DNA from: Formosa haliotis
GTDB taxonomy: Bacteria > Bacteroidota > Bacteroidia > Flavobacteriales > Flavobacteriaceae
Reading direction: 5' to 3'
NCBI RefSeq assembly: GCF_001685485.1
Contig: NZ_BDEL01000001.1
Location: 858,501 to 922,500, forward strand
Length of the DNA: 64,000 nucleotides
Shown: piece after piece, positions 1 to 64,000 of the stretch
How positions within the stretch are numbered: position 1 is the first letter of the stretch
Layout of the letters: each line of letters opens with the position of its first letter
Notes under the pieces: generated by a model
Told to the model about the DNA's origin: nothing
The model's input: the letters and a program-made list of their open reading frames with translations, nothing else
Databases searched by the model: none
Position numbers and translations under genes: made by a program

Positions 1-156
1 TATTTTCTATTAAAAATTTAATGCATTTATTTAGCATGACTGCATTTTTAAACAATTAAACAATGATAAAACCATTGAAATCCGCCTACCAATTGGTACA
101 CAGAAACTTATCCTAAAAACATAATTGTAGAGGATAACGGGTAATTGTTATAAAAA

Positions 157-570
157 TCAGATTAAGAAAGTATCGTACTCCAACTGTATATCGGAGACGA
201 GCAAAGGCGGTGAATACGCCTGGAAGGGAATAATTTGTTTTGGTAAAGCTACAAATAGCGATTGGTAAGTATAGACAAACGTCGTTACAAACAATTGCTG
301 ATCGAGCGTTAACTGGCTAGGCACAGATTTTAATTCATCTTGCCCATTTACAACCACTTTATGGTCTGTACAGCATCCTTTTTTGGAAATAGCGCTTTTT
401 AAAGGCGGCGCCTGCAGCTCTTCCATACCACAACCAATAGCATCTTTATTTATAGCTACGTCTACTAAAGTTTCTCCACAATAATGCATATCTACACTAA
501 ACGAAAACGTAGAAAACAATACGACAAAAGACATCGTTATAGCTAATATTTTATGGAAAGGACTTTTCAT
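157..570 (-). CDS. HYC_CC_PP family small envelope protein
   Basis: A 137-residue protein with an N-terminal hydrophobic segment (about residues 8-27) that looks like a signal peptide or anchor. It shows the three landmarks that name the Bacteroidota HYC_CC_PP family: MHYCGE near residue 28, GCC near residue 66 and SPPLL near residue 120. The paired cysteines and the histidine suggest metal binding; in other Flavobacteria I recall relatives lying near TonB-dependent metal receptors, but no such gene is visible in the 156 bases downstream. The function is unknown. On the minus strand TAAATTTG (583-576) resembles the Bacteroidota -7 box but lies very close to the start codon. Confidence 0.75.
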   Translation of the reverse strand: MKSPFHKILAITMSFVVLFSTFSFSVDMHYCGETLVDVAINKDAIGCGMEELQAPPLKSAISKKGCCTDHKVVVNGQDELKSVPSQLTLDQQLFVTTFVYTYQSLFVALPKQIIPFQAYSPPLLVSDIQLEYDTFLI

Positions 571-786
571 TGCAACAAATTTAATGAAAAAAAATGAAGC
601 GTTTTAGATTTAACGTTCTTTTAAGGATACTTCTAGTTTATACTGACTATTTTCATTTCCTTTTTAATAAACTTTTAAATAATTATAGGTTTATTCCAAA
701 CTTAAATTTTACTATATTGCTAATCTGAAAGCTAAAAAATAAATAAAATTATAATATTGTAGTCGTTTAACCCCTATAATTTAAAA

Positions 787-2382
787 ATGCGCTATTTATT
801 AAGTCTACTAATCTTTTTTTATGCTTTGAAGGAATTGGTCAAAACACAGAAAGTATTCTTAGCAAACTAGAAGAAACACTATTAAAAAAGGATCAATATC
901 TAAAAGAAAAATATGCTAAAATAAACCTATTAAAACACGAAGTAGAAAAATATAATGTTACTGATGATACAGAAAACTTATACGAAACCTATTTATCCTT
1001 ATTTACAGAATACCGTTCGTTTAAATACGATTCTGCATATTATTTTTTGGAAAAGGCCAAATTAACAGCCATGCAATTAAACGATTCTTTATTACTCTCT
1101 AGAGCTAAAATTAAAGAAGGTTTTGTTCTACTTTCGTCTGGTTTATTTAAAGAATCTATAGACACTTTAAACAGCATAAACGTTAACAAATTACCAAAAC
1201 CATATAAATTTGAATATTACGCTGTTAAAGCCCGTTCCTTTTACGATTTAGCAGATTATAACAAAGATCCCAGATTTAGTATTAATTACATAAAAAAGGA
1301 AACCAATATCTAGATAAAGCAATAAGCTACGCCGAACCCAATTCTAATAGTTTTTGGGCTACGGAAAGTTTAAAACGTATGAAACGGCAAGATTGGAAAG
1401 GGGCTGAATTTGCTTTTAATTATTGGATTAACAATTACAATTTACCCCCAGAGTTTTACGGAATCGCTACTTCTAGCCTAGCTTATGTATTCTCTGAACG
1501 TGGCTATAAAGATAAAGCTATAGACTACCTAACTTTAGCAGCAATTTCCGACATAAAAAATGCCACCAAAGAAACCGTAGCTTTACGAAATTTAGCAAAT
1601 GAATTATTTTTAAAAGGGGATTTAAATCGTGCTAACCGCTACGTTACTTTAGCTATGGACGATGCTACATTTTATAATGCGAGACATCGAAAAATTGAAA
1701 TATCTACCATATTACCCATTATTGAAGGCGCACAACTACTTAAAGTTAAAAGCCAAAAAAGTAAACTCGAAAAAATTGTGGCGCTTTTGGCCATTTTAGC
1801 AATAATAATTATCATCTTTTTTATTATAATTTTCAAGCAATTACGTGCAAAAAATCTTTCTCGTAAAGCGCTGTTCGAAACCAACGAAAAACTAAAAGAA
1901 ATGAACGTTAATTTGCGTGAATCTGATGCTATTAAACAAGAATACATCACTTATTTCTTAACTGTTACTTCTAATTTTATACATAAAATAGACTCTATTC
2001 AAAAAGCAACCATCCAAAAAGTTATTTCTAAAAACCCGATGAAATTTTAGGAGTAATGAATAGGTACAGTATAAAAAAAGAACGCGAAGATTTATTTAGA
2101 CATTTCGACGAAGTGTTTTTAAAATTATTCCCTTCATATATTGAAGATTACAACAAGTTATTCCCAGAAGACCAACAGGTGATTTTGAAACAAAATGAAC
2201 TTTTAAACACAGAGCTTCGCATTTTTGCTTTGTACAGGTTAGGCATTCAGGATAGTAACCAATTGGCAGAATTTCTAGAATTATCTATCGCAACGATTTA
2301 CACTTATAAAACTCGTATAAAAAGTCGATCGCTTTGTAAAGATAGTTTTGAAGATAAGATTATGGCTATTAAAACCTATTAA
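787..2382 (+). pseudogene. TPR / DUF6377-type transcriptional regulator with three frameshifts
   Basis: Three reading frames join into one protein of about 532 residues if one base is restored at each of three homopolymers: T7 at 814-820, A6 at 1292-1297 and CCC at 2035-2037 (or the adjoining A run). The restored product has a signal or anchor segment (MRYLLSLLIFF), helical TPR-like repeats, one transmembrane helix encoded around 1775-1840, a coiled coil, and a C-terminal helical segment with a possible HTH ([20 protein letters not shown]). This is the layout of the Bacteroidota DUF6377 regulators, which usually sit beside the transport or glycan loci they control. The combined length is normal for the family, so each break is a loss of exactly one base. 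The gene is either truly inactivated or affected by sequencing error. It lies next to a polysaccharide utilisation locus, which may be its target. Confidence 0.8.
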
Positions 2383-2658
2383 AAACACATCTCTATGCAG
2401 TTAAAGCTATAAAATAAAAATTTTCCATCCAACTACCAGTTCCAAAAGTTAGTTTTTTAAAAGCTGCTTAAAATTCAATAGCCCCAGTTTCCTTAAAAGA
2501 AATTGATAATAGATTTTTAGGATTCGTATTTTTTATTTTATAAGTTTTTAGGCAACTAGCAACTAAAAATGAATCTCTAATATGAAATCATTTTAAGGCT
2601 CTTCTTTTTGACTCTATTCTTATATTAAATTGTACTATTGACAAAAATTTGCAACTAA
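2383..2658. other. Intergenic region, nothing recognised
   Basis: An AT-rich gap between the DUF6377 pseudogene and the terminator of the polysaccharide utilisation operon. I see no coding frame, repeat or strong hairpin before 2659. Confidence 0.5.
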
Positions 2659-2687
2659 AAAAGACCCAACTTAACTTTGGGTCTTTT
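2659..2687 (-). terminator. Intrinsic terminator of the polysaccharide utilisation operon
   Basis: An 11-bp perfect stem, AAAAGACCCAA paired with TTGGGTCTTTT, around a 7-base loop. The arms are A-rich and T-rich, so it can work on both strands. It lies about 50 bases beyond the GH97 stop codon and is the only clear terminator at that end of the operon. Confidence 0.8.
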
Positions 2688-2738
2688 CATTAAAACAAAC
2701 AAAATACTAACGAAATTAACACTATAAACACTAAAATA

Positions 2739-4763
2739 TTAGTTCTTATCTTTTAGTACAAACCTAACTGCTGCACCACCTCCTGGAGCCAAATGTAAGG
2801 TTAGAGTTTCGCCTTGGTTTAATGTTTTATTAGCCATTATTACGGGATAGGGATTAGTTTTATAACGAGCATCTTCACCATCTGTATACAATTCTGCTTC
2901 GTAAGTTTTACCGGAGTCTAAAAAGCTTAAAGGAATTGTAAGTGTTCTGGATTCAGCATTGGTAATTGCTCCTAAATACCAACTATTTTCGTCCCAATCT
3001 TGTCTTGCCATAACAACATACTCTCCTATTTTAGCATCTAAAACTTTGGTGTGCGACCAAACTTCTGGTACATCTTTTATAAACTGAAATTCGGGTTTAC
3101 CTTCATAATTTTCTGGTAAATCGCTAGCCATTTGTAGCGGACTAAATAAAATAACGTATAATGCCAGTTGCTTTGCTAATGTTGTTTGAACCATAGCGTT
3201 TTGAGGGGTTTTATAATCGAAATCGAAGTTACCTGGCGTAAAATCCATTGGTCCAGATAGCATACGTGTAAATGGTAATATAGTAGTATGCTCTGGGGTA
3301 TTTCCTCCATCTGCAGACCATGCATTATATTCCTGTCCGCGTCCACCTTCCTGTGTCATTAAATTAGGATAAGTACGTTGCAACCCCGTTCCTTTAACCG
3401 GTTCATGATTATCTATCATGATATGGTATTTTGCTGCGGTTTCTATAATTTTTCTGTAATGCCTTACTCCATATTGTCCATCGTGCCATTCTTTTTTGTT
3501 TAAATACTTATTTACATAACCTGTCTTTACAGCATTTACACCATTTTTCTGATACAACTTAAAAGCATCCTCTACTTGGTCTTCGTAATGTGCCGCAGCT
3601 CCTGCTGTTTCGTGATGCCCAATAAGTCTAACATTTTTTTTAGCGGCATAATTACAAATAGCTTCAATATCAAAATCTGGATAAGTTTCTGTAAAGCTAA
3701 ATGCTGTACCGTCGGCAGTCCAATCACCATCCCAGCCTTTATTCCATCCTTCTACTAAAACGCCGTCAAAACCATTCTCGGCTGCAAAATCGATATAACG
3801 TTTTGTATTCTCTGTAGTCGCTCCATGTTTTTCGCCTTGTCCCCACGTATACTTTTCTAAGTGCATACCCCACCAAATACCGATATATTTTGAAGGTTCT
3901 ACCCAAGATAAATCGTCTATTTTTGAAGGTTCATTTAAATTAAGCATTAATGTAGAAGTTACGAGGTCGCCAGGTTTATCTGCAACAATTATAGTTCGCC
4001 AAGGGGTTTCGAAAGGGGTTTCGGCATATACTTTTACACCATCTGCCCAAGGCACCAACTCACTTGTATATTGATTATTTTTTGTTTTCCGTAAGGTCAT
4101 AGAAGCAAAGTCAGTTAAATTGGCTTCGTGAATTGCCAAATACTTCCCACTCTTCGTTTCAATAGTTGCTGGAGTGTTTATGGTATCTGTTTTACTTATT
4201 GCCGTTTTTCTATAAAAACTTTCGTAATAACTATTTTCAGAATGTACAGGAATCCACCATACTTTATGCTCTTCTGGAAAAGTAAATTCCGTTATTTCGT
4301 TAGCAATTTTTACTTTATTTAAATGAGGTTGCTTCGGAAATTTATATCGAAATCCTATACCATCATTAAACACTCTAAACACCACATCTACTAACCGCTG
4401 TTGTCCTTTTGTTTCCTGTAAATGCACAACCATTTCGTTATGATGGTCTGTAATGGTTTTAAATTCGCCCCAAGGTTGTTCCCAACGGGCATTAACCGTA
4501 TGGTGTTCTGTACTTATAATTTTAAAACCATCGGTTAAAGGTTCGTCTTCTTGAAATTCAAAACCTAGTTTGGAAGGTTCTATAATCGATTCTCCGTTAG
4601 ATGTTAACTTATATTCGGGTACCCCGGCCTCTGTTAAATAAAAACTTAAGGTGTTTTTAGTATTGGGAGAACTCACTTCTAAATCCTGTTGTTTTTCGCT
4701 ACAAGACACAAATAGCAACATTCCTAAAGCTATGAGATATAATTGATTTCTGTTTTTTTTCAT
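2739..4763 (-). CDS. Glycoside hydrolase family 97 lipoprotein (SusB-like alpha-glucosidase)
   Basis: A 674-residue GH97 protein with a lipoprotein signal peptide (LLFVSC, lipidated Cys at about 21). It has the N-terminal beta-sandwich, the central (beta/alpha)8 barrel and the small C-terminal domain of the family. In the barrel, VKTGYV occupies the position where retaining GH97 enzymes carry the nucleophile Asp (VKVDFM-type), so the protein looks like the inverting, SusB-type branch. Conserved acidic residues are visible in IDNHEPVKG, MTQEGGRG and NTPEHTT. The expected activity is release of glucose from the non-reducing end of alpha-glucans in the periplasm or at the outer membrane. It is the last gene of the operon, 27 bases after the GH71/99-like gene. 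An alpha-galactosidase role is less likely because the nucleophile is absent. Confidence 0.92.
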   Translation of the reverse strand: MKKNRNQLYLIALGMLLFVSCSEKQQDLEVSSPNTKNTLSFYLTEAGVPEYKLTSNGESIIEPSKLGFEFQEDEPLTDGFKIISTEHHTVNARWEQPWGEFKTITDHHNEMVVHLQETKGQQRLVDVVFRVFNDGIGFRYKFPKQPHLNKVKIANEITEFTFPEEHKVWWIPVHSENSYYESFYRKTAISKTDTINTPATIETKSGKYLAIHEANLTDFASMTLRKTKNNQYTSELVPWADGVKVYAETPFETPWRTIIVADKPGDLVTSTLMLNLNEPSKIDDLSWVEPSKYIGIWWGMHLEKYTWGQGEKHGATTENTKRYIDFAAENGFDGVLVEGWNKGWDGDWTADGTAFSFTETYPDFDIEAICNYAAKKNVRLIGHHETAGAAAHYEDQVEDAFKLYQKNGVNAVKTGYVNKYLNKKEWHDGQYGVRHYRKIIETAAKYHIMIDNHEPVKGTGLQRTYPNLMTQEGGRGQEYNAWSADGGNTPEHTTILPFTRMLSGPMDFTPGNFDFDYKTPQNAMVQTTLAKQLALYVILFSPLQMASDLPENYEGKPEFQFIKDVPEVWSHTKVLDAKIGEYVVMARQDWDENSWYLGAITNAESRTLTIPLSFLDSGKTYEAELYTDGEDARYKTNPYPVIMANKTLNQGETLTLHLAPGGGAAVRFVLKDKN

Positions 4764-4790
4764 GTTATAAACTTTAATAAGATTGAAACC

Positions 4791-6044
4791 TTATTCTACT
4801 TCATTTAATATTTTTATGGCTTTATCCGGCTGCATGGATACAAAATAATAGAACGCCTGATCTAATTGCTTTTGAATTTTCACATTACTCTTTTTTGATT
4901 CTCTTAATTGAAATAACTCACCAATATTTTCAAAAAATTGACCAAAATACTGTACACCCGTAAATTGTTTTACCGTATTTATATACCTATAACCAAACTC
5001 TTGTGTTGGCTCGAACATGGTGCCTTCTCCAAAATCATTCCAGGTAATTAATTGCAAATAATCTGCTTCTACATGTGTTGCTAAACTTAATGTTTCGTTT
5101 AAGGTAGCGCCATTATTATGCGAAATGGTAAAACCAATATCTGTGTTTGTTCCGCCTTCTTTATAAAAGTCTTCAAAACCGGGATAAGCTGCTGCCATAC
5201 CTACTTTTAATTTAGGAAATGAAGTGGTGTAAAAATCGCTTAAAAAATTATTGTTTTGGTACACCCATGCATATTCCCCTTGCGCATTTTCACCGGCCTC
5301 GTAAGATTGATTCCATAAGGTTAAAAAAGTGGGTTTAGTATTTAAAACACTAAATACATCTGTCCAAGCCTCTGGTGATTTTAAAGTAATTGGTCCAAAA
5401 TTAAGCAACAAAGGTTTAGCTTCTAAATGAATATAATTTACATCTGAAAAGTATTTCTTTTGTATATATCGCATATCTTGCTTAGCTGCACTTTCTACAG
5501 TAGGAGCCAAATTAGCATCTACTATATTTTGAAGAAATCGATCTTCATAAACAATCGCATATTCTAATCCAACTGCTTCTAACATGGCGATAACTTGTTC
5601 GGTATTTTCTTTAACCAGGGCATAATCATTAAGATTATACGTACCATACCAATCTATTAAAATGCCATCTATTCCAGCATATTTCATAAGCAACAAATGG
5701 TTTTCAATAACATTTTTATCACCAGAGTGGTATGGACCAATTAATGGATAATAATGCGATGCTATTTCTCGTTTCCCATCAGCATCTGTGTTATTTGGAT
5801 TTTTATTTGCCATAGTCCAATGATAGCCCCACTGTTTATTTTCACTGCTTTCGTTAGTTTCAAACCAAGCCATGTAGTGCATATATACTTTCATTTTATT
5901 AGTTTTAGAAACAGGAACGGCATCTAATACTTCCAGCTCGTCATTTTCTTTCTGAGGTTTTGTATCGGAAGTATCGTCACTACAGTTAATATTAACTACA
6001 ACAAATAAACAAGTTAGGAGTTGCTTAAATAGGGCTATTTTCAT
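4791..6044 (-). CDS. Glycoside hydrolase family 71/99-like lipoprotein
   Basis: A 417-residue predicted lipoprotein (signal peptide ending NINC, Cys about 21). Motifs shared with the GH71 (alpha-1,3-glucanase) and GH99 (endo-alpha-mannanase/mannosidase) TIM-barrel proteins of Bacteroidota are clear: HYYPLIGPYHSGD, IDGILIDWYG, YAIVYEDR and TWNDFGEGTMFEPT. The acidic residues in YEDR and FGEGT are the likely catalytic or substrate-binding ones. It lies between susD and the GH97 gene in the same operon. An endo-acting enzyme that cuts an alpha-linked backbone, with the GH97 enzyme trimming products, fits the context. The choice between alpha-glucan and alpha-mannan cannot be made from the sequence alone. 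Confidence 0.82.
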   Translation of the reverse strand: MKIALFKQLLTCLFVVVNINCSDDTSDTKPQKENDELEVLDAVPVSKTNKMKVYMHYMAWFETNESSENKQWGYHWTMANKNPNNTDADGKREIASHYYPLIGPYHSGDKNVIENHLLLMKYAGIDGILIDWYGTYNLNDYALVKENTEQVIAMLEAVGLEYAIVYEDRFLQNIVDANLAPTVESAAKQDMRYIQKKYFSDVNYIHLEAKPLLLNFGPITLKSPEAWTDVFSVLNTKPTFLTLWNQSYEAGENAQGEYAWVYQNNNFLSDFYTTSFPKLKVGMAAAYPGFEDFYKEGGTNTDIGFTISHNNGATLNETLSLATHVEADYLQLITWNDFGEGTMFEPTQEFGYRYINTVKQFTGVQYFGQFFENIGELFQLRESKKSNVKIQKQLDQAFYYFVSMQPDKAIKILNEVE

Positions 6045-6082
6045 GTTTAAATATTTTAAAAGACATTACTGTTAAAAGAAGC

Positions 6083-6135
6083 TAACCTTCTATTTTTTAT
6101 GACTATTTCTAAAAAACAAAGTGTATAGAAGGTTA
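6083..6135 (-). promoter_or_regulatory. Intercistronic hairpin between susD and the hydrolase genes
   Basis: TAACCTTCTAT (6083-6093) is the exact complement of ATAGAAGGTTA (6125-6135), an 11-bp stem with a 31-base loop, just after the SusD stop codon on the minus strand. Such structures can protect or attenuate susCD transcripts relative to downstream enzyme genes. There is no U-run, so full termination is unlikely. Confidence 0.45.
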
Positions 6136-6148
6136 ACTTGACTTACTA

Positions 6149-7654
6149 TTAATATCCAGGATTCTGTTGTAAATTACTGTTCTTATCTAGTTCTTGTTGT
6201 GGTATTGGAAAGATAGCTCTGTACGCTGGCGTAGCATTCGGGTTACCCCACCACGGCTGAAAGAACGTTCCAAAACGGATATTGTCTGTTCTGCGTTTAC
6301 CTTCAAATAAAAACTCACGAAGTAACTCTTTGTCTAAATAATCTAGATCTATAGTTGCAGGTGTTTCTACTCCTGCCCTTGCTGTTATTTGATCTATAAA
6401 TGGACGCGCTAAATCTGGCGAACCTAAACGTACATAACACTCGGCTTGCATCATTAAGATCTCTGCGTAGCGAATTAAAACAAAGTCGTTATCACGCTCC
6501 CATTGGTCGCCTGCATTAATTTCGTATTTATTTAAACGTACGCCTTCGTTTTGTTTGCAATCTTCTAAATTCGACACATCCTCTGTATAAGATAGTGGCT
6601 CTCCGCTATCCATAATAATTACGGATCCTGTTGCTAAATTAATTTGATCGCCTTGTAGCATGGCTGCTTTCCGTCTATCGGCATCCTCAAAAGTAGAATA
6701 TACGCCAGGCGTTGCACACATACCATTTGCCGACCACGGGTAATCTCCCGTTGGAGACACCGCGAAGCGTTGCAAGTAATGGTAAGACATCGAGCTCATA
6801 TAATTTCCTAAGGTACCAGCATCGTTGGCATACGGAATAGCTAAAATTGATTCTCCAGAGGTTTCATTATTTGTTGCGAAATTTGCGAAGATGTCTGGTT
6901 CTAGCGTATACCCCGATATTTTTTGGCAGACTTCTATACAATCTTGCCAACGCGGTGTTCCAATAAAAGATTCTGCATTTAAATAAAGGCGTGCTAATAT
7001 GGCATTTGCAACATGCTGGGTGAATTTAGAGTATACTTTCCCCGATGGTAAATACGGAATAGTTTCTAACAACTCCTGCTCTACAAATTGGAATACTTCT
7101 GCTCGAGTTGAATTTGAAGGTAAATCTAAATCTTCAAAATCTGTAATGATTGGCACATTACCAAAAAGATCTAATAAATTATAATAGTAATAGGCTCGAA
7201 CAGCCCTTAATTCGGCATAAATAGGGGTTTTAGCATCTTCTGTTAGTCCAGATTTATCGATTTGATAAATGATGGAATTAATTTTTGAAATTCCAGCATA
7301 ATTATAACGCCATGCCGATAAGATCATCTTATTTTGAGCATCCCAAGTATGCCTATGTGCTTGAATATATTGTCCGCCATCGTACCAATCTGTACCTCGT
7401 GTAGGAATAATGGCTTCATCTGAAGCTACTTCATTCAAAAAAAACACGTATTCGCTGGCAGGCCAATTATTAGAAATTTCGTCTGCAAACCCTCTTAAAG
7501 AGGAATAGGCACCACCTACTAGAGTTTCAATTTCTTTAGGGGTTTGCCCAAAATTGTTATCCTGAACTCTATCGTATAACTCTTCATCTAAATTAGTGCA
7601 GGAGCTAGAGAATAGAATTCCACCAAGTAATAATAAACTTATTTTAATTTTCAT
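6149..7654 (-). CDS. susD-like: SusD/RagB family nutrient-binding outer membrane lipoprotein
   Basis: A 501-residue SusD homologue. The lipoprotein signal ends FSSSC (Cys about 19), followed by the usual N-terminal helical region and a C-terminal RagB/SusD domain ending in the typical IFPIPQQEL...NPGY tail. SusD proteins sit on the cell surface and form a lid over the SusC barrel, capturing oligosaccharide. The gene follows susC by 33 bases, as expected for a co-transcribed pair. Confidence 0.95.
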   Translation of the reverse strand: MKIKISLLLLGGILFSSSCTNLDEELYDRVQDNNFGQTPKEIETLVGGAYSSLRGFADEISNNWPASEYVFFLNEVASDEAIIPTRGTDWYDGGQYIQAHRHTWDAQNKMILSAWRYNYAGISKINSIIYQIDKSGLTEDAKTPIYAELRAVRAYYYYNLLDLFGNVPIITDFEDLDLPSNSTRAEVFQFVEQELLETIPYLPSGKVYSKFTQHVANAILARLYLNAESFIGTPRWQDCIEVCQKISGYTLEPDIFANFATNNETSGESILAIPYANDAGTLGNYMSSMSYHYLQRFAVSPTGDYPWSANGMCATPGVYSTFEDADRRKAAMLQGDQINLATGSVIIMDSGEPLSYTEDVSNLEDCKQNEGVRLNKYEINAGDQWERDNDFVLIRYAEILMMQAECYVRLGSPDLARPFIDQITARAGVETPATIDLDYLDKELLREFLFEGKRRTDNIRFGTFFQPWWGNPNATPAYRAIFPIPQQELDKNSNLQQNPGY

Positions 7655-7687
7655 TTGATTCTGTTTTAATATTCGTTATCCTGTAGC

Positions 7688-10621
7688 TTAATCTTTAAGT
7701 GTAATATTTAGCCCAAAGGAGAAGGTTCTCGGTCTTGGGTAACTATTAAATCTATCTATTCCTGGATTATCTAAACCAGTTAAACCTACTTCTGGATCTA
7801 CGCCACTATAATCTGTAAACACTGCTAAATTTTCTCCCAAGAAATAAACGCGCATTCCACAGCTTGAATTGACATTTGTAGGTATGTTGTACCCCACAGA
7901 AAGTGTTTGTAACCTAAAGAAAGAGGCATCCTCTATCCAATATCCAGAGTACGTAGCAGGCGAAGTAATACCGCTACTTAAAAAGTCGTCTGTTACATTA
8001 TATGTTGGCAAGCGATTAGGGTCGTTAAGCATCATATTTGTAGCATTTAATACCTTTTGGCCAAAATTGCCATAACCTGAAAGTGCTAAATCGAAATTCT
8101 TATATGTAAAATTCATTCCGACCCCGATGGTAAAATCTGGTTGCACATCGCCAAGCACAGAATCTTCGTCTGCTAATATAAATTCACCATTGTCGTCTAA
8201 CCCAGAACTTTTCTTACCCCAAAACGTTCCCACGGGATAACCTTCCTTAATAACTTGAGAAAACTGTCCAGACATACCAGATAGTCCATGTAATGAACCA
8301 CTGTAAATAACATCGGTTTCGTAAACTTGATTAGATAACTTTTCTATGATTTGCTTATTACTAGATAATGCTACGTTTGCATTCCATGTAAAATCTGAAC
8401 CTTGTATAATATCGGCATTTAAAGACAATTCAAACCCTTTATTACTTAACTCACCCACATTGGCAAGCATAGTACCTACTAAATAAGGTGGTTGTGGTAC
8501 TTGGTAGGTGTATAGTAAATCGCTCGTTAACTTATTATAAAACTCTAAAGATCCGCTAACTCTATTAAAAAAGCCAAAATCGATACCAATGTTTGCTTGC
8601 GCGGTAGATTCCCATTTTAAATCTGGATTTGGGTTTTGAGTTGGGGAATAGGCCAACTTCCAACTATCGGTAGCCGGATCGTAATAACTATCGCTTCCTA
8701 CACCTAATATTGCCAGAGATTTATATTCTCCAATACCATCTTGATTACCAGTAACCCCATAGCCCGCACGTAATTTTAAAGTTGTTAACCAAGACGAATT
8801 GTTTGCAAAGTCTTCATTAGTTATATTCCAAGCTATAGAAGCAGAAGGAAACACACCCCATTTATGGTTGTCACCAAAACGGCTAGATCCATCGCGTCTT
8901 ACCGTAGCCGTGATCATATATCGACTATCGTACGAGTAATTAACTCTTCCAAAGAAAGAAATTAATTTAGAATTACCTTTATAAGAATAGACATCTCCTA
9001 ATCTGTAATTTTGCCCTGCGCCTAAATTATTGTATCCAAATAAATCGGTGTCGAAACCAGCGCGCTGTGCACCAAAGCCGTCGTAAGTATTATCTAAATA
9101 CGAATACCCAGCCATAGCACCAATGTAATGATTACCTACATTTTTATTATAATTTAGATAGGTTTCCAACTGCATGGTGGTATATTCTCCTAAAGTTTTC
9201 TGACCATAACCCCGTTCTGGACGTCCTTGAATAACGGCATAAGAGGGTCTGTAGAAACTATTTTTTGTAGAATTATTTTCTAAAGACATATTAACAGTTG
9301 CTTTAAAATCGTTGAAGAAATCGAATTCTGTTTTAAAGTAACCCAGTAAACGATCTTTTTTACTATCTGCAATTCTGTTCGTTAATATTTCTACAGGATT
9401 TTCATTTAAGGTACCTCCTACCTCGGTAAAATCACCATTAGCATCACGTACAGGAATTGTTGGATTTAAATTGAAAGCACGTTCGAAAATACTATAATCC
9501 ACAGGATGCCATTTATCTATATTTGCAAATAAGCCTGCATCAAATTTTAACCGGTTATGAAATGCATATTGATGCCCGCTTAAATTAGCACTAAGACGTT
9601 CTAGACCAGATTCTTTTATTATTCCTTCTTTATCTAAGTAAGAAATTGAAGCGCGAAGCCCACTACCATCTCCTCCTGAATTAAAACTTAATACATGCGA
9701 TTGCGACAAAGCTGTTTGTTCCAACTCTTTTTGCCAATTTGTATTTGCTCCATAATCTATGGCATCTTGAACATTGTTATCTCTAACATAGCCACGCCAT
9801 TGATTTGCGGATAAAATATCTAAGTGACTGGCTGCATTACTTACACCTGTTAAACCCGTATAGGTTACAGATTTACCTTTTTTAATACTTTTAGTTGTAA
9901 TCATAATAACACCATTTGCTCCACGAGAACCATAAATTGCCGTAGCTGATGCATCTTTTAATACATCCATGGTTTTAATATCAGACGGTTGCACCGTATT
10001 GATATCTACTCCAGCAACACCATCTACAACTACTAACGGATTATTACTTGCTGTTAACGAAGTTCCTCCTCTTAGTCTCATTGATGCCCCTACACTAGGG
10101 TCGCCAGTATCTTTACTAATAACCAATCCGGATACTTTACCTTGTAATACCTGCTCTGTAGAAGACACGTTACCTTGTAAAAAGTCGTCTGAAGTTACCG
10201 AAGAAATAGCACCAGTTAGATCTGATTTTCGCATAGAGCCATATCCTACAGCCACTAACTCTACAGCGTCTAAGGCATAGGTATCGCTTTCTAACATAAC
10301 GCTTAGTGGTAAACTTGTTGCATTACTTATAACTAACGATTGTGTAACAAATCCGACATAAGAAATATCTAACTGACTTCCATTTTCTACAGTTATACTA
10401 AAATGACCATCGAAATCTGTTGTTGTTCCATTTTGAGTTCCAGATTCTATAATCGTGGCACCTATTAAAGGCTCCTGATTACTATCTACAACTGTTCCTT
10501 CTATTGTTTTTTTATCCTGTGCATACATCTCTACCGAGACCATAAGCACTAAGCTCAATACACTTAACCATTTTAAAGTTAAAGTATAGGTAGAGCATAT
10601 ATGTTGTTTTTTCATATTCAT
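7688..10621 (-). CDS. susC-like: SusC/RagA family TonB-dependent outer membrane transporter
   Basis: A TonB-linked outer membrane protein of about 977 residues. After the signal peptide come a carboxypeptidase-regulatory-like domain (TIEGTVVDSNQEPLIGATI, DFDGHFSI), a short linker, the plug domain (KVSGLVISKDTGDPSVGASM, GSRGANGVIMITTK) and the C-terminal beta-barrel ending in FSFGLNITLKD. It imports oligosaccharides using energy passed from TonB; a tonB gene is present at 28065. The frame extends to a TTG at 10630, but ATG codons at 10621 and 10615 give a better signal peptide, so I chose 10621. It follows the SusE/F-position gene and precedes susD. Confidence 0.95.
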   Translation of the reverse strand: MNMKKQHICSTYTLTLKWLSVLSLVLMVSVEMYAQDKKTIEGTVVDSNQEPLIGATIIESGTQNGTTTDFDGHFSITVENGSQLDISYVGFVTQSLVISNATSLPLSVMLESDTYALDAVELVAVGYGSMRKSDLTGAISSVTSDDFLQGNVSSTEQVLQGKVSGLVISKDTGDPSVGASMRLRGGTSLTASNNPLVVVDGVAGVDINTVQPSDIKTMDVLKDASATAIYGSRGANGVIMITTKSIKKGKSVTYTGLTGVSNAASHLDILSANQWRGYVRDNNVQDAIDYGANTNWQKELEQTALSQSHVLSFNSGGDGSGLRASISYLDKEGIIKESGLERLSANLSGHQYAFHNRLKFDAGLFANIDKWHPVDYSIFERAFNLNPTIPVRDANGDFTEVGGTLNENPVEILTNRIADSKKDRLLGYFKTEFDFFNDFKATVNMSLENNSTKNSFYRPSYAVIQGRPERGYGQKTLGEYTTMQLETYLNYNKNVGNHYIGAMAGYSYLDNTYDGFGAQRAGFDTDLFGYNNLGAGQNYRLGDVYSYKGNSKLISFFGRVNYSYDSRYMITATVRRDGSSRFGDNHKWGVFPSASIAWNITNEDFANNSSWLTTLKLRAGYGVTGNQDGIGEYKSLAILGVGSDSYYDPATDSWKLAYSPTQNPNPDLKWESTAQANIGIDFGFFNRVSGSLEFYNKLTSDLLYTYQVPQPPYLVGTMLANVGELSNKGFELSLNADIIQGSDFTWNANVALSSNKQIIEKLSNQVYETDVIYSGSLHGLSGMSGQFSQVIKEGYPVGTFWGKKSSGLDDNGEFILADEDSVLGDVQPDFTIGVGMNFTYKNFDLALSGYGNFGQKVLNATNMMLNDPNRLPTYNVTDDFLSSGITSPATYSGYWIEDASFFRLQTLSVGYNIPTNVNSSCGMRVYFLGENLAVFTDYSGVDPEVGLTGLDNPGIDRFNSYPRPRTFSFGLNITLKD

Positions 10622-10657
10622 TCTAATCAAAAATTTAGTGATGATTGAGTAACTTAA

Positions 10658-11752
10658 TTACTCTACGTTTTTTAAAGGCATTACGGTATCGGAAATAAGT
10701 CGATCATTATTATCGGTAACCATTACATGTATTTGTGTTAATCCTGTAATACCATATAATTCCGAAACTAAATCTACAAAGCCTTTAATTTCTGAAGTAC
10801 CGCCAGAAAATTCGCCTGTAATTACTTTAGGTCCTGCAGTTATTTTATACTTAAGCATAGTAACACCGCGCTCATTATTAATTCTACTCATCCCTAAAAA
10901 GTCTTTCTGACTGATATTTAAAGGAAAGAATCTAAACTCAGGATCTGGCGGTTGCACATATTCTGCAGCTAATAAAACTTGGTCTCCAGAGTTTGCTACC
11001 CAATCTTTGGCAACCATCAAGAAGTTAATTTTTTCCATAATATACCCGTCATAATACCCTTCTTGGGTACCATAATACTCTGAAGGAATTAAATCCATTC
11101 TATAGAAACCATTACCTAAATCTTTTAATTTAGTTTTTTCTACAACTTCGGGAACCCATGCTTGATATTCCTGTAATACCTCCCAATCGTTTAAACCACT
11201 ATGAAAATGAACACTTGATACACCTTCAAATCCATCTACTAGGTTAGCATTAAATAAAATACTTAAACCACTTGTTAAAGTTGGTTTTTCAGGATACGAT
11301 CTAATCATTTCGTTAGCCGAATAAAAGGAATCGAAAGGCGTGTAAGGCACTTGCGATACACTAGATTGCATACTTCCTGTTTTGTCCTTAAGGCGAAACC
11401 AAAACCCAGCACTAGCGGCAATATCGTCTGCACTTACAGAAAAATAGTCTGTTGGTGTTAAAGTGAAACTCCAAACCATGTCCCCTTCATACTTTAATTT
11501 TGCAAAATCTGATGAGTTTTCCCAATTTCCAGCATCCGGTTCAGATGGAGACCAAATCCAAATATAAAGGTCTTGGGCCTCTGCAAAACTGGTATTTACC
11601 AAATCGAAATACCAGGTGGTTTCCTCATTATAATTATAAATAACAGGATACGACCATATTTTGCCAACATCTCCAGCTTCAACCTGTGCTTTAATCGTAT
11701 AAGACGACAAGGAAAAAGCTATTAGTAAAACGTATAGTAAAGTCTTTTTCAT
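10658..11752 (-). CDS. Putative surface glycan-binding protein (SusE/SusF position)
   Basis: A 364-residue protein with a type I signal peptide (cleavage near YTIKAQ) rather than a lipobox. The body is beta-rich and aromatic, with two apparent domains (about 30-160 and 165-300) that resemble the starch-binding-module-like domains of SusE/SusF proteins; surface-exposed aromatics such as IWIWSPSEPDAGNW could bind sugar. Position supports this: it lies directly upstream of susC in the operon. I do not recognise a named family with certainty. It probably binds glycan at the surface, but it could have another outer-membrane role. Confidence 0.65.
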   Translation of the reverse strand: MKKTLLYVLLIAFSLSSYTIKAQVEAGDVGKIWSYPVIYNYNEETTWYFDLVNTSFAEAQDLYIWIWSPSEPDAGNWENSSDFAKLKYEGDMVWSFTLTPTDYFSVSADDIAASAGFWFRLKDKTGSMQSSVSQVPYTPFDSFYSANEMIRSYPEKPTLTSGLSILFNANLVDGFEGVSSVHFHSGLNDWEVLQEYQAWVPEVVEKTKLKDLGNGFYRMDLIPSEYYGTQEGYYDGYIMEKINFLMVAKDWVANSGDQVLLAAEYVQPPDPEFRFFPLNISQKDFLGMSRINNERGVTMLKYKITAGPKVITGEFSGGTSEIKGFVDLVSELYGITGLTQIHVMVTDNNDRLISDTVMPLKNVE

Positions 11753-11756
11753 AAGT

Positions 11757-12278
11757 TTAGTTGTTAGCTGTTAAGTTAAATGTGTAAGAAACAAAGGCCA
11801 CACCGTCGGCAACACGTACAAGCTGAACTTGCATTTCGCGATTACTACCAGGGACAGAGATTACTTTTAAATCGTCTGTTTTTTCAACTCTAGATTCATC
11901 TTTAAACAAATGAATTAACAAAGGTGTACCATTAGTTTGCTGGAAAAGGTCGCTCAAAGACCAAAATCCGCTTGGCTCGAAAAGTGGAGGAACATCTCCA
12001 ATAACTTCGTATGTAGTTGGATTCATATTTCCATCTACATTAAAGTTAATTTGAAAAGTGTCGTAATTAAATAAAGTAGATAAGTTTTGCTCGTCTGGTT
12101 TTATGGCGTTCGACTTAGCAAATTCATCAACCATCTTTAAATTCATCAAACTCCAACTACCATTTATTTTTTCATAAATTGTAATAGGATTGACATAATT
12201 ACCATCGTCTGAATCATTACAGCCCCAAAAGCTTAATGCCATACAAACAAGAAGTAACTTTAAAGTAAATTTTCTCAT
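11757..12278 (-). CDS. DUF5004-like lipoprotein, first gene of the operon
   Basis: A 173-residue lipoprotein (signal ending LSFWGC, Cys about 20) followed by a lipocalin-like beta-rich domain of the type seen in DUF5004/DUF4923 proteins (GSWSLMNLKMV at the start, a C-terminal strand ending SYTFNL). Such proteins are often encoded in Bacteroidota glycan loci; the function is unknown. It is the promoter-proximal gene, 4 bases before the SusE/F-position gene. Confidence 0.65.
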   Translation of the reverse strand: MRKFTLKLLLVCMALSFWGCNDSDDGNYVNPITIYEKINGSWSLMNLKMVDEFAKSNAIKPDEQNLSTLFNYDTFQINFNVDGNMNPTTYEVIGDVPPLFEPSGFWSLSDLFQQTNGTPLLIHLFKDESRVEKTDDLKVISVPGSNREMQVQLVRVADGVAFVSYTFNLTANN

Positions 12279-12328
12279 ACAGTTTGGTTTATTAATTAGT
12301 TATTTGTTTCACTTTATTCTGTGATATT

Positions 12329-12336
12329 CAAATGTA
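12329..12336 (-). promoter_or_regulatory. Candidate -7 promoter box for the polysaccharide utilisation operon
   Basis: On the minus strand the octamer TACATTTG matches the Bacteroidota -7 consensus TAnnTTTG exactly and lies about 50 bases before the start codon of the first operon gene. A -33 TTTG element is not obvious, so control may depend on an activator. Confidence 0.5.
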
Positions 12337-12371
12337 TTTGGTATTTAAAGGGAAAGAAAAATATTATTAAA

Positions 12372-12478
12372 AAATCAAGATGATTTTTAATAGACACAAA
12401 ACATAATTAACTTATTTTCAGTATTTTAAACTTAAATAAAGAATAACAAAATCAAGATAAATCATTTAAAAATCAAGA
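12372..12478. promoter_or_regulatory. Three direct copies of AAATCAAGA in the divergent control region
   Basis: The nonamer AAATCAAGA occurs at 12372-12380, 12449-12457 and 12470-12478. The last two are 21 bases apart, two helical turns. They lie upstream of the predicted operon promoter and of the divergent TPR-HTH regulator gene at 12765. They are candidate binding sites for that regulator, although the AT-richness of the region makes chance repeats possible. Confidence 0.4.
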
Positions 12479-12764
12479 ATAAAAACAAGAGTTAAATCAT
12501 AAAATCATCAATTTTACCTCTATTTTTTTACGAATCACACATTAAAACACAACTTAAATTACACTTTTATGTTTTAAAAGCATATTTTTAAACAATACAC
12601 TAATTTAATGCCTAATAATATGATTTTAAGCAAAAAAATCACCACAAATAGCCATTCCTTAGATGGTATATTTCTAAAAAATAATTTTGAAATTTTAGAA
12701 ACTACAATTTAAATTGTTTAGTTTTTTTAAAAGACTTTTCTTTGTAAAGAACCCTTTTTAATCT

Positions 12765-14432
12765 ATGCATTCCCAATTTTATAAACATACTGTATTATAT
12801 ATCTACTTCTGTTTCCTTGCTTTCAGTACAATAACTACTGCTCAAAACATAGATAGTTTAAAACAAGTATATAATAACCTAACAAAAGACACAGACAAGG
12901 TTAATATTTTACATAAAATTGGAGATTATTATAATGCTAAAAATTTAGACTCTTCTCTTTTCTTTCATAAAGAAGCCCTAGTATATGCGGAAAAATCAGA
13001 TAGTGATAGTTTAATTGCAAAAAGCAATTCTAACTTGGCAATCGTGTACCTTATGAAAGGGAAATTGGATATTTCCATGAGTCATGTATTACAATCCTTA
13101 AAATTTTATGAAACACAGGATGATGTAAAGGGTATCGTAAAAAGTCTGAATAACATTGCTTTAATCCATTTTTACCAATCTAAATTTGAAGATGCTTTAT
13201 TGAATTATAATAAATCTTTTGAAATGGTTGACAAAAGTGCTGAATTAAGCACTAAACAAAAGGCAAATTACAAAGGACAAATTCTAAATAACATTGGTAT
13301 TATTTACGATAACCAAGAAAATTTAAATAAAGCCTTAGAATACTACACCAAGGCATCTACCTTTAGTAAAACTGCAGAAGACAGCAAAACGGTAGCTTCC
13401 ATTAATTCGAATATCGGACTTATTTATTTAAAGATGGATAAATACGATCTCGCCGAAGGCTATTTTAATGAATCTTTAGACTTAAGAATATCGGAAAAAG
13501 ACAATTTCGGGCAATGTAAATCGTATCAACATTTAGGAAATTTATATAAAGCCAAAGGCGATTTAACGACATCGGAAAAGTATTTAGAGTTAGGTCTTCA
13601 AAAATGTAGCGAAGCAAATGCTAGCCGAGCAAGAGCACAAATTTTATCTATTTTAAGCGAAACCAACGCACTACAAAACAATTACCAAAAAGCCTATAAT
13701 TATCATGTATCCTTCTCTACGCTACAAGATAGTTTATCTAATAGCGAAGTTCACAGAAAAATTACAGAGGCAGAAATGCAATTTAAATTCGATAAAGAAG
13801 TCCAAGAGAAGGAAGCCCAAATTCAAAAAAGACAATTCATATATATCATCATTGCCATTGTACTGGTATTAGGCTGTTTAATTTTTATTACACTATATTT
13901 TCTCTCTAAAACCAAAGCAAAAAACCAAAAATTACTTACAGAAAAAGTCGATTTAGAAAATAAAGAATTATCTCTTCGCAAATTAAATCTTGAACAAGAG
14001 CTAGAAACCAGAAGTAAAGATTTAACTACTAATGTGATGTATTTAATTAAAAAGAACGAACTTATTAGTGAAATTTCTCTACGCTTAATTGCCCTTAAAC
14101 GCGATATGAAAAAGGAAAACCAAAAAGATATCCAGAAAATTATAATGGATCTTCAAACCGCTAAAGACGATGCCATTTGGGATGAGTTTGAAGTCCGTTT
14201 TAATCAAGTGTATAATGAATTTTACGAGCGTTTAAACGAGCGCTTTCCTAACTTAACGAGCAACGAAAAAAAGATTTGTGCCTTCTTAAAATTGAATCTT
14301 ACCTCTAAAGAAATCTGTACGCTTACCAGACAATCTACTAACAGTTTAAACGTGGCCAGAACACGCCTTAGAAAGAAACTTGGTTTAAATAATACCCAAG
14401 TTAATTTAACTACTTTTCTAGAAAATATTTAA
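12765..14432 (+). CDS. SusR-like TPR transcriptional regulator with LuxR-type HTH
   Basis: A 555-residue protein. A signal-like N-terminus is followed by tandem TPR repeats (about 40-300; for example LNNIGIIYDNQENLNKALEYY and INSNIGLIYLKMDKYDLAE), a transmembrane helix near 357-382 (YIIIAIVLVLGCLIFITLYF), a coiled coil, and a C-terminal helix-turn-helix (about 490-550: LTSNEKKICAFLKLNLTSKE...TNSLNVARTRLRKKLG). This is the layout of the membrane-bound SusR-type regulators of Bacteroidota, which sense a sugar in the periplasm and activate a neighbouring sus operon. It is transcribed away from the operon across a 486-bp control region. It is a likely activator of the locus; the inducer is unknown. 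Confidence 0.85.
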   Translation: MHSQFYKHTVLYIYFCFLAFSTITTAQNIDSLKQVYNNLTKDTDKVNILHKIGDYYNAKNLDSSLFFHKEALVYAEKSDSDSLIAKSNSNLAIVYLMKGKLDISMSHVLQSLKFYETQDDVKGIVKSLNNIALIHFYQSKFEDALLNYNKSFEMVDKSAELSTKQKANYKGQILNNIGIIYDNQENLNKALEYYTKASTFSKTAEDSKTVASINSNIGLIYLKMDKYDLAEGYFNESLDLRISEKDNFGQCKSYQHLGNLYKAKGDLTTSEKYLELGLQKCSEANASRARAQILSILSETNALQNNYQKAYNYHVSFSTLQDSLSNSEVHRKITEAEMQFKFDKEVQEKEAQIQKRQFIYIIIAIVLVLGCLIFITLYFLSKTKAKNQKLLTEKVDLENKELSLRKLNLEQELETRSKDLTTNVMYLIKKNELISEISLRLIALKRDMKKENQKDIQKIIMDLQTAKDDAIWDEFEVRFNQVYNEFYERLNERFPNLTSNEKKICAFLKLNLTSKEICTLTRQSTNSLNVARTRLRKKLGLNNTQVNLTTFLENI

Positions 14433-14543
14433 TATTTTCTTAATGGCACCCTATGTTTTTCGCCAGAAACACAGGTTTTCACACAGGCAATTCCATAAAA
14501 ACTTTCACTACCTAAAGCACTATTTAACAATAAGTTAACTCGC

Positions 14544-14567
14544 CCTGTATTACTAATGTAATACAGG
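14544..14567. promoter_or_regulatory. Perfect 10-bp inverted repeat
   Basis: CCTGTATTAC, loop TAAT, GTAATACAGG. It lies 111 bases after the regulator stop codon and about 100 bases before the next ORF. No U-run follows, so it is either a weak terminator or a protein-binding palindrome for the downstream transcript. Confidence 0.5.
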
Positions 14568-14665
14568 TGAGCAAGTATGTACATGCTTTGTAATTGTTAT
14601 TTTTTCTTCAAACCTCAATTTTATCATTAATTAGTTCACATAACAGTTCAAAAATTTAACTAATA

Positions 14666-14806
14666 ATGCAAAAACAAGATGATAAAAAACCTCCCCGAGA
14701 CCTAGAGAAAGATGATAAAAAATTAAAGGAAATCATCAAAAAAAGAGAAGACCAAACTTCTGCTCTAAAGAAAATTTTAGACCAATTCAAAAATAACAAT
14801 AACTAA
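14666..14806 (+). CDS. 46-codon highly charged ORF
   Basis: An uninterrupted 46-codon frame (begins MQKQDDKKPPRDLEKDDKKL) 14 bases upstream of the giant subtilisin gene. It is almost entirely Lys, Asp, Glu and Gln, predicted helical or coiled, with no signal peptide. It may be a small co-transcribed protein or a leader peptide. I do not recognise it. Confidence 0.45.
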   Translation: MQKQDDKKPPRDLEKDDKKLKEIIKKREDQTSALKKILDQFKNNNN

Positions 14807-14820
14807 AAACAATTACGTAA

Positions 14821-17800
14821 ATGGTAAACAATTACAAAAGTAATATTCGAGCAGGCTTATTAGTACTGCTATTATTTTGTACCGCCCTTTCGTTCGGGCA
14901 AACACCCCAATCTTATAATAACAAAGGTGAATTACAAGGGGTGGTTAGAATTAAAGTCACAAAACCTGTGGCTACAATATTAAAAACAGCCCCTTTACAA
15001 ACGCAAAGAGGTATTGTTACAACAGGAATTTCGGCAATAGACGAAGTTTCTAAACAAAGTCAAGCAACACATTTAACACGATTATTCCCAGAAAATCCTA
15101 ATCCTAGATTAGAAGCTAAATTGCGTAAGCATGGTTTAGATTTATGGTACGAAGTACAAATAAACCCTAACCAAGATGCTGCCGAGGTTGCTAGACAATA
15201 TCAACATCTAGGCGATGTAACCGTTGCAGAAACAGAACGTTTAAAGGTATTATCAAACTATACAACTATAGAAAAATTAGGGACTATAAATACCTTAAAT
15301 ACAGCGCCATTTAACGATCCTTATTTAAAAGACCAATGGCATTATAATAATACTGGGCAAACCGGATATTCTGGTGCCGATATCAATCTTTTTAAAGCTT
15401 GGGAAGCAACAGCAGGAAGCAGTGATATTATTGTATCTGTTCACGATGAAGGGATTGATATTGAACATGAAGACCTTAAAGATAATATTTGGATTAATGA
15501 AGCCGAATTAAACGGTACAGACGGTGTAGATGATGATGGAAATGGTTATATCGATGATGTTTACGGTTGGAATTTTGCCAGTAGAAACAATGTCATCGAC
15601 CCAGACCCACATGGTACGCATGTAGCAGGAACCGTATCAGCCGTTAACAATAATGGTATTGGAGTTAGTGGTGTAGCTGGTGGTACTGGTAATAACGATG
15701 GTGTTAAAATTATGTCTCTAAAAATTATTGGAGGAACTAGTAACGCTGCAAACTCTTATATATATGCTGCCAACAATGGAGCCATAATTTCTCAGAACAG
15801 TTGGGGATATACAGTTCCTGGTAATACAGAACAAGCCGTAAGAGATGCTATTAATTACTTTATTGCTGAAGCTGGAGATTTCCCAGGTAGCCCAATGAAA
15901 GGTGGTATTGTTGTCTTTGCCGCTGGAAACGACGACTACGATGCCGAATGGTATCCAGGATTCTATCCAGAAGTATTAACCGTTAGCGCTTTAGGTCCAG
16001 AAGGTATTAAGGCTAGTTATTCTAACTTTGGAACTTGGGTAGATATCGCTGCCCCAGGAGGAAATTCAGGAGTATATGGTTCTGCTAGTGGGGTATTAAG
16101 TACCTTACCAGGAGATAAAATAGGATATTTAGATGGTACTTCCATGGCGTGTCCTCACATTTCAGGGATTGCTGCTTTAGCCATAGCTAATGAAACGAAG
16201 CAAATTACAGCAGACGAGTTACTAAATAAATTATTGACTGGAACCCGAAACATAGACCATTTAAACCCTGATTATATTGGAAAACTTGGGGAATTATCTG
16301 ATGCCTTTTTATCCATTCAAAATGATTTAAAAATCGCTCCTGAAACTATTACAGATTTAACTGTAGATGGTGTATCTCAAGAATTTGCTACACTGTCTTG
16401 GACTGTACCTAACGATCAAGATGATACAAAGCCTCTTAGTTTTGAGTTGTATTATAGCGAAAATGAAATCACGAATGAAAATTTGGCGAGTGCTACAAAG
16501 CTTACAATTAAAAACACTAGCGACCAAGGAGAGAAAATAACGTATACGGTTGAAGATTTATATGGTTTAACTACCTATCATTTTGCGGTACTGGCGTTAG
16601 ATAGATGGGGTAACAAATCTACTTTATCTAATCCAGTATCTGGAACTACAAATTCAGGTCCACAAATAAATGTAGACGAGAATAGTAAAGCTATTACTAT
16701 AGATGTAGATGCTGCTACAAACCTACTTACAGGAACTCATGATATTAATATATTAAACGAAGCGGAAGGTATTCTAAAATGGGAATACGAGGCAAGACAT
16801 AAAACAACTTCTTTATCTTATAACAGAACATCGGCATACCAAGTAAAGGGTAAAACTAAATCTGCCACAGCTGCAAAGGTTGGAATGCAAGAACTTCCAG
16901 GAACTAAATCGAAAGCCAATGCTATTCCAGCTCCTATGCAATTCGAGAGAGAAATATTAAAGTATTATTATTATGAGAGCGATATAATTGGAGAAGAAGA
17001 CTTAGAAGTGCCTAACTCGTCTGCCACTAAATTTATGGTTAACAACGAGAAAGGCTTTAACCTAACCCATGTTCAGGCTTTTCTAAATTTCGATCCAGCT
17101 TTAGGTCCTGTGGTCATAGAAATTTATAAGGGAGAACAACTTAATAAAGGAAATTTAATATTTAGCCAAGAGTATACCTATTATGCTCACGAAAGACATT
17201 GGGCATATGCGCAATTAAACGAACAATTATTTTTTGAAAATGGTGAAACTTTTTGGGTAGTATTTCATGCTCCTTCAGGCAATTTATATCCTTTAGGTAT
17301 TGGGCCAATGTTAGATCCTGAATCAAATTCATTCAATTATTGCTTTATGTCTTTTGATGGTGGTTCAACTTGGAGTAAATTATCAGATGCTATTAATAGT
17401 GAAGATTTTGTTTGGACTACTGCTGCATTTAGCCAAAATGAATATTTAGGCGAATACCTAACTCTAGACCCAGAATCTGGTCAGGTTTCAGGAAACTCAG
17501 ATGCTATAACTACGCTTACTGCAGACGGATCAAACTTAATTAATGGTAATTATAAGGCCAATGTTATTCTAAAATCTAACGACGGAAAACAGCCAGAATA
17601 TAGATTACCTGTAACGCTTAACGTCACTAATCATGAACCTGAATTAAGTGCTGTTAGCCAATTAAATTTTGGCAGTGTGTTTCAAGGAAAAGAAAAAGAG
17701 TTAACCTTTACCCTATCTAATGTTGGTTTAGGAAACTTCTCTAATATTACTGTAATGAGTACGAATCCTCAATTCGAATTAGTAGGATATGCACCGTGGC

Positions 17801-20800
17801 AAATTGCAGCAAAACAATTTGTAGATGTTACCGTAAAATATACACCGGGAGCAAATATAGGTAACGACAATGGTGTTTTAAACATTACCTCGTCTAGCAC
17901 TTCTAAAAATGCGAAAGTTATTTTATTTGGTGTAAGTACAGAACCAGGAAAAATGGTGGTAACACCAGAAGAACAAACCGTAGATAATATCACTATTGGC
18001 GATCCTGTATCTGCTAAAATTACTGTTAAAAACGAAGGTGCTTCTACCCTAAGTTACTTTATTCCAAATTTCGATACAAACGGCATAAGTAACGACTGGG
18101 AAGATAGTTATAGTACAGCAGGATATAAAGTTAGAACTAATCATCAAGGCGACACCTCTCCTATAGATTATGAATACGAAGATATTTCTGCTACTGGAGA
18201 AAATATTACTCAGTATTTTAAAGATAATGGTAATGTTTATAAAACTGTAGAGTTAGATTTTAATTTCCCATATTACAAACACCAAGATCTTCGTACGTTA
18301 TATATTGCTCGAGGCGGATTTACAACCTTCGATAATACATATAACCCGATAAATAGTCCAACTATTGGTGGTGCCCCATGGACACCAAAAGGTTATATCT
18401 CTGTTCTAGGTACGTATGTAGACCTAACAGATGGTGGTGCTGTTTACTACGAAATGAAACCAGACCGTATAATCGTACAATACGATAACATTAATGATGG
18501 TTACTGGGGGAATACTATTAGTGCACAAATGGTGTTATTTAAAAACGGAAACATTCGTTTTTACTATAATGATGTTAACTTCACAGAGGATGTTTTATCT
18601 TATTTAAATATCCTAATCGAAGATTACGATCAAACAGAAGGTATTTTATATAATTCTTTTGACAAAACACAACCTATTTATACAGGTATGGCTCTTGGAT
18701 TCGATTACCCTGGTCCAGACATTATTACAAGCATTACTAATGGTAGTGGCGTATTATTACCTGGAGATTCTGCAGAGTTAAATATAAATTTATCTACAGA
18801 TATTTTAAGCGAAGGGATTACAAATCGTTATATAAATATTATTTCTAACGATCCTAAATCGCCACAATCAATTGCCTTAGTTAAATTAAATGTAACAGAC
18901 GGCGGTACTCCTGATGTAGCCATTTCTCATACAGAAATTGATTTCGGATCTGTATTTCAAGGTTTAAAAACTTCAAGACAATTTGTATTAAACAACAAAG
19001 GTAATGCAGATGCAACTATTACAGATTTTACACAAAGTACAAATAGTTTTAATATTACTGGCGAGACTTCTGGTACTATTGCTTCAAGCTCTATTTTAAC
19101 CTTTGATGTAGAATTCCCTACCGATGTACTTGGAGATTTTAACGACATGGTAAGCATTACAACAGACGATGGGTCTACCTTCAATGTTAATATTAAAGGT
19201 TCTGTTATAGATCCACCTGCGATTGATGTAGACTTAACTGCAATTTCAGAAACTTTAAATCATGGCGAAAAAGCGTCTCATGAGCTTACAATTACAAATC
19301 CTGGAAAGGCAAACTTAGAGGTTGTTGCCTCAGGTAACCAATGGTTATCGTTTGGAGATCAAGCAAAACTGTCTAGTAATTTACCAAACTTAACTTATGC
19401 AGTAGACACCTACAATACAGGTGAAAACTACAATTGGTTAGATATTAGAAGTCCAGAAACTCAACTTCCTTTTATAACAGAGGACATTTTCGATCCGAAA
19501 GAATATTACAGAACAGTTAATTTAACCCGTCCTATTCAATTTTATGGCGAAGAATATTCAACCATTTTTATTGCAGAGAATGGAGCTATTTATTTCGATA
19601 TGCCTTCAGATGTTATTTTAAGTGGGGAGACAATTCCTACAGAATATACAGATAAAATCATAGCACCTTACTGGACTTTTGGAAGCTTTAACACCCTTCT
19701 ATTCGAACCTCATGAAGTTGGTATTTTCTATACATCAGACGAATTTAAAACGGTTATTTCTTGGGAATATATAGTTGATAATTTTGGAGGAATAGGTGCC
19801 CCAATGTCGGCTCAAGTTATTTTCTATAATAACGGTTCAATGAAATTCCAATATAAAGTAAACGGAAATTTAGATGTTGCTTCGAGCTACACCCTTATTG
19901 GTGTTCAAAATAATGACAAAAATGATGCCGTATTAATTTCTATGAAAAGTAGAATTCCACATGGTAATGGTTTAGCTTATATTTTATCGCCTGCAGAAAA
20001 GCAAATTATCGAACCTGGTAAAAGCTTTACTGGCCATATAAATATAGATGCTGGAAGTGTATATGCTGGAACGTATAACGGTAATTTAAAATTAAGAACG
20101 AATGTTCCTAATCAAGACACTTTAGATAAGCCTATAAACCTTACTGTAATTGGAGATGCAGAAATTTCACCTTCTGTAGATGCTATCGCATTTGGTAGTA
20201 TTATGGCTTACACCACAGAAAATGGTCCTAAATCTTACATGCGCAGTTTCGATATTACCAATACAGGTGTTGCAACTTTAGACCTTACTGCTGTTACTAT
20301 TCAGGACACCCCAGAAGATTATGTCTTAGAAATGTATGTGTATGATGATTGGTTTGGTTCTTGGGTATGGACCAACGTAAACTTTGTATGGAACTGGCCT
20401 AGTTTAGCTCCTAGCGAAACTGCTAAATTCCGTGTTACTTACGCTCCTAAAGATGCCGGAGAAGTTTCTAATACTATTAATATAACAAGTAGTTTACATA
20501 ACTTACAATTACCTTTAACCGCTACAGTAATCTTACCTCCTGTACTTGGTTTAGACACAACAGAAGTATACAGTACTATCGCTACTGCTACCGGTACAGA
20601 TAGTCAAGTGGCGACATTTAACAATGCTGCAGGTAAAGGCGATTTAATGTTCGAAGTAAGTTTAGATTATTTAAGAGCACCATTAAAAACATCGTCTGTA
20701 ACTACTCCAGAAACAACAGAATCTTTTGCAAACAATAAACATTTAGCATTACACGCAAAAAATGCTGAAAACAATACAATTGCAACAAACTCTGTTAATG

Positions 20801-22293
20801 ATTTTGAAAATGTGTTATCTCATGACTCTAAAACATACCCAGATACTTTTATGGGCTTTAATGGAGTAACAGATTTTATTAGCGGAACACGTTTTAATGC
20901 TGGTCCAAATGGTTTTAGCTTATCTCATGTACAAACTTATCTTAAAGCAGATGAGTTATTAGAAGGTACTATAGATTATGAAATTAGATCTGGTGGTACT
21001 ACAATAAGTAATGCTACAGTAATAGGTAGTGGTAGTTTTAATTATTCTATAACCGATGGAGTTGATGCTGAAATTATTGGTGCATTAAATGAAACGTTTC
21101 ATTTTTATCCAAATGAAGACTTTTACATCATTCTAACATATCCATTCGAATTAAAATTCCCTCAAAGTGTTGCATACGATGTGGACTATTCTGCAGGTAG
21201 ATTTACAACTTTAGATAGCAATAAATGGTACGATTTACAGGAAGGATATCCAGATTACGGTTGGATGGTACGTGCCTTAGAGCAAACACACACTTCTAAC
21301 GCTTGGGTTGTTTTACAAGATGTTAATAATAACACGATAAACATTGGAGCATCACAAGATATCAACTTAGATTTCTTTGCAGAGTTCGCAAACCCTGGTG
21401 TTCAACATGCGCAATTAGTTGTTAAAAGTAACGACCCGTTTAACTCGGTAGCACAAATACCTGTGACTTTAAACGTTAACCAAGCTCCTAGTTTCGAAAC
21501 CAAGCCTGAGTTAATCATGGTCCTTGAAGGAGAAACTAAAATGTCTAGCTTAATGTTGAAGGATTATGAAAACGACGACATCTCGGTTAGTATTGCAAAC
21601 GCTCCAGAATGGTTAACATACACGGTAAATGCGAATACCTTAAATCTGGAATTAACTCCAGATTATGGTACTGCAGGTGTTTATGAAGTAGCTGTAACAC
21701 TTACAGATAGCAATAATGCCGCTGCAACAGAAATGTTAAACATTGAGGTGATGCACTCTAACAGAGCACCAGAAGCACTTGAAGTTGAAGACTTATATTA
21801 CAAAGACCTTAATGTATTCGACAATCAAAGCTTTAGTCGTTATTTTGTAGATCCTGATGGCGATGCTATGACATACCAAATCACGGTAGAAGATCCGAGT
21901 ATTGTAACGGCATTCACTTCTGGCGACGAGTTTGTAATTAAAACAATTGCTGAAGGGGTTACAACCTTACATATAATGGCTACAGACGCTTACGGTGCGG
22001 TAACAGAAATTGATGTGATGGTTTACGTAGGACAAAATTTAAGTATCGGAGATCAAGATAAAATCGATCTTAACTTATTCCCTAACCCAGCAACAGATGT
22101 TTTAAACATCACCTCTAATATAACTTTAGATCAAGTTGAAGTATACAATATTAGCGGTCAAATAATTATTAGCACAGATTTAGATGCAGTTAATAAAACA
22201 GATTTAGATGTTTCTAATTTAGAAAGTGGCGTTTACTTTGTAAAAGCCATATCTAAAAACAAGAGCTCTATCTTTAAATTTATTAAGCAATAA
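14821..22293 (+). CDS. Giant secreted S8 subtilisin-like protease with T9SS sorting domain
   Basis: A 2490-residue multidomain protein. Order: signal peptide (about 8-26), prodomain-like region (30-165), subtilase domain with catalytic Asp209 (SVHDEGID), His264 (DPHGTHVAGT) and Ser441 (GTSMACPHISG), a fibronectin type III domain (about 515-610), at least three HYDIN/ASPM-like beta-sandwich repeats (starting near 950, 1374 and 1788, each with a FGSVFQG- or FGSI-type opening), two related beta domains in between, a cadherin-like segment (about 2223-2320), and a C-terminal type A sorting domain (about 2413-2490, LFPNPATDVLNI). The sorting domain directs export through the type IX system and surface attachment or release. 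It is flanked by a 46-codon ORF and two terminators. The substrate is unknown; the long beta-rich tail suggests adhesion or a stalk. Confidence 0.93.
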   Translation: MVNNYKSNIRAGLLVLLLFCTALSFGQTPQSYNNKGELQGVVRIKVTKPVATILKTAPLQTQRGIVTTGISAIDEVSKQSQATHLTRLFPENPNPRLEAKLRKHGLDLWYEVQINPNQDAAEVARQYQHLGDVTVAETERLKVLSNYTTIEKLGTINTLNTAPFNDPYLKDQWHYNNTGQTGYSGADINLFKAWEATAGSSDIIVSVHDEGIDIEHEDLKDNIWINEAELNGTDGVDDDGNGYIDDVYGWNFASRNNVIDPDPHGTHVAGTVSAVNNNGIGVSGVAGGTGNNDGVKIMSLKIIGGTSNAANSYIYAANNGAIISQNSWGYTVPGNTEQAVRDAINYFIAEAGDFPGSPMKGGIVVFAAGNDDYDAEWYPGFYPEVLTVSALGPEGIKASYSNFGTWVDIAAPGGNSGVYGSASGVLSTLPGDKIGYLDGTSMACPHISGIAALAIANETKQITADELLNKLLTGTRNIDHLNPDYIGKLGELSDAFLSIQNDLKIAPETITDLTVDGVSQEFATLSWTVPNDQDDTKPLSFELYYSENEITNENLASATKLTIKNTSDQGEKITYTVEDLYGLTTYHFAVLALDRWGNKSTLSNPVSGTTNSGPQINVDENSKAITIDVDAATNLLTGTHDINILNEAEGILKWEYEARHKTTSLSYNRTSAYQVKGKTKSATAAKVGMQELPGTKSKANAIPAPMQFEREILKYYYYESDIIGEEDLEVPNSSATKFMVNNEKGFNLTHVQAFLNFDPALGPVVIEIYKGEQLNKGNLIFSQEYTYYAHERHWAYAQLNEQLFFENGETFWVVFHAPSGNLYPLGIGPMLDPESNSFNYCFMSFDGGSTWSKLSDAINSEDFVWTTAAFSQNEYLGEYLTLDPESGQVSGNSDAITTLTADGSNLINGNYKANVILKSNDGKQPEYRLPVTLNVTNHEPELSAVSQLNFGSVFQGKEKELTFTLSNVGLGNFSNITVMSTNPQFELVGYAPWQIAAKQFVDVTVKYTPGANIGNDNGVLNITSSSTSKNAKVILFGVSTEPGKMVVTPEEQTVDNITIGDPVSAKITVKNEGASTLSYFIPNFDTNGISNDWEDSYSTAGYKVRTNHQGDTSPIDYEYEDISATGENITQYFKDNGNVYKTVELDFNFPYYKHQDLRTLYIARGGFTTFDNTYNPINSPTIGGAPWTPKGYISVLGTYVDLTDGGAVYYEMKPDRIIVQYDNINDGYWGNTISAQMVLFKNGNIRFYYNDVNFTEDVLSYLNILIEDYDQTEGILYNSFDKTQPIYTGMALGFDYPGPDIITSITNGSGVLLPGDSAELNINLSTDILSEGITNRYINIISNDPKSPQSIALVKLNVTDGGTPDVAISHTEIDFGSVFQGLKTSRQFVLNNKGNADATITDFTQSTNSFNITGETSGTIASSSILTFDVEFPTDVLGDFNDMVSITTDDGSTFNVNIKGSVIDPPAIDVDLTAISETLNHGEKASHELTITNPGKANLEVVASGNQWLSFGDQAKLSSNLPNLTYAVDTYNTGENYNWLDIRSPETQLPFITEDIFDPKEYYRTVNLTRPIQFYGEEYSTIFIAENGAIYFDMPSDVILSGETIPTEYTDKIIAPYWTFGSFNTLLFEPHEVGIFYTSDEFKTVISWEYIVDNFGGIGAPMSAQVIFYNNGSMKFQYKVNGNLDVASSYTLIGVQNNDKNDAVLISMKSRIPHGNGLAYILSPAEKQIIEPGKSFTGHINIDAGSVYAGTYNGNLKLRTNVPNQDTLDKPINLTVIGDAEISPSVDAIAFGSIMAYTTENGPKSYMRSFDITNTGVATLDLTAVTIQDTPEDYVLEMYVYDDWFGSWVWTNVNFVWNWPSLAPSETAKFRVTYAPKDAGEVSNTINITSSLHNLQLPLTATVILPPVLGLDTTEVYSTIATATGTDSQVATFNNAAGKGDLMFEVSLDYLRAPLKTSSVTTPETTESFANNKHLALHAKNAENNTIATNSVNDFENVLSHDSKTYPDTFMGFNGVTDFISGTRFNAGPNGFSLSHVQTYLKADELLEGTIDYEIRSGGTTISNATVIGSGSFNYSITDGVDAEIIGALNETFHFYPNEDFYIILTYPFELKFPQSVAYDVDYSAGRFTTLDSNKWYDLQEGYPDYGWMVRALEQTHTSNAWVVLQDVNNNTINIGASQDINLDFFAEFANPGVQHAQLVVKSNDPFNSVAQIPVTLNVNQAPSFETKPELIMVLEGETKMSSLMLKDYENDDISVSIANAPEWLTYTVNANTLNLELTPDYGTAGVYEVAVTLTDSNNAAATEMLNIEVMHSNRAPEALEVEDLYYKDLNVFDNQSFSRYFVDPDGDAMTYQITVEDPSIVTAFTSGDEFVIKTIAEGVTTLHIMATDAYGAVTEIDVMVYVGQNLSIGDQDKIDLNLFPNPATDVLNITSNITLDQVEVYNISGQIIISTDLDAVNKTDLDVSNLESGVYFVKAISKNKSSIFKFIKQ

Positions 22294-22306
22294 TTTAATT
22301 GTAATC

Positions 22307-22340
22307 AATTCCCTCATGGCTTCTAGTTAATGAGGGAATT
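22307..22340 (+). terminator. Intrinsic terminator after the subtilisin gene
   Basis: AATTCCCTCAT and ATGAGGGAATT form an 11-bp stem with a 12-base loop, followed by TTAAATT. It starts 14 bases after the stop codon. Confidence 0.7.
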
Positions 22341-22393
22341 TTAAATTCATTTAAACCAAGTGATACCCCTATTTAATTAGAATTTTTGTTTTG

Positions 22394-22427
22394 AAAATCC
22401 GTTCGGTGAAAATCGAACGGATTTTTT
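22394..22427 (+). terminator. Second strong intrinsic terminator
   Basis: AAAATCCGTTCG pairs with CGAACGGATTTT around GTGAAAAT, followed by a run of T. The 12-bp stem and U-tract are stronger than the hairpin 60 bases upstream, so the two may act in series. Confidence 0.8.
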
Positions 22428-22731
22428 TGTGTTTTAATCTTTAAAAATCACAGTAATTATCATCATAAAAAGCGTCAAAATAACATCCCTAATTAAGCCT
22501 CAAAACCACATCAATTTCTATCAAAAAAGTCTACAAAATTAGTCGGGTAATATAGAGTTTCCCTATACAAGGTATAAAGCCTAGTTATTACAAATTTCAC
22601 AATATATCCTCAAAATACTTTCATATTCCTAAAAATACCCCCTAAAAATGGCATTAAAACGCTCAGATTTTGATAATCCATATAATTTACTAGTTTGTAC
22701 CTATCATTAATTTAATAATAAAAATAACGTA
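22428..22731. other. Leader region upstream of proC
   Basis: About 300 AT-rich bases without a coding frame or clear hairpin. It must hold the promoter of the proline operon, but no exact TAnnTTTG box stands out; TAGTTTG near 22690 is a near match. Confidence 0.4.
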
Positions 22732-23538
22732 ATGAAATTATTAGTAATTGGAGCCGGAAACATGGGTCTAACCTATGCCGAAGCCATGTCGAAATCTAAG
22801 CTTCTTAAAAAAAGAAACATTATGATTTTGGACAACTCCGACGAGAAGCTCGAAAGTTTAGAAAAAATCTCACATTTCGATGTCTTCAAAAATCCAAAAG
22901 ACTGCGTACCACAGGCAGATTTAATTTTTCTAGCAGTAAAGCCTTATCATGCCGACGAGCTTTTTGCTAAAATGGCACCCTTAGTCACTAAAGGTCAAAT
23001 TGTAATCTCTTTAATGGCTGGAGTCACAATAAGTCATATTCAAACGGCCTTAGATTTAGCCAAAGTTGTTCGTACTATGCCAAACCTTCCAGCTAAAGTT
23101 GGTAAAGGACTTACCTCCTACACCGCTTCAGACGAAGTGACGCGTATAGAACTTTTAACTATAGAAAACCTGTTAAATACCACAGGAAAATCCATTAAAG
23201 TAAGTAGCGAAAATTATATCGATGCTTCTACAGGTATTTCTGGATCTGGTCCTGCATACGTTTTTTACTTTATGCAAAGTATGCTAGAAGCCGCTTTACA
23301 AATGGGCTTTTCAGAAAAAAATTCTAAAATATTAGTGAGTCAAACCTTTACCGGTGCCATAGACTTGTTTAACCAAGAAGACCTTTCTCCAAATACCTGG
23401 ATGGAACGTGTTGCGTCTAAAGGAGGTACAACCCGTGCTGCTTTAGATAGTATGGACGATAATAATGTAAATGAATTAATCAAGGAGGCTGCTTTTGCTG
23501 CCTTTAATAGAGCTATAGAATTAGGTGCAGACAAATAA
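22732..23538 (+). CDS. proC: Pyrroline-5-carboxylate reductase
   Basis: 268 residues, normal for ProC. The N-terminal Rossmann motif GAGNMG (residues 7-12) binds NADPH, and the C-terminal dimerisation domain holds the signature SGSGPAYVFYFMQSM. It reduces pyrroline-5-carboxylate to proline in the cytoplasm, the last step of proline synthesis. It is first in a proC-proB-proA operon, and its end overlaps the start of proB by 14 bases. Confidence 0.95.
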   Translation: MKLLVIGAGNMGLTYAEAMSKSKLLKKRNIMILDNSDEKLESLEKISHFDVFKNPKDCVPQADLIFLAVKPYHADELFAKMAPLVTKGQIVISLMAGVTISHIQTALDLAKVVRTMPNLPAKVGKGLTSYTASDEVTRIELLTIENLLNTTGKSIKVSSENYIDASTGISGSGPAYVFYFMQSMLEAALQMGFSEKNSKILVSQTFTGAIDLFNQEDLSPNTWMERVASKGGTTRAALDSMDDNNVNELIKEAAFAAFNRAIELGADK

Positions 23539-24313
23539 AACAAAATACAAACAACGAATCGTCATTAAAGTTGGAACCAACGTAATGACCAATAGAGACA
23601 ACAGAATTGTAAGACCGGTGCTAGACCGTTTAGTCAAGCAAATTGCAGAACTATACGAGCGTGATATTATTACCGTCCTCGTATCATCTGGTTCTGTAAT
23701 TGCAGGTATGGAGGTTTTAGGACATTCAGACATTAAAGACAAAGCGTCTAGACGTCAAGTATATTCCGCTATCGGGCAACCCCGAATGATGCGTTTATAC
23801 TACAACATTTTTCACGATTACGGAATGAAATGTGCGCAGGTGTTACCTACTAAAAACGATTTCGATCCGGGGGAACATCGTCGCAATATGCAAAACTGTT
23901 ACGAAAATTTATTAGCAGAAGGCGTTATTCCTATTGCAAATGAAGATGATACCGTATCTTTATCGCACGCCATGTTTTCTGATAACGATGAGCTAGCTAG
24001 CTTAATCGCCGAGATGATTGACGCCGATAAACTTATCATACTTACAGATATAGATGGGCTGTATGATGGGCATCCAGATGCCGATGATTCCTCATTAGTA
24101 GGAGAAGTTGGTATTAACGAAAACGTAAATCACTTTATAAGTGATAGTAATAAAGGTGAAGCTGAAGGCCGAGGTGGTATGTTATCAAAATTAAACTACG
24201 CCAAACAAACAGCTGCAAAAAATATTCCTACCATTATCGCTAATGGAAAAAGCGAAAACACCATCATCGATATTATAGATGGTAAAGCCGTAGGAACAAA
24301 AGTTGAAATTTAA
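23525..24313 (+). CDS. proB: Glutamate 5-kinase
   Basis: 262 residues comprising only the amino-acid kinase domain; the C-terminal PUA domain of E. coli ProB is absent. Motifs: VIKVGTN, VSSGSVIAGM, NEDDTVS, LTDIDGLYDGHP and GRGGMLSKL. It phosphorylates glutamate as the first step of proline synthesis. The start is a GTG inside the end of proC in another frame; no ATG exists before the essential KVGTN motif, so GTG with translational coupling is the best choice. proA follows after 9 bases. Confidence 0.93.
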   Translation: MQTNKTKYKQRIVIKVGTNVMTNRDNRIVRPVLDRLVKQIAELYERDIITVLVSSGSVIAGMEVLGHSDIKDKASRRQVYSAIGQPRMMRLYYNIFHDYGMKCAQVLPTKNDFDPGEHRRNMQNCYENLLAEGVIPIANEDDTVSLSHAMFSDNDELASLIAEMIDADKLIILTDIDGLYDGHPDADDSSLVGEVGINENVNHFISDSNKGEAEGRGGMLSKLNYAKQTAAKNIPTIIANGKSENTIIDIIDGKAVGTKVEI

Positions 24314-24322
24314 AAAACAAAG

Positions 24323-25522
24323 ATGAAATTATTAAAAACCGACTTAAAAAATAAAGTACTACAATCCATGATTAATTTAATGGATAATAATAGAGCTTTA
24401 CTTTTAAGCGCGAACAAGAAAGATTTAGAAGCATTTAAAAAAGACGACCAAGCCATGTACGATCGGTTAATCGTAGATGACAAAAAGATAGACGGTATGA
24501 TAACCGCGGTTACCGAGGTTATGCAACAAGACGACCCGATTGGAAAAACCATTTCGCATCGTGTGTTAGACGACGGATTGGAAATTACCAATAAAACAGC
24601 TCCTTTTGGAACAATCATGATTATTTACGAATCGCGACCAGATGTTACCATAGAAGCAGCGGTATTGGCCTTTAAAGCCAATAATAAAATATTCCTTAAA
24701 GGAGGAAAAGAAGCCATACACAGTAATAAAGTGTTGGTAGAGTTTTGGCACAAAGCCTTAACCGAAAACGGATTAGACACCAGCTGGATACAGCTTTTAA
24801 CCCTAAACCGAGAAGAAACGCAGGCCTTCTTAAAAAATCCTACAGAACCATTAGACCTAATCGTACCACGCGGTGGCGAACGTTTAATACAATTTGTAAA
24901 AGAACACGCCCGTTGTGCCGTATTGGTGAGCGGCCGTGGTAACAATTTTCTTTTTATCGATAAAACTGCCGATTGGGATAAAACCCTTAAGGTAATTTTA
25001 AACGCTAAAACAGATAAAATTTCGGCTTGTAATGCCTTAGATAAAATTCTTGTCCATAAAGACATTCCAAATTACGAAGCCAAATTAAAAGACCTAGAAA
25101 CCACTTTAAAAGCTAAAGAGGTTACCATCTTAGTCGATGCTAAAACACAGCAGGTTTTAAGCGATGAAGCCCTTATACCTAACGAAGACGTTTGGTATGA
25201 AGAATTTTTATCGTTAAAATGCTGTATCGGTACAGTAGATAGTTTAGATGCCGCTATAGAAACTATTAATACGTTTTCTGGCGGACATTCAGCAACCATA
25301 ATGACAAATAACAAAGAAAAAGCTATTCAATTTATGGAAAATGTAGACTGTGCAGCCGTGTACCAAAATGCCTCTACCCGTTTCACCGATGGTGGAAAAA
25401 TGGGCGTTGGTGCCGAACTTGCCATTAGTACAGACAAACTACATCACAGAGGTCCGTTAGGACTTAAAGAATTAGTAACTAATAAATATTATATTTTTGG
25501 CGACGGACATGTACGCGTGTAA
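24323..25522 (+). CDS. proA: Glutamate-5-semialdehyde dehydrogenase
   Basis: 399 residues, aldehyde dehydrogenase superfamily. The catalytic Cys lies in KISACNALDK. The GTIMIIYESRPDVT segment and the C-terminal HHRGPLGLKEL motif are typical of ProA. It reduces gamma-glutamyl phosphate to the semialdehyde, using the ProB product and NADPH. It is last in the operon and followed by a terminator. Confidence 0.95.
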   Translation: MKLLKTDLKNKVLQSMINLMDNNRALLLSANKKDLEAFKKDDQAMYDRLIVDDKKIDGMITAVTEVMQQDDPIGKTISHRVLDDGLEITNKTAPFGTIMIIYESRPDVTIEAAVLAFKANNKIFLKGGKEAIHSNKVLVEFWHKALTENGLDTSWIQLLTLNREETQAFLKNPTEPLDLIVPRGGERLIQFVKEHARCAVLVSGRGNNFLFIDKTADWDKTLKVILNAKTDKISACNALDKILVHKDIPNYEAKLKDLETTLKAKEVTILVDAKTQQVLSDEALIPNEDVWYEEFLSLKCCIGTVDSLDAAIETINTFSGGHSATIMTNNKEKAIQFMENVDCAAVYQNASTRFTDGGKMGVGAELAISTDKLHHRGPLGLKELVTNKYYIFGDGHVRV

Positions 25523-25551
25523 CCCAAAGTAATATTTTCATTATAGAACTC

Positions 25552-25577
25552 AAAGGCTGCTTTTTTAAGTGGCCTTT
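25552..25577 (+). terminator. Terminator of the proCBA operon
   Basis: AAAGGCTGCTT, loop TTTT, AAGTGGCCTTT, an 11-bp stem with two G-U pairs in RNA, followed by TGTTTTTG. It lies 30 bases after proA. Confidence 0.75.
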
Positions 25578-25592
25578 TGTTTTTGTAGAAAC

Positions 25593-25669
25593 AAGATGCA
25601 AGAGTCAAGATGCAAGAGTCAAGAATCAAGAGTCAAGAGTCAAGAGTCAAGAGTCAAGAGTCAAGATAA
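25593..25669. repeat. Heptad tandem repeat (GAGTCAA)n
   Basis: About ten nearly perfect copies of a 7-bp unit, GAGTCAA, with a few variants (GATGCAA, GAATCAA). It begins just beyond the proA terminator. Other intergenic tracts in the window share the 7-bp period with different heptamers. Confidence 0.85.
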
Positions 25670-25774
25670 TTAAGTTCGAATTAGGCAAATAACTAATCGA
25701 GAAGCAATTAAAAAAGTAAAGCTTATTCAGGCTAGATCAAACAAACAACTAAGAACTAACGACTAACAACCTAA

Positions 25775-26358
25775 CTCATTTCGATACACTGTAATTCCGT
25801 TTCTCTGCATTACAGCACTCAATGACCAGGTGTCAATGTAATAATTAACTAATTTGAAAATGTAGCAATTTGATATTTTGAAAACAGGGTTCTCTCTAAC
25901 AACTAACAACTAAGAACTAACTCATTTCGATACACTGTAATTCCGCTTCTCTACATTACAGCACTCAATGACCAGGTGTCAATCTAATAATTCACTAATT
26001 TAAAAATGTAACAATTTGATATTTTGAAAACGGATTCCTCTAAAGACTAACAACTAAGAACTAAAATCACTTCCCCCATTTCGATACACTATAATTCCGT
26101 TTCTCTGCATTACAGCACTCTATGACCAGGTGTCAATATAATAATTTACTAATTTGAAAATGTTGCAATTTGATATTTTGAAAACGCATTCCTCTAAAGA
26201 CTTACAACTAAGAACTAAGAACTAACGACTAACGACTAACAACCTAACTCATTTCGATACACTGTAATTCCGTTTCTCTCCATTACAGCACTCAATGACC
26301 AGGTGTCAATGTTATAATTAACTAATTTAAAAATGTAGCAATTTGATATTTTGAAAAC
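25775..26358. repeat. Four direct copies of a 111-bp repeat
   Basis: Copies at 25775-25885, 25921-26031, 26075-26185 and 26248-26358, each exactly 111 bp and nearly identical, opening with a C-rich ATTTCGATACACT segment and closing with GATATTTTGAAAAC. Each contains an internal stem CTGTAAT...ATTACAG around a 13-base loop; copy 3 has one stem mismatch (CTATAAT) and copy 2 has changes in the loop. Spacers of 35-62 bp consist of (CTAACAA)-type heptads. The copies fill the gap between proA and the glycosylphosphotransferase gene. Confidence 0.9.
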
Positions 26359-26415
26359 GGAGTTCCTCCAACAACTAACGACTAACAACTAACGACTAAC
26401 AACTAAAAACCTAAC

Positions 26416-27804
26416 TCACTGCCCTCTAAAGAAAATAACGGCACTTACTGTTTTAACCATAATATTTAAATCCAAGAAAAAACTACGATGCTTAATATAA
26501 AACAAATCGTATTGCAACTTCATTAAGCTATCGGCTACCGATTCACCATAGCGAATCTTTACCTGTGCCCACCCCGTAAGCCCAGGTTTAATCATTTGTC
26601 GTGCTTCATAAAAGGGAATCACCTCAGCCAATTCCTTTACAAATTTTGGACGTTCGGGTCTCGGACCAATTAAGCTCATATCCCCTTTTAAAATATTGAT
26701 ACACTGCGGAATTTCATCTATTCGTGTCAATCTTAAAAACTTTCCAAAGGCTGTGATACGGGCATCGTTTTTAGTCGCCCAAACGGCACCGTTTGTCTCG
26801 GCATCCACCACCATGGTTCTAAATTTTATAATCGAAAATAAGTGTCCGTGAAGGCCAACACGTTCTTGCCTATAAAATAAGGGACCGCGATTCCCGATGG
26901 CATTTCCTAGTAATACAAAGGGAAGAATTAAAAGACCTACTACACACCCAATTAATGCCGATGCTTTATCGAATAGCCAGCGCTGTAATAAATACAGTTT
27001 GTTTTTATTATTCCTACTAAACGGAAAATATTTATAAAAATCCTTTCCTAAATATTGCACCGGGATTCTATTAGTCATTTCCTCAAAGGCCTGAGTATAT
27101 TCCCGTATAGGAAAACCACGTTCTAAAAGAAACATGAGTTCTTGGTACAAGGCCGGCGTAATTAATTCGGAATTATAGGTAGCTACCACAACTTCAGAAA
27201 CCTGATGTTTTGCTATCACCTCATTTAAAGCTTCAGGAGCATAAGCTTTAGCCAATTTAGGCAAAGGGTTTGTTGTTTGAGTTTCACAATTAATAAAACC
27301 TACTATATTATAATTAGGATCTACTTCCCGAAACGCTTTTACAATATCATCAATATGGCCGGGTTCTCCAACAAGTAATACATGCTTGTAAAATCTTGGA
27401 CTGGCAATTAGCTTAATGTAGAACATGCGCCAAACAATGATCCCCCCAAGAATTCCTAGAAAAAAATATAAAATCTGTATACGTTTTACGGGTAGAAAAG
27501 GTGTAAATATTGGTGTCATTAAATAAAATCCCACCACTACCATGGACATTACAAACACATTGGGTAGAGTCGATTCTAAGGCACTAGATTTCCGAAGGTC
27601 GTAAATTTCAAAAACAGTACCGAATATTGTAATATAAACCACAAGTACAATCACCCACGACCAATTCTCATCTGTAATAGTAAAGTAATCAAAGGAAAAA
27701 AAATGACTCAATCCAAACAATACAGCTAGTGCCATTATAAGATCTACCACACGCAAGAGAATCTTCCGTTCAGAAATATTGAAAGAGATAGGGGTTTTAT
27801 TCAT
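26416..27804 (-). CDS. Polyprenyl glycosylphosphotransferase, initiates repeat-unit synthesis
   Basis: 462 residues of the WcaJ/WbaP type. Several transmembrane helices fill the first 130 residues, followed by a CoA-binding/Rossmann-like domain (about 140-250) and the C-terminal bacterial sugar transferase domain (about 270-462). Conserved blocks include FYRQERVG, FSIIKFRTM, TRIDEIPQ, SLIGPRPERPKFV and KPGLTGWAQV. It transfers a sugar-1-phosphate (often glucose-1-P) to undecaprenyl phosphate at the inner membrane, the first step of lipid-linked polysaccharide synthesis. It is the last gene of the minus-strand polysaccharide locus and is separated from tonB by a 260-bp gap. Confidence 0.93.
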   Translation of the reverse strand: MNKTPISFNISERKILLRVVDLIMALAVLFGLSHFFSFDYFTITDENWSWVIVLVVYITIFGTVFEIYDLRKSSALESTLPNVFVMSMVVVGFYLMTPIFTPFLPVKRIQILYFFLGILGGIIVWRMFYIKLIASPRFYKHVLLVGEPGHIDDIVKAFREVDPNYNIVGFINCETQTTNPLPKLAKAYAPEALNEVIAKHQVSEVVVATYNSELITPALYQELMFLLERGFPIREYTQAFEEMTNRIPVQYLGKDFYKYFPFSRNNKNKLYLLQRWLFDKASALIGCVVGLLILPFVLLGNAIGNRGPLFYRQERVGLHGHLFSIIKFRTMVVDAETNGAVWATKNDARITAFGKFLRLTRIDEIPQCINILKGDMSLIGPRPERPKFVKELAEVIPFYEARQMIKPGLTGWAQVKIRYGESVADSLMKLQYDLFYIKHRSFFLDLNIMVKTVSAVIFFRGQ

Positions 27805-27995
27805 AGACTAATAGCAATTTCGAAGTAAATATATGAATTACAATGATACATTCGAGACATATCCAAATAATCTAGAACTTTTAAGACTTAACATTATCAA
27901 TAAAAATTATAAGCCATATCCTTAAATTAGGCCGGCTAATAAAACACCATTTTAACATTTACGCAAAACTGACGCAAAAACATCCATTAAATACA

Positions 27996-28034
27996 AATAA
28001 CGCCTCTATTTATATTATAAATAGAGACGTTATT
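27996..28034 (-). terminator. Hairpin terminator downstream of tonB
   Basis: An 18-bp stem with one mismatch: AATAACGCCTCTATTTAT pairs with ATAAATAGAGACGTTATT across the loop ATT. It lies 30 bases beyond the tonB stop codon on the minus strand. Confidence 0.75.
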
Positions 28035-28064
28035 AAAGCCTTGAAAGGCTAATCTATTTTTCAA

Positions 28065-28802
28065 TTATTGCGCTTGAAACTTAAAGAAAATCGGTAAGGT
28101 ATACGACACTTTAACGGGGCGACCTCTTTGCATACCCGGTTTCATTTTTGGCAATTCTTTTATGATACGTTCGGCTTCTTGCTCAAGTAATTTGTCTGGA
28201 CCTCTAGACCGCACTCCGGTAATATTACCATTTTCATCGATGATAAAAACGATCGATACCCGTCCTTGTAAGCCTAATTCAAGAGCTTTTTCAGGATAAT
28301 TAAAGTGTGTTTTAATATGGGCATTCATCTTTTCTTGAAAACAAGCTTTTGCTGCGGCATTAGACAAGCCCTCACAGCCGGGAAATAAAGGAATTTGTTC
28401 TATAACTGCAAAAGGCACCTCAACAACTTCCTCGACCTCTTCGGTCTTCACATCTTCTATCGCTACCTCTTCTGGCGGGGCTGGAATGGCATCCTCTTGC
28501 GATGATTCGGTACTTTCTATCACCGTTTCTTCAATATCTTCAAACGATTCTACCACCTGTATCGTTTCGGATATGGCTACCGGAGGAGGTGGTGGAGGCA
28601 ATGGAATATCGATTTTAGTAATAGGAATATCTTCGTCTACTTCGGTCTCCATAGTAACCAATTCTATAGGTGCCGTACTCCGATCGTAAGTTCGTAATTC
28701 GAGAGCTTTCCAGGTTAAGAGTAACATAATATTTAACCCAATAGCAAAATATATACTGCTATTTCTCCCGATGTCAATTTTTGGGTTCTTTTTAGCTTTC
28801 AT
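28065..28802 (-). CDS. tonB: Energy transducer TonB
   Basis: About 245 residues from the ATG at 28802. The frame extends 13 codons upstream, but that stretch overlaps an inverted repeat and lacks a good signal. An N-terminal membrane anchor (SSIYFAIGLNIMLLLTW) is followed by a proline-rich spacer (PLPPPPPPVA) and acidic stretches, then the TonB C-terminal domain (about 165-245: GRVSIVFIIDENGNITGVRS, VSYTLPIFFKF). It passes proton-motive force from the inner membrane to TonB-dependent receptors such as the SusC protein in this window. It is apparently a single-gene unit with its own terminator. Confidence 0.93.
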   Translation of the reverse strand: MKAKKNPKIDIGRNSSIYFAIGLNIMLLLTWKALELRTYDRSTAPIELVTMETEVDEDIPITKIDIPLPPPPPPVAISETIQVVESFEDIEETVIESTESSQEDAIPAPPEEVAIEDVKTEEVEEVVEVPFAVIEQIPLFPGCEGLSNAAAKACFQEKMNAHIKTHFNYPEKALELGLQGRVSIVFIIDENGNITGVRSRGPDKLLEQEAERIIKELPKMKPGMQRGRPVKVSYTLPIFFKFQAQ

Positions 28803-28813
28803 AACGATATATT

Positions 28814-28847
28814 TTAATAGTGAACATCCTTTTACCGGCACTATTAA
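28814..28847 (-). promoter_or_regulatory. Inverted repeat in the tonB leader
   Basis: TTAATAGTG (28814-28822) and CACTATTAA (28839-28847) are exact complements separated by 16 bases, 12 bases before the chosen start codon. It could be a leader RNA hairpin or an operator. Confidence 0.4.
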
Positions 28848-29392
28848 GTTACGTTATTATTGCATTATTTCATATGATTTTTGTCAGGTTTAGACACGTG
28901 TTTTTGCGGTATTCACCTAATAATCATGTAACAATGTAATAATTTAGAAATGTATTAATGTAACAATTATCCCCTCGATTCACGACTCACTACTAACGAC
29001 TAAGGACAACTCACGATTTACGATGCAGAGATTTGAAGATTTGAAGATTTGAAAATGTAACATATTAACTCCAATTCACGATTCACGATTTCCGATTCAC
29101 AATTCACTAATAACTACCAACTAAAAAAAAGATTGCCGCGCTCCTCACTGTTCCGCTCGCAATGACGTTATCCAAACAACTTCTCCTTCCGATTCACGAC
29201 TCACCGACAACGATTAACGATTAACGATTCACTAAAAACTAAAGACTAACAACTAAGAACTCCCGATTCACGATACACGTCTCCCGACTCACAATTCACT
29301 AATAACTATTAACTAAATACTAACAACTAAGAACCCCCGATTCACGTCTCACGATTCACTAATAACTAAAGATTAAAGACTACCAAAAAATC
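28848..29392. repeat. Intergenic tract of heptad repeats and a half REP-like element
   Basis: Mostly degenerate 7-bp repeats of the GATTCAC and CTAACAA types (about 28975-29390), with a short (AGATTTGA)3 run near 29030. A right-hand half of the REP-like palindrome (GATTGCCGCG...CGCAATGACG) lies at about 29132-29166. No gene is seen. Confidence 0.7.
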
Positions 29393-30412
29393 CTACTCCA
29401 ATACAGAGATCCATTTTGCTTTTACAACCTCCCAGTCATAAGTTTCAACTTTCGCTCGGGCTTGCTTCGTTAATTTTACGACTAATTCTGGTTGATCTTT
29501 TAATCGATTAATGGCTTCAACAAAAGCATCAGCATCATTGGGAGGAACTAAGAGACCGTCTTGTTCATGATCGATTAAAAACGGCATCCCTCCTACATTT
29601 GTAGAGATTACTGGCAAACCTAAAGCCATAGCTTCTATCACACTTACTGGCATATTGTCGAAGTTCGTGGTGTTAATAAAAACATTATAATCTTGGGCTA
29701 AAGTAGTCCATTTTTGTTTGGTGAGTTTCCCGGTAAATGTAACAAAAAGACCTAGAGTATCTGCATATGCTTTCACTTCAGATATCGATCCATCGGTATC
29801 TGGTCCCACCATACACAATTCGGCCTTGTGGCCTGTATCTAAAAGTTTTTTTAATATATCAATCGCTAATTTCGGATTATAAATCGTAGAAAATGAACGT
29901 ACCCATAATAATTTTATTACGGCTATAGGTTTAGATTGAAACAGATAATTTTCTATTTGCAAACTATTAGGGATATATACCACATTTGTATACCCATGAG
30001 TTTTAAATACCGATTCCAAATACCGAGATGGAGACACTAACGCTTTAGCAGGTTGAAATAGCAGCTTACATAATTTAGGATTACGCGTTAAGCGCTGTGG
30101 TAAATTTCCACCATGCAAAATAGGGATATATGGCAACCTAATAAAACGACACACCTGACTTACAACTAGAGCATAATAAAAATTCTGCGTACTATAAGTA
30201 TCTATTAAAGCATAATCCCTTTTAGGTCCATATTTAAATGTACTTAAAACCATATCTAAAATACGGCGTCCTTTATTTAGGTATGCCGACTTGCACAACA
30301 CGTTAAACCCTTCCCGTTCTAGTGCTACCGACAAGCCTTTCATATATGACACATTGGTCTTAGTACTGCTTAAGTTGTTGCCTAAGTATAGGACGTTTTT
30401 TTTCATGTACAA
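29393..30412 (-). CDS. Glycosyltransferase family 4 protein
   Basis: 339 residues, GT-B fold. The C-terminal half carries the GT4 signature FDNMPVSVIEAMALGLPVIS (the first and last E of an E-x7-E-like motif are partly replaced) followed by TNVGGMPFLI. It probably adds one sugar to the lipid-linked repeat unit in the cytoplasm. The start overlaps the end of the upstream ligase-like gene by about 50 bases; ATG codons at 30412 and 30406 are equally good. Confidence 0.88.
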   Translation of the reverse strand: MYMKKNVLYLGNNLSSTKTNVSYMKGLSVALEREGFNVLCKSAYLNKGRRILDMVLSTFKYGPKRDYALIDTYSTQNFYYALVVSQVCRFIRLPYIPILHGGNLPQRLTRNPKLCKLLFQPAKALVSPSRYLESVFKTHGYTNVVYIPNSLQIENYLFQSKPIAVIKLLWVRSFSTIYNPKLAIDILKKLLDTGHKAELCMVGPDTDGSISEVKAYADTLGLFVTFTGKLTKQKWTTLAQDYNVFINTTNFDNMPVSVIEAMALGLPVISTNVGGMPFLIDHEQDGLLVPPNDADAFVEAINRLKDQPELVVKLTKQARAKVETYDWEVVKAKWISVLE

Positions 30413-31748
30413 TGTTTAATAAGGATAAGCCATAAATAAAACCTGGAGCCGCAATACGCATGGCAGAATGATTTATGGTAGCAAACCAAAAAATTAAAAA
30501 AGAATAAAATAAAAGATTTCCTTTATGCTGTGTTCTATAAATAAGAGGTATTGTTATTAATAAAACTAAAATAATGATACCGAAAACACCATGCTCGGAA
30601 AATAAACGACTTACCTCATTATGCGATGCTATAACTTGCCCTTCCTCCTCTAACCGTACTTGTTTCATACCATTAGCACCAACGCCTAAAAACGGATGAT
30701 GTAAAAACCCTTCAAATTCTCTAACAAATAAATCAACGCGGCCAGTAGAGGCATCTTCCTTTTCTCTACCAATGGCATCTTTATTAGTATAACGATTTTC
30801 TATTAAACCATCTGTTTGGTTAGCCGCTATTACCCATGTTATCATAACCCCAACGAACAATAGAACCAAAGCTCCTAATATTTGTTGACGTTGTTTAAAA
30901 CGGGAGCGACCATAAAACACCACTAAAAATCCTATCATCATCATAACCGCTGCTATTACCCCACCCCTACTGAAAGTCACCAGAGCCCTAAATGAAACCA
31001 ATGCAAGTAATACTAAATTAAATATTTTTAAAAATACCGTTGGCGATTTTAAAAAGAAACGAACGGTAAGAGCAACCATACCTAAGCCTAACAAGGTAGA
31101 TACCTGATTAGGTCCATAGCCACCAGAAGCCGCAAAGTTAGATCCCGTACCTTGTAATACCTCTTTTATACTCGGGTTATACAGAAACAGGTAAACCATC
31201 ATAGCAATAATAGGAAAGCTCATACAGGCTAAAACTTGAAGTAATTGCTCCTGACTTAAACGTTTATCGTAACAAAACAAAGCAGAAGCTCCTAAACACA
31301 CCGGACCACTAAGGACGAAGGCTATAGATTTTCTAAAATTTAAATCGTAACCTAAAGTCATCGATGCGACTAGTACCGAGGGTAATAACAAAATAAGATA
31401 AATAAAATAAGGATAACTTTTACCTGATACCCCATTAAAAAACATCCCCATTAGAACTAATAAAATAATATAGTATTTAGAAAACTCATAGAACAAGCCT
31501 CCGCCTGTCATTCTAAAAAAAGATTCTGCGGCTGCAATATAGGCACAACCAAACAAGACCCACATCGTCTTAGCTACATTAGGAACAAAAATAATTTTCC
31601 CAATAAAAAACAAGGCGGTTATGGTAAAATATAAATTTGAAAACATCGGTATAAAATATACTCCTACACCAATAAACAAATGCATAACCACCAAGGCCAC
31701 ATACAAATCGTTAGTAAATCTATATTTTTTAGTTCTATTGTGTCTCAT
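30360..31748 (-). CDS. O-antigen ligase / polymerase-like membrane protein
   Basis: 462 residues with about 10-12 transmembrane helices. A large periplasmic loop carries HPFLGVGANGMKQV and a following SHNEVSRLFSEHGVFG, the typical pattern of Wzy_C/WaaL proteins. It either ligates finished polysaccharide to lipid A-core or polymerises repeat units. With a Wzm/Wzt exporter in the same locus and no Wzx flippase found, a ligase role is more likely. It is 4 bases after the upstream glycosyltransferase gene. Confidence 0.85.
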   Translation of the reverse strand: MRHNRTKKYRFTNDLYVALVVMHLFIGVGVYFIPMFSNLYFTITALFFIGKIIFVPNVAKTMWVLFGCAYIAAAESFFRMTGGGLFYEFSKYYIILLVLMGMFFNGVSGKSYPYFIYLILLLPSVLVASMTLGYDLNFRKSIAFVLSGPVCLGASALFCYDKRLSQEQLLQVLACMSFPIIAMMVYLFLYNPSIKEVLQGTGSNFAASGGYGPNQVSTLLGLGMVALTVRFFLKSPTVFLKIFNLVLLALVSFRALVTFSRGGVIAAVMMMIGFLVVFYGRSRFKQRQQILGALVLLFVGVMITWVIAANQTDGLIENRYTNKDAIGREKEDASTGRVDLFVREFEGFLHHPFLGVGANGMKQVRLEEEGQVIASHNEVSRLFSEHGVFGIIILVLLITIPLIYRTQHKGNLLFYSFLIFWFATINHSAMRIAAPGFIYGLSLLNIVHEKKRPILRQQLKQY

Positions 31749-31752
31749 TTCG

Positions 31753-32853
31753 TTATAGTGTCCACTGTCTATATACTTGCAATACGTGTTTTAATGCTCC
31801 CGCTTTAGAATAACGCTTCTTAACAAAATGATGTAAAGCCACACTAGAATTTAAACGCCATTGTTTATCTTCAATTACTTTAATTAAAGTTACTGCCAAA
31901 CTGTTTGCATCAGAGGCAGGAACTAATCGCCCTATATTTGTATTCACAATCACCCGATTACAATCACCAACATCAGTAGCTATCACAGGTAATTCTGCAA
32001 ACCCATATTCTAAAAGCGCCAAAGGTAAACCTTCAGATTTAGATGACAACACCCCAATATCCATATGCTTTAAAATAGCCGATACATCTGGGCAACTCCC
32101 ATAAAAATAGATCTGTTTTTCTAAGCCCAACCGCCTTACTTCGGTATAAACCTGTTTAGCATAGTCGTCATTAAAATCTTTTCCTACGCAATGTAAGGTC
32201 CAATCCGGATGTATTTCAAGCACTTGATTAAAAGCATTCACTAAATTAATATGGTCTTTTTGTGGTCGTAAATTTGCTAAACAGACTATACGTTTACCTG
32301 GCTCGCCATACAACTTCGTTTCTAATGCACAGCTTTGTAAAGTCACAAAATTAGCCACTACCTCAACTTGTTTACAGTGTAATTGCCTTTTATCCCATTG
32401 CCCCAAAGTTTCATTAACCGCAAAAATGGCATAAAATAATCGAGAACACGCCTTTAACATTTTTTTGGGGCGTTCTTCAACAAATTGACTATTTCCGTAG
32501 TGATCATGCCACACGAACTGTACTTTAGGAAAATATAATTTTAAAAGAGTAGCTATAAAAAAAGAAGAGGCATGCGCATGAACAATGGTTATTTGTTCCT
32601 GTTTCACATAAGCAACTAATCGCTTTACAGCAGATACATCTAAGGTTTTGGTTCTTTTTAAGAACAAATAACCAACACTAGAATCCAAACTTGCTTTTAA
32701 TAATCCTTCTGCTCGTGTAGTACATAAATAAGAACCATTTACCTCTGTAACTAGGGCATTTGCCAAGTTCACAGCCATACGTTCCGCGCCTCCGGCTTCT
32801 AAGGTGTCTATAAGTTGCAATACTCTCAATGCGAGTTCTATATTTTTGGGCAT
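31753..32853 (-). CDS. Glycosyltransferase family 4 protein
   Basis: About 366 residues from the ATG at 32853. The frame reaches back to a GTG at 32913, but those codons run up to a REP-like element, and the GT4 N-terminus (VLQLIDTLEAGGAERMAVNLAN) starts properly at the ATG. The C-terminal motif SKSEGLPLALLEYGFAELPVIATDVGD is the donor-binding E-x7-E signature. It is part of the surface polysaccharide locus; donor and acceptor are unknown. Confidence 0.9.
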   Translation of the reverse strand: MPKNIELALRVLQLIDTLEAGGAERMAVNLANALVTEVNGSYLCTTRAEGLLKASLDSSVGYLFLKRTKTLDVSAVKRLVAYVKQEQITIVHAHASSFFIATLLKLYFPKVQFVWHDHYGNSQFVEERPKKMLKACSRLFYAIFAVNETLGQWDKRQLHCKQVEVVANFVTLQSCALETKLYGEPGKRIVCLANLRPQKDHINLVNAFNQVLEIHPDWTLHCVGKDFNDDYAKQVYTEVRRLGLEKQIYFYGSCPDVSAILKHMDIGVLSSKSEGLPLALLEYGFAELPVIATDVGDCNRVIVNTNIGRLVPASDANSLAVTLIKVIEDKQWRLNSSVALHHFVKKRYSKAGALKHVLQVYRQWTL

Positions 32854-32913
32854 GAAAGTACTAAAATATTCGGACTTATATGAACGAAACTGAACGACAT
32901 TTTGTGAAGACAC

Positions 32914-33653
32914 AACCGAAGCAATCCATCGTCATTACAAAGGAGGAACGATTGAAATAATCTGTTGAATCAGAACTCCAATCAAGAGATTGCTTCGGTG
33001 CCCTCGCAATGACGGGAAGTACTTGTCATGCAGAGCAGAGAGCAACGTAGCGAAGCATCTATGCCCTACCAATAAAACCACAATACAAGGTATATACAAC
33101 CGAAGTAAATTATTATACTGAAACTTCTAACCTAGCCCCACCGTCATTACGAAGGAGGCACGACTGAAGTAATCTGTAACATTAGAAATCAGATTTATAA
33201 GATTGCTTCGCTAAGCTCGCAATGACGTTCTAACAACTAAAAACTAAGATCTAAGATCTAAGAACCAGGAGTAAAGAGTAAAGACAACACACGAATAATA
33301 AAGTATTGGGTATAGAGTATTTAGTATTGAGAATCGTGCTAACAACTAAGAACTACCAACTATTCACGAACCCCACTGTCATTACGAAGGAGGCACGACT
33401 GAAGTAATCTTTTAAATTAGAACTCCAATCATGAGATTGCTTCGGTGCCCTCGCAATGACGGGAAGTACTTGTCATTCAGAACGGAGAACAACGATGTGA
33501 AGCATCTATGCCCTACCAATAAAACCATAATACAAGGGATACACAACCGAAGTAATCTTTTGAATCAGAACTCCAAACATGAGATTGCATGGGTACCCAC
33601 AATGACGTACAAAACATGGTAGAGCCTGCTGTTATGATCGTAGGAAAGACAGA
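32914..33653. repeat. Cluster of REP-like palindromic elements
   Basis: Three full elements at 32930-33014, 33142-33227 and 33378-33461, about 84-86 bp each. Each has a left arm CGTCATTACGAAGGAGG-like and a right arm GATTGCTTCG...CTCGCAATGACG that are imperfect reverse complements. A partial copy lies at about 33543-33606. Between them is a second motif (TTGTCAT..AGAGCAGAGAGCAACG...GAAGCATCT) at about 33022-33060 and 33467-33510, plus heptad tracts. No gene is supported here. Confidence 0.8.
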
Positions 33654-34574
33654 TTACCCCAGCCCTTGTATCATATTTTGTAAACCTTGTTCTAAAGCGG
33701 TTAAGTCACGATTTAAAACCTGTTTCATTTTAGTAGTATCAGGACAGCGCCTGCGCATGTCTCCTTCTTCCAAAGCAGGAAGGTGAATAATTTTAGAATC
33801 AGATTGTGCAACCTTAATTATAGTTTGTGCCAGATCTAAAATCGTCATTTCTTTATCGTTACCAATATTTAAAACATCATTTATATAAAGTTCTCCTTCT
33901 AAAGTTTTTATACAAGTTTCCACCGTATCATCTATATAACAAAAAGAACGGGTTTGTAAACCGTCTCCATGAATGGTAATCGGTTCCCCTTTTAGTGCGG
34001 ACTTTAAAAATCGAGGGACTACAAAATCATCACTCTGTTGAGGACCATAGGTATTAAAAAAACGAAAAATAGTATACGATAAATCAAATTCATTTCGATA
34101 GGCCTTACAAAAAGCTTCTCCTGCATTCTTAACTATGGCATAAGGTAACCTGGAATTTAAGGGTGTTGTATTTTCATGCTGTGGTACTTCAAACGGTTCT
34201 CCATAAACTTCAGAAGAACTGGAGTAGAACACACGCTTAACCCCCGTGTTTTTAGAGAGAGATAAGATGTGTTTAATCCCTTCTAAATCTTCTAGCACTG
34301 CTATAGGATGTTCTAACGTACGCTTCACCCCTACTACGGCTGCGAAATGAAACACATAATCAAAATTATAACGCCCAAAAACAGCAACAATATCATTATA
34401 ATCGTTCACATTGGCTTTAATAAACGTTACATTGGGTAATTGAGGTATATGTGTTTTTACCCCTGTAGATAAATTATCTAGTATAACTATTTTATAATCT
34501 GATTTTTTTGCTAAAAGAGATGCTAAACGACTTCCAATATTTCCGGCACCGCCGGTTATTAGTATAATGGGCAT
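33654..34574 (-). CDS. NAD-dependent nucleotide-sugar epimerase/dehydratase
   Basis: 306 residues, extended short-chain dehydrogenase. The NAD-binding motif GGAGNIGSRLA lies at residues 7-17, SSSSEVYGEP holds the catalytic Ser/Thr region, and YAIVKN holds the Tyr-x3-Lys pair. Downstream RFFNTYGPQQ and the C-terminal substrate-binding segment place it near UDP-glucose 4-epimerases, UDP-xylose synthases and dTDP-glucose dehydratases. It makes a nucleotide sugar for the polysaccharide; the substrate cannot be fixed. Repeat clusters lie on both sides. Confidence 0.88.
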   Translation of the reverse strand: MPIILITGGAGNIGSRLASLLAKKSDYKIVILDNLSTGVKTHIPQLPNVTFIKANVNDYNDIVAVFGRYNFDYVFHFAAVVGVKRTLEHPIAVLEDLEGIKHILSLSKNTGVKRVFYSSSSEVYGEPFEVPQHENTTPLNSRLPYAIVKNAGEAFCKAYRNEFDLSYTIFRFFNTYGPQQSDDFVVPRFLKSALKGEPITIHGDGLQTRSFCYIDDTVETCIKTLEGELYINDVLNIGNDKEMTILDLAQTIIKVAQSDSKIIHLPALEEGDMRRRCPDTTKMKQVLNRDLTALEQGLQNMIQGLG

Positions 34575-34646
34575 ATTGTGATTAATTAGGAGGTTTTTAA
34601 AGAGGGGCTAAGATACATATTATATTAACTTGTCCAACAAACCTCA

Positions 34647-36207
34647 ACTTCATTACGAGAGAGGTACAACCGAAGCAATCCCACGTCATTACGAGGAGGT
34701 ACGACGAAGTAATCTGTTACATTAGAACTACAATTAAAAAGATTGCTTCACTACGTTCGCAATGACGAATCCTAACGTCACTACAAGAGAAGCACAACCG
34801 AAGCAATCCTACGTCATTACAAGGAGGTGCGACGAAGTAATCTGTACTCATTGGAACTACAATTAGAAAGATTGCCGCGCTACGCTCGTAATGACGTATA
34901 AAAAATCAGTATATTAAACTATGAAAACTTCATACGTATACTTTATGACGAATAAAAACAACACCGTAATTTATGTTGGTGTAACGTCTAATTTAAAACG
35001 ACGTGTGTTCCAACATAAGTCAAAGACCTATAAAGGCTTTACAAGCAAATACAATTGTGATAAATTAGTCTATTTTGAAATATTTCAGGACATCAAATTG
35101 GCCATAGCCAGAGAAAAACAAATAAAAGCAGGTAATAGAAAGCGGAAAATCAGTTTAATTACGTCTACAAATCCCAATTGGACAGATTTATCCAACGGGT
35201 GGATATTTGATGTGTAATCTCACGTCATTACAAGAGAAGCAGAACCGAAACAATCCCACGTCATTACGAGGAGGTACGACGAAGTAATCTGTTACATTAG
35301 AACTACAATCAGAAAGATTGCTTCACTACATTCGCAATGACGAATCCCAACGTCATTACAAGAGAAGCACAACCGAAGCAATCCCAACGTCATCGCGAGG
35401 AAGGCACGACCGAAGTGATCTGTCACATTGGAAATACAATTAGAAAGATTGCCTCACTACGTTCGCAATGACGAATCCCAACGTCATTACAAGTGAAGCA
35501 CAACCGAAGTAATCCCTTCGTCATTACGAGGAGGTACGACGAAGTAATCTGTTACATTGGAACTACAATTAAAAAGATTGCTTCACTGCGTTCGCAATGA
35601 CGAATCCCAACGTCATTACAAGAGAAGCACAACCGAAGCAATCCCACGTCATTACGAGGAGGTGCGATGAAGTAATCTGTTACATTGGAACTAAAATTAG
35701 AAAGATTGCTTCACTGCGTTCGCAATGACGAATCCCAACGTCATTACAAGAGAAGCACAACCGAAGCAATCCCACGTCATTACGAGGAGGTGCGATGAAG
35801 TAATCTGTTACATTAGAACTACAATCAGAAAGATTGCTTCACTGCGTTCGCAATGACGAATCTAAACGTCTTTGTGAAGGAAGCACCACGTAGCAATCCC
35901 ACGTCATTACGAGGAAGTACAACGAAGTAATCTGTTACATTAGAACCACAATTAGAAAGATTGCTTCACTACGTTCGTAATGACGAATCTAAACGGCTTT
36001 GCGAAGGAAGCACCACGAAGCAATCTCCCCCATTGGAACTACAATTAGAAGATTGCTTCACTGCGTTCGCAATGACGAATCTAAACGGCTTTGTGAGGAG
36101 GAGAGACGAAGCAATCCCACGTCATTTCGGGGAGGTGCGACGAAGTAATCTGTTACATTTGAACTACAATTAGAAAGATTGCTTCACTGCGTTCGCAATG
36201 ACGAATC
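34647..36207. repeat. REP-like palindrome array, about ten units of about 127 bp
   Basis: Each unit has a half element (CGTCATTACAAGAGAAGC...CGAAGCAATCC, about 36 bp) plus a full imperfect palindrome: left arm CGTCATTACGAGGAGGTACG...GAAGTAATCT, a 30-bp spacer (GTTACATTAGAACTACAAT), right arm AGATTGCTTC...TTCGCAATGACG. The right-arm end recurs near 34765, 34893, 35342, 35472, 35601, 35730, 35856, 35982, 36078 and 36203. The array is interrupted once, by a GIY-YIG gene at 34921-35217. The spacers are conserved, so this is not a CRISPR. Confidence 0.88.
34921..35217 (+). CDS. Small GIY-YIG nuclease-domain protein
   Basis: 98 residues forming one GIY-YIG domain: YVYFMTNKNNTVIYVGVTSN contains the paired Tyr motifs (YVYFM/IYVGV), followed by the conserved Arg in LKRRVFQHK and a Glu in AIAREKQIKAG. 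This is the UPF0213/YhbQ-like minimal form found widely in bacteria. The family uses this fold to cut DNA. It is the only plus-strand gene in the region and is surrounded on both sides by the REP-like palindrome array, starting about 25 bases after one palindrome. The cellular target is unknown. Confidence 0.88.
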   Translation: MKTSYVYFMTNKNNTVIYVGVTSNLKRRVFQHKSKTYKGFTSKYNCDKLVYFEIFQDIKLAIAREKQIKAGNRKRKISLITSTNPNWTDLSNGWIFDV

Positions 36208-36210
36208 ACA

Positions 36211-37344
36211 TCACACATTACTCTCAAAAGTACCATCTAACACTTTAGCAATATCAGATTCTAGCCGATTAAAAGTATACTGCTGCGACCAGTTTAAAGC
36301 CTTTTCTGCCATAACATTTAAATCGTGTTGCTTAAATGTATTTATAAAATGAGATACCGCGGCCTCAAGTTCAGGTTCAACGATAATACCACGTTCGCCA
36401 TAGCCTACCATCCAAGCGACGCAAGATACAGACGTGGTTACAGGAATACATCCAAAAAACATCCCTTCGGCCACAGCTTTTGGCCAGCCTTCACTTTTAG
36501 AGAGTAAAATATTAAAATGAGCCGTTAATAAAGCTTTTTTTACGACCATTTTATCTTGATTTCCATGAACAGTAATCTGCGGTTCTAACCGTTGTGTAGC
36601 AATATAAGCTTCCAACTCCCCTCTCAACGGCCCATCGCCAAATAATTCTAAGCGCGCTGGTATATCGCGTTTATTTAGTTCCTCGATAAATTGAATCGTC
36701 AATAAAGGTCGTTTTCCGGGCACCAACATCCCTGCAAATACAAACACCAGTTCTTTGGTATAATCTTTAGCTTGGAAAACTACCTTTTCTGCGTCGGTAT
36801 AGGTTGCCGAAATAAACGGATATATATTTTTAGTTTCTCCCGGCCATTCCCCATACACCAAAACCTTCATGTTTTTAGTTAGAACTGTATTCCTAAGAAT
36901 AGCCTGTTGCAAACGATAGGTCCAGGGCTGATTGCTGTTAGGGTCCCAATTCCCAGCATATTTAGTTGATTTCTGTTTCGATGGAAATAGAATTTGAGCA
37001 AAACAAGCTACTAAACTCACATTCGCAGGACAACGCAAATGGATGTAGTCTGCCTGTCTCATAACATTTACACATTTAAAAAAAACTATAGGTAATACCA
37101 ATAGGGTTCTTATTATAGCGGCAAACCCCAACAAACTAAAGTTTGGCACAGCAACAAATTTAATATCTTGGTTGTAAGCACAATCTATTGCATCTACTAC
37201 ATTATTTGGTTTTTGAATCCCTACCACAGTAACATCGTTAACGTATCTAGACCATAAGTTCATTTCACGCACATAAGGAGCATATCCATAATAGGTATTA
37301 TCCTTTTTACTGTGTTGTACTAATGTGAAGATTGCTAATTTCAT
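36211..37344 (-). CDS. Glycosyltransferase (GT-B, family 4-like)
   Basis: 377 residues, GT-B fold. The C-terminal nucleotide-sugar domain includes FVFAGMLVPGKRPLL, RLELFGDGPLRGELE and SKSEGWPKAVAEGMFFGCIPV, in which the last block replaces the usual E-x7-E motif. It is part of the polysaccharide locus, 17 bases downstream of a GT2 gene. The stop codon falls 3 bases from the end of the REP-like array. Confidence 0.85.
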   Translation of the reverse strand: MKLAIFTLVQHSKKDNTYYGYAPYVREMNLWSRYVNDVTVVGIQKPNNVVDAIDCAYNQDIKFVAVPNFSLLGFAAIIRTLLVLPIVFFKCVNVMRQADYIHLRCPANVSLVACFAQILFPSKQKSTKYAGNWDPNSNQPWTYRLQQAILRNTVLTKNMKVLVYGEWPGETKNIYPFISATYTDAEKVVFQAKDYTKELVFVFAGMLVPGKRPLLTIQFIEELNKRDIPARLELFGDGPLRGELEAYIATQRLEPQITVHGNQDKMVVKKALLTAHFNILLSKSEGWPKAVAEGMFFGCIPVTTSVSCVAWMVGYGERGIIVEPELEAAVSHFINTFKQHDLNVMAEKALNWSQQYTFNRLESDIAKVLDGTFESNV

Positions 37345-37361
37345 TTATCAAATAATTTTTA

Positions 37362-38357
37362 TTACTGAATACATGGCTTATTAAACAACAACTGCCACCA
37401 ACCGTATACTCGACCTATTCCTTCTGTAAGCATAGCCTTTTTATTTCGAGACAAGACACAACCTAGAAATATTAATACGGTTAATAATAAAGCAGTGGAA
37501 TGCCATTTAAATTTAGATTTCACATGTGGATTAGGATATTTAACTCGCCAAATATACCAACCATTTCTAATCACCATTTGTCCATATTTAAACATATTTG
37601 GGCGCCCTTCTTCAGCATGATAATGACTACATGTTGCTGCAGTATTCACAAATAGTGGTCCATGCTTAGCTATTCGCAAACAAAAATCGGCGTCTTCGTA
37701 CAAGCCATAGCCTTCAAAATAATTAGAAAATGATAAGGCTTTAAAAACAGACATTTTATAAGACGATACTCCCCCCATAAACATTTCTACGTTATAAATC
37801 TTCTTAGTTGGCGGTAAAAACCCAATCGAACGCATATGCGAAAATGATGGCAACCACCCAGGAGGTGCATCTGGTTCTAAACCAAATAACCGGCGGACTT
37901 TAAACCGCGAAGGTTCCTTTCTACACCAATTATCAAAACAAAAATAGTCACCAGTTGATGTAATTTTTTTATTCTGTTCCCAACGAACTTCATTTGTAAT
38001 ATAGCCCCCTACAGCAAGAGCTACAGGATAGACCGCATAGGTCGCTATTATGTTTTTAAAATAATCGGCATCTAAAACGATATCATCATCCAAAAAACAC
38101 ACGATTTCTGAACGTTTACTTACTTTTTCTATACCAAAGTTACGTTGTCTCGTTAAACCACGTTCTTTGGGTTCAACCAGATAATAGCTTAAATTCTTAA
38201 AGTAATTCTCCTCTAGCATAACTCGCGTCTCGTCATTTACAGAGCCATCAACTATGATAATCTCGTCAGGATATAAAGTCTGATTAACCACAGAATTAAG
38301 TAAGGTCAATAATGCTTTCGGGCGCATATAAGTGCAAACAATCAATGTAAATGTCAT
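37362..38357 (-). CDS. Glycosyltransferase family 2 protein
   Basis: 331 residues, GT-A fold. Motifs: LIVCTYMRPKALLTLLNSV at the N-terminus, IIVDGSVND, the DxD-type metal motif in CFLDDDIVLD, and EDADFCLRIAKHG near residue 240. A C-terminal hydrophobic segment (STALLLTVLIFLGCVLS) may anchor it to the membrane. It is in line with the exostosin-like gene 6 bases upstream. Confidence 0.9.
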   Translation of the reverse strand: MTFTLIVCTYMRPKALLTLLNSVVNQTLYPDEIIIVDGSVNDETRVMLEENYFKNLSYYLVEPKERGLTRQRNFGIEKVSKRSEIVCFLDDDIVLDADYFKNIIATYAVYPVALAVGGYITNEVRWEQNKKITSTGDYFCFDNWCRKEPSRFKVRRLFGLEPDAPPGWLPSFSHMRSIGFLPPTKKIYNVEMFMGGVSSYKMSVFKALSFSNYFEGYGLYEDADFCLRIAKHGPLFVNTAATCSHYHAEEGRPNMFKYGQMVIRNGWYIWRVKYPNPHVKSKFKWHSTALLLTVLIFLGCVLSRNKKAMLTEGIGRVYGWWQLLFNKPCIQ

Positions 38358-38363
38358 AGATAA

Positions 38364-39392
38364 TTATGATTTAAACACATCGTGTATTTCCTTAAAAAAG
38401 GCATTTCTATTCATATAAGTTTGCCATAAAACTCTATTTTTAGATTGTAAGTCTTTAAAATCTGAAGGACTTAATTTGTTATGAAAATCCACAATACTTT
38501 GTTCGATCTCAGAAGCCTTAGAACTATTAACATATACCATGTGCTTAGACCAATTTATTTTCCAATCTAACGGCAAACGACAATCAGTATCTATAAACAC
38601 TGGGATTCTCCCCATAGCCAGTGTTTCATATAAGCGAACAGAAAAATTCCCTACACCACGTAAACAAAAGGTGTAACCCGATTCTTCTATATTTTCAAAG
38701 AATTCAAATGTGCTTTTAATTGTATCTGACTTTGTTCTTGCACCACCTCGATATTTATCTCTAAATATAAAATTAGGATTAACAAACAGACTCTTATTAA
38801 GTTTTTTTAAAATGGTTGCTCTCTTAATACTAGAGGGATAGAATGATTGATAATCTAAATGTTGTTTTTTCAGAAAATGATTCAAAATATTTACTTTTAA
38901 GTAAACCAAAAACTCTTTTATAGCTTTTAGGACACTTAGCTGTGCATGTCCAACAAAACCTAACGTAGGCTTAATTTTTTTTTCAATCGGATAAAACTGG
39001 GTTTTCAATGTATACTCATAAGGATCTACTATAAAAGAAGGCATTATAAATGTATTGGCGTTCATTTTAGAATGAAAACCACCTAGTCTAAAATTATAAA
39101 TTTCTTTTTCTTTAAATGAATATCCAAAATCTCCACCAATGTAAATCCATAATGGAATATTATGTTCTCTAGCAAGATTTAAATACCTAGTCTTAATCCC
39201 TGGCTCTAAACTTCGGATGTAGTTATACTCTAAAGGGAGTATAATAATATCTGCCTCTTTAATACAATCTGTAATACAATAAGATTCACTTATTGTATTA
39301 CTTTTTTTATAATGCAAATCTAATAGCATGGGAAACACATACCGCCGATGATCAGGAATTAAAAATGTTTTTTCTGTATATATATTAAGCAT
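38364..39392 (-). CDS. Exostosin-like (GT47-type) glycosyltransferase
   Basis: 342 residues resembling the exostosin/GT47 family. The C-terminal block FCLRGVGNFSVRLYETLAMGRIPVFID is characteristic, and the region before it (FIMPSFIVDPYEY, LGFVGHAQL) fits the GT-B fold. It overlaps the next upstream gene by 8 bases, suggesting tight coupling. It likely adds one sugar (eukaryotic relatives use glucuronate, galactose or GlcNAc), but the donor is unknown. Confidence 0.75.
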   Translation of the reverse strand: MLNIYTEKTFLIPDHRRYVFPMLLDLHYKKSNTISESYCITDCIKEADIIILPLEYNYIRSLEPGIKTRYLNLAREHNIPLWIYIGGDFGYSFKEKEIYNFRLGGFHSKMNANTFIMPSFIVDPYEYTLKTQFYPIEKKIKPTLGFVGHAQLSVLKAIKEFLVYLKVNILNHFLKKQHLDYQSFYPSSIKRATILKKLNKSLFVNPNFIFRDKYRGGARTKSDTIKSTFEFFENIEESGYTFCLRGVGNFSVRLYETLAMGRIPVFIDTDCRLPLDWKINWSKHMVYVNSSKASEIEQSIVDFHNKLSPSDFKDLQSKNRVLWQTYMNRNAFFKEIHDVFKS

Positions 39393-40341
39393 TCTTTATC
39401 GCTATTATTTTATCAAATTTAGTGTTTCCAACTATAGAAGCATACTTTGAAAAATTACTATTATACATTGGGGATAATTGTACTAAGAACACAAATTCAC
39501 AAGTGCTCATAAAATAAAAATCTATAAACGTTTTTAAATCAGATTCTACGCTGTCATTATTATTTAAATCTATATGTTTTGGCTCCCCTTCTAATACTTT
39601 ATAAGAAGTATTTTCCTTGATATATTTAAGAAAATTTATACTGTCTGAAAACATATAAATATCATAATCTTGAAATGATGCCGTTTTTTTATTTACTTCA
39701 ACTAACACTTTTTCAATCAGATTCACTTTCTCGGTCGCTTTAAGTTCTAAGTTAGTAGTATCCTTGAAATCGCCTAACAATGTAGTGAATCGTGTATGAA
39801 ATGCAACAGCATTACGCGTGCTTTTAACCGTTTTAAGTTTTTCTTCCAAGAATTTTGAAGGCTTAAATAATTCAATAAAATTTTCTCTCCACTTTGAATG
39901 AATTTCATTTTCAACATCAGTATTTAAGATTTTCCCCAAATAATCTATGTTACTATAGACAATGAATCTATTATGTTTAGAGTTTTTTATAGTAGTATAA
40001 GGATCACTATTAAAATCATTCATTAAATATAATACACCTGTTGTAAAAGGGTTATAAAACACTTTATCTTTCATCCAAAATACTTTATTTGGGACTAAAA
40101 AATCGGTTAAATTAAAAGGAGAGTTAAAATGAATAAAAAAGTTATAATCTAATCTCTTTGCTATCTCGTAGAAAGAAATTATACCTTTAAATCTGTCGAC
40201 CAATCCGCCATGAGAGAAAATACCATCAAAACATATAATAATTTCACCTTTGGATTCTTTTTTAAAGGATACTCTATTTAAATAGTAAATCCATATTAAA
40301 AACCATTTATAATAAAATTTAATTTTTTTAGTTAGCATCAA
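39385..40341 (-). CDS. Putative fucosyltransferase-like protein
   Basis: 318 residues with no standard name visible. The N-terminal block FDGIFSHGGLVDRFKGIISFYEIAKRLDY resembles the GG-x-x-DR-x-x-G motif of O-fucosyltransferase/NodZ/GT11-type GT-B proteins, and the C-terminal DFYFMSTCEFVFLVQLSPMY resembles their acceptor-side motif (DFYLMS...S.FS). An N-terminal hydrophobic stretch is probably part of the fold. It sits inside a glycosyltransferase operon. I call it fucosyltransferase-like with modest confidence; the donor may differ. Confidence 0.5.
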   Translation of the reverse strand: MMLTKKIKFYYKWFLIWIYYLNRVSFKKESKGEIIICFDGIFSHGGLVDRFKGIISFYEIAKRLDYNFFIHFNSPFNLTDFLVPNKVFWMKDKVFYNPFTTGVLYLMNDFNSDPYTTIKNSKHNRFIVYSNIDYLGKILNTDVENEIHSKWRENFIELFKPSKFLEEKLKTVKSTRNAVAFHTRFTTLLGDFKDTTNLELKATEKVNLIEKVLVEVNKKTASFQDYDIYMFSDSINFLKYIKENTSYKVLEGEPKHIDLNNNDSVESDLKTFIDFYFMSTCEFVFLVQLSPMYNSNFSKYASIVGNTKFDKIIAIKNA

Positions 40342-41478
40342 TTATTGTTCTATAAAACTCAATATTTTTTAAAACTTGTTTCTCAATATCAAAGTCACGC
40401 TCTACCTTTAAACGCGCTTGTTTTCCTAATGTAATACATAATTCAGGATTATTAAACAGTTTTAAAATGCGATATGAATATAAACTAATCTCTTTTGGAT
40501 GAACCAAATAACCATTAACACCATCATCTATTAATTCCTGGCCCCAACCTATGGATGTGTTTACAACTGGTTTTTGTAATGCCATAGCCTCGACAGTAAC
40601 CATCCCGAAAGTCTCTGCAAACGACGGGAACACACATACATGTGCTTGTTTTATATGAACCTGCACCTTTTCGTAAGGGATCTTCCCCAAATAGGTTACA
40701 CCCTTTTTGGCTTGTTCAGTCAATAAATTAAAAAACATACTATATGTGGAAGCCTTTTGTGTTATAATATCCGGCGCATCACTCCCTATTAATATTAATT
40801 TTGAATTTGGTTCTTCTTCTAAAACCGTATTAAAAATTTGAGCTAATTCTAAGACCCCTTTTTTCTAATAATAGTCCCTACGTACACTATCGTTTTATGC
40901 TGAAAGTCTAAAGGCGAACTATTTTTAAATGTAATTAAGTCTAGACCATTATGTATGGTACTGATTTTATTTCTATCTAAATTAAAAAGCCTTTGAGTTT
41001 GCATACCTGCAAACGATGATGGTGCAATATATGCTTTAGCGCTCCTTAGCCCTAAACGTTCAAACCACTTATTTTTTAATCGTTGTTGTCTACCTTCTAG
41101 CTTACAAAAATAGGCATCACTACCATGTAACCGAATAACAAGAGGCACTTTAAACCTCATAAAAGCCGTAATACCAGTCCAATCTGGTGCTTCTAATATA
41201 TCTATGCTTTCTTTCTCAACTATATCGTTTATATAGGAATTAATATACTTTCTATGCAAAAACCACCCCAACATGGGATAAGATTGATTTTTTATTAAAT
41301 GAATAGATACCCCGAAATCGTCCAGTTCTTTAGATAACTTTTGACCATATACAAATACGATAACCTTTAATCCTTTCTTTACCAATGCTTGCGCTAGAAT
41401 CTGAGTACTAGTCCCTATACCAGCTGCATGATTCACCAAGGCATGGGGATATTCGGGTGTAACAAATCCAACAGTCAT
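40328..41478 (-). pseudogene. Glycosyltransferase family 4 gene with one frameshift
   Basis: Two open frames, 40849-41478 and a downstream part ending at 40328, join into one 383-residue GT4 protein if one base is restored in the C4T6 run at 40855-40864 (plus strand). The first half gives the acceptor domain (MTVGFVTPEYPH, ASGIGTSTQ-like AGIGTSTQIL), the second half the donor domain with SFAETFGMVTVEAMALQKPVV. The combined length is normal for GT4. Its start lies 2 bases from the upstream gene and its end overlaps the next by 14 bases, so the operon spacing is intact. It may be a sequencing error or a real inactivation. Confidence 0.85.
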
Positions 41479-41480
41479 AA

Positions 41481-42878
41481 TTAGACCTTTTTTAGTTTAT
41501 TAATTTCTCCTAAAATCCGTTGGGATGCCTTGTTACTAGGCTGCTCATTAATCTTTGCAAACCAATCTTCTGCATGTTTAATCTCAATAGCTTCATGATT
41601 TAACATGGCTAACAAATCTTCTTGTATTTCATTTGGATGATTTAACCAAGTTACGGCCTGCTTAGTGGGCATCGATCTAAAATGCACATAATCATACACG
41701 TGTACACCAGGTTTAATGTTGTTTTGCTCATCGTAATGATAATACATATAAGCACAAGCCTTATTATGTGCTACATAATCAAACACCATAGAAGACCCTA
41801 AATTGATAACCCCAACGGTATGTTCGGCTAGATTAGCTAATAATACTGAATCCTCCTGTGTTGGTAATTTGGTATTCCACCCCTTTCCAATAGCGTCCCA
41901 TAAGGGTGCAATGGGGATAATAATATTTTTAAATTTCTCTAACACCGCATCAAAACGACCTGAAAAATCGACTGGACAGCGTCTAAATATGATTCCCAAT
42001 TGATGGCCTTGACTATTTAAATTCTTAATAGCCTTGGCAACATCTCTTAAATACATAGGATCTTGAGGGGACGTTGTTACATCGTCTCCACTAAAACAAA
42101 AATAAGTCGTGTCGCTATCTAAATGATACTGCTTATAAAATGCCGCTTTAGACACTAGAATGTCCTTATTATAATGCGGTTCAAATTGTGGGGTCCCAGT
42201 AACCTCAATCTGTTTGGCTTTTACAAATGGGTAATATTTTAGCAACTCGGTTTTCATATGTTCGCTCCATACATGGTAATAATCCGTTTCCACATCTAGC
42301 ATGGACTTGGGTAAATTATCCCAAGAAAAGACAAAGCCAACCGTAGCGACCCTTAACGCTTTGGCAGCTTCTATGGGCGCTATAGATAATATAGAACGTT
42401 GACTTGCGCTATACACCACATCTGGAGCTACTTGTTTTATAATTGCAATACATTCCTCATAATACTTTGTTTTAGATTCTAACTGACGTATACGTTTGCG
42501 AAGGCTTAAAATACCGTGCTCTGAGTTACAGAATCCAATTAATACTTTGGTTAAACTATGTTTTATAAAGCTTTTAATCCCTGAATATTTTAAAGGAAAC
42601 CAATATTTATGATATACCGTATCCTCATCCCTACGTATAAATTGGTTTAATTCTACGCGCTTCTTGGCGTTCTTAAAACTATCGGTTAATGGATGCTGTT
42701 TAACCCCTTTGGGAACCACCTCGCGCAACCCGAGTTCCGATAAGGGTAAAGGCGTTAGATTAAGAAATACGATGTCCATATCCATAGCTTGTGCCTGTTT
42801 ATAAAACGATGTAAAAACAAAGTTCCTTAAACTTACACCATCAGGAATGATAAAGAGTATTTTTTTTGACTGCCTCAC
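41481..42878 (-). CDS. Predicted GT-B glycosyltransferase-like protein beside neuC
   Basis: 465 residues. The N-terminus (IIPDGVSLRNFVFTSFYKQ) and the C-terminal half (TYFCFSGDDVTT, LGIIFRRCPVDF, ANLAEHTVGVINLGSSMVFDYVAHNKACAYM) have the pattern of GT-B proteins related to UDP-glycosyltransferases, CDP-glycerol transferases and NeuC-like epimerases. It starts with GTG overlapping the neuC stop codon by 4 bases, so it is translationally coupled to sialic-acid synthesis. It may transfer the acidic sugar or act on its precursor. The family name is uncertain. Confidence 0.6.
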   Translation of the reverse strand: MRQSKKILFIIPDGVSLRNFVFTSFYKQAQAMDMDIVFLNLTPLPLSELGLREVVPKGVKQHPLTDSFKNAKKRVELNQFIRRDEDTVYHKYWFPLKYSGIKSFIKHSLTKVLIGFCNSEHGILSLRKRIRQLESKTKYYEECIAIIKQVAPDVVYSASQRSILSIAPIEAAKALRVATVGFVFSWDNLPKSMLDVETDYYHVWSEHMKTELLKYYPFVKAKQIEVTGTPQFEPHYNKDILVSKAAFYKQYHLDSDTTYFCFSGDDVTTSPQDPMYLRDVAKAIKNLNSQGHQLGIIFRRCPVDFSGRFDAVLEKFKNIIIPIAPLWDAIGKGWNTKLPTQEDSVLLANLAEHTVGVINLGSSMVFDYVAHNKACAYMYYHYDEQNNIKPGVHVYDYVHFRSMPTKQAVTWLNHPNEIQEDLLAMLNHEAIEIKHAEDWFAKINEQPSNKASQRILGEINKLKKV

Positions 42879-43996
42879 AGGTCTCTAAATTGCTTTTGAT
42901 GATTTAATTGCCATAATGTATTATGCTCTAAAGTTTTTAAAAACAGTACAGCACTTTGTCCAGTCCCAAAATTAGGCGTATTATTTTTAAAAGGTTTTAT
43001 TTCAATATCTTTTAGGGATGCCTTAATCGTTTCGGTATCATAGTCTACATTAATAATATCGGAATGGGACACACGATTATTTTGACGTGAACCAATATTG
43101 ATTACCGGAATACCATAATAAGGCGCTTCTCTAACCCCTGCACTACTATTTCCTATAATAAATTGAGCATGTTTTAAGAAGGTTAGAAAATACTCAAATC
43201 GTAAAGACGGGAAAATTCTAAACCTTGGATCGCCATGTAGTCGTTCATAAGCCTTTAAAATGGCCTTACTACCCAAATCATTATTAGGAAAAATCACTAT
43301 ATAGTTATGAGTATCTTTTAATAAAGCATCGACAAAGGCATTGGCATAGCGTTCCATATCTTCAAACTCTGTGGTTACAGGATGAAACATTACAATACCG
43401 TAATCATTAAAAGGAATTTCATAATAAGTTTTTACCGTTTCTAAATCCGGTAAGTGTTTAGAAAACATAATATCGACATCCGGGGATCCGATTTCAAAAA
43501 TTGCTATTTCTAGTTCGCCCATTTGTATCAAGCGGCGTTTGGCTTCTGCATTTGCCACAAAATGAATATGACTCATTTTACTTGTAGCATGGCGTATTAA
43601 CTCATCGATTGTTCCCGACACTTCACCTCCTTCAATATGAGCCACCAAAATATTATTTAAACTCCCCACGATTGCCCCAGCTAAGGCTTCTACCCTATCG
43701 CCATGAATAACTATTAAATCTGGCTGACAGGTTTTAACGTATGCCGATAAACCTGTTATGGTTTTAGCCAAGGTTAAATCCATAGTCGTTTCGTCTGTAT
43801 GATTCTCAAAGGTATGGACGTTAGAAAATCCGCAACGCTCAATTTCTAGCAAGGTGTATCCATAGGTATGCTGTAAATGCATGCCTGTAACAAATACGTA
43901 TGGCGTAAATGCTTTAGCCTGTTCAACAATTTGAATAAGGGATTTTATTTTTCCGAAATCGGCGCGTGTGCCTGTTAGAAACAGGATGTTTTTCAT
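42875..43996 (-). CDS. neuC: UDP-N-acetylglucosamine 2-epimerase (hydrolysing), NeuC-type
   Basis: 373 residues. The N-terminal GTRADFGKIKSLIQI, the DLIVIHGDRVEALAGA block, HIEGGEVSGTIDELIRHATSKMSH and the C-terminal IGNSSAGVREAPYYGIPVINIGSRQ are typical of NeuC/NnaA enzymes. These convert UDP-GlcNAc (or a 2,4-diacetamido derivative for legionaminate) to a free mannosamine sugar and UDP. The partner neuB lies upstream in the same direction, but about 1.9 kb of DUF559 repeats separate them. Confidence 0.92.
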   Translation of the reverse strand: MKNILFLTGTRADFGKIKSLIQIVEQAKAFTPYVFVTGMHLQHTYGYTLLEIERCGFSNVHTFENHTDETTMDLTLAKTITGLSAYVKTCQPDLIVIHGDRVEALAGAIVGSLNNILVAHIEGGEVSGTIDELIRHATSKMSHIHFVANAEAKRRLIQMGELEIAIFEIGSPDVDIMFSKHLPDLETVKTYYEIPFNDYGIVMFHPVTTEFEDMERYANAFVDALLKDTHNYIVIFPNNDLGSKAILKAYERLHGDPRFRIFPSLRFEYFLTFLKHAQFIIGNSSAGVREAPYYGIPVINIGSRQNNRVSHSDIINVDYDTETIKASLKDIEIKPFKNNTPNFGTGQSAVLFLKTLEHNTLWQLNHQKQFRDL

Positions 43997-44145
43997 ATTG
44001 GGGTTGACTCTAGGTTAATAGCTTGTGGTTTATAATCGGGGTCAAGATACTAATTTTAATGTATTTTTCTAGGGCTAAATACGTTTACATCCTTGTTTTT
44101 TATCTAAAAAATATAAGTCAAAATTTTTAGCATTTTTGGGGTATT

Positions 44146-44312
44146 ACACACCCCTAGCCCCTCTCAAGAGGGGAATACTCGGGCAGGCTTACTCTTGTGG
44201 TTTTTTTTAAGTTTTTTAAGTTACCTTATATTTCAATCTTTACACTGAATACTATAAAGACTACAATGCAACTCCCCTCTTGAGAGGGGTCGGGGGTGTG
44301 TGAAAACGGATG
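44146..44312. repeat. DUF559-associated palindromic repeat, copy 1
   Basis: Begins ACACACCCCTAGCC, then the hairpin CCCCTCT-CA-AGAGGGG, a 100-bp conserved core (GGCTTACTCTTGTGG, TTAAGTTACCTTATATTTC), a second hairpin CCCCTCT-TG-AGAGGGG and GTCGGGGGTGTGTG. The outer ends are inverted repeats of each other. The stop codon of the DUF559 gene immediately follows. Confidence 0.88.
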
Positions 44313-44708
44313 TTACAACCCAACTCTATTTTCATTTTCATAATCCTCTATATAATCTAAAATAGCCCGTAAAACAGATTCCATTTGTGTTTTCACTTCA
44401 TGGTCAGTAAAGCGCAACACCTGTATACCCAATTGATTTAAGCGTCGTTCTTTAATAGCATCTTTCCGTTGTGTCTCGGGAAATTCATGCGTATACCCAT
44501 CTACTTCTATCCCCAACATCAATTCATAGCAAAAAAAGTCGACTATAAACCGATCTATAGGCTTTTGCCTATGAAAATCGTAGCCATGCATTTGTTTACC
44601 TTTAAGTTTTAACCATAAATAAATTTCTGCTTTGGTAGAATTATTCCGCAATTCTCTAGCATAGGCTTTTAACTTTGGGTCGTAAGGCATTAGTTTTCGC
44701 TTTTTCAT
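44313..44708 (-). CDS. DUF559 (Vsr-like fold) endonuclease-domain protein, copy 1
   Basis: About 131 residues from ATG 44708; an upstream ATG at 44729 would add seven residues not shared with copy 2. One DUF559 domain: YARELRNNSTKAEIYLW...LK, HRQKPIDRFIVDFFCYE, LGIEVDGYTHE and LGIQVLRFTDHEV. The D...ExD pattern (VDFF, IEVD) matches PD-(D/E)xK/very-short-patch-like nucleases. It differs from copy 2 at six positions plus the C-terminal end. It sits between neuC and neuB inside palindromic repeats. Its biological role is unknown. Confidence 0.88.
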   Translation of the reverse strand: MKKRKLMPYDPKLKAYARELRNNSTKAEIYLWLKLKGKQMHGYDFHRQKPIDRFIVDFFCYELMLGIEVDGYTHEFPETQRKDAIKERRLNQLGIQVLRFTDHEVKTQMESVLRAILDYIEDYENENRVGL

Positions 44709-44780
44709 AGCGCATTTAGATTTACACATAAATTTACTATTTTATTAGGACATGCTTGGTATGGCTTACTCTTACCCATA

Positions 44781-44958
44781 ACACACCCCTAACCCCTCTC
44801 TAGAGGGGAATACTCGGGCGGGCTTACTCTTGTGGTTTTTTTTTAAGTTTTTTAAGTACCTTATATTTCAATCTTTACACTGAATACTATAAAGACTACA
44901 ATGCAACTCCCCTCTTGAGAGGGGTCGGGGGTGTGTGAAAACGGATGTTACAACCCAA
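44781..44958. repeat. DUF559-associated palindromic repeat, copy 2
   Basis: Same layout as copy 1, starting 635 bp later. The first hairpin spacer is CT instead of CA (CCCCTCT-CT-AGAGGGG); the second is TG as in copy 1. Followed directly by the second DUF559 gene. Confidence 0.88.
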
Positions 44959-45345
44959 CTAGATATTTTCATTTTCATAAACCTCTATATAATCTACAAT
45001 AGCCCGTACAACAGATTCCATTTGTGTTTTCACTTCATGGTCAGTAAAGCGCAACACCTGTATACCCAATTGATTTAAGCGTCGTTCTTTAATAGCAACT
45101 TTCCGTTGTGTTTCGGGAAATTCATGCGTATACCCATCTACTTCTATACCCAACATTAATTCATAACAAAAAAAGTCGACTATAAAGCGATCAATAGGCT
45201 TTTGCCTATGAAAATCGTAGCCATGCATTTGTTTGCCTTTAAGTTTTAACCATAAATAAATTTCTGCTTTAGTGGAGTTATTCCGCAAATCTCTAGCATA
45301 GGCTTTTAACTTTGGGTCGTAAGGTATTAGTTTTCGCTTTTTCAT
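44959..45345 (-). CDS. DUF559 endonuclease-domain protein, copy 2
   Basis: 128 residues, near-identical to copy 1 over the domain (changes include E to D, D to V, and L to V in the C-terminal helix), and ending NENI instead of NENRVGL. The nuclease motifs VDFF and IEVDGYTHE are intact. The flanking DNA (upstream tail and downstream palindromes) is duplicated along with the gene, with a unit of about 636 bp, so the pair arose by tandem duplication. Confidence 0.88.
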   Translation of the reverse strand: MKKRKLIPYDPKLKAYARDLRNNSTKAEIYLWLKLKGKQMHGYDFHRQKPIDRFIVDFFCYELMLGIEVDGYTHEFPETQRKVAIKERRLNQLGIQVLRFTDHEVKTQMESVVRAIVDYIEVYENENI

Positions 45346-45418
45346 AGCGCATTTAGATTTATACCTAAATTTACTATTTTATTAGGACATACTTGGTATT
45401 GCTAACTCTTACCGATAC

Positions 45419-45887
45419 ACACACCCCTAACCCCTCTCTAGAGGGGAATGTTTAGATTATGGTGTGGTTTGTATAAATGTATTTGATCTCGCTTAACTTA
45501 CTTACTCTTGCACAGGACACACCCCTGGCCCCTCTCAAGAGGGGAAAACTCGGGCGGGCTTACTCTTGTGGTTTTTTACAAAGTTTTTTAAGTTACCTTA
45601 TATTTCAATCTTTACACTGAATACTATAAAGACTACAATGCAACTCCCCTCTCTAGAGGGGAATGTTTAAGTTATGGTGTTGTTTGTATGAATGTATTTG
45701 ATCTCGCTTAACTTACTTACTCTTGTACAGGACACACCCCTAACCCCTCTCTAGAGGGGAATACTCGGGCGGGCTTACTCTTGTGGTTTTTTATTAAGTT
45801 TTTTAAGTTACCTTATATTTCAATCTTTACACTGAATACTATAAAGACTACAATACAACTCCCCTCTCGAGAGTGGCCGGGGGTGTG
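45419..45887. repeat. Gene-less copies of the DUF559-associated repeat
   Basis: Copies begin at 45419, about 45513 and about 45732. Each has CCCCTCT-nn-AGAGGGG hairpins (spacers CT, CA, CT) and parts of the conserved core, and two carry an extra segment GATCTCGCTTAACTTACTTACTC at about 45489 and 45703 that is absent from copies 1 and 2. The last copy ends (GGCCGGGGGTGTGTTA) against the neuB stop codon. No DUF559 ORF is present in this part. Confidence 0.8.
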
Positions 45888-46928
45888 TTATTTTATATCT
45901 TCCAACTTCAATTGCACATCATTCTCTAAATCCCGCGTAGATACTTTCCCTAACACATCATTAAAATGTTCCGCTAGAATTTCGCCCGTCCCTGGACGTT
46001 TTACCCAAATATTGTCTTTAGTAAACACCTCGCCTTTTTTAATAGGCGCAATAGTACAAACGGTAGCAAAAGCAAAATCTATAGTTACCTGTTCTTCTTT
46101 TGCTGGTGCCTTTGTGCCACCTCTCATTTGTGCCATTTCTGCACTGTTTACTATAAGCTCTTTACACGCCTGCTCGTCCATACTACATACTATATCCGGG
46201 CCTGTGCGTTGCATATGATCTGTAAAATGACGTTCTAAAATACTAGCCCCCAAAGCTACAGCACCTAAACAGGCATTATTATTTAGGGTATGATCGCTTA
46301 ACCCAAAGACTTTATCAGGAAATGCGGCATGTAATTCTTGCATGGCACCAAAGCGCACCAAATGGATAGGCGTCGGATATAAATTCGTGGTATGCAATAA
46401 AGCAACGGGCACATCATATTTATCAAAAATAGCGACTGCCTTATTCACACTCTCTATCGTATTCATACCTGTACTTAAAATTACAGGCTTACCAAATTGT
46501 GCAATATGCTCTAGTAACGGATAATTATTACATTCGCCAGACCCTATTTTATAAGCAGGCACGTTAAAGCCTTGTAATCGGTCTGCTGCAGCTCTTGAAA
46601 ACGGGGTAGAAATAAAAATCATACCCTTACTTTCAACATACGTTTTTAGAGCCAGTTCATCGGTTTCATTTAACGCACAACGTGCCATAATATCATATAT
46701 CGATATATTGGCATTTCCGGGAATCACTTGCTTAGCTGCTGCGCTCATTTCATCAGCAACTATATGCGTTTGATGTTTTACCACCTCTACCCCTGCTCGT
46801 GCAGCCGCATCAACCATGGCTTTAGCCACTGCTAAAGACCCTTCATGGTTAATACCGATTTCGGCAATCACTAATGGCGGATAATCTTGACCAATTTTAC
46901 GGCCTGAAAGCTCTATATATGGACTCAT
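45888..46928 (-). CDS. neuB: N-acetylneuraminate synthase family (NeuB)
   Basis: 346 residues. The N-terminal NeuB TIM-barrel ([66 protein letters not shown]) is followed by a C-terminal SAF (antifreeze-like) domain (about 285-346: [20 protein letters not shown]). It condenses phosphoenolpyruvate with a mannosamine-type sugar to make a nonulosonic acid such as Neu5Ac. Legionaminate synthases are so similar that the exact sugar cannot be set. It is 2.6 kb from neuA and 1.9 kb from neuC, both on the same strand. Confidence 0.92.
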
Positions 46929-47357
46929 TTCTTGTAATATTTACTCTGAGCGGTAAACTTAAGAAATAGTAAGGAAGGATGAAAGCCGTTTTCTGTAATT
47001 GTTGGCAGCCAAGTCCTACATATTATTTGTTAATGAAATGACACAACAAAAATAGATTATTATGAACCTCATCATAGTTAAACACCTTAACTCTCAGGTT
47101 ATAATTTTTCGTTGAGACTTGGAGTTGAATTTCCTATATGAAGAGGTATGTAGTCCAAAAGAATCCTCACTAGAGTGAGATACCGAATTCCCTCTTCATT
47201 TTTATCTATAGAAGATTAAAAGATGACAGGCATATATACTAAACGACCAATTATTATGGTTTATAAAGTTGCATTTATATTATCGCATGCGCTTAATGCA
47301 ACTGTCTCCCATTTTATCATGTAACATTAAAGAAAGCCACATTTTTATGTTTTATAA
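46929..47357. other. Intergenic region upstream of neuB
   Basis: About 430 bases without a coding frame or recognised repeat. It should hold the neuB promoter, but no exact TAnnTTTG box was found close to the start. Confidence 0.4.
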
Positions 47358-47600
47358 TTACGATGCTTTTCGATTTTGCTTATCATTTATATTCCTAGAT
47401 ACATACTGAGTACCATTAATTTCAGCCCTCACTTCCTCTACATCTAGATGCATATATTTACAAAATTCGGTAATGGTTAATGGATGTTCCTTTTTTTTAC
47501 CTAAAACTTTTTTAATTGTACGAACAACTTTACGTGCATAGCTCGGGCTTTTACCTAAAATAATGCAAACTTCTTTAGGGTCTATACTTATTTTTTTCAT
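47358..47600 (-). CDS. Small hypothetical protein with HTH-like segment
   Basis: 80 residues, basic. The segment GKSPSYARKVVRTIKKVLGKK resembles a helix-turn-helix, followed by ITEFCKYMHLDVEEV, a pattern I recognise from short Bacteroidota proteins of unknown function. No signal peptide. Transcribed toward neuB. Possibly a DNA-binding protein. Confidence 0.55.
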   Translation of the reverse strand: MKKISIDPKEVCIILGKSPSYARKVVRTIKKVLGKKKEHPLTITEFCKYMHLDVEEVRAEINGTQYVSRNINDKQNRKAS

Positions 47601-48497
47601 GCGCTAATATAATTTTACGATTTAGGGTTACTCTAACTGATTTTGAATTTAGGAGGTTCATAATACTTGATTTTGATTAATAGTTGATTTCATTTTAGTA
47701 AAGATACGCCAAAAGCAACAAGCTACATTAAAAACTTATAAACATTTTATTGTTAATAATGAAATAATTTTAGCCAATTAACAGTTAAATTCGTTAAAAT
47801 ACAGATTTTATCTGTTTAATATTTCTGTTCACATACTTATATTTACTTATATTCTTAATCCAAAATAATATTATTTGCAATACTCTATCTATATACTAAC
47901 TATACACCATATATACACCATCTATACACTATCTATATACTAGTAATGCAACTGCTAAACATTACTTATAACCTACACGATATCTTTATTACCTAAACTT
48001 TTTTTATTCTGTTTAGAAATATATTATACAGCACTGTAGCATTCCCTTCCATCTACAAGCATATTAAACATCTAAATAAGAAAGGTTATGCTAGTAAACC
48101 TCTTAGAAAATGCAAAAGTCTAATTCTAAATTCTCTAATACGTTTTCCCAGATTCCGATAAAAACTAACACAAACGGTACAAATGACACCAATACCATTA
48201 ATGGGAGATTTGAAATAATTTTACTTAAACGATATAAAGTTGATTACTCAGCGATAACTTCCTATTCTTATAAAATCATCATTAAACACATCAAATGATA
48301 CCAAATAACTAGTTCGGAACCAACTACTTGCATATACAATTTATTACCTCTATGTTTGTCTTGTTAACATTTAAAAGTGGTTTAGATTATATATGTTAAA
48401 CAGGAGCTCATGTTTAATCTCGCGAGATAATTTATACCCTTTTTAGAATTCAATTTTAATAACATTGTCGTACAGACATTTAAAAACAAAAACAAAA
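47601..48497. other. AT-rich region with short degenerate repeats
   Basis: Nearly 900 bases between two divergent genes. A tract of TATACAC/TATCTATA-type repeats occupies about 47886-47944. A 62-codon plus-strand frame at 48110-48298 has poor coding character and is not called. Confidence 0.5.
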
Positions 48498-49247
48498 ATG
48501 GCAAAACTTAAAAGCCTTATAAAAATTGAAGGCACTCTAGAAGAGTTAACCTTTTATAAAACGCAAGATGGTTATATGGTACGCACTAAAGGCGGTGTAA
48601 GCAAAAACCGTATAAAAAATGATCCTGCCTTTGCTCGGACCCGAGAAAATGGCACCGAATTTGGTTTAACTGCAAAAAGCGGCAAATATTTAAGACGTGC
48701 GATTACCTCTTTATTGGCCGATGCGAAAGACAACCGAATGAGTTCTCGTTTAACCCAGGTGTTTAGCCAAGTGAAGAATGAAGATTTAATTTCTGTTCGT
48801 GGCCAACGGAATGTTCCTGTGGGCTTAGAAACTGAGACAGGTAAAGCCTTACTTAAGGGGTTTGATTTTAACAAATTCGCTACTTTAGATAGTGTATTAC
48901 AAGCCGAGTACAATTTAAATTCTACCACTGGTGAGGTAATTATAACAGATATTGTGCTCAATCAGCAATTAGGTGTTCCTGAAGGTGCTACTCACGTGAG
49001 TTTTAGTTGTGCTTTTTTAAATTTGGATTTAAACACCAATGTAAAAGATTTACAACTTAGTCCTGTAGAAAACTTCCCTATTAATGGGACAGCAACTACT
49101 GTGACCTTAACCCCTAGCACCGCTGCTATAGGTAGTGGCTTTAGTTTTTACTTTTTGAAAGTCTCTTTTTACCAAGAGGTTAATAATATACAATACCCAA
49201 TAAACAATGGAGCATATAATGCTTTACAATTGATAGAAATATTGTAA
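48498..49247 (+). CDS. Conserved Bacteroidota protein of unknown function
   Basis: About 249 residues from ATG 48498. The frame can be pushed to a TTG at 48465, but the conserved N-terminus begins MAKLKSLIKIEGTLEELTFY. The block KTQDGYMVRTKGGVSKNRI...DPAFARTRENGTEFG is shared with a family that I recall from many Bacteroidota genomes, often in several copies. The C-terminal half is beta-rich. No signal peptide, no catalytic motif seen. It is one of few plus-strand genes in the polysaccharide locus and ends in a very stable hairpin. Function unknown. Confidence 0.75.
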   Translation: MAKLKSLIKIEGTLEELTFYKTQDGYMVRTKGGVSKNRIKNDPAFARTRENGTEFGLTAKSGKYLRRAITSLLADAKDNRMSSRLTQVFSQVKNEDLISVRGQRNVPVGLETETGKALLKGFDFNKFATLDSVLQAEYNLNSTTGEVIITDIVLNQQLGVPEGATHVSFSCAFLNLDLNTNVKDLQLSPVENFPINGTATTVTLTPSTAAIGSGFSFYFLKVSFYQEVNNIQYPINNGAYNALQLIEIL

Positions 49248-49268
49248 TTATTTATTTTTTAAAAAGTC

Positions 49269-49297
49269 ATATAGGGGATGCGGCGCATCCCCTATAT
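49269..49297 (+). terminator. 13-bp perfect hairpin after the unknown-function gene
   Basis: ATATAGGGGATGC pairs with GCATCCCCTATAT around a 3-base loop (GGC). It lies 22 bases after the stop codon and is followed by an A/T-rich stretch. As a palindrome it could serve both strands, including the end of the region downstream of neuA. Confidence 0.75.
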
Positions 49298-49527
49298 AAT
49301 TTAAAATTAGAGTTTAAATTCCAAACATTCATTCACCTTTTAAATCACATACACAAAGACCGACGATTAATTAAATACACTTGTTTACTATTTATTCTTA
49401 AAAAAGCCATATTTAAAAATTAACTGGCATAAACTTAACTTTATAGCAACTTTAAAGTGAAAAATTAACAATATTAGTCATGTATCCTATATATTAGTAT
49501 TAAACCAAATGAATCATTTAACTACGA

Positions 49528-50199
49528 TTACTCTATTCTATATTTATTAAACAAAAATTCAGCGTAATCAAAATCATCTTGCGTATCAATGTCTATATGA
49601 GCTAAGGGGTGCTCTACAATGAAAGGCAAGGCATCTGGAGTCATGACGTGTCCAGCTTTAATAGCCTCAACATCTGTAATATATAACAAGCCATTTTCAT
49701 AATACAAGGGTTCTAAATCTTGACTACGCTGCCCAAAGACATAATTAAATGGTACAAATTTATTATTGACAATTCGACCAAGTTTATCATGATTACGACT
49801 TACAGAGAATATACTCGAACAATTTTTAGCTTTAAATTGTGAATACATATCTTTAAATAATGATTTAGGACGTAATGGATTAGTGGGTTGTAATAATACT
49901 ACAGTATGTATAGTATCATCACCTAACTTACTTAAAACATGCTGCAAAGCACTAATAGTAGGTTCTAAATCTCCCGACAACGCTTTTGGGCGATCTATTA
50001 CCTTTGCTCCAAATTCTAAAGTAATTTGTTTTATCGTTTCATCATCGGTACTCACAAACACCCCATCTATTTCTGTCTGTTTTAAGGCATATTTTATACT
50101 GTGTACCACTAAAGGCAAGCCAGCTAATGGTAACATGTTTTTATACGGCAAACGTTTGGATCCGCCTCGTGCTGGGATAATGGCTATGGTTTTAATCAT
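49528..50199 (-). CDS. neuA: CMP-N-acetylneuraminate cytidylyltransferase
   Basis: 223 residues. The N-terminal IIPARGGSKRLPYKNMLPLAGLPL motif binds CTP; VFVSTDDETIKQIT, VLLQPTNPLRPKSL and HIDIDTQDDFDYAE complete the acylneuraminate cytidylyltransferase pattern. It activates the nonulosonic acid made by NeuB as a CMP-sugar for transfer. It overlaps the upstream GT gene by 8 bases. Confidence 0.93.
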   Translation of the reverse strand: MIKTIAIIPARGGSKRLPYKNMLPLAGLPLVVHSIKYALKQTEIDGVFVSTDDETIKQITLEFGAKVIDRPKALSGDLEPTISALQHVLSKLGDDTIHTVVLLQPTNPLRPKSLFKDMYSQFKAKNCSSIFSVSRNHDKLGRIVNNKFVPFNYVFGQRSQDLEPLYYENGLLYITDVEAIKAGHVMTPDALPFIVEHPLAHIDIDTQDDFDYAEFLFNKYRIE

Positions 50200-51205
50200 G
50201 AATTTCTTCTTTTACACGACCTTTATTTATAAAGCACTTAAACACCTTTTGAAATACACGTCTTTTAAAATCGAAAAACAAATTTGGAGTTGTAACCTTA
50301 AACTTTATTCGTTTTATTTTTGATTCATATTCTACATTCTTATTTTCTAATACATTAGTTTCCTGAATTAATTGCATCCATGGTTCGACAGTATTCCCCA
50401 TATGAAATGCATAATTATTATATGTTGACAATCTCATACCTCCAGAATAATCAATTGGCAAATCACAATAATTTAACTCTGAATCATTTCCAACCAAGAT
50501 AAAAGATGGTTCTTTCGGCACGACATTCATAATAATTTCCCGATTCAGTGTCATTACTTGATGCATACTTCCTAAAACCGATTTTATATTATTAGATTCT
50601 ATTACAGGCCAAAGTAAATTTTTATCAGTTTCCTTTTCCCAACCAACACTTTCCAAAAAACGATTATAACTATCAAAATTTTCTGGTATTGCCTGTGGAC
50701 TATATTTTACTTTATTTAGAATTATCCGTTTCAAGGTCGAAGAGGCTCCATAATATAATGAGTTTCTAACGGGTATAGGTGAAACTGAACCAACTTGATT
50801 CATCCCATAAAAAATAGTTTCTACTGCTTCCTGCCAACCAGTTTTATATAAAATATCAACATCAGACAACGTTATTAGTGGCTCTCTACTTCCTCTTGCT
50901 GCGCCAATAAGAGCATCCATTTTACCAATATTTTGTTTATGATGTATAACACTATCTACATCATCCTTTTTTAATTGGTCATTTATATAATTTACTACAG
51001 TCTCGCAACAACCATTATTTACAATAGTTATAGCACATTTATTGTTTTTTGTAGTTGTAACAGAGGCTAAACATAATTTAAAAACCTCAAATACTTCCTT
51101 ATAATACCCTTCCAAAGATGGTATATATACCACAATAATTACTCGATGCTGATAATTTAACCTTATTTTCCCTTCTTGTTTCTCGGGATTCATTCCAATT
51201 CTCAT
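50192..51205 (-). CDS. Glycosyltransferase family 2-like protein
   Basis: 337 residues with a GT-A-type N-terminal domain (VVYIPSLEGYYKEVFEVFKLCL, NNGCCETVVNYI) and a DxD-like motif in LITLSDVDILYKTG. It ends in a basic segment (KFKVTTPNLFFDFKRRVFQKVFKC). Overlaps neuA. Probably transfers one sugar in repeat-unit assembly. Confidence 0.8.
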   Translation of the reverse strand: MRIGMNPEKQEGKIRLNYQHRVIIVVYIPSLEGYYKEVFEVFKLCLASVTTTKNNKCAITIVNNGCCETVVNYINDQLKKDDVDSVIHHKQNIGKMDALIGAARGSREPLITLSDVDILYKTGWQEAVETIFYGMNQVGSVSPIPVRNSLYYGASSTLKRIILNKVKYSPQAIPENFDSYNRFLESVGWEKETDKNLLWPVIESNNIKSVLGSMHQVMTLNREIIMNVVPKEPSFILVGNDSELNYCDLPIDYSGGMRLSTYNNYAFHMGNTVEPWMQLIQETNVLENKNVEYESKIKRIKFKVTTPNLFFDFKRRVFQKVFKCFINKGRVKEEIHD

Positions 51206-51268
51206 AAACCTAATTTATACTCAACATTCTGTTAATTAAAATCCCTTTCTTCATATTAATAAATTATA

Positions 51269-52120
51269 TTATTGTTTCAATAATTTTTCTGATAACTTAT
51301 AAGCTTTTATAGTTCTACCCAAACCTCTAATATCTGCTTTAAAAACCATTCTTTTCATAGCCAATAATTTTGCGAATAAATATTCCTTTTTTAATACTGC
51401 ATTATCAAAGTGTTTTCTTAAAAAATAATAATATAACATATCTTTTTCTAACGCAACATCTAACTCTTTTTTCTTAGTCCTTTGTCCTCCAGAGTCAATC
51501 TGTAAATGTTCAACTAAAATATCGGGTTGAAAATAAATGTTTGCCCCAGCTTGTAATAGCCGCATACCGTAATCCCAATCGTCCCCCCAAATAGTGTAGG
51601 TCTCATCAAAATAAAACCCAGCATCTTTAAACGTTTGAGATTTTACAATATTTAAACCTGAGCACACCTGTAATCTAAAACGTCCTTTTGAAAAATCACA
51701 TGGTTTTGATATTGTATCTAAAATGGTATTATATTTAAATTTTGTAAGTTCCATATCTTCAAATTGAATACCTGGAATTAATACATCAATAATATTAGGT
51801 GTTAAATGTTCTATAATCTTCTTAAAAGCTAATTCTGGTATTCTCAAATCGTCATCTAAAAAAAACAACCATTCCTCATTATTATAATATTCTAAAGCTA
51901 AATTTCGTGAATGATTAACACTTTTTGTCTTATCTCCTTTTACAACTTGATAGGAGTAATTTAAAGGTAATTCCTTTAAAGCGTCTTCAACACATGGTTC
52001 TGTTTGATCTACAATAACTACTTGCGATATATAAGAACTGAATGCATTTAAATCTATTAATAAGTTTTTTAAACACTCTAAACGTTCTCTTGTAGGTATA
52101 ACTAGAAAAAAATTATTCAT
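51269..52120 (-). CDS. Glycosyltransferase family 2 protein
   Basis: 283 residues, GT-A fold. Motifs: LVIPTRERLECLKNLL, VIVDQTEP, the acidic metal site FFLDDDLRIP, and TIWGDDWDYGMRLLQAGA near residue 180. About 60 bases downstream of it lies the next GT gene in the same direction. Confidence 0.88.
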   Translation of the reverse strand: MNNFFLVIPTRERLECLKNLLIDLNAFSSYISQVVIVDQTEPCVEDALKELPLNYSYQVVKGDKTKSVNHSRNLALEYYNNEEWLFFLDDDLRIPELAFKKIIEHLTPNIIDVLIPGIQFEDMELTKFKYNTILDTISKPCDFSKGRFRLQVCSGLNIVKSQTFKDAGFYFDETYTIWGDDWDYGMRLLQAGANIYFQPDILVEHLQIDSGGQRTKKKELDVALEKDMLYYYFLRKHFDNAVLKKEYLFAKLLAMKRMVFKADIRGLGRTIKAYKLSEKLLKQ

Positions 52121-52245
52121 AAAATAACACTTATTTAGGTATTTTTAATGAAAAAAACATAATAACAACCTCACAATTAAAACAATTAGAGTATATTTTA
52201 AAAATGCAACTATTATTAGTCAATAATAAAATTTAAAAAATTTTA

Positions 52246-53384
52246 TTATTTTAAAAGTTCAATATATTTATTTTTAATATTTTCTTGATTATACTGCCTA
52301 TAATAACTTCTAATATTGGTAGATAAATCAACAATTTCCTTTTCTGACATTAATTTAACTTTCTTAATTAAATCACTTAAATCATCAACATCATTACTAA
52401 ACCATAAATTATAATCTAATAATCTTTCTGACATAGCTCCTGTTCTAGCTGATAAAATTATTAATCCAGCAGCCATTGCATCAATAGCTGTTAAGGGCCC
52501 TGTTTCTAAATCAAAATGCGAAACTATAAAACAATCTGCCTGATCATAATACTTTACCAATTCATTGTTTGGCACAAAACCTATAAATTTAATATTCTTA
52601 TTTTCCTTAGCAATTTCCTTTAATCTTATTAAATCTTCTCCTTCTCCTACAACCAATAAAATATCATTTATACTTGAAGATTGTATAAATGCTTTAATAA
52701 CTACATCTAAGTTTTTTTCTTTTACTAATCTAGAAACAGTTAAAAAAACCTTTGTCTTATCCTTATTTTGTATATTCAATAACGCTTGTTGATTATAAGA
52801 ACATTGGTCAATAATAACAAATTTGGAATTATTTAAAACATCTAAATTTTTTGTATTATTGTAGGAGTGACAAACAAACATATCTACTTTTTCTAACCAT
52901 TCTTTATTCCCTAAAACCTCTCGATTACTTATTAAATTAGATGGTCTAAAAATAATTTGACATTCGTTTTTTGAGGCTTCTAAAATTATGTCTTTAATAT
53001 TTTTGGTAGAAAAGTTGGCGCATAAAAAAACACAATCAGACTCTATTATATGACTTTTAATAATTGAAACTAATTTACTTTCATATCCTACTTTTTTTGA
53101 AATGGAATTAGATATTTTAAAATGATTCTCTACTTTATTTTTGATTTTAAACTGCTTAAAATTGCTAATACTTTAAAAAATAAATTTGAATTATATAAAT
53201 GTTTTTTAAGATTAATAATTTGTTTATCTGACACAAAATTAAATATCTGAGAATTATGTGTCATATTTCCAGTACTAAGAATCTTCACACTAGCTACACT
53301 TGATAACGTTTTAGCTATAAATCCTGTTTCTAATTCACGTCCTCCAATATCACCAATTGGTCCTATAATTAATACTTTTTTCAA
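52246..53384 (-). pseudogene. Glycosyltransferase family 4 gene with one frameshift
   Basis: An N-terminal fragment (MKKVLIIGPIGDIGGRELETG, 53130-53384) and a C-terminal fragment beginning before 52881 join into one 379-residue GT4 protein after restoring one base in the T5 run at 53138-53142. The coding frame between them is open (for example KVGYESKLVSIIKSH and IIFRPSNLISNRE), so the break is a single base. The donor domain holds SHFDLETGPLTAIDAMAAGLI. Its start overlaps the upstream GT2 gene by 4 bases. It may be a sequencing error or a true loss. Confidence 0.85.
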
Positions 53385-54286
53385 ACCAACTTTCGTTTTA
53401 ATTTATTAAAAAATGAATTATATTTAATTTGTTCTTCAAAAAATTGTCTATAATTATTAATAAGGGAAGGATTATACTTTTTTATCTCTAAATACAAATA
53501 ATCCTTTGCATTTTTTACATAACAGACGTTTTTACAGCCTTCTTGGTTTAATATATGTTCCTCAATCAACTCCCAGCTTTTTATAGCACTTTTTACCTTT
53601 AAATCTGTATTTATTACACTCAATTTGAAAGTATCTAATTCTCTGTAATATACTTCTGCTATTGGTGAAAAAATTACTTTTTCGGTATGTAAAAGTACTC
53701 TTGTAAAAAATTCTCCATCATCATTATTTGTTAAGGATTCATCCCAAAATCCCGAACTTTGCAATATGAACTTATTTATAAGGTAAACATGTGGTGGAAA
53801 AAATTCCTTATTTACTCCGAATGATTCCAAAAGAAGGTAGCCCGAATTAAAGTCTTTATAAGAATTATATTCTACTTTTAATTGTTTCCTTATAGCTTCT
53901 AGATGATCGAACCTACCCCACTTACACGTGGCAATAGCTTTATTTCCTTGATTAACGAGCAGGTTAATTTGACTTTCAATTTTGAAATCACTTAATATAT
54001 CATCAGAATCTAGAAATTGTAGATAATCTCCTTTACTTAATTTAATCCCATTATTCCTACATCCGCTTGCACCTTTTAAATAATTATTCGTACGCTTATA
54101 ATAATTAAACCTTTTATCTCTATTAATATATTCTTGTAATACCTTTTCGGTCTTATCCGTACTCCCATCATCTACAACAATACATTCCCAATTCTGGTAG
54201 GTTTGTGCTAAAACAGAATCCAAGGTTTCACCAATTAGGTGTTCCCTATTAAATGTGGGGATAATTATAGATACTAATGGTTTCAT
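53381..54286 (-). CDS. Glycosyltransferase family 2 protein
   Basis: 301 residues, GT-A. N-terminal SIIIPTFNREHLIGETLDSV, VVDDGSTDKT, and the metal motif QFLDSDDIL. It shares its first 60 residues closely with the next GT2 gene upstream (LISIIIPTYNRANLIRETLD), suggesting a duplication. Overlaps neighbours by 4 bases on both sides. Confidence 0.92.
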   Translation of the reverse strand: MKPLVSIIIPTFNREHLIGETLDSVLAQTYQNWECIVVDDGSTDKTEKVLQEYINRDKRFNYYKRTNNYLKGASGCRNNGIKLSKGDYLQFLDSDDILSDFKIESQINLLVNQGNKAIATCKWGRFDHLEAIRKQLKVEYNSYKDFNSGYLLLESFGVNKEFFPPHVYLINKFILQSSGFWDESLTNNDDGEFFTRVLLHTEKVIFSPIAEVYYRELDTFKLSVINTDLKVKSAIKSWELIEEHILNQEGCKNVCYVKNAKDYLYLEIKKYNPSLINNYRQFFEEQIKYNSFFNKLKRKLV

Positions 54287-55245
54287 AATTCATATTGTTT
54301 CCAACGTTGCTCAATTTTATAACTACCTCTTTTTATTTGAATAAAAAAATGTCCAAAAATTTTAATTTCTTGATATACATTATATCTTATTTTTTTTAAA
54401 ATAGGTAATATCTTTTTATAAACGAGTTTCGCATTATCTATGTCGTTATACTTTAAAGCTTCAAAAAAATAATATAAAGAGCCATTGTAACAATATTGAA
54501 CCAAGTCGGAATCATTTAACACTATACTCTTTTCAAAATTTGCTATACAATTTAATATTTGAGATCTCTTATATTTGGATAGATACTTAGTATTCTCTTT
54601 TGTTTTTGTATTATTATGCTGCCTATATAAAAACAAGGATTTATTAATTATTTTGTAATGCTTTTCAGCCATATTAAAAAACAACCTCGAAAACAATTCT
54701 GTTTCTTGGCCCCGTAATATTTTAAGGCTAAACAAGTCTTTTTTCTCTATAAAAGACCTTCTAAACATAACATTATTTGTTACTATTTTAAATTTCCAAA
54801 GCACATAATCTTTATATAAAAAAGTATCAATTTTAAGGTCTATTAGTTTTGGTTTCTGCAGAAATTCATCAACATAGCTTCCAGAACAAATTACAAGATC
54901 GACACCTTCAATAAAAGCATTTAGTTTTTGACTTATAAAATCAGGTAGCATCACATCATCGTCATCAAACCAATTGATATAATCACCTCTACTTACTTCA
55001 AATCCATAATTACGAGCCGCATTCCCTCCAGCTAAGTGGTCTGCTGGGCGGTGGTAGTATTGAAAGCGGGTATCTTTAGTGCAGTACTCCGCCATGAGTT
55101 GATCGGTGCCATCGGTACTACCATCATCTACCACTAAACATTCCCAATTTTGATACGTTTGACTTAATACAGAATCTAAAGTCTCTCTAATTAGATTTGC
55201 ACGATTATACGTTGGGATGATAATTGATATTAAAGGATTACTCAT
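54283..55245 (-). CDS. Glycosyltransferase family 2 protein
   Basis: 320 residues, GT-A. Motifs: ISIIIPTYNRANLIRETLD, LVVDDGSTDGTDQLM, the metal motif NWFDDDDVMLP, and a downstream LRGQETELFSRLFF segment. It is a close relative of the following GT2 gene in its N-terminal third. The C-terminal part is basic and rich in Tyr and Lys. Confidence 0.92.
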   Translation of the reverse strand: MSNPLISIIIPTYNRANLIRETLDSVLSQTYQNWECLVVDDGSTDGTDQLMAEYCTKDTRFQYYHRPADHLAGGNAARNYGFEVSRGDYINWFDDDDVMLPDFISQKLNAFIEGVDLVICSGSYVDEFLQKPKLIDLKIDTFLYKDYVLWKFKIVTNNVMFRRSFIEKKDLFSLKILRGQETELFSRLFFNMAEKHYKIINKSLFLYRQHNNTKTKENTKYLSKYKRSQILNCIANFEKSIVLNDSDLVQYCYNGSLYYFFEALKYNDIDNAKLVYKKILPILKKIRYNVYQEIKIFGHFFIQIKRGSYKIEQRWKQYEL

Positions 55246-55249
55246 GTTT

Positions 55250-56461
55250 TCAACATTTTATATAAACATCTAAGAGTTTTAACATCTGTTTTTCTGATTC
55301 AAACTCTCTTTTAACAATATTATAACCGTTAACCCCATATTCATTCCATTTATCCTTATGGCTAAACATTTTTACTAATCCTTCAAATATACTTTTAAGG
55401 TTAGCTTCTGTTAAGAAGCCTGTTTTATTATTTATAACTACACTTGATATATCTCCTACATTCGTGGCTAATACTGGTAATTTTAAAGCTTGGGCTTCTA
55501 AAATAACCGTCGGTAGTGCTTCATTAATACTACTTAATAATAAAAAATGAGAGTCTAACATTTTTTGTCTAACATATTCAGAATTTTGATATAAATGAAA
55601 AGTAACATGAGCTGTTAGGCCCAATGTTTTTGTTAATTCTTTTAATTCTGTTTCTAACTTACCATCCCCTATAATATTATACTTCCAAATTATATCAGGG
55701 TATTCTTTTTTCAATAAACTTAAAGCGTTTAAAGCAAGATGAAATGCTTTTTCCTCTACTAATCTACCAACTGATAAGATATTACAGACATTAGTTTCTT
55801 TATTTGAAATTTCATCTTTTACAAGAACTCCATTATTTATACTTTCTATTTTATTTTCATCAAGTCCAAATGAGACAAGTTTTTCATAATTATAATTTGA
55901 TATAGAAATAATTTTAGAAGAATATTTAAATAATGAATCGTAAAACCCCTTGGGCCTAACATCGCCTAACCTAATGTCATACCCATGAAAAGTGCATATT
56001 AATTTAAATGAGAGGCCTATTTCTTTATATGTACTAGCTTCAATACCATTTGGTCCAAAGTGAGCATGAACAATATCTATCTTAGCATTTAATAAAAAAT
56101 GAGTAAATAATAAATGCTTAAAAGATTTTGCTCCATATCCATATTTATTGCTATTTAATGCCCTTTTGTATTTTAAAAAATCGGTAGAAAACAAACCGCG
56201 AAGTAAAATTTTAATTCCTTTATATAATCTAGACCATTTACTTTTTGGAAAAATATCTGATTTCAGAATAATTCGTTGATCTATTTCTTTAATGCGTCGC
56301 TTATCAAAATTCCCTTTATTTAAATCATTTTTAATATAGGTATAAATTAAGACATTTACATTATGGTCTAAAAGCCAAACTATTTGATTATTTATAAAAG
56401 TTTCTGAATAATTCGGGAAATTATACATCCAAAATAATACATTTGGTTTGTTATTTAACAT
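55250..56461 (-). CDS. Glycosyltransferase family 4 protein
   Basis: 403 residues, GT-B. N-terminal NVLFWMYNFPNYSETFINNQI, mid-region IDIVHAHFGPNGIEA, and the donor motif LSSINEALPTVILEAQALKLPVLATNVGDISS. This resembles the colanic-acid-type (WcaL/AmsK) glycosyltransferases. Its start codon overlaps the end of the wzt gene by 11 bases. Confidence 0.9.
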   Translation of the reverse strand: MLNNKPNVLFWMYNFPNYSETFINNQIVWLLDHNVNVLIYTYIKNDLNKGNFDKRRIKEIDQRIILKSDIFPKSKWSRLYKGIKILLRGLFSTDFLKYKRALNSNKYGYGAKSFKHLLFTHFLLNAKIDIVHAHFGPNGIEASTYKEIGLSFKLICTFHGYDIRLGDVRPKGFYDSLFKYSSKIISISNYNYEKLVSFGLDENKIESINNGVLVKDEISNKETNVCNILSVGRLVEEKAFHLALNALSLLKKEYPDIIWKYNIIGDGKLETELKELTKTLGLTAHVTFHLYQNSEYVRQKMLDSHFLLLSSINEALPTVILEAQALKLPVLATNVGDISSVVINNKTGFLTEANLKSIFEGLVKMFSHKDKWNEYGVNGYNIVKREFESEKQMLKLLDVYIKC

Positions 56462-57749
56462 TGTAACATTTGTTTTTCAATAAGACATACCCATGCTGTT
56501 TAGCACGCGGCACCTTACCTGTTCCAAAAAAATCTGTTTCTTCAACATCAAATTCAATACACTGTTCTAAACAATCAAAAACTTTTCCGCCAACTTCTTC
56601 TCCCCAAAGAGATAATCTATACTTTTTACTTATTAGAGGGATATGCTCTATTTCAAATCTAATTTTATTGTATTCGCCTTCAAGTAAAATAGTATTTCCA
56701 TTAAATTGATTACTTACATTTGATACTGATATATTTTTACTATCACTAATTTCGTAAGATAAATAAATTTTACGTTTTAGGTTAGATTTATTTTTAATTA
56801 CAACATCTATAAAACACTTAGAGTTTGAATAAATCGCATTTACATTCTCATAAATTCGACCTTCATACTCACAACCTAAAGCAACTGATGTAAAAACAGA
56901 AGATTGGTCGCCTCGTCTTTCTTTTAACAACTCTAAATTATTAAAATTGTTATTTGCTGGATTTGTGTTTTCTAAATAAAAATCTATAGCATCAGCTGTG
57001 TTATTTTCATAAACTAATTCTCCATTTTTAAGTACAAGTACCCTATTACATAAGCTTTGAATAGCTGCCATGTCATGGCTCACAAACAACACAGTTCTAC
57101 CATCTCCTCTACTAATATCCTGCATCTTACCTATGGCTTTCTTTTGAAATTCGGCATCGCCTACGGCTAGTACTTCATCAATTACTAAAATATCAGGTTC
57201 TAAAAAAGCGGCTACGGCGAAGGCTAAACGCACGCGCATTCCGCTACTATAACGTTTTACTGGCGTATCAACATAACGTTCGCAACCACTAAAGGCAATA
57301 ATTTCGTCTTCTTTGGCTTTAATCTCGGCTTTGGTCATCCCCAGAATAGCCCCGTTTAAATAGATGTTTTCACGCCCTGTTAATTCTGGATGAAAGCCTG
57401 TACCTACCTCTAGCAAACTGGCTATACGCCCCCGGGTTTTAATTTCGCCCGTCGTTGGACTCGTTACCCGCGATAAGATTTTTAACAAGGTACTTTTTCC
57501 GGCGCCGTTTTTACCAATAATACCTAAAACTTCGCCTTGCTTCACCTCGAAATTTATATCTTTAAGCGCCCAAGCATAATCGCTTTTCCCCTTACTCGAG
57601 CGGTCGTTAGTTTCACCAATCTTTAAATACGGATCGTCCTTACCCCGCACGCGATGCCACCACCGATTTAAATCGTGACTTATGGTACCCGTGCCTATGA
57701 GCCCTAGGCGGTATTGTTTGCTTATATTTTCGGCTTTTAGTATGGTCAT
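56451..57749 (-). CDS. wzt: Polysaccharide ABC transporter ATP-binding protein, Wzt-type
   Basis: 432 residues. The N-terminal ATPase domain (about 1-250) has Walker A GKNGAGKST, signature YSSGMRVRLAFA and Walker B ILVIDEVLAVGD. A beta-rich C-terminal extension (about 275-432) is present, the part that in Wzt proteins recognises the finished polysaccharide end before export. It pairs with the Wzm permease at 58272. The two genes are separated by a four-helix-bundle gene and repeats. Confidence 0.93.
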   Translation of the reverse strand: MTILKAENISKQYRLGLIGTGTISHDLNRWWHRVRGKDDPYLKIGETNDRSSKGKSDYAWALKDINFEVKQGEVLGIIGKNGAGKSTLLKILSRVTSPTTGEIKTRGRIASLLEVGTGFHPELTGRENIYLNGAILGMTKAEIKAKEDEIIAFSGCERYVDTPVKRYSSGMRVRLAFAVAAFLEPDILVIDEVLAVGDAEFQKKAIGKMQDISRGDGRTVLFVSHDMAAIQSLCNRVLVLKNGELVYENNTADAIDFYLENTNPANNNFNNLELLKERRGDQSSVFTSVALGCEYEGRIYENVNAIYSNSKCFIDVVIKNKSNLKRKIYLSYEISDSKNISVSNVSNQFNGNTILLEGEYNKIRFEIEHIPLISKKYRLSLWGEEVGGKVFDCLEQCIEFDVEETDFFGTGKVPRAKQHGYVLLKNKCYNVK

Positions 57750-57755
57750 TTATTC

Positions 57756-57774
57756 TTAGTTGGTAGTTGTTAGT
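57756..57774. repeat. Left 19-bp inverted terminal repeat of the four-helix-bundle module
   Basis: The plus-strand sequence TTAGTTGGTAGTTGTTAGT is the exact complement of 58257-58275. It continues into further TTAGTTG-type heptads. Together the two repeats bound a 520-bp segment with one small gene. Confidence 0.7.
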
Positions 57775-57823
57775 TCTTAGTTGTTGGAAAATAATGGTTC
57801 AAATATAATATTTATAATATCTT

Positions 57824-58198
57824 TTACTTCTTTAGGTATTTAGTTAATCCACTTAACATTTTTGATAATTCTTCTAATTGCCTTCTAAATAGTACATCCT
57901 GATCTTCTTTTATATACCCTAACCGAAACGCAATTGTTGAACAAACAACACACTCATTGACAGAACCTATAGAAATTTGTATAAATCGATTAAATTGAGC
58001 ATTTGTTCTACCTTGTCCTTCTGAGATATTCAAAGCGATAGAGATTGCTGCCCGTTGAAATTGTGAAGTTAATTGATAGGTTTCGTTTTTAGGAAATGTT
58101 TTGGTTACTACATATACGGCATCTACAAAATCTAAAGCCTTTTGATACACTTGTAAATCTTCAAATTTAAAATATGGATTCTTATCATTCATTTCCAA
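57824..58198 (-). CDS. Four-helix-bundle protein (23S rRNA intervening-sequence type)
   Basis: 124 residues, all-helical, with the PF05635/TIGR02436 pattern: FEDLQVYQKALDFVDAVY, FPKNETYQLTSQFQRAAISI, ALNISEGQGR and EC-containing third helix (FIQISIGSVNECVVCS). Relatives are found inside 23S rRNA intervening sequences and as Avd accessory proteins of diversity-generating retroelements; many others have no known role. Here it lies between wzt and wzm, flanked by inverted heptad repeats. Confidence 0.88.
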   Translation of the reverse strand: MEMNDKNPYFKFEDLQVYQKALDFVDAVYVVTKTFPKNETYQLTSQFQRAAISIALNISEGQGRTNAQFNRFIQISIGSVNECVVCSTIAFRLGYIKEDQDVLFRRQLEELSKMLSGLTKYLKK

Positions 58199-58256
58199 AC
58201 ATTTTTTAATTCACGCTAAAGACTAATATCTATCTACTACAGACATACGACTAAAG

Positions 58257-58275
58257 ACTAACAACTACCAACTAA
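58257..58275. repeat. Right 19-bp inverted terminal repeat of the four-helix-bundle module
   Basis: ACTAACAACTACCAACTAA, the exact complement of 57756-57774. Its last bases form the TAG stop codon of wzm on the minus strand (CTA at 58272-58274), so the repeat defines the C-terminus of that gene. Confidence 0.7.
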
Positions 58276-59159
58276 ACCGTATCTACAAACTTCTTCTCGG
58301 TACTATTAAACACAATTAAACCAAATAAAAACACCAACACACTTACTACACTTACGTACACTAATTGCATAGTAGAAATGGTGCCAACACCTAACATAAT
58401 ATGCCTAAAGGCCTCGATAACAATCGTCATGGGGTTATACGCCACCAACCAAGAAATACTAGGTAATTTTTCTTGAAAAAAGGACAACGGATACATTACT
58501 GCCGAACCATACATAAGTAACTGCACCCCGAACTGTACTAAAAAAGTTAAATCGCGGTATTTAGTAGTCATAGAGGAAATAATCATTCCGAAACCTAAAC
58601 CTAATAAGCCCATAATACCTACTAGGATGGGTAAAAGGACTAAGCTTATTTCGGGTCTAGCGGCATAGGCCTGCTCGGTAAATACAGTAAAGTATATATA
58701 AAAGCCTATAAATACGAGCATTTGTATACCGAATTTCACCAAGTTAGAGACCACTATTGACATGGGGATAATAACACGAGGGAAATACACCTTTCCGAAA
58801 ATTGCTTGGTTTTTTGTAAACGTATCGCTGGTACCTGTAAGACAAGCCGAAAAATAATTCCATGCGGTAATCCCTGCGAGGTTAAACAAAAAAGCCGGCA
58901 CACCAGGTTTAACAGGAATGGCTGCCAAGTTGTTAAAAATGACAGTAAATATAATTGAAGTAAATAACGGCTGAATAAAATACCACAACGGCCCTAAAAT
59001 AGTCTGTTTATACACCGTAACGATATCGCGTTTCACGAATAAAAAGAGTAAATCTTTATACCTCCAGATCTCTTTAAAATTAAGATCGATAAGTTTCCGC
59101 TTGGGCGATATGGTATATAACCAAGGTAATTCTGGTTGGTTTGAAGGATTCAATAGCAC
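58272..59159 (-). CDS. wzm: Polysaccharide ABC transporter permease, Wzm-type
   Basis: 295 residues with six predicted transmembrane helices, ABC-2 family. Typical landmarks: FKEIWRYKDLLFLFVKRDIV near the N-terminus, KQTILGPLWYFIQPL, and AYNPMTIVIEAFRHIMLG near the C-terminus. It moves the undecaprenyl-linked polysaccharide across the inner membrane with Wzt. It is the first gene of the minus-strand polysaccharide locus. Confidence 0.93.
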   Translation of the reverse strand: MLLNPSNQPELPWLYTISPKRKLIDLNFKEIWRYKDLLFLFVKRDIVTVYKQTILGPLWYFIQPLFTSIIFTVIFNNLAAIPVKPGVPAFLFNLAGITAWNYFSACLTGTSDTFTKNQAIFGKVYFPRVIIPMSIVVSNLVKFGIQMLVFIGFYIYFTVFTEQAYAARPEISLVLLPILVGIMGLLGLGFGMIISSMTTKYRDLTFLVQFGVQLLMYGSAVMYPLSFFQEKLPSISWLVAYNPMTIVIEAFRHIMLGVGTISTMQLVYVSVVSVLVFLFGLIVFNSTEKKFVDTV

Positions 59160-59866
59160 TGGTTTTAGTAGCTGCTAATATAGGAAATCGGATTTAATCG
59201 TGAAATGTTTTATTTAGTCTTTAGAAAAGTGAGTACAGAGTATTGAGTATTGAGAATCGTGCTAACAAATACCTACTACAGACTAAAAACTACTCACGTT
59301 TCACGATTCACGGCTCAACTAACAACTAACAACTAAGAACTATTCATGAACTCCACCGTCATTACGAAGGAGGTACGACTGAAGTAATCTGTAACATTAG
59401 AACTCTGGTTCATAAGATTGCCGCGCTACGCTCGCAATGACGTTCTAACAACTAAAAACCAAGATCCAAGAACCAGGAGTAAAGATTAAAGAAGATTCAC
59501 AAATAATAAAGTATAGAGTACAGAGTATTTAGTATTGAGAATCGTGTTAACAACTAATAACTACCTACTAACAACTAATGACTACCAACTATTCACGAAC
59601 CCCTCCGTCATTACGAAGGAGGTACGACTGAAGTAATCTGTTGAATAAGTGACCTTGATTCATAAGATTGCCTCTCTATGCTCGCAATGACGTTATCCAA
59701 ACAACTTTCTCCTTCCGATTAACGACTCACCGACAACGATTCACGATTCACTTATAACTAAAGACTAACAACTAAGAACTCCCTATTCACAATTTCCGAC
59801 TCACGATTCACCATCTATAAACCAGAAAATAACACCCGCTTAACACCTCGAAACCAATTATTCCCG
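59160..59866. repeat. Intergenic repeat mosaic with two REP-like elements
   Basis: Full 86-87-bp REP-like palindromes at 59357-59442 and 59606-59692, with left arm CGTCATTACGAAGGAGGT and right arm ending CTCGCAATGACG. The rest is degenerate heptads of three types: (TATTGAG)n, (CTAACAA)n and (GATTCAC)n. No gene is seen. Confidence 0.8.
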
Positions 59867-59874
59867 TACTTTTG
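59867..59874 (+). promoter_or_regulatory. Candidate -7 promoter box for the HAD phosphatase gene
   Basis: TACTTTTG matches TAnnTTTG exactly and lies 17 bases before the start codon, implying a short leader. No clear -33 box. Confidence 0.5.
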
Positions 59875-59891
59875 CGTCTTAAAAAAATACT

Positions 59892-60698
59892 ATGGAATTA
59901 TCGCAAGTGAAATTGGTGGTTACCGATATGGATGGGACTTTATTAAATTCGAAAGGTGAAGTAAGTCCTAATTTCTTCAATTTATTTAAAGAACTTCAAG
60001 CCAACAACATTCAATTTATTGCAGCAAGTGGTAGACAGTATTTTAGTATCATAGAAAAACTCGACGCCATTAAAAATGAAATCACCATCATTGCAGAAAA
60101 TGGTGGGGTTACCAAACGTGGTGGGGTCGAATTGGCTAATATGCAATTGTCTAAAGAAAAAATAAACAGTATTTTACCCCTATTGCGAACCATAGATAAT
60201 ATTTTTATTGTGCTTTGTGGGAAACAAAAGGCGTATATAGAAACTAAAGACTTACATTTTCCTAAGCTTTTGAGCGAATATTACACCGAGTTTAATACGG
60301 TAGATGATCTTACTGAAGTGAATGACGATAAGTTTTTAAAGCTTGCCATTTACCATATTGAAGACTCTGAGGCTTGTATTTATCCGCATGTAAAACACTT
60401 GGAAGATGAATTTCAGATTAAAGTTTCAGGACAAAATTGGTTAGATATTTCGCATCATGATGCCAATAAAGGCTTTGCTTTAAAGCAGGTACAAGATACC
60501 ATGGGTATTTCCGAAAATGAAACTATGGTTTTTGGAGATTATAACAACGATCTAGAAATGTTAAGTAGGGCATATTTTAGTTACGCTATGGAAAATGCAC
60601 ACCCAAATGTTAAAGAAGCTGCTCGCTTTGAAACGAAAAGCAATAACGACCAAGGTGTGGAATTTATTTTAGAACAACTTATTGCGTCTAGAAAGTAG
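59892..60698 (+). CDS. Cof-type HAD superfamily phosphatase
   Basis: 268 residues. HAD motif I is VTDMDGTLLNS (nucleophile Asp12 and acid Asp14), motif II lies in AASGRQ, and motif IV is VFGDYNNDLEM. The cap region (about 90-190) is of the C2B type used by YbjI/YcsE-like sugar-phosphate and riboflavin-precursor phosphatases. It is a single gene with its own promoter. The substrate is not inferable. Confidence 0.92.
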   Translation: MELSQVKLVVTDMDGTLLNSKGEVSPNFFNLFKELQANNIQFIAASGRQYFSIIEKLDAIKNEITIIAENGGVTKRGGVELANMQLSKEKINSILPLLRTIDNIFIVLCGKQKAYIETKDLHFPKLLSEYYTEFNTVDDLTEVNDDKFLKLAIYHIEDSEACIYPHVKHLEDEFQIKVSGQNWLDISHHDANKGFALKQVQDTMGISENETMVFGDYNNDLEMLSRAYFSYAMENAHPNVKEAARFETKSNNDQGVEFILEQLIASRK

Positions 60699-60704
60699 GC
60701 TTTG

Positions 60705-60765
60705 GTTAGTTGTTAGTTGTTAGTAGTTAGTAGTTAGTAGTTAGTAGTTAGTAGTGAAACTATTA
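60705..60765. repeat. Heptad tandem repeat (TTAGTAG)n
   Basis: About seven to eight copies of TTAGTTG/TTAGTAG in exact 7-bp register, followed by a looser run of TACATT-type units to about 60850. It is the complementary-strand version of the CTAACAA-type tracts seen elsewhere. Confidence 0.8.
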
Positions 60766-60854
60766 CATTAAAACAGCCTATAGTATAAAATTATTACATT
60801 TTTACATTACTACATTGATACATTGTTAAATTAGTACATTGAAAAATTGTTTTA

Positions 60855-61277
60855 TTAAACCCCAAAAGCAGTAAGCACAAGGTTTCGGGAACCTCCATAA
60901 TCACGATGTTCACAAAGGTAAATCCCTTGCCAAATTCCCATATTTAATTCCCCGTTAGTAATTGGAATCTGTACACTAGCCCCCATTAGAGAAGATTTAA
61001 TATGCGCAGGCATATCATCGGCTCCCTCGTAGGTGTGTATGTAATAAGACTGATTTTCGGGCACCATAACGTTTATATGACTCTCAAAATCTAATCGGAC
61101 TGAGGGGTCGGCGTTTTCATTAATGGTTAGACTCGCCGAAGTATGTTTAATAAATACCTGAAACATCCCTGACTGAATCTGTTTTAATTCAGGAAAGGAT
61201 GCTAAAAGCGTATCTGTAATAATATGAAATCCGCGTTTATACGGTTTTAGAGTAATTTCCTTTTGAAAAACTTTCAT
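60855..61277 (-). CDS. yjbQ: YjbQ family protein (UPF0047)
   Basis: 140 residues, full length for the family. Conserved features include FIKHTSASLTINENADPSVR, YEGADDMPAHIKSSLMG and the C-terminal GIWQGIYLCEHRDYGG. Members have weak thiamine-phosphate synthase activity and are annotated as secondary thiamine-phosphate synthase; the true role is unsettled. It converges with the HAD gene across heptad repeats. Confidence 0.93.
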   Translation of the reverse strand: MKVFQKEITLKPYKRGFHIITDTLLASFPELKQIQSGMFQVFIKHTSASLTINENADPSVRLDFESHINVMVPENQSYYIHTYEGADDMPAHIKSSLMGASVQIPITNGELNMGIWQGIYLCEHRDYGGSRNLVLTAFGV

Positions 61278-61359
61278 ACGAAGTAAAATTAAAAGCTGGC
61301 AAATATATTTATCTCATTTTTATGCCCTGTCTAAGGTAGTAATTTCATAAAGAATGAAA

Positions 61360-62180
61360 AAAGTATTGAGTTTAGAGTATTTAAAATTTAATATTGAGAA
61401 AGATACTTACGACTAAGAACTAAGAATCAGGAGCCAAGAATCAAGACTAATGAAGTATTGAGTACTGAGGATTTAGTATTGAGGATCGTGCTAACAACTA
61501 AGAACTACCTACTAACAACTAAGAACTATTCACGAACTCCACCGTCATTACGAAGGAGGTACGACTGAAGTAATCTATTGAATAAGAAACCTTGATTCAT
61601 AAGATGGCCACGCTACGCTCGCAATGACGTACTAAAGACTACCGACTAACAACTACTAACTAAGATCCTCGAGCAAAGATTAGAGACGATTTACGAATTC
61701 CGATTTACTATTCACGATTACCGATTCACAATTCACGGCTCAACTAATAACTACTACCAACTATTCACGAACTCCACCATCATTACGAAGAAGGTACGAC
61801 TGAAGTATTCTGTTGAATAAGAAACCTTGATTCATGAGATTGCCACGCTACGCTCGCAATGACGTTCTAACAACTAACAATTAACTACTAAAGACTAATG
61901 AAGTATTGAGTAAAGAGTATTGAGTATTTAAGATTGAGGATTGCACTAAGAACTAACGACTACCAACTACTAGCGATTTTCGATTCACGATTCACCATAC
62001 AGTTATAAGAAAGATTGCTTCACTGCGCTCGCAATGACGTACTAAAGACTACCGACTAACAACTACTAACTAAGATCCACGAGCAAAGATTAAAGACGAT
62101 TCACGATTTCCGATTTACTATTCACGATTACCGATTCACGGCTCAACTAACAACTAACAACTAACAACTAACAACTAACA
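61360..62180. repeat. Intergenic repeat mosaic with REP-like elements
   Basis: Full 87-bp REP-like palindromes at 61543-61629 and 61778-61864 and a right half at about 62007-62039. The remainder is degenerate heptads: (TATTGAG)n, (GATTCAC)n and (CTAACAA)n; the last 40 bases before 62180 are an almost pure CTAACAA run. No gene is supported. Confidence 0.8.
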
Positions 62181-62186
62181 AAAAAA

Positions 62187-63445
62187 TCACGTTTTCTGTT
62201 TCTTCTTCTTAGCTGCAGGAAAAAGCACATTATTAAGAATAAGACGATACCCTGGAGATGTAGGATGTAATTCAAGCTCCGTTTTAGGATCTCCTACTTT
62301 GTGAGTGTAGTCTTCAGGATCATGACCTCCGTAGAACGTAAAAAAGCCTTTACCTTTTACCCCATGAATATATTTAGCTTCACCATTGCTTCTATTTTCT
62401 CCTAACACCAATACATTCGATTTTATTTCATCTCGCGTAAATGATGTAGTTTGCCCCATAAAACCTTTTACCAAGGCTGTATGATTCTGACAAAGCATAG
62501 TGGGTACCGGATCCCATTTGGCAGAGAAATCCATAAGAGAAAAATAATCTGACTCTTTAAAAATTCGTCGCTTATTCGTCATGTCTATAGATGAAAATTC
62601 ATAAACCTTTGGATTCCGTTCTAAAGTATAGTTGGTAAAAGCAAAGGTTTTTGAGTAATCTATCCGTTTCTGGTAATCAGGATCACTACCATCTCCATCA
62701 AACATGGCTTCACATATATCTACACCTTCTGCTGACAAAGCGATATCGAACGAATCTGTAGCGCTGCACATAGCAAACATAAAACCACCACCAACTACAT
62801 AATCTCTAATTTTTAGGGCCACAGCTAGCTTAGATTCAGACACTTTATTATACCCTAAACGTGTTGCTAAAGCCTCCGCTTCCTTCTTGTCTTCTATATA
62901 CCAGGCAGCCGTTCTAAAACTATTGTAAAATTTACCAAACTGTCCCGTAAAATCTTCATGATGTAGGTGTAACCAATCGTAAAGTAAAAGCGTGTCTTCT
63001 AAAACATCTTCATCATAAACGGTCTCGTAAGGAATCTCGGCATAAGTAAGCACCATAGTTACGGCATCGTCCCAAGGCAATTTTCCTTTAGGCGTATACA
63101 CCGCTATTTTAGGCGCTTTTTCAAGCACAACAGCTTCCATATTCTGACTCGGACTATCAATTAACTCTAAGATTTGTTCGGCCTTTTCGTTCGACACTAC
63201 TTCAAACGAAACCCCACGAATCTGACATTCCTTTTGAATGGCTTCGGTATCTGGTAATAAAAAGATCCTCCCCTATAGTTTAGCAACCATTTTACTTTTA
63301 ACTGTTTTTCTAAAGTCCAATAGGTAATCCCATAGGCTTTTAAATGATTTTTTTGTCCTTCAGCATCCATGGGAATAAGGATATAGGAAGCAAAACTCTT
63401 TGCTGAAAAGACTAAAAATATGAGAAAAATTAAAATACGTTTCAA
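62187..63445 (-). pseudogene. Protein usually labelled asparagine synthetase B, one frameshift
   Basis: An N-terminal piece with signal peptide (ending FASYILIPMD, 63197-63445) and the main frame join into one 419-residue protein if one base is restored in the A5 run at 63259-63263. The restored junction reads SFLLPDTEAIQKECQIRGVSFEVVS, and the total length matches what I recall of the family. Conserved blocks: WLHLHHEDFTGQFGKF, GGGFMFAMCSATDSFDIAL and FYGGHDPEDY. I see neither an N-terminal Cys amidotransferase domain nor an ATP-binding SGG motif, so the asparagine-synthetase name is doubtful. A secreted, ThuA/glutamine-amidotransferase-like fold is more plausible. Confidence 0.82.
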
Positions 63446-63660
63446 AATAGTAGAGGCTGAAAATTGAATGTGAAAGATACTTAATTTTTAAGGCTAGTTA
63501 AAGTACTTTATCATAATATTAAGCTTCTGGATGAGGAGTTTAATCAGGATATTGTTTAACCCCTTAAACAACAAAATAAAATCTGCAAGGGTTTAACAAT
63601 ACCATTACTCAAATCTATAACACCACGTTTCACTAAACCTGAAATAGTTGTAAACAAAAA
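63446..63660. other. Intergenic region, nothing recognised
   Basis: AT-rich spacer upstream of the frameshifted gene on the minus strand. It should contain its promoter; no exact consensus was found. Confidence 0.4.
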
Positions 63661-63692
63661 AAACCTGAACAATACAATTATTGTTCAGGTTT
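63661..63692 (-). terminator. Strong terminator of the beta-barrel gene
   Basis: A 13-bp perfect stem, AAACCTGAACAAT with ATTGTTCAGGTTT, loop ACAATT. On the minus strand it is followed by a run of U, so it ends the gene whose stop codon is at 63753. Confidence 0.88.
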
Positions 63693-63752
63693 AGATATAT
63701 TATAATCCTATATAAAACCGAAGTTTACCACAGGTTACACGTATTATATAAA

Positions 63753-64000
63753 TTAGAATTTATATAATAAACCAAATTGAGGTTGTGCAAAAATGTTGTT
63801 GAATAGGTTGATGTTTAAAGCAAAGCTATTTGAAGGATCTGCATCCTCAGGGTTTGCATTATTATAAGTTAAGATATCAGCTAAAACAAACGTTGCAGCA
63901 AAATGTTTTGTAAAGAAATAGTTTAAACCTAAAGTAACATTAGCTTTAATATCATTACTAGTATTATCAAAATCTGTAGTTTCATTTTTTCTACGAGAAT
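63753..64000 (-). CDS. C-terminal part of an outer-membrane beta-barrel-like protein
   Basis: A partial minus-strand frame of 82 codons running off the window edge. It ends in alternating hydrophobic strands and a final aromatic residue (FAQPQFGLLYKF), typical of outer-membrane barrels; internal strands include ANVTLGLNYFFTKHFAATF. The N-terminus is outside the window. It has its own terminator. Confidence 0.75.
   Translation of the reverse strand, partial: SRRKNETTDFDNTSNDIKANVTLGLNYFFTKHFAATFVLADILTYNNANPEDADPSNSFALNINLFNNIFAQPQFGLLYKF

Follow-up and report, generated by a model that had tools for sequence, protein, structure and literature searches.

A minimal GIY-YIG nuclease gene and the REP palindromes bordering it on both sides probably form one mobile element of about 350-400 bp, which would be spread by its own nuclease; a probability of roughly two in three is given to this reading. 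It is preferred because tagged palindromes are enriched close to the gene, because the palindrome stem tracks the nuclease clade, and because copies bounded by the tags, a deleted unit, and occupied as well as unoccupied sites (in Azospirillum) are seen when sequences are compared; the conservation of the catalytic residues is a further reason. With regard to known systems, we class the element as REPtron-like, its nuclease being unrelated.

The window, which is the whole stretch of 64,000 nucleotides that was analysed, corresponds to G000:C1:858501-922500 of the 4.31-Mb, single-contig genome of Formosa haliotis. At 34921-35217 of its forward strand, an intact ORF encodes a 98-amino acid protein of the GIY-YIG family (PF01541; E 6e-18, 65.4 bits versus a cut-off of 22.6); the neighbours of the gene are polysaccharide genes (epimerase, glycosyltransferases). 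The gene is enclosed by a 1.55-kb array (34648-36203) of 28 CGTC-tagged REP arms identified by an arm scan, of which six, including two right arms, are located upstream (34648-34896) and 22, including eight right arms, downstream (35223-36203). The first-pass annotation, which had described a 98-residue GIY-YIG gene within about ten units of a REP-like array, is thus confirmed, the array having ten right arms. Its period is about 128 nt, and the commonest order within a unit is left arm, left arm, right arm. Between a right arm and the left arm of the next unit lies an 8-nt spacer, whose sequence is AATCCCAA or closely similar; the GIY-YIG gene occupies the place of one such spacer and is the only large interruption of the array. 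The first CGTCATT starts 5 nt past the stop codon. The REPs adjoining the gene on both sides have their tags pointing inward, not outward, for which the array structure could be the explanation.

Allowing at most one mismatch, CGTCATTRCGAG is found 37 times in the window versus 0.16 times expected, and none of 100 shuffles reaches that number. The looser arm scan yields 46 arms, namely the 28 of the array, 17 between 29167 and 62039, and one at 4232, which has two mismatches and is taken as a chance match. Fourteen of the 17 arms outside the array make up seven inverted pairs with outward tags, located at 32930-33014 (85 bp), 33142-33227 (86 bp), 33377-33461 (85 bp), 59357-59442 (86 bp), 59606-59692 (87 bp), 61543-61629 (87 bp), and 61778-61864 (87 bp). 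The three others are lone arms on the reverse strand, at 29123-29167 (45 nt, tag at 29167), 33563-33607 (degenerate, two mismatches, tag at 33607), and 61995-62039 (tag at 62039). The palindrome is therefore present at many other sites of the window, as had been stated, but for the most part not singly. Exact matches to CGTCATTRCGAR number 29 in the whole genome, and all of them lie at C1:887,656-920,539 (window 29156-62039), that is, within 33 kb around the gene. The GC content of the 29-62 kb region, 33.8%, is similar to that of the remaining window, so that a foreign base composition is not seen. The arms of the window are paired over about 5 bp at the outer end; their middle is long and imperfect, and singly they fold poorly. 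Compared with shuffles, two array units fold better as single-stranded DNA (z -2.5 and -3.0). Outside the array, no such advantage is seen for the pair at 59357-59442 (z -0.4) or for two lone arms (z about 0); the stability of lone arms as DNA hairpins is therefore not supported. A structured RNA was rejected, the Rfam search of the window having given no match at gathering score.

The catalytic residues of GIY-YIG nucleases are Tyr, Tyr, Arg, His, Glu, and Asn. In alignments of 33 and 28 sequences, Tyr7, Tyr18, Gly20, His32, Glu65, and Asn84 are invariant and Arg28 is conserved in at least 90%; one of the relatives' protein sets excluded lengths outside 60-160 amino acids, scores below 40 bits, identical sequences, and L005, L006, L031, and L075. 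The AlphaFold2 model consists of a lone GIY-YIG domain (pLDDT 89.3, pTM 0.80) and contains no extra DNA-binding domain. Its closest solved fold is BH0048 (PDB 1zg2; E 7.6e-4), followed by weak matches to Slx1 (E 0.05) and UvrC (E 0.2), and a hairpin or cruciform substrate would suit such a structure-specific nuclease. In the domain search, GIY-YIG is the only domain detected in the gene between the REPs, where no Y1 HUH transposase is found, and the REP-gene-REP unit holds no other gene.

Across other bacteria, the gene is often flanked by tagged hairpins as well. A homologue search is positive in 113 of the 149 genomes of the window's family; the gene is often present in several copies, and some of them contain stop codons. 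The loci compared comprise 80 further stretches from these 149 genomes, 18 of 33 plasmid records (Cyanobacteria, Alpha-, Beta-, and Gammaproteobacteria, Bacteroidota), and loci of named genomes, being the best 80 of 577 confirmed ones as ranked by likeness to an Azospirillum protein and, hence, not a random sample. According to the record titles, the latter derive from Alpha-, Beta-, Gamma-, and Deltaproteobacteria, Anaerolineae, Nitrospirae, Ignavibacteriales, Omnitrophus, Armatimonadota, and candidate phyla. GTC plus a 6-nt stem (5-nt if starting with AT) plus its complement counted as a tagged hairpin, and loci with short flanks were excluded from the flank counts. Among the 79 testable named loci from these best 80 of 577, 45 have a hairpin within 100 nt upstream and 46 downstream; 33 have one on both sides, 58 on at least one side, and 21 on neither. 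The corresponding values for the 127 family and plasmid loci are 64, 66, 46, 84, and 43. With eight scrambled tags, each set yields 0-4 loci that have hairpins on both sides; on either side, the yield is 2-14 of the 79 named and 6-23 of the 127 family and plasmid loci. The hairpin density is 5.16 per kb up to 100 nt from the gene versus 0.57 at 1-3 kb, with many downstream gene ends being placed too far for this figure (the 100-nt counts use corrected ends), and it is flat for the scrambled tags. Where both sides have a hairpin (92 loci), the nearest ones point outward on both sides in 54.

Two other tests addressed the flanks. GTCAT hairpins occur within 400 nt on both sides in 36 of 95 loci, versus 0-4 for ten other patterns (eight of 105 rows had been excluded as duplicates or for out-of-range lengths); the control pattern GTAAT reached 30 matches in total, probably because REP-A itself contains GTAAT. 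When no tag is presumed, at least four 11-mers are common to both flanks in 57 of 103 rows, and any common 11-mer is found in 74 rows versus 10.9 expected from shuffles.

In the Formosa haliotis genome, three further minimal GIY-YIG genes (L002, L003, and L004) are present. L002, whose product is 53% identical to the window protein, sits among a different CGTC palindrome (GTCATGCTGAACTTGTTTCAGCAT and similar; 30 matches genome-wide). Palindromes of this type also form tandem arrays far from the L002 nuclease, at G000:C1:1780789-1781930 and 2522900-2524133, with periods near 280 nt and alternating between 148 and 206 nt, respectively. L003 (36% identical; G000:C1:1724452-1724745) sits among a third palindrome type; five of the seven genome-wide matches to its motif lie around the gene and the other two, each with one mismatch, elsewhere, the backward control giving four. 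L004 (36% identical; G000:C1:2895545-2895790) adjoins a tRNA-Leu gene. Since a different palindrome or a tRNA gene stands beside each of these genes, each nuclease has its own surroundings. Of 109 window-type loci of the family, 37 have tagged hairpins within 100 nt on both sides and 69 on either side; in the L004 clade, of similar size, the numbers are none and three of 20, respectively. In the L003 clade, GTC hairpins within 100 nt are found on both sides in one and on either side in one of 29 loci, so that the GTC-hairpin rule detects few loci of this type; nevertheless, flank repeats are shared in 21 of the 29, the palindromes being of another, TTCGA-rich sequence type. With the scrambled-tag controls and the L004 control clade, chance and plain intergenic crowding were rejected. 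A link between nuclease and palindrome that is general and reaches well beyond the window is thus strongly supported at the level of sequence, by the flank enrichment and by the co-variation and tag-ended unit copies described below.

The strongest single result is that the palindrome follows the enzyme, not the genome. In the 150 loci that have a hairpin no farther than 150 nt away, a common 6-nt stem is seen in 1-4% of nuclease pairs of less than 50% identity and in 70% of those above 70% (Mantel r 0.39, reached in none of 2000 permutations); the protein set for this comparison was restricted to sequences of 80-130 amino acids free of stops, 199 of which were kept. As relatedness of the genomes could yield such co-variation, the test was repeated inside one family, where 76 loci from 49 genomes, nearly all of different genera, gave a Mantel r of 0.48 (none of 2000 permutations). 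When only loci with a paralog in the same genome are counted, which are not independent of each other, the stem is common with the closest nuclease of another genus and not with the closest same-genome paralog in 41 loci, the reverse holds in none, and four are ties.

Co-occurrence points in the same direction, the p values in each case ignoring relatedness. With a clade A nuclease (at least 57% identity to that of the window), 10 of 21 genomes contain at least six REP-A matches versus 15 of 128 without it (odds ratio 6.8, p 0.0003), the 57% cut omitting G031, with REP-A beside the gene, and admitting G141, with a B-type protein. At least one REP-B match is present in 10 of 10 genomes with a clade B nuclease versus 27 of 139 without (p 3e-7), and one CGTC-1 type, looked for in 96 alphaproteobacterial genomes, is present in 11 of the 32 that strongly match GIY-YIG versus 4 of the other 64 (p 0.0007). 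The first-pass annotation would have ascribed the link to chance if homologous genes were rarely near the palindromes or if palindromes abounded without the gene. The latter is seen in part: 15 of the 25 genomes with at least six REP-A matches have no nuclease reaching 57% identity with that of the window, and in four of these 15 (G016, G037, G051, and G072) the window, L003, and L004 proteins all lack a match at E ≤ 1e-3. REP-A matches number 40 in G016 and 34 in G110, the latter being without a clade A gene. REP-rich genomes devoid of the gene would be accounted for if it was lost once the REPs had spread, or by another driver. A hidden or decayed nuclease was rejected after a negative profile scan of five gene-less, REP-A-rich stretches (L114-L118; G110, G016), whose REPs therefore occur on their own. 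In one of them (L114, G110:C12:143500-149500), REP-A pairs stand at three gene junctions of the trp operon, with no GIY-YIG gene there, and a small ORF at 993-1346 resembles, by eye, a four-helix-bundle protein.

The extent of the unit can be read from its copies. Of 13 same-genome pairs found, eight were read. In L287/L288, the homology reaches exactly from GTCAT to ATGAC, with none beyond; in L163/L195, it extends from GCTGTC to GACA, the right flank of L163 comprising only one base; in L045/L060, it stops at GACAA on the right and starts inside the first REP on the left. The copies of each pair occupy sites unrelated to each other; their homology stops at the termini in the first two pairs, exactly so in L287/L288, and nearly so in the third. 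L285/L286 have several REPs around the gene in common, and in four of the eight pairs likeness is confined to the gene. Among 86 units selected for outward tagged hairpins on both sides, the median length is 403 bp (341-679); a pyrimidine precedes GTC in 75 and a purine follows GAC in 80, and terminal inverted repeats are present in all 86 by virtue of the selection rule. Target-site duplications of 2-6 nt show no clear excess over shuffles in these units, for which reason target duplication was rejected; elements of the IS200/IS605 kind need none.

Sites with and without the unit complement these data. In Sinorhizobium meliloti (L100:1655-1820), an internally deleted unit lies directly upstream of an intact one; both of its REPs, the leader, and the final codons of the gene remain, while the interior is gone. 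In Azospirillum lipoferum, the unit stands between sufB and sufC, where neither A. ramasamyi nor A. oryzae, at 96% DNA identity, has it; the empty sites have no palindrome, and the junction is not clean enough for reading the unit ends. At L104 and L113, in A. lipoferum (by annotation) and Shinella PSBB067 (by sequence), the gene stands between sufB and an apparent sufC in both cases, with different stems, which would reflect either a common hot spot or old inheritance. Seven Sphingobium plasmids, four of which were read, match the entire unit with its flanks; in the gene-bearing form, both REPs are complete and not halves of one palindrome. At the same site, TYG64 (L219) has one merged palindrome tagged at both ends, which could have arisen by deletion or represent a target; TYG74 has a degraded palindrome and TYG72 none. 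A search for insertion junctions in about 50 kb of four Sphingobium plasmids gave five rows at two places, which were not clean.

According to Di Nocera and colleagues (PMC3733652), most REPs belong to a GTAG and a CGTC super-family, of which the former accompany RAYT transposases and the latter are apparently without a dedicated transposase. CGTC REPs are defined there by a CGTC or TGTC tag ahead of a stem whose first bases are AT and by tag-outward dimers; the stem is 8-9 bp, the loop 4-5 nt, and the tail near CCA. By its tag and tag-outward dimers, the repeat of the window belongs to the CGTC super-family, although its arms have a longer imperfect middle. Many relatives display the stem-loop-tail form by eye, for instance ATTCCCGC-GCAG-GCGGGAAT-CCA. 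The CGTC REPs treated there, with Neisseria dRS3 and Rickettsia RPE-4 and RPE-6, resemble those described here in tag, outward dimers, and hosts; no dedicated transposase is reported in that account, whereas here a GIY-YIG gene accompanies them. Neisseria, Azospirillum lipoferum, Sinorhizobium, and Novosphingobium, which are CGTC REP hosts, are among the loci read.

The likeness to REP/RAYT systems that had been pointed out for the window holds in architecture: as in REPtrons and REPINs, a gene stands among palindromes, the palindrome type tracks the enzyme, and gene-less inverted pairs exist. In REP/RAYT, the enzyme is an IS200/IS605-type Y1 HUH transposase and the tag is GTAG; here, the nuclease is an unrelated GIY-YIG protein, the tag is CGTC or TGTC, and the unit measures 350-400 bp. 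The minimal unit would be composed of a REP, the GIY-YIG gene, and a second REP in inverted orientation, the GTC tags of both pointing outward (YGTC...GACR). The nuclease would recognise its own palindrome as a hairpin or cruciform and cut at the GTC tag or close to it; once freed or nicked, the unit would be captured elsewhere by host replication or repair, with no target duplication. Both the cutting and the self-movement by the nuclease are what we infer from the sequences. The dispersed 85-87-bp inverted REP pairs would be gene-less derivatives, related to the element as REPINs are to RAYTs, and the array would be the product of repeated local events. Counted against a mobile element are the 15 of 25 REP-rich genomes without a matching nuclease, the lack of a decayed one in the five gene-less stretches, the four of eight gene-only pairs, the quarter to a third of loci without a hairpin, the inward tags in the window, the poor folding of lone arms, and the target duplications not exceeding shuffles.

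The main rival, which is considered unlikely, would be homing: REP pairs would be older and spread otherwise, and the GIY-YIG gene would be a homing endonuclease entering the spacer of matching pairs. GIY-YIG homing endonucleases of the I-TevI type are mobile genes with the same catalytic fold; the known ones have separate DNA-binding domains and are located in introns or at fixed homing sites, whereas the nuclease of the element is one domain between palindromes of its own type. Homing would be compatible with the REP-rich genomes devoid of the gene, clade-specific targets would likewise produce co-variation, and homology would start at the tags if matching REP pairs already stood at both sites. 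The double-tagged palindrome of TYG64 could be such a target; however, the gene-bearing Sphingobium form has two complete REPs instead of palindrome halves, and the deleted unit of S. meliloti leads from gene-bearing to gene-less. Moreover, the five close matches to the L003 palindrome lie only around its nuclease, so that no stock of targets is apparent in this genome. Movement of the REPs by another host enzyme, e.g., a Y1 transposase acting in trans, with the nuclease merely favouring retention, is improbable. A retention role has been proposed for TnpB-type nucleases. The unit holding no other gene is in line with such a helper role, as is the frequent occurrence of tyrosine transposases in CGTC-bearing species (PMC3733652); it is contradicted by the tracking of the GIY-YIG clade by the palindrome and by the finding of the same paper that none of those transposase genes is flanked by CGTC REPs.

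Even less credence is given to a control function, by which the nuclease, as a host or element factor, would trim or remove hairpins and thereby limit REPs. The location of the gene within arrays and the weak fold match to the branch-cutting Slx1 would agree with such a function, but the genes are patchy, multi-copy, and partly broken, and REP counts are higher, not lower, when the matching clade is present. Hitch-hiking, i.e., a REP-rich imported island that happens to include the gene, is refuted as the sole explanation and considered the least probable of all. It would fit the position among polysaccharide genes, often a variable locus, and the confinement of exact REP matches to one 33-kb stretch; it is contradicted by the scrambled-tag controls, by the L004-type clade with its 0 of 20 loci, by the co-variation and the unit ends, and by the inconspicuous GC content of that stretch.

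A bolder form of the mobile-element reading, to which somewhat less than an even chance is given, would see a new enzymatic class of transposable element across much of the bacterial domain. Its units, at about 350 bp perhaps smaller than any other autonomous DNA transposon, would be driven by a single-domain GIY-YIG nuclease that acts alone on tagged hairpins; these units would be the source of CGTC REPs generally, including Neisseria dRS3 and perhaps Rickettsia RPEs, and a sister L003-type branch would drive the TTCGA-type palindromes. CGTC REPs are widespread among small bacterial repeats, and the nuclease is a candidate driver for a class that had none. With a gene that tracks the palindrome and is copied with it, the question of a dedicated enzyme becomes directly testable. 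If true, many genes that carry no annotation beyond "GIY-YIG nuclease family protein" or "excinuclease ABC subunit C" would gain a role, and a novel mechanism by which nucleases move DNA might emerge. Single-domain GIY-YIG proteins of the UPF0213/YhbQ type (BH0048), Slx1, and the N-terminal domain of UvrC share fold and catalytic positions with this nuclease; we know of no palindromes reported for them. A search of the open-access literature, with preprints and most subscription journals outside its scope, revealed among the matches listed no title or abstract joining bacterial GIY-YIG genes to REPs; both terms occur in one listed paper, PMC9465073.

The L004-type nucleases are perhaps a tRNA-associated, homing-like clade. 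Flank repeats are shared in eight of the 20 loci, some of them probably being tRNA copies. A tRNA gene (Leu, Met or Arg) is located near nine of the ten best L004-type loci and none of the next ten (L251-L270), and at some loci the L004-type nuclease is present in tandem copies.
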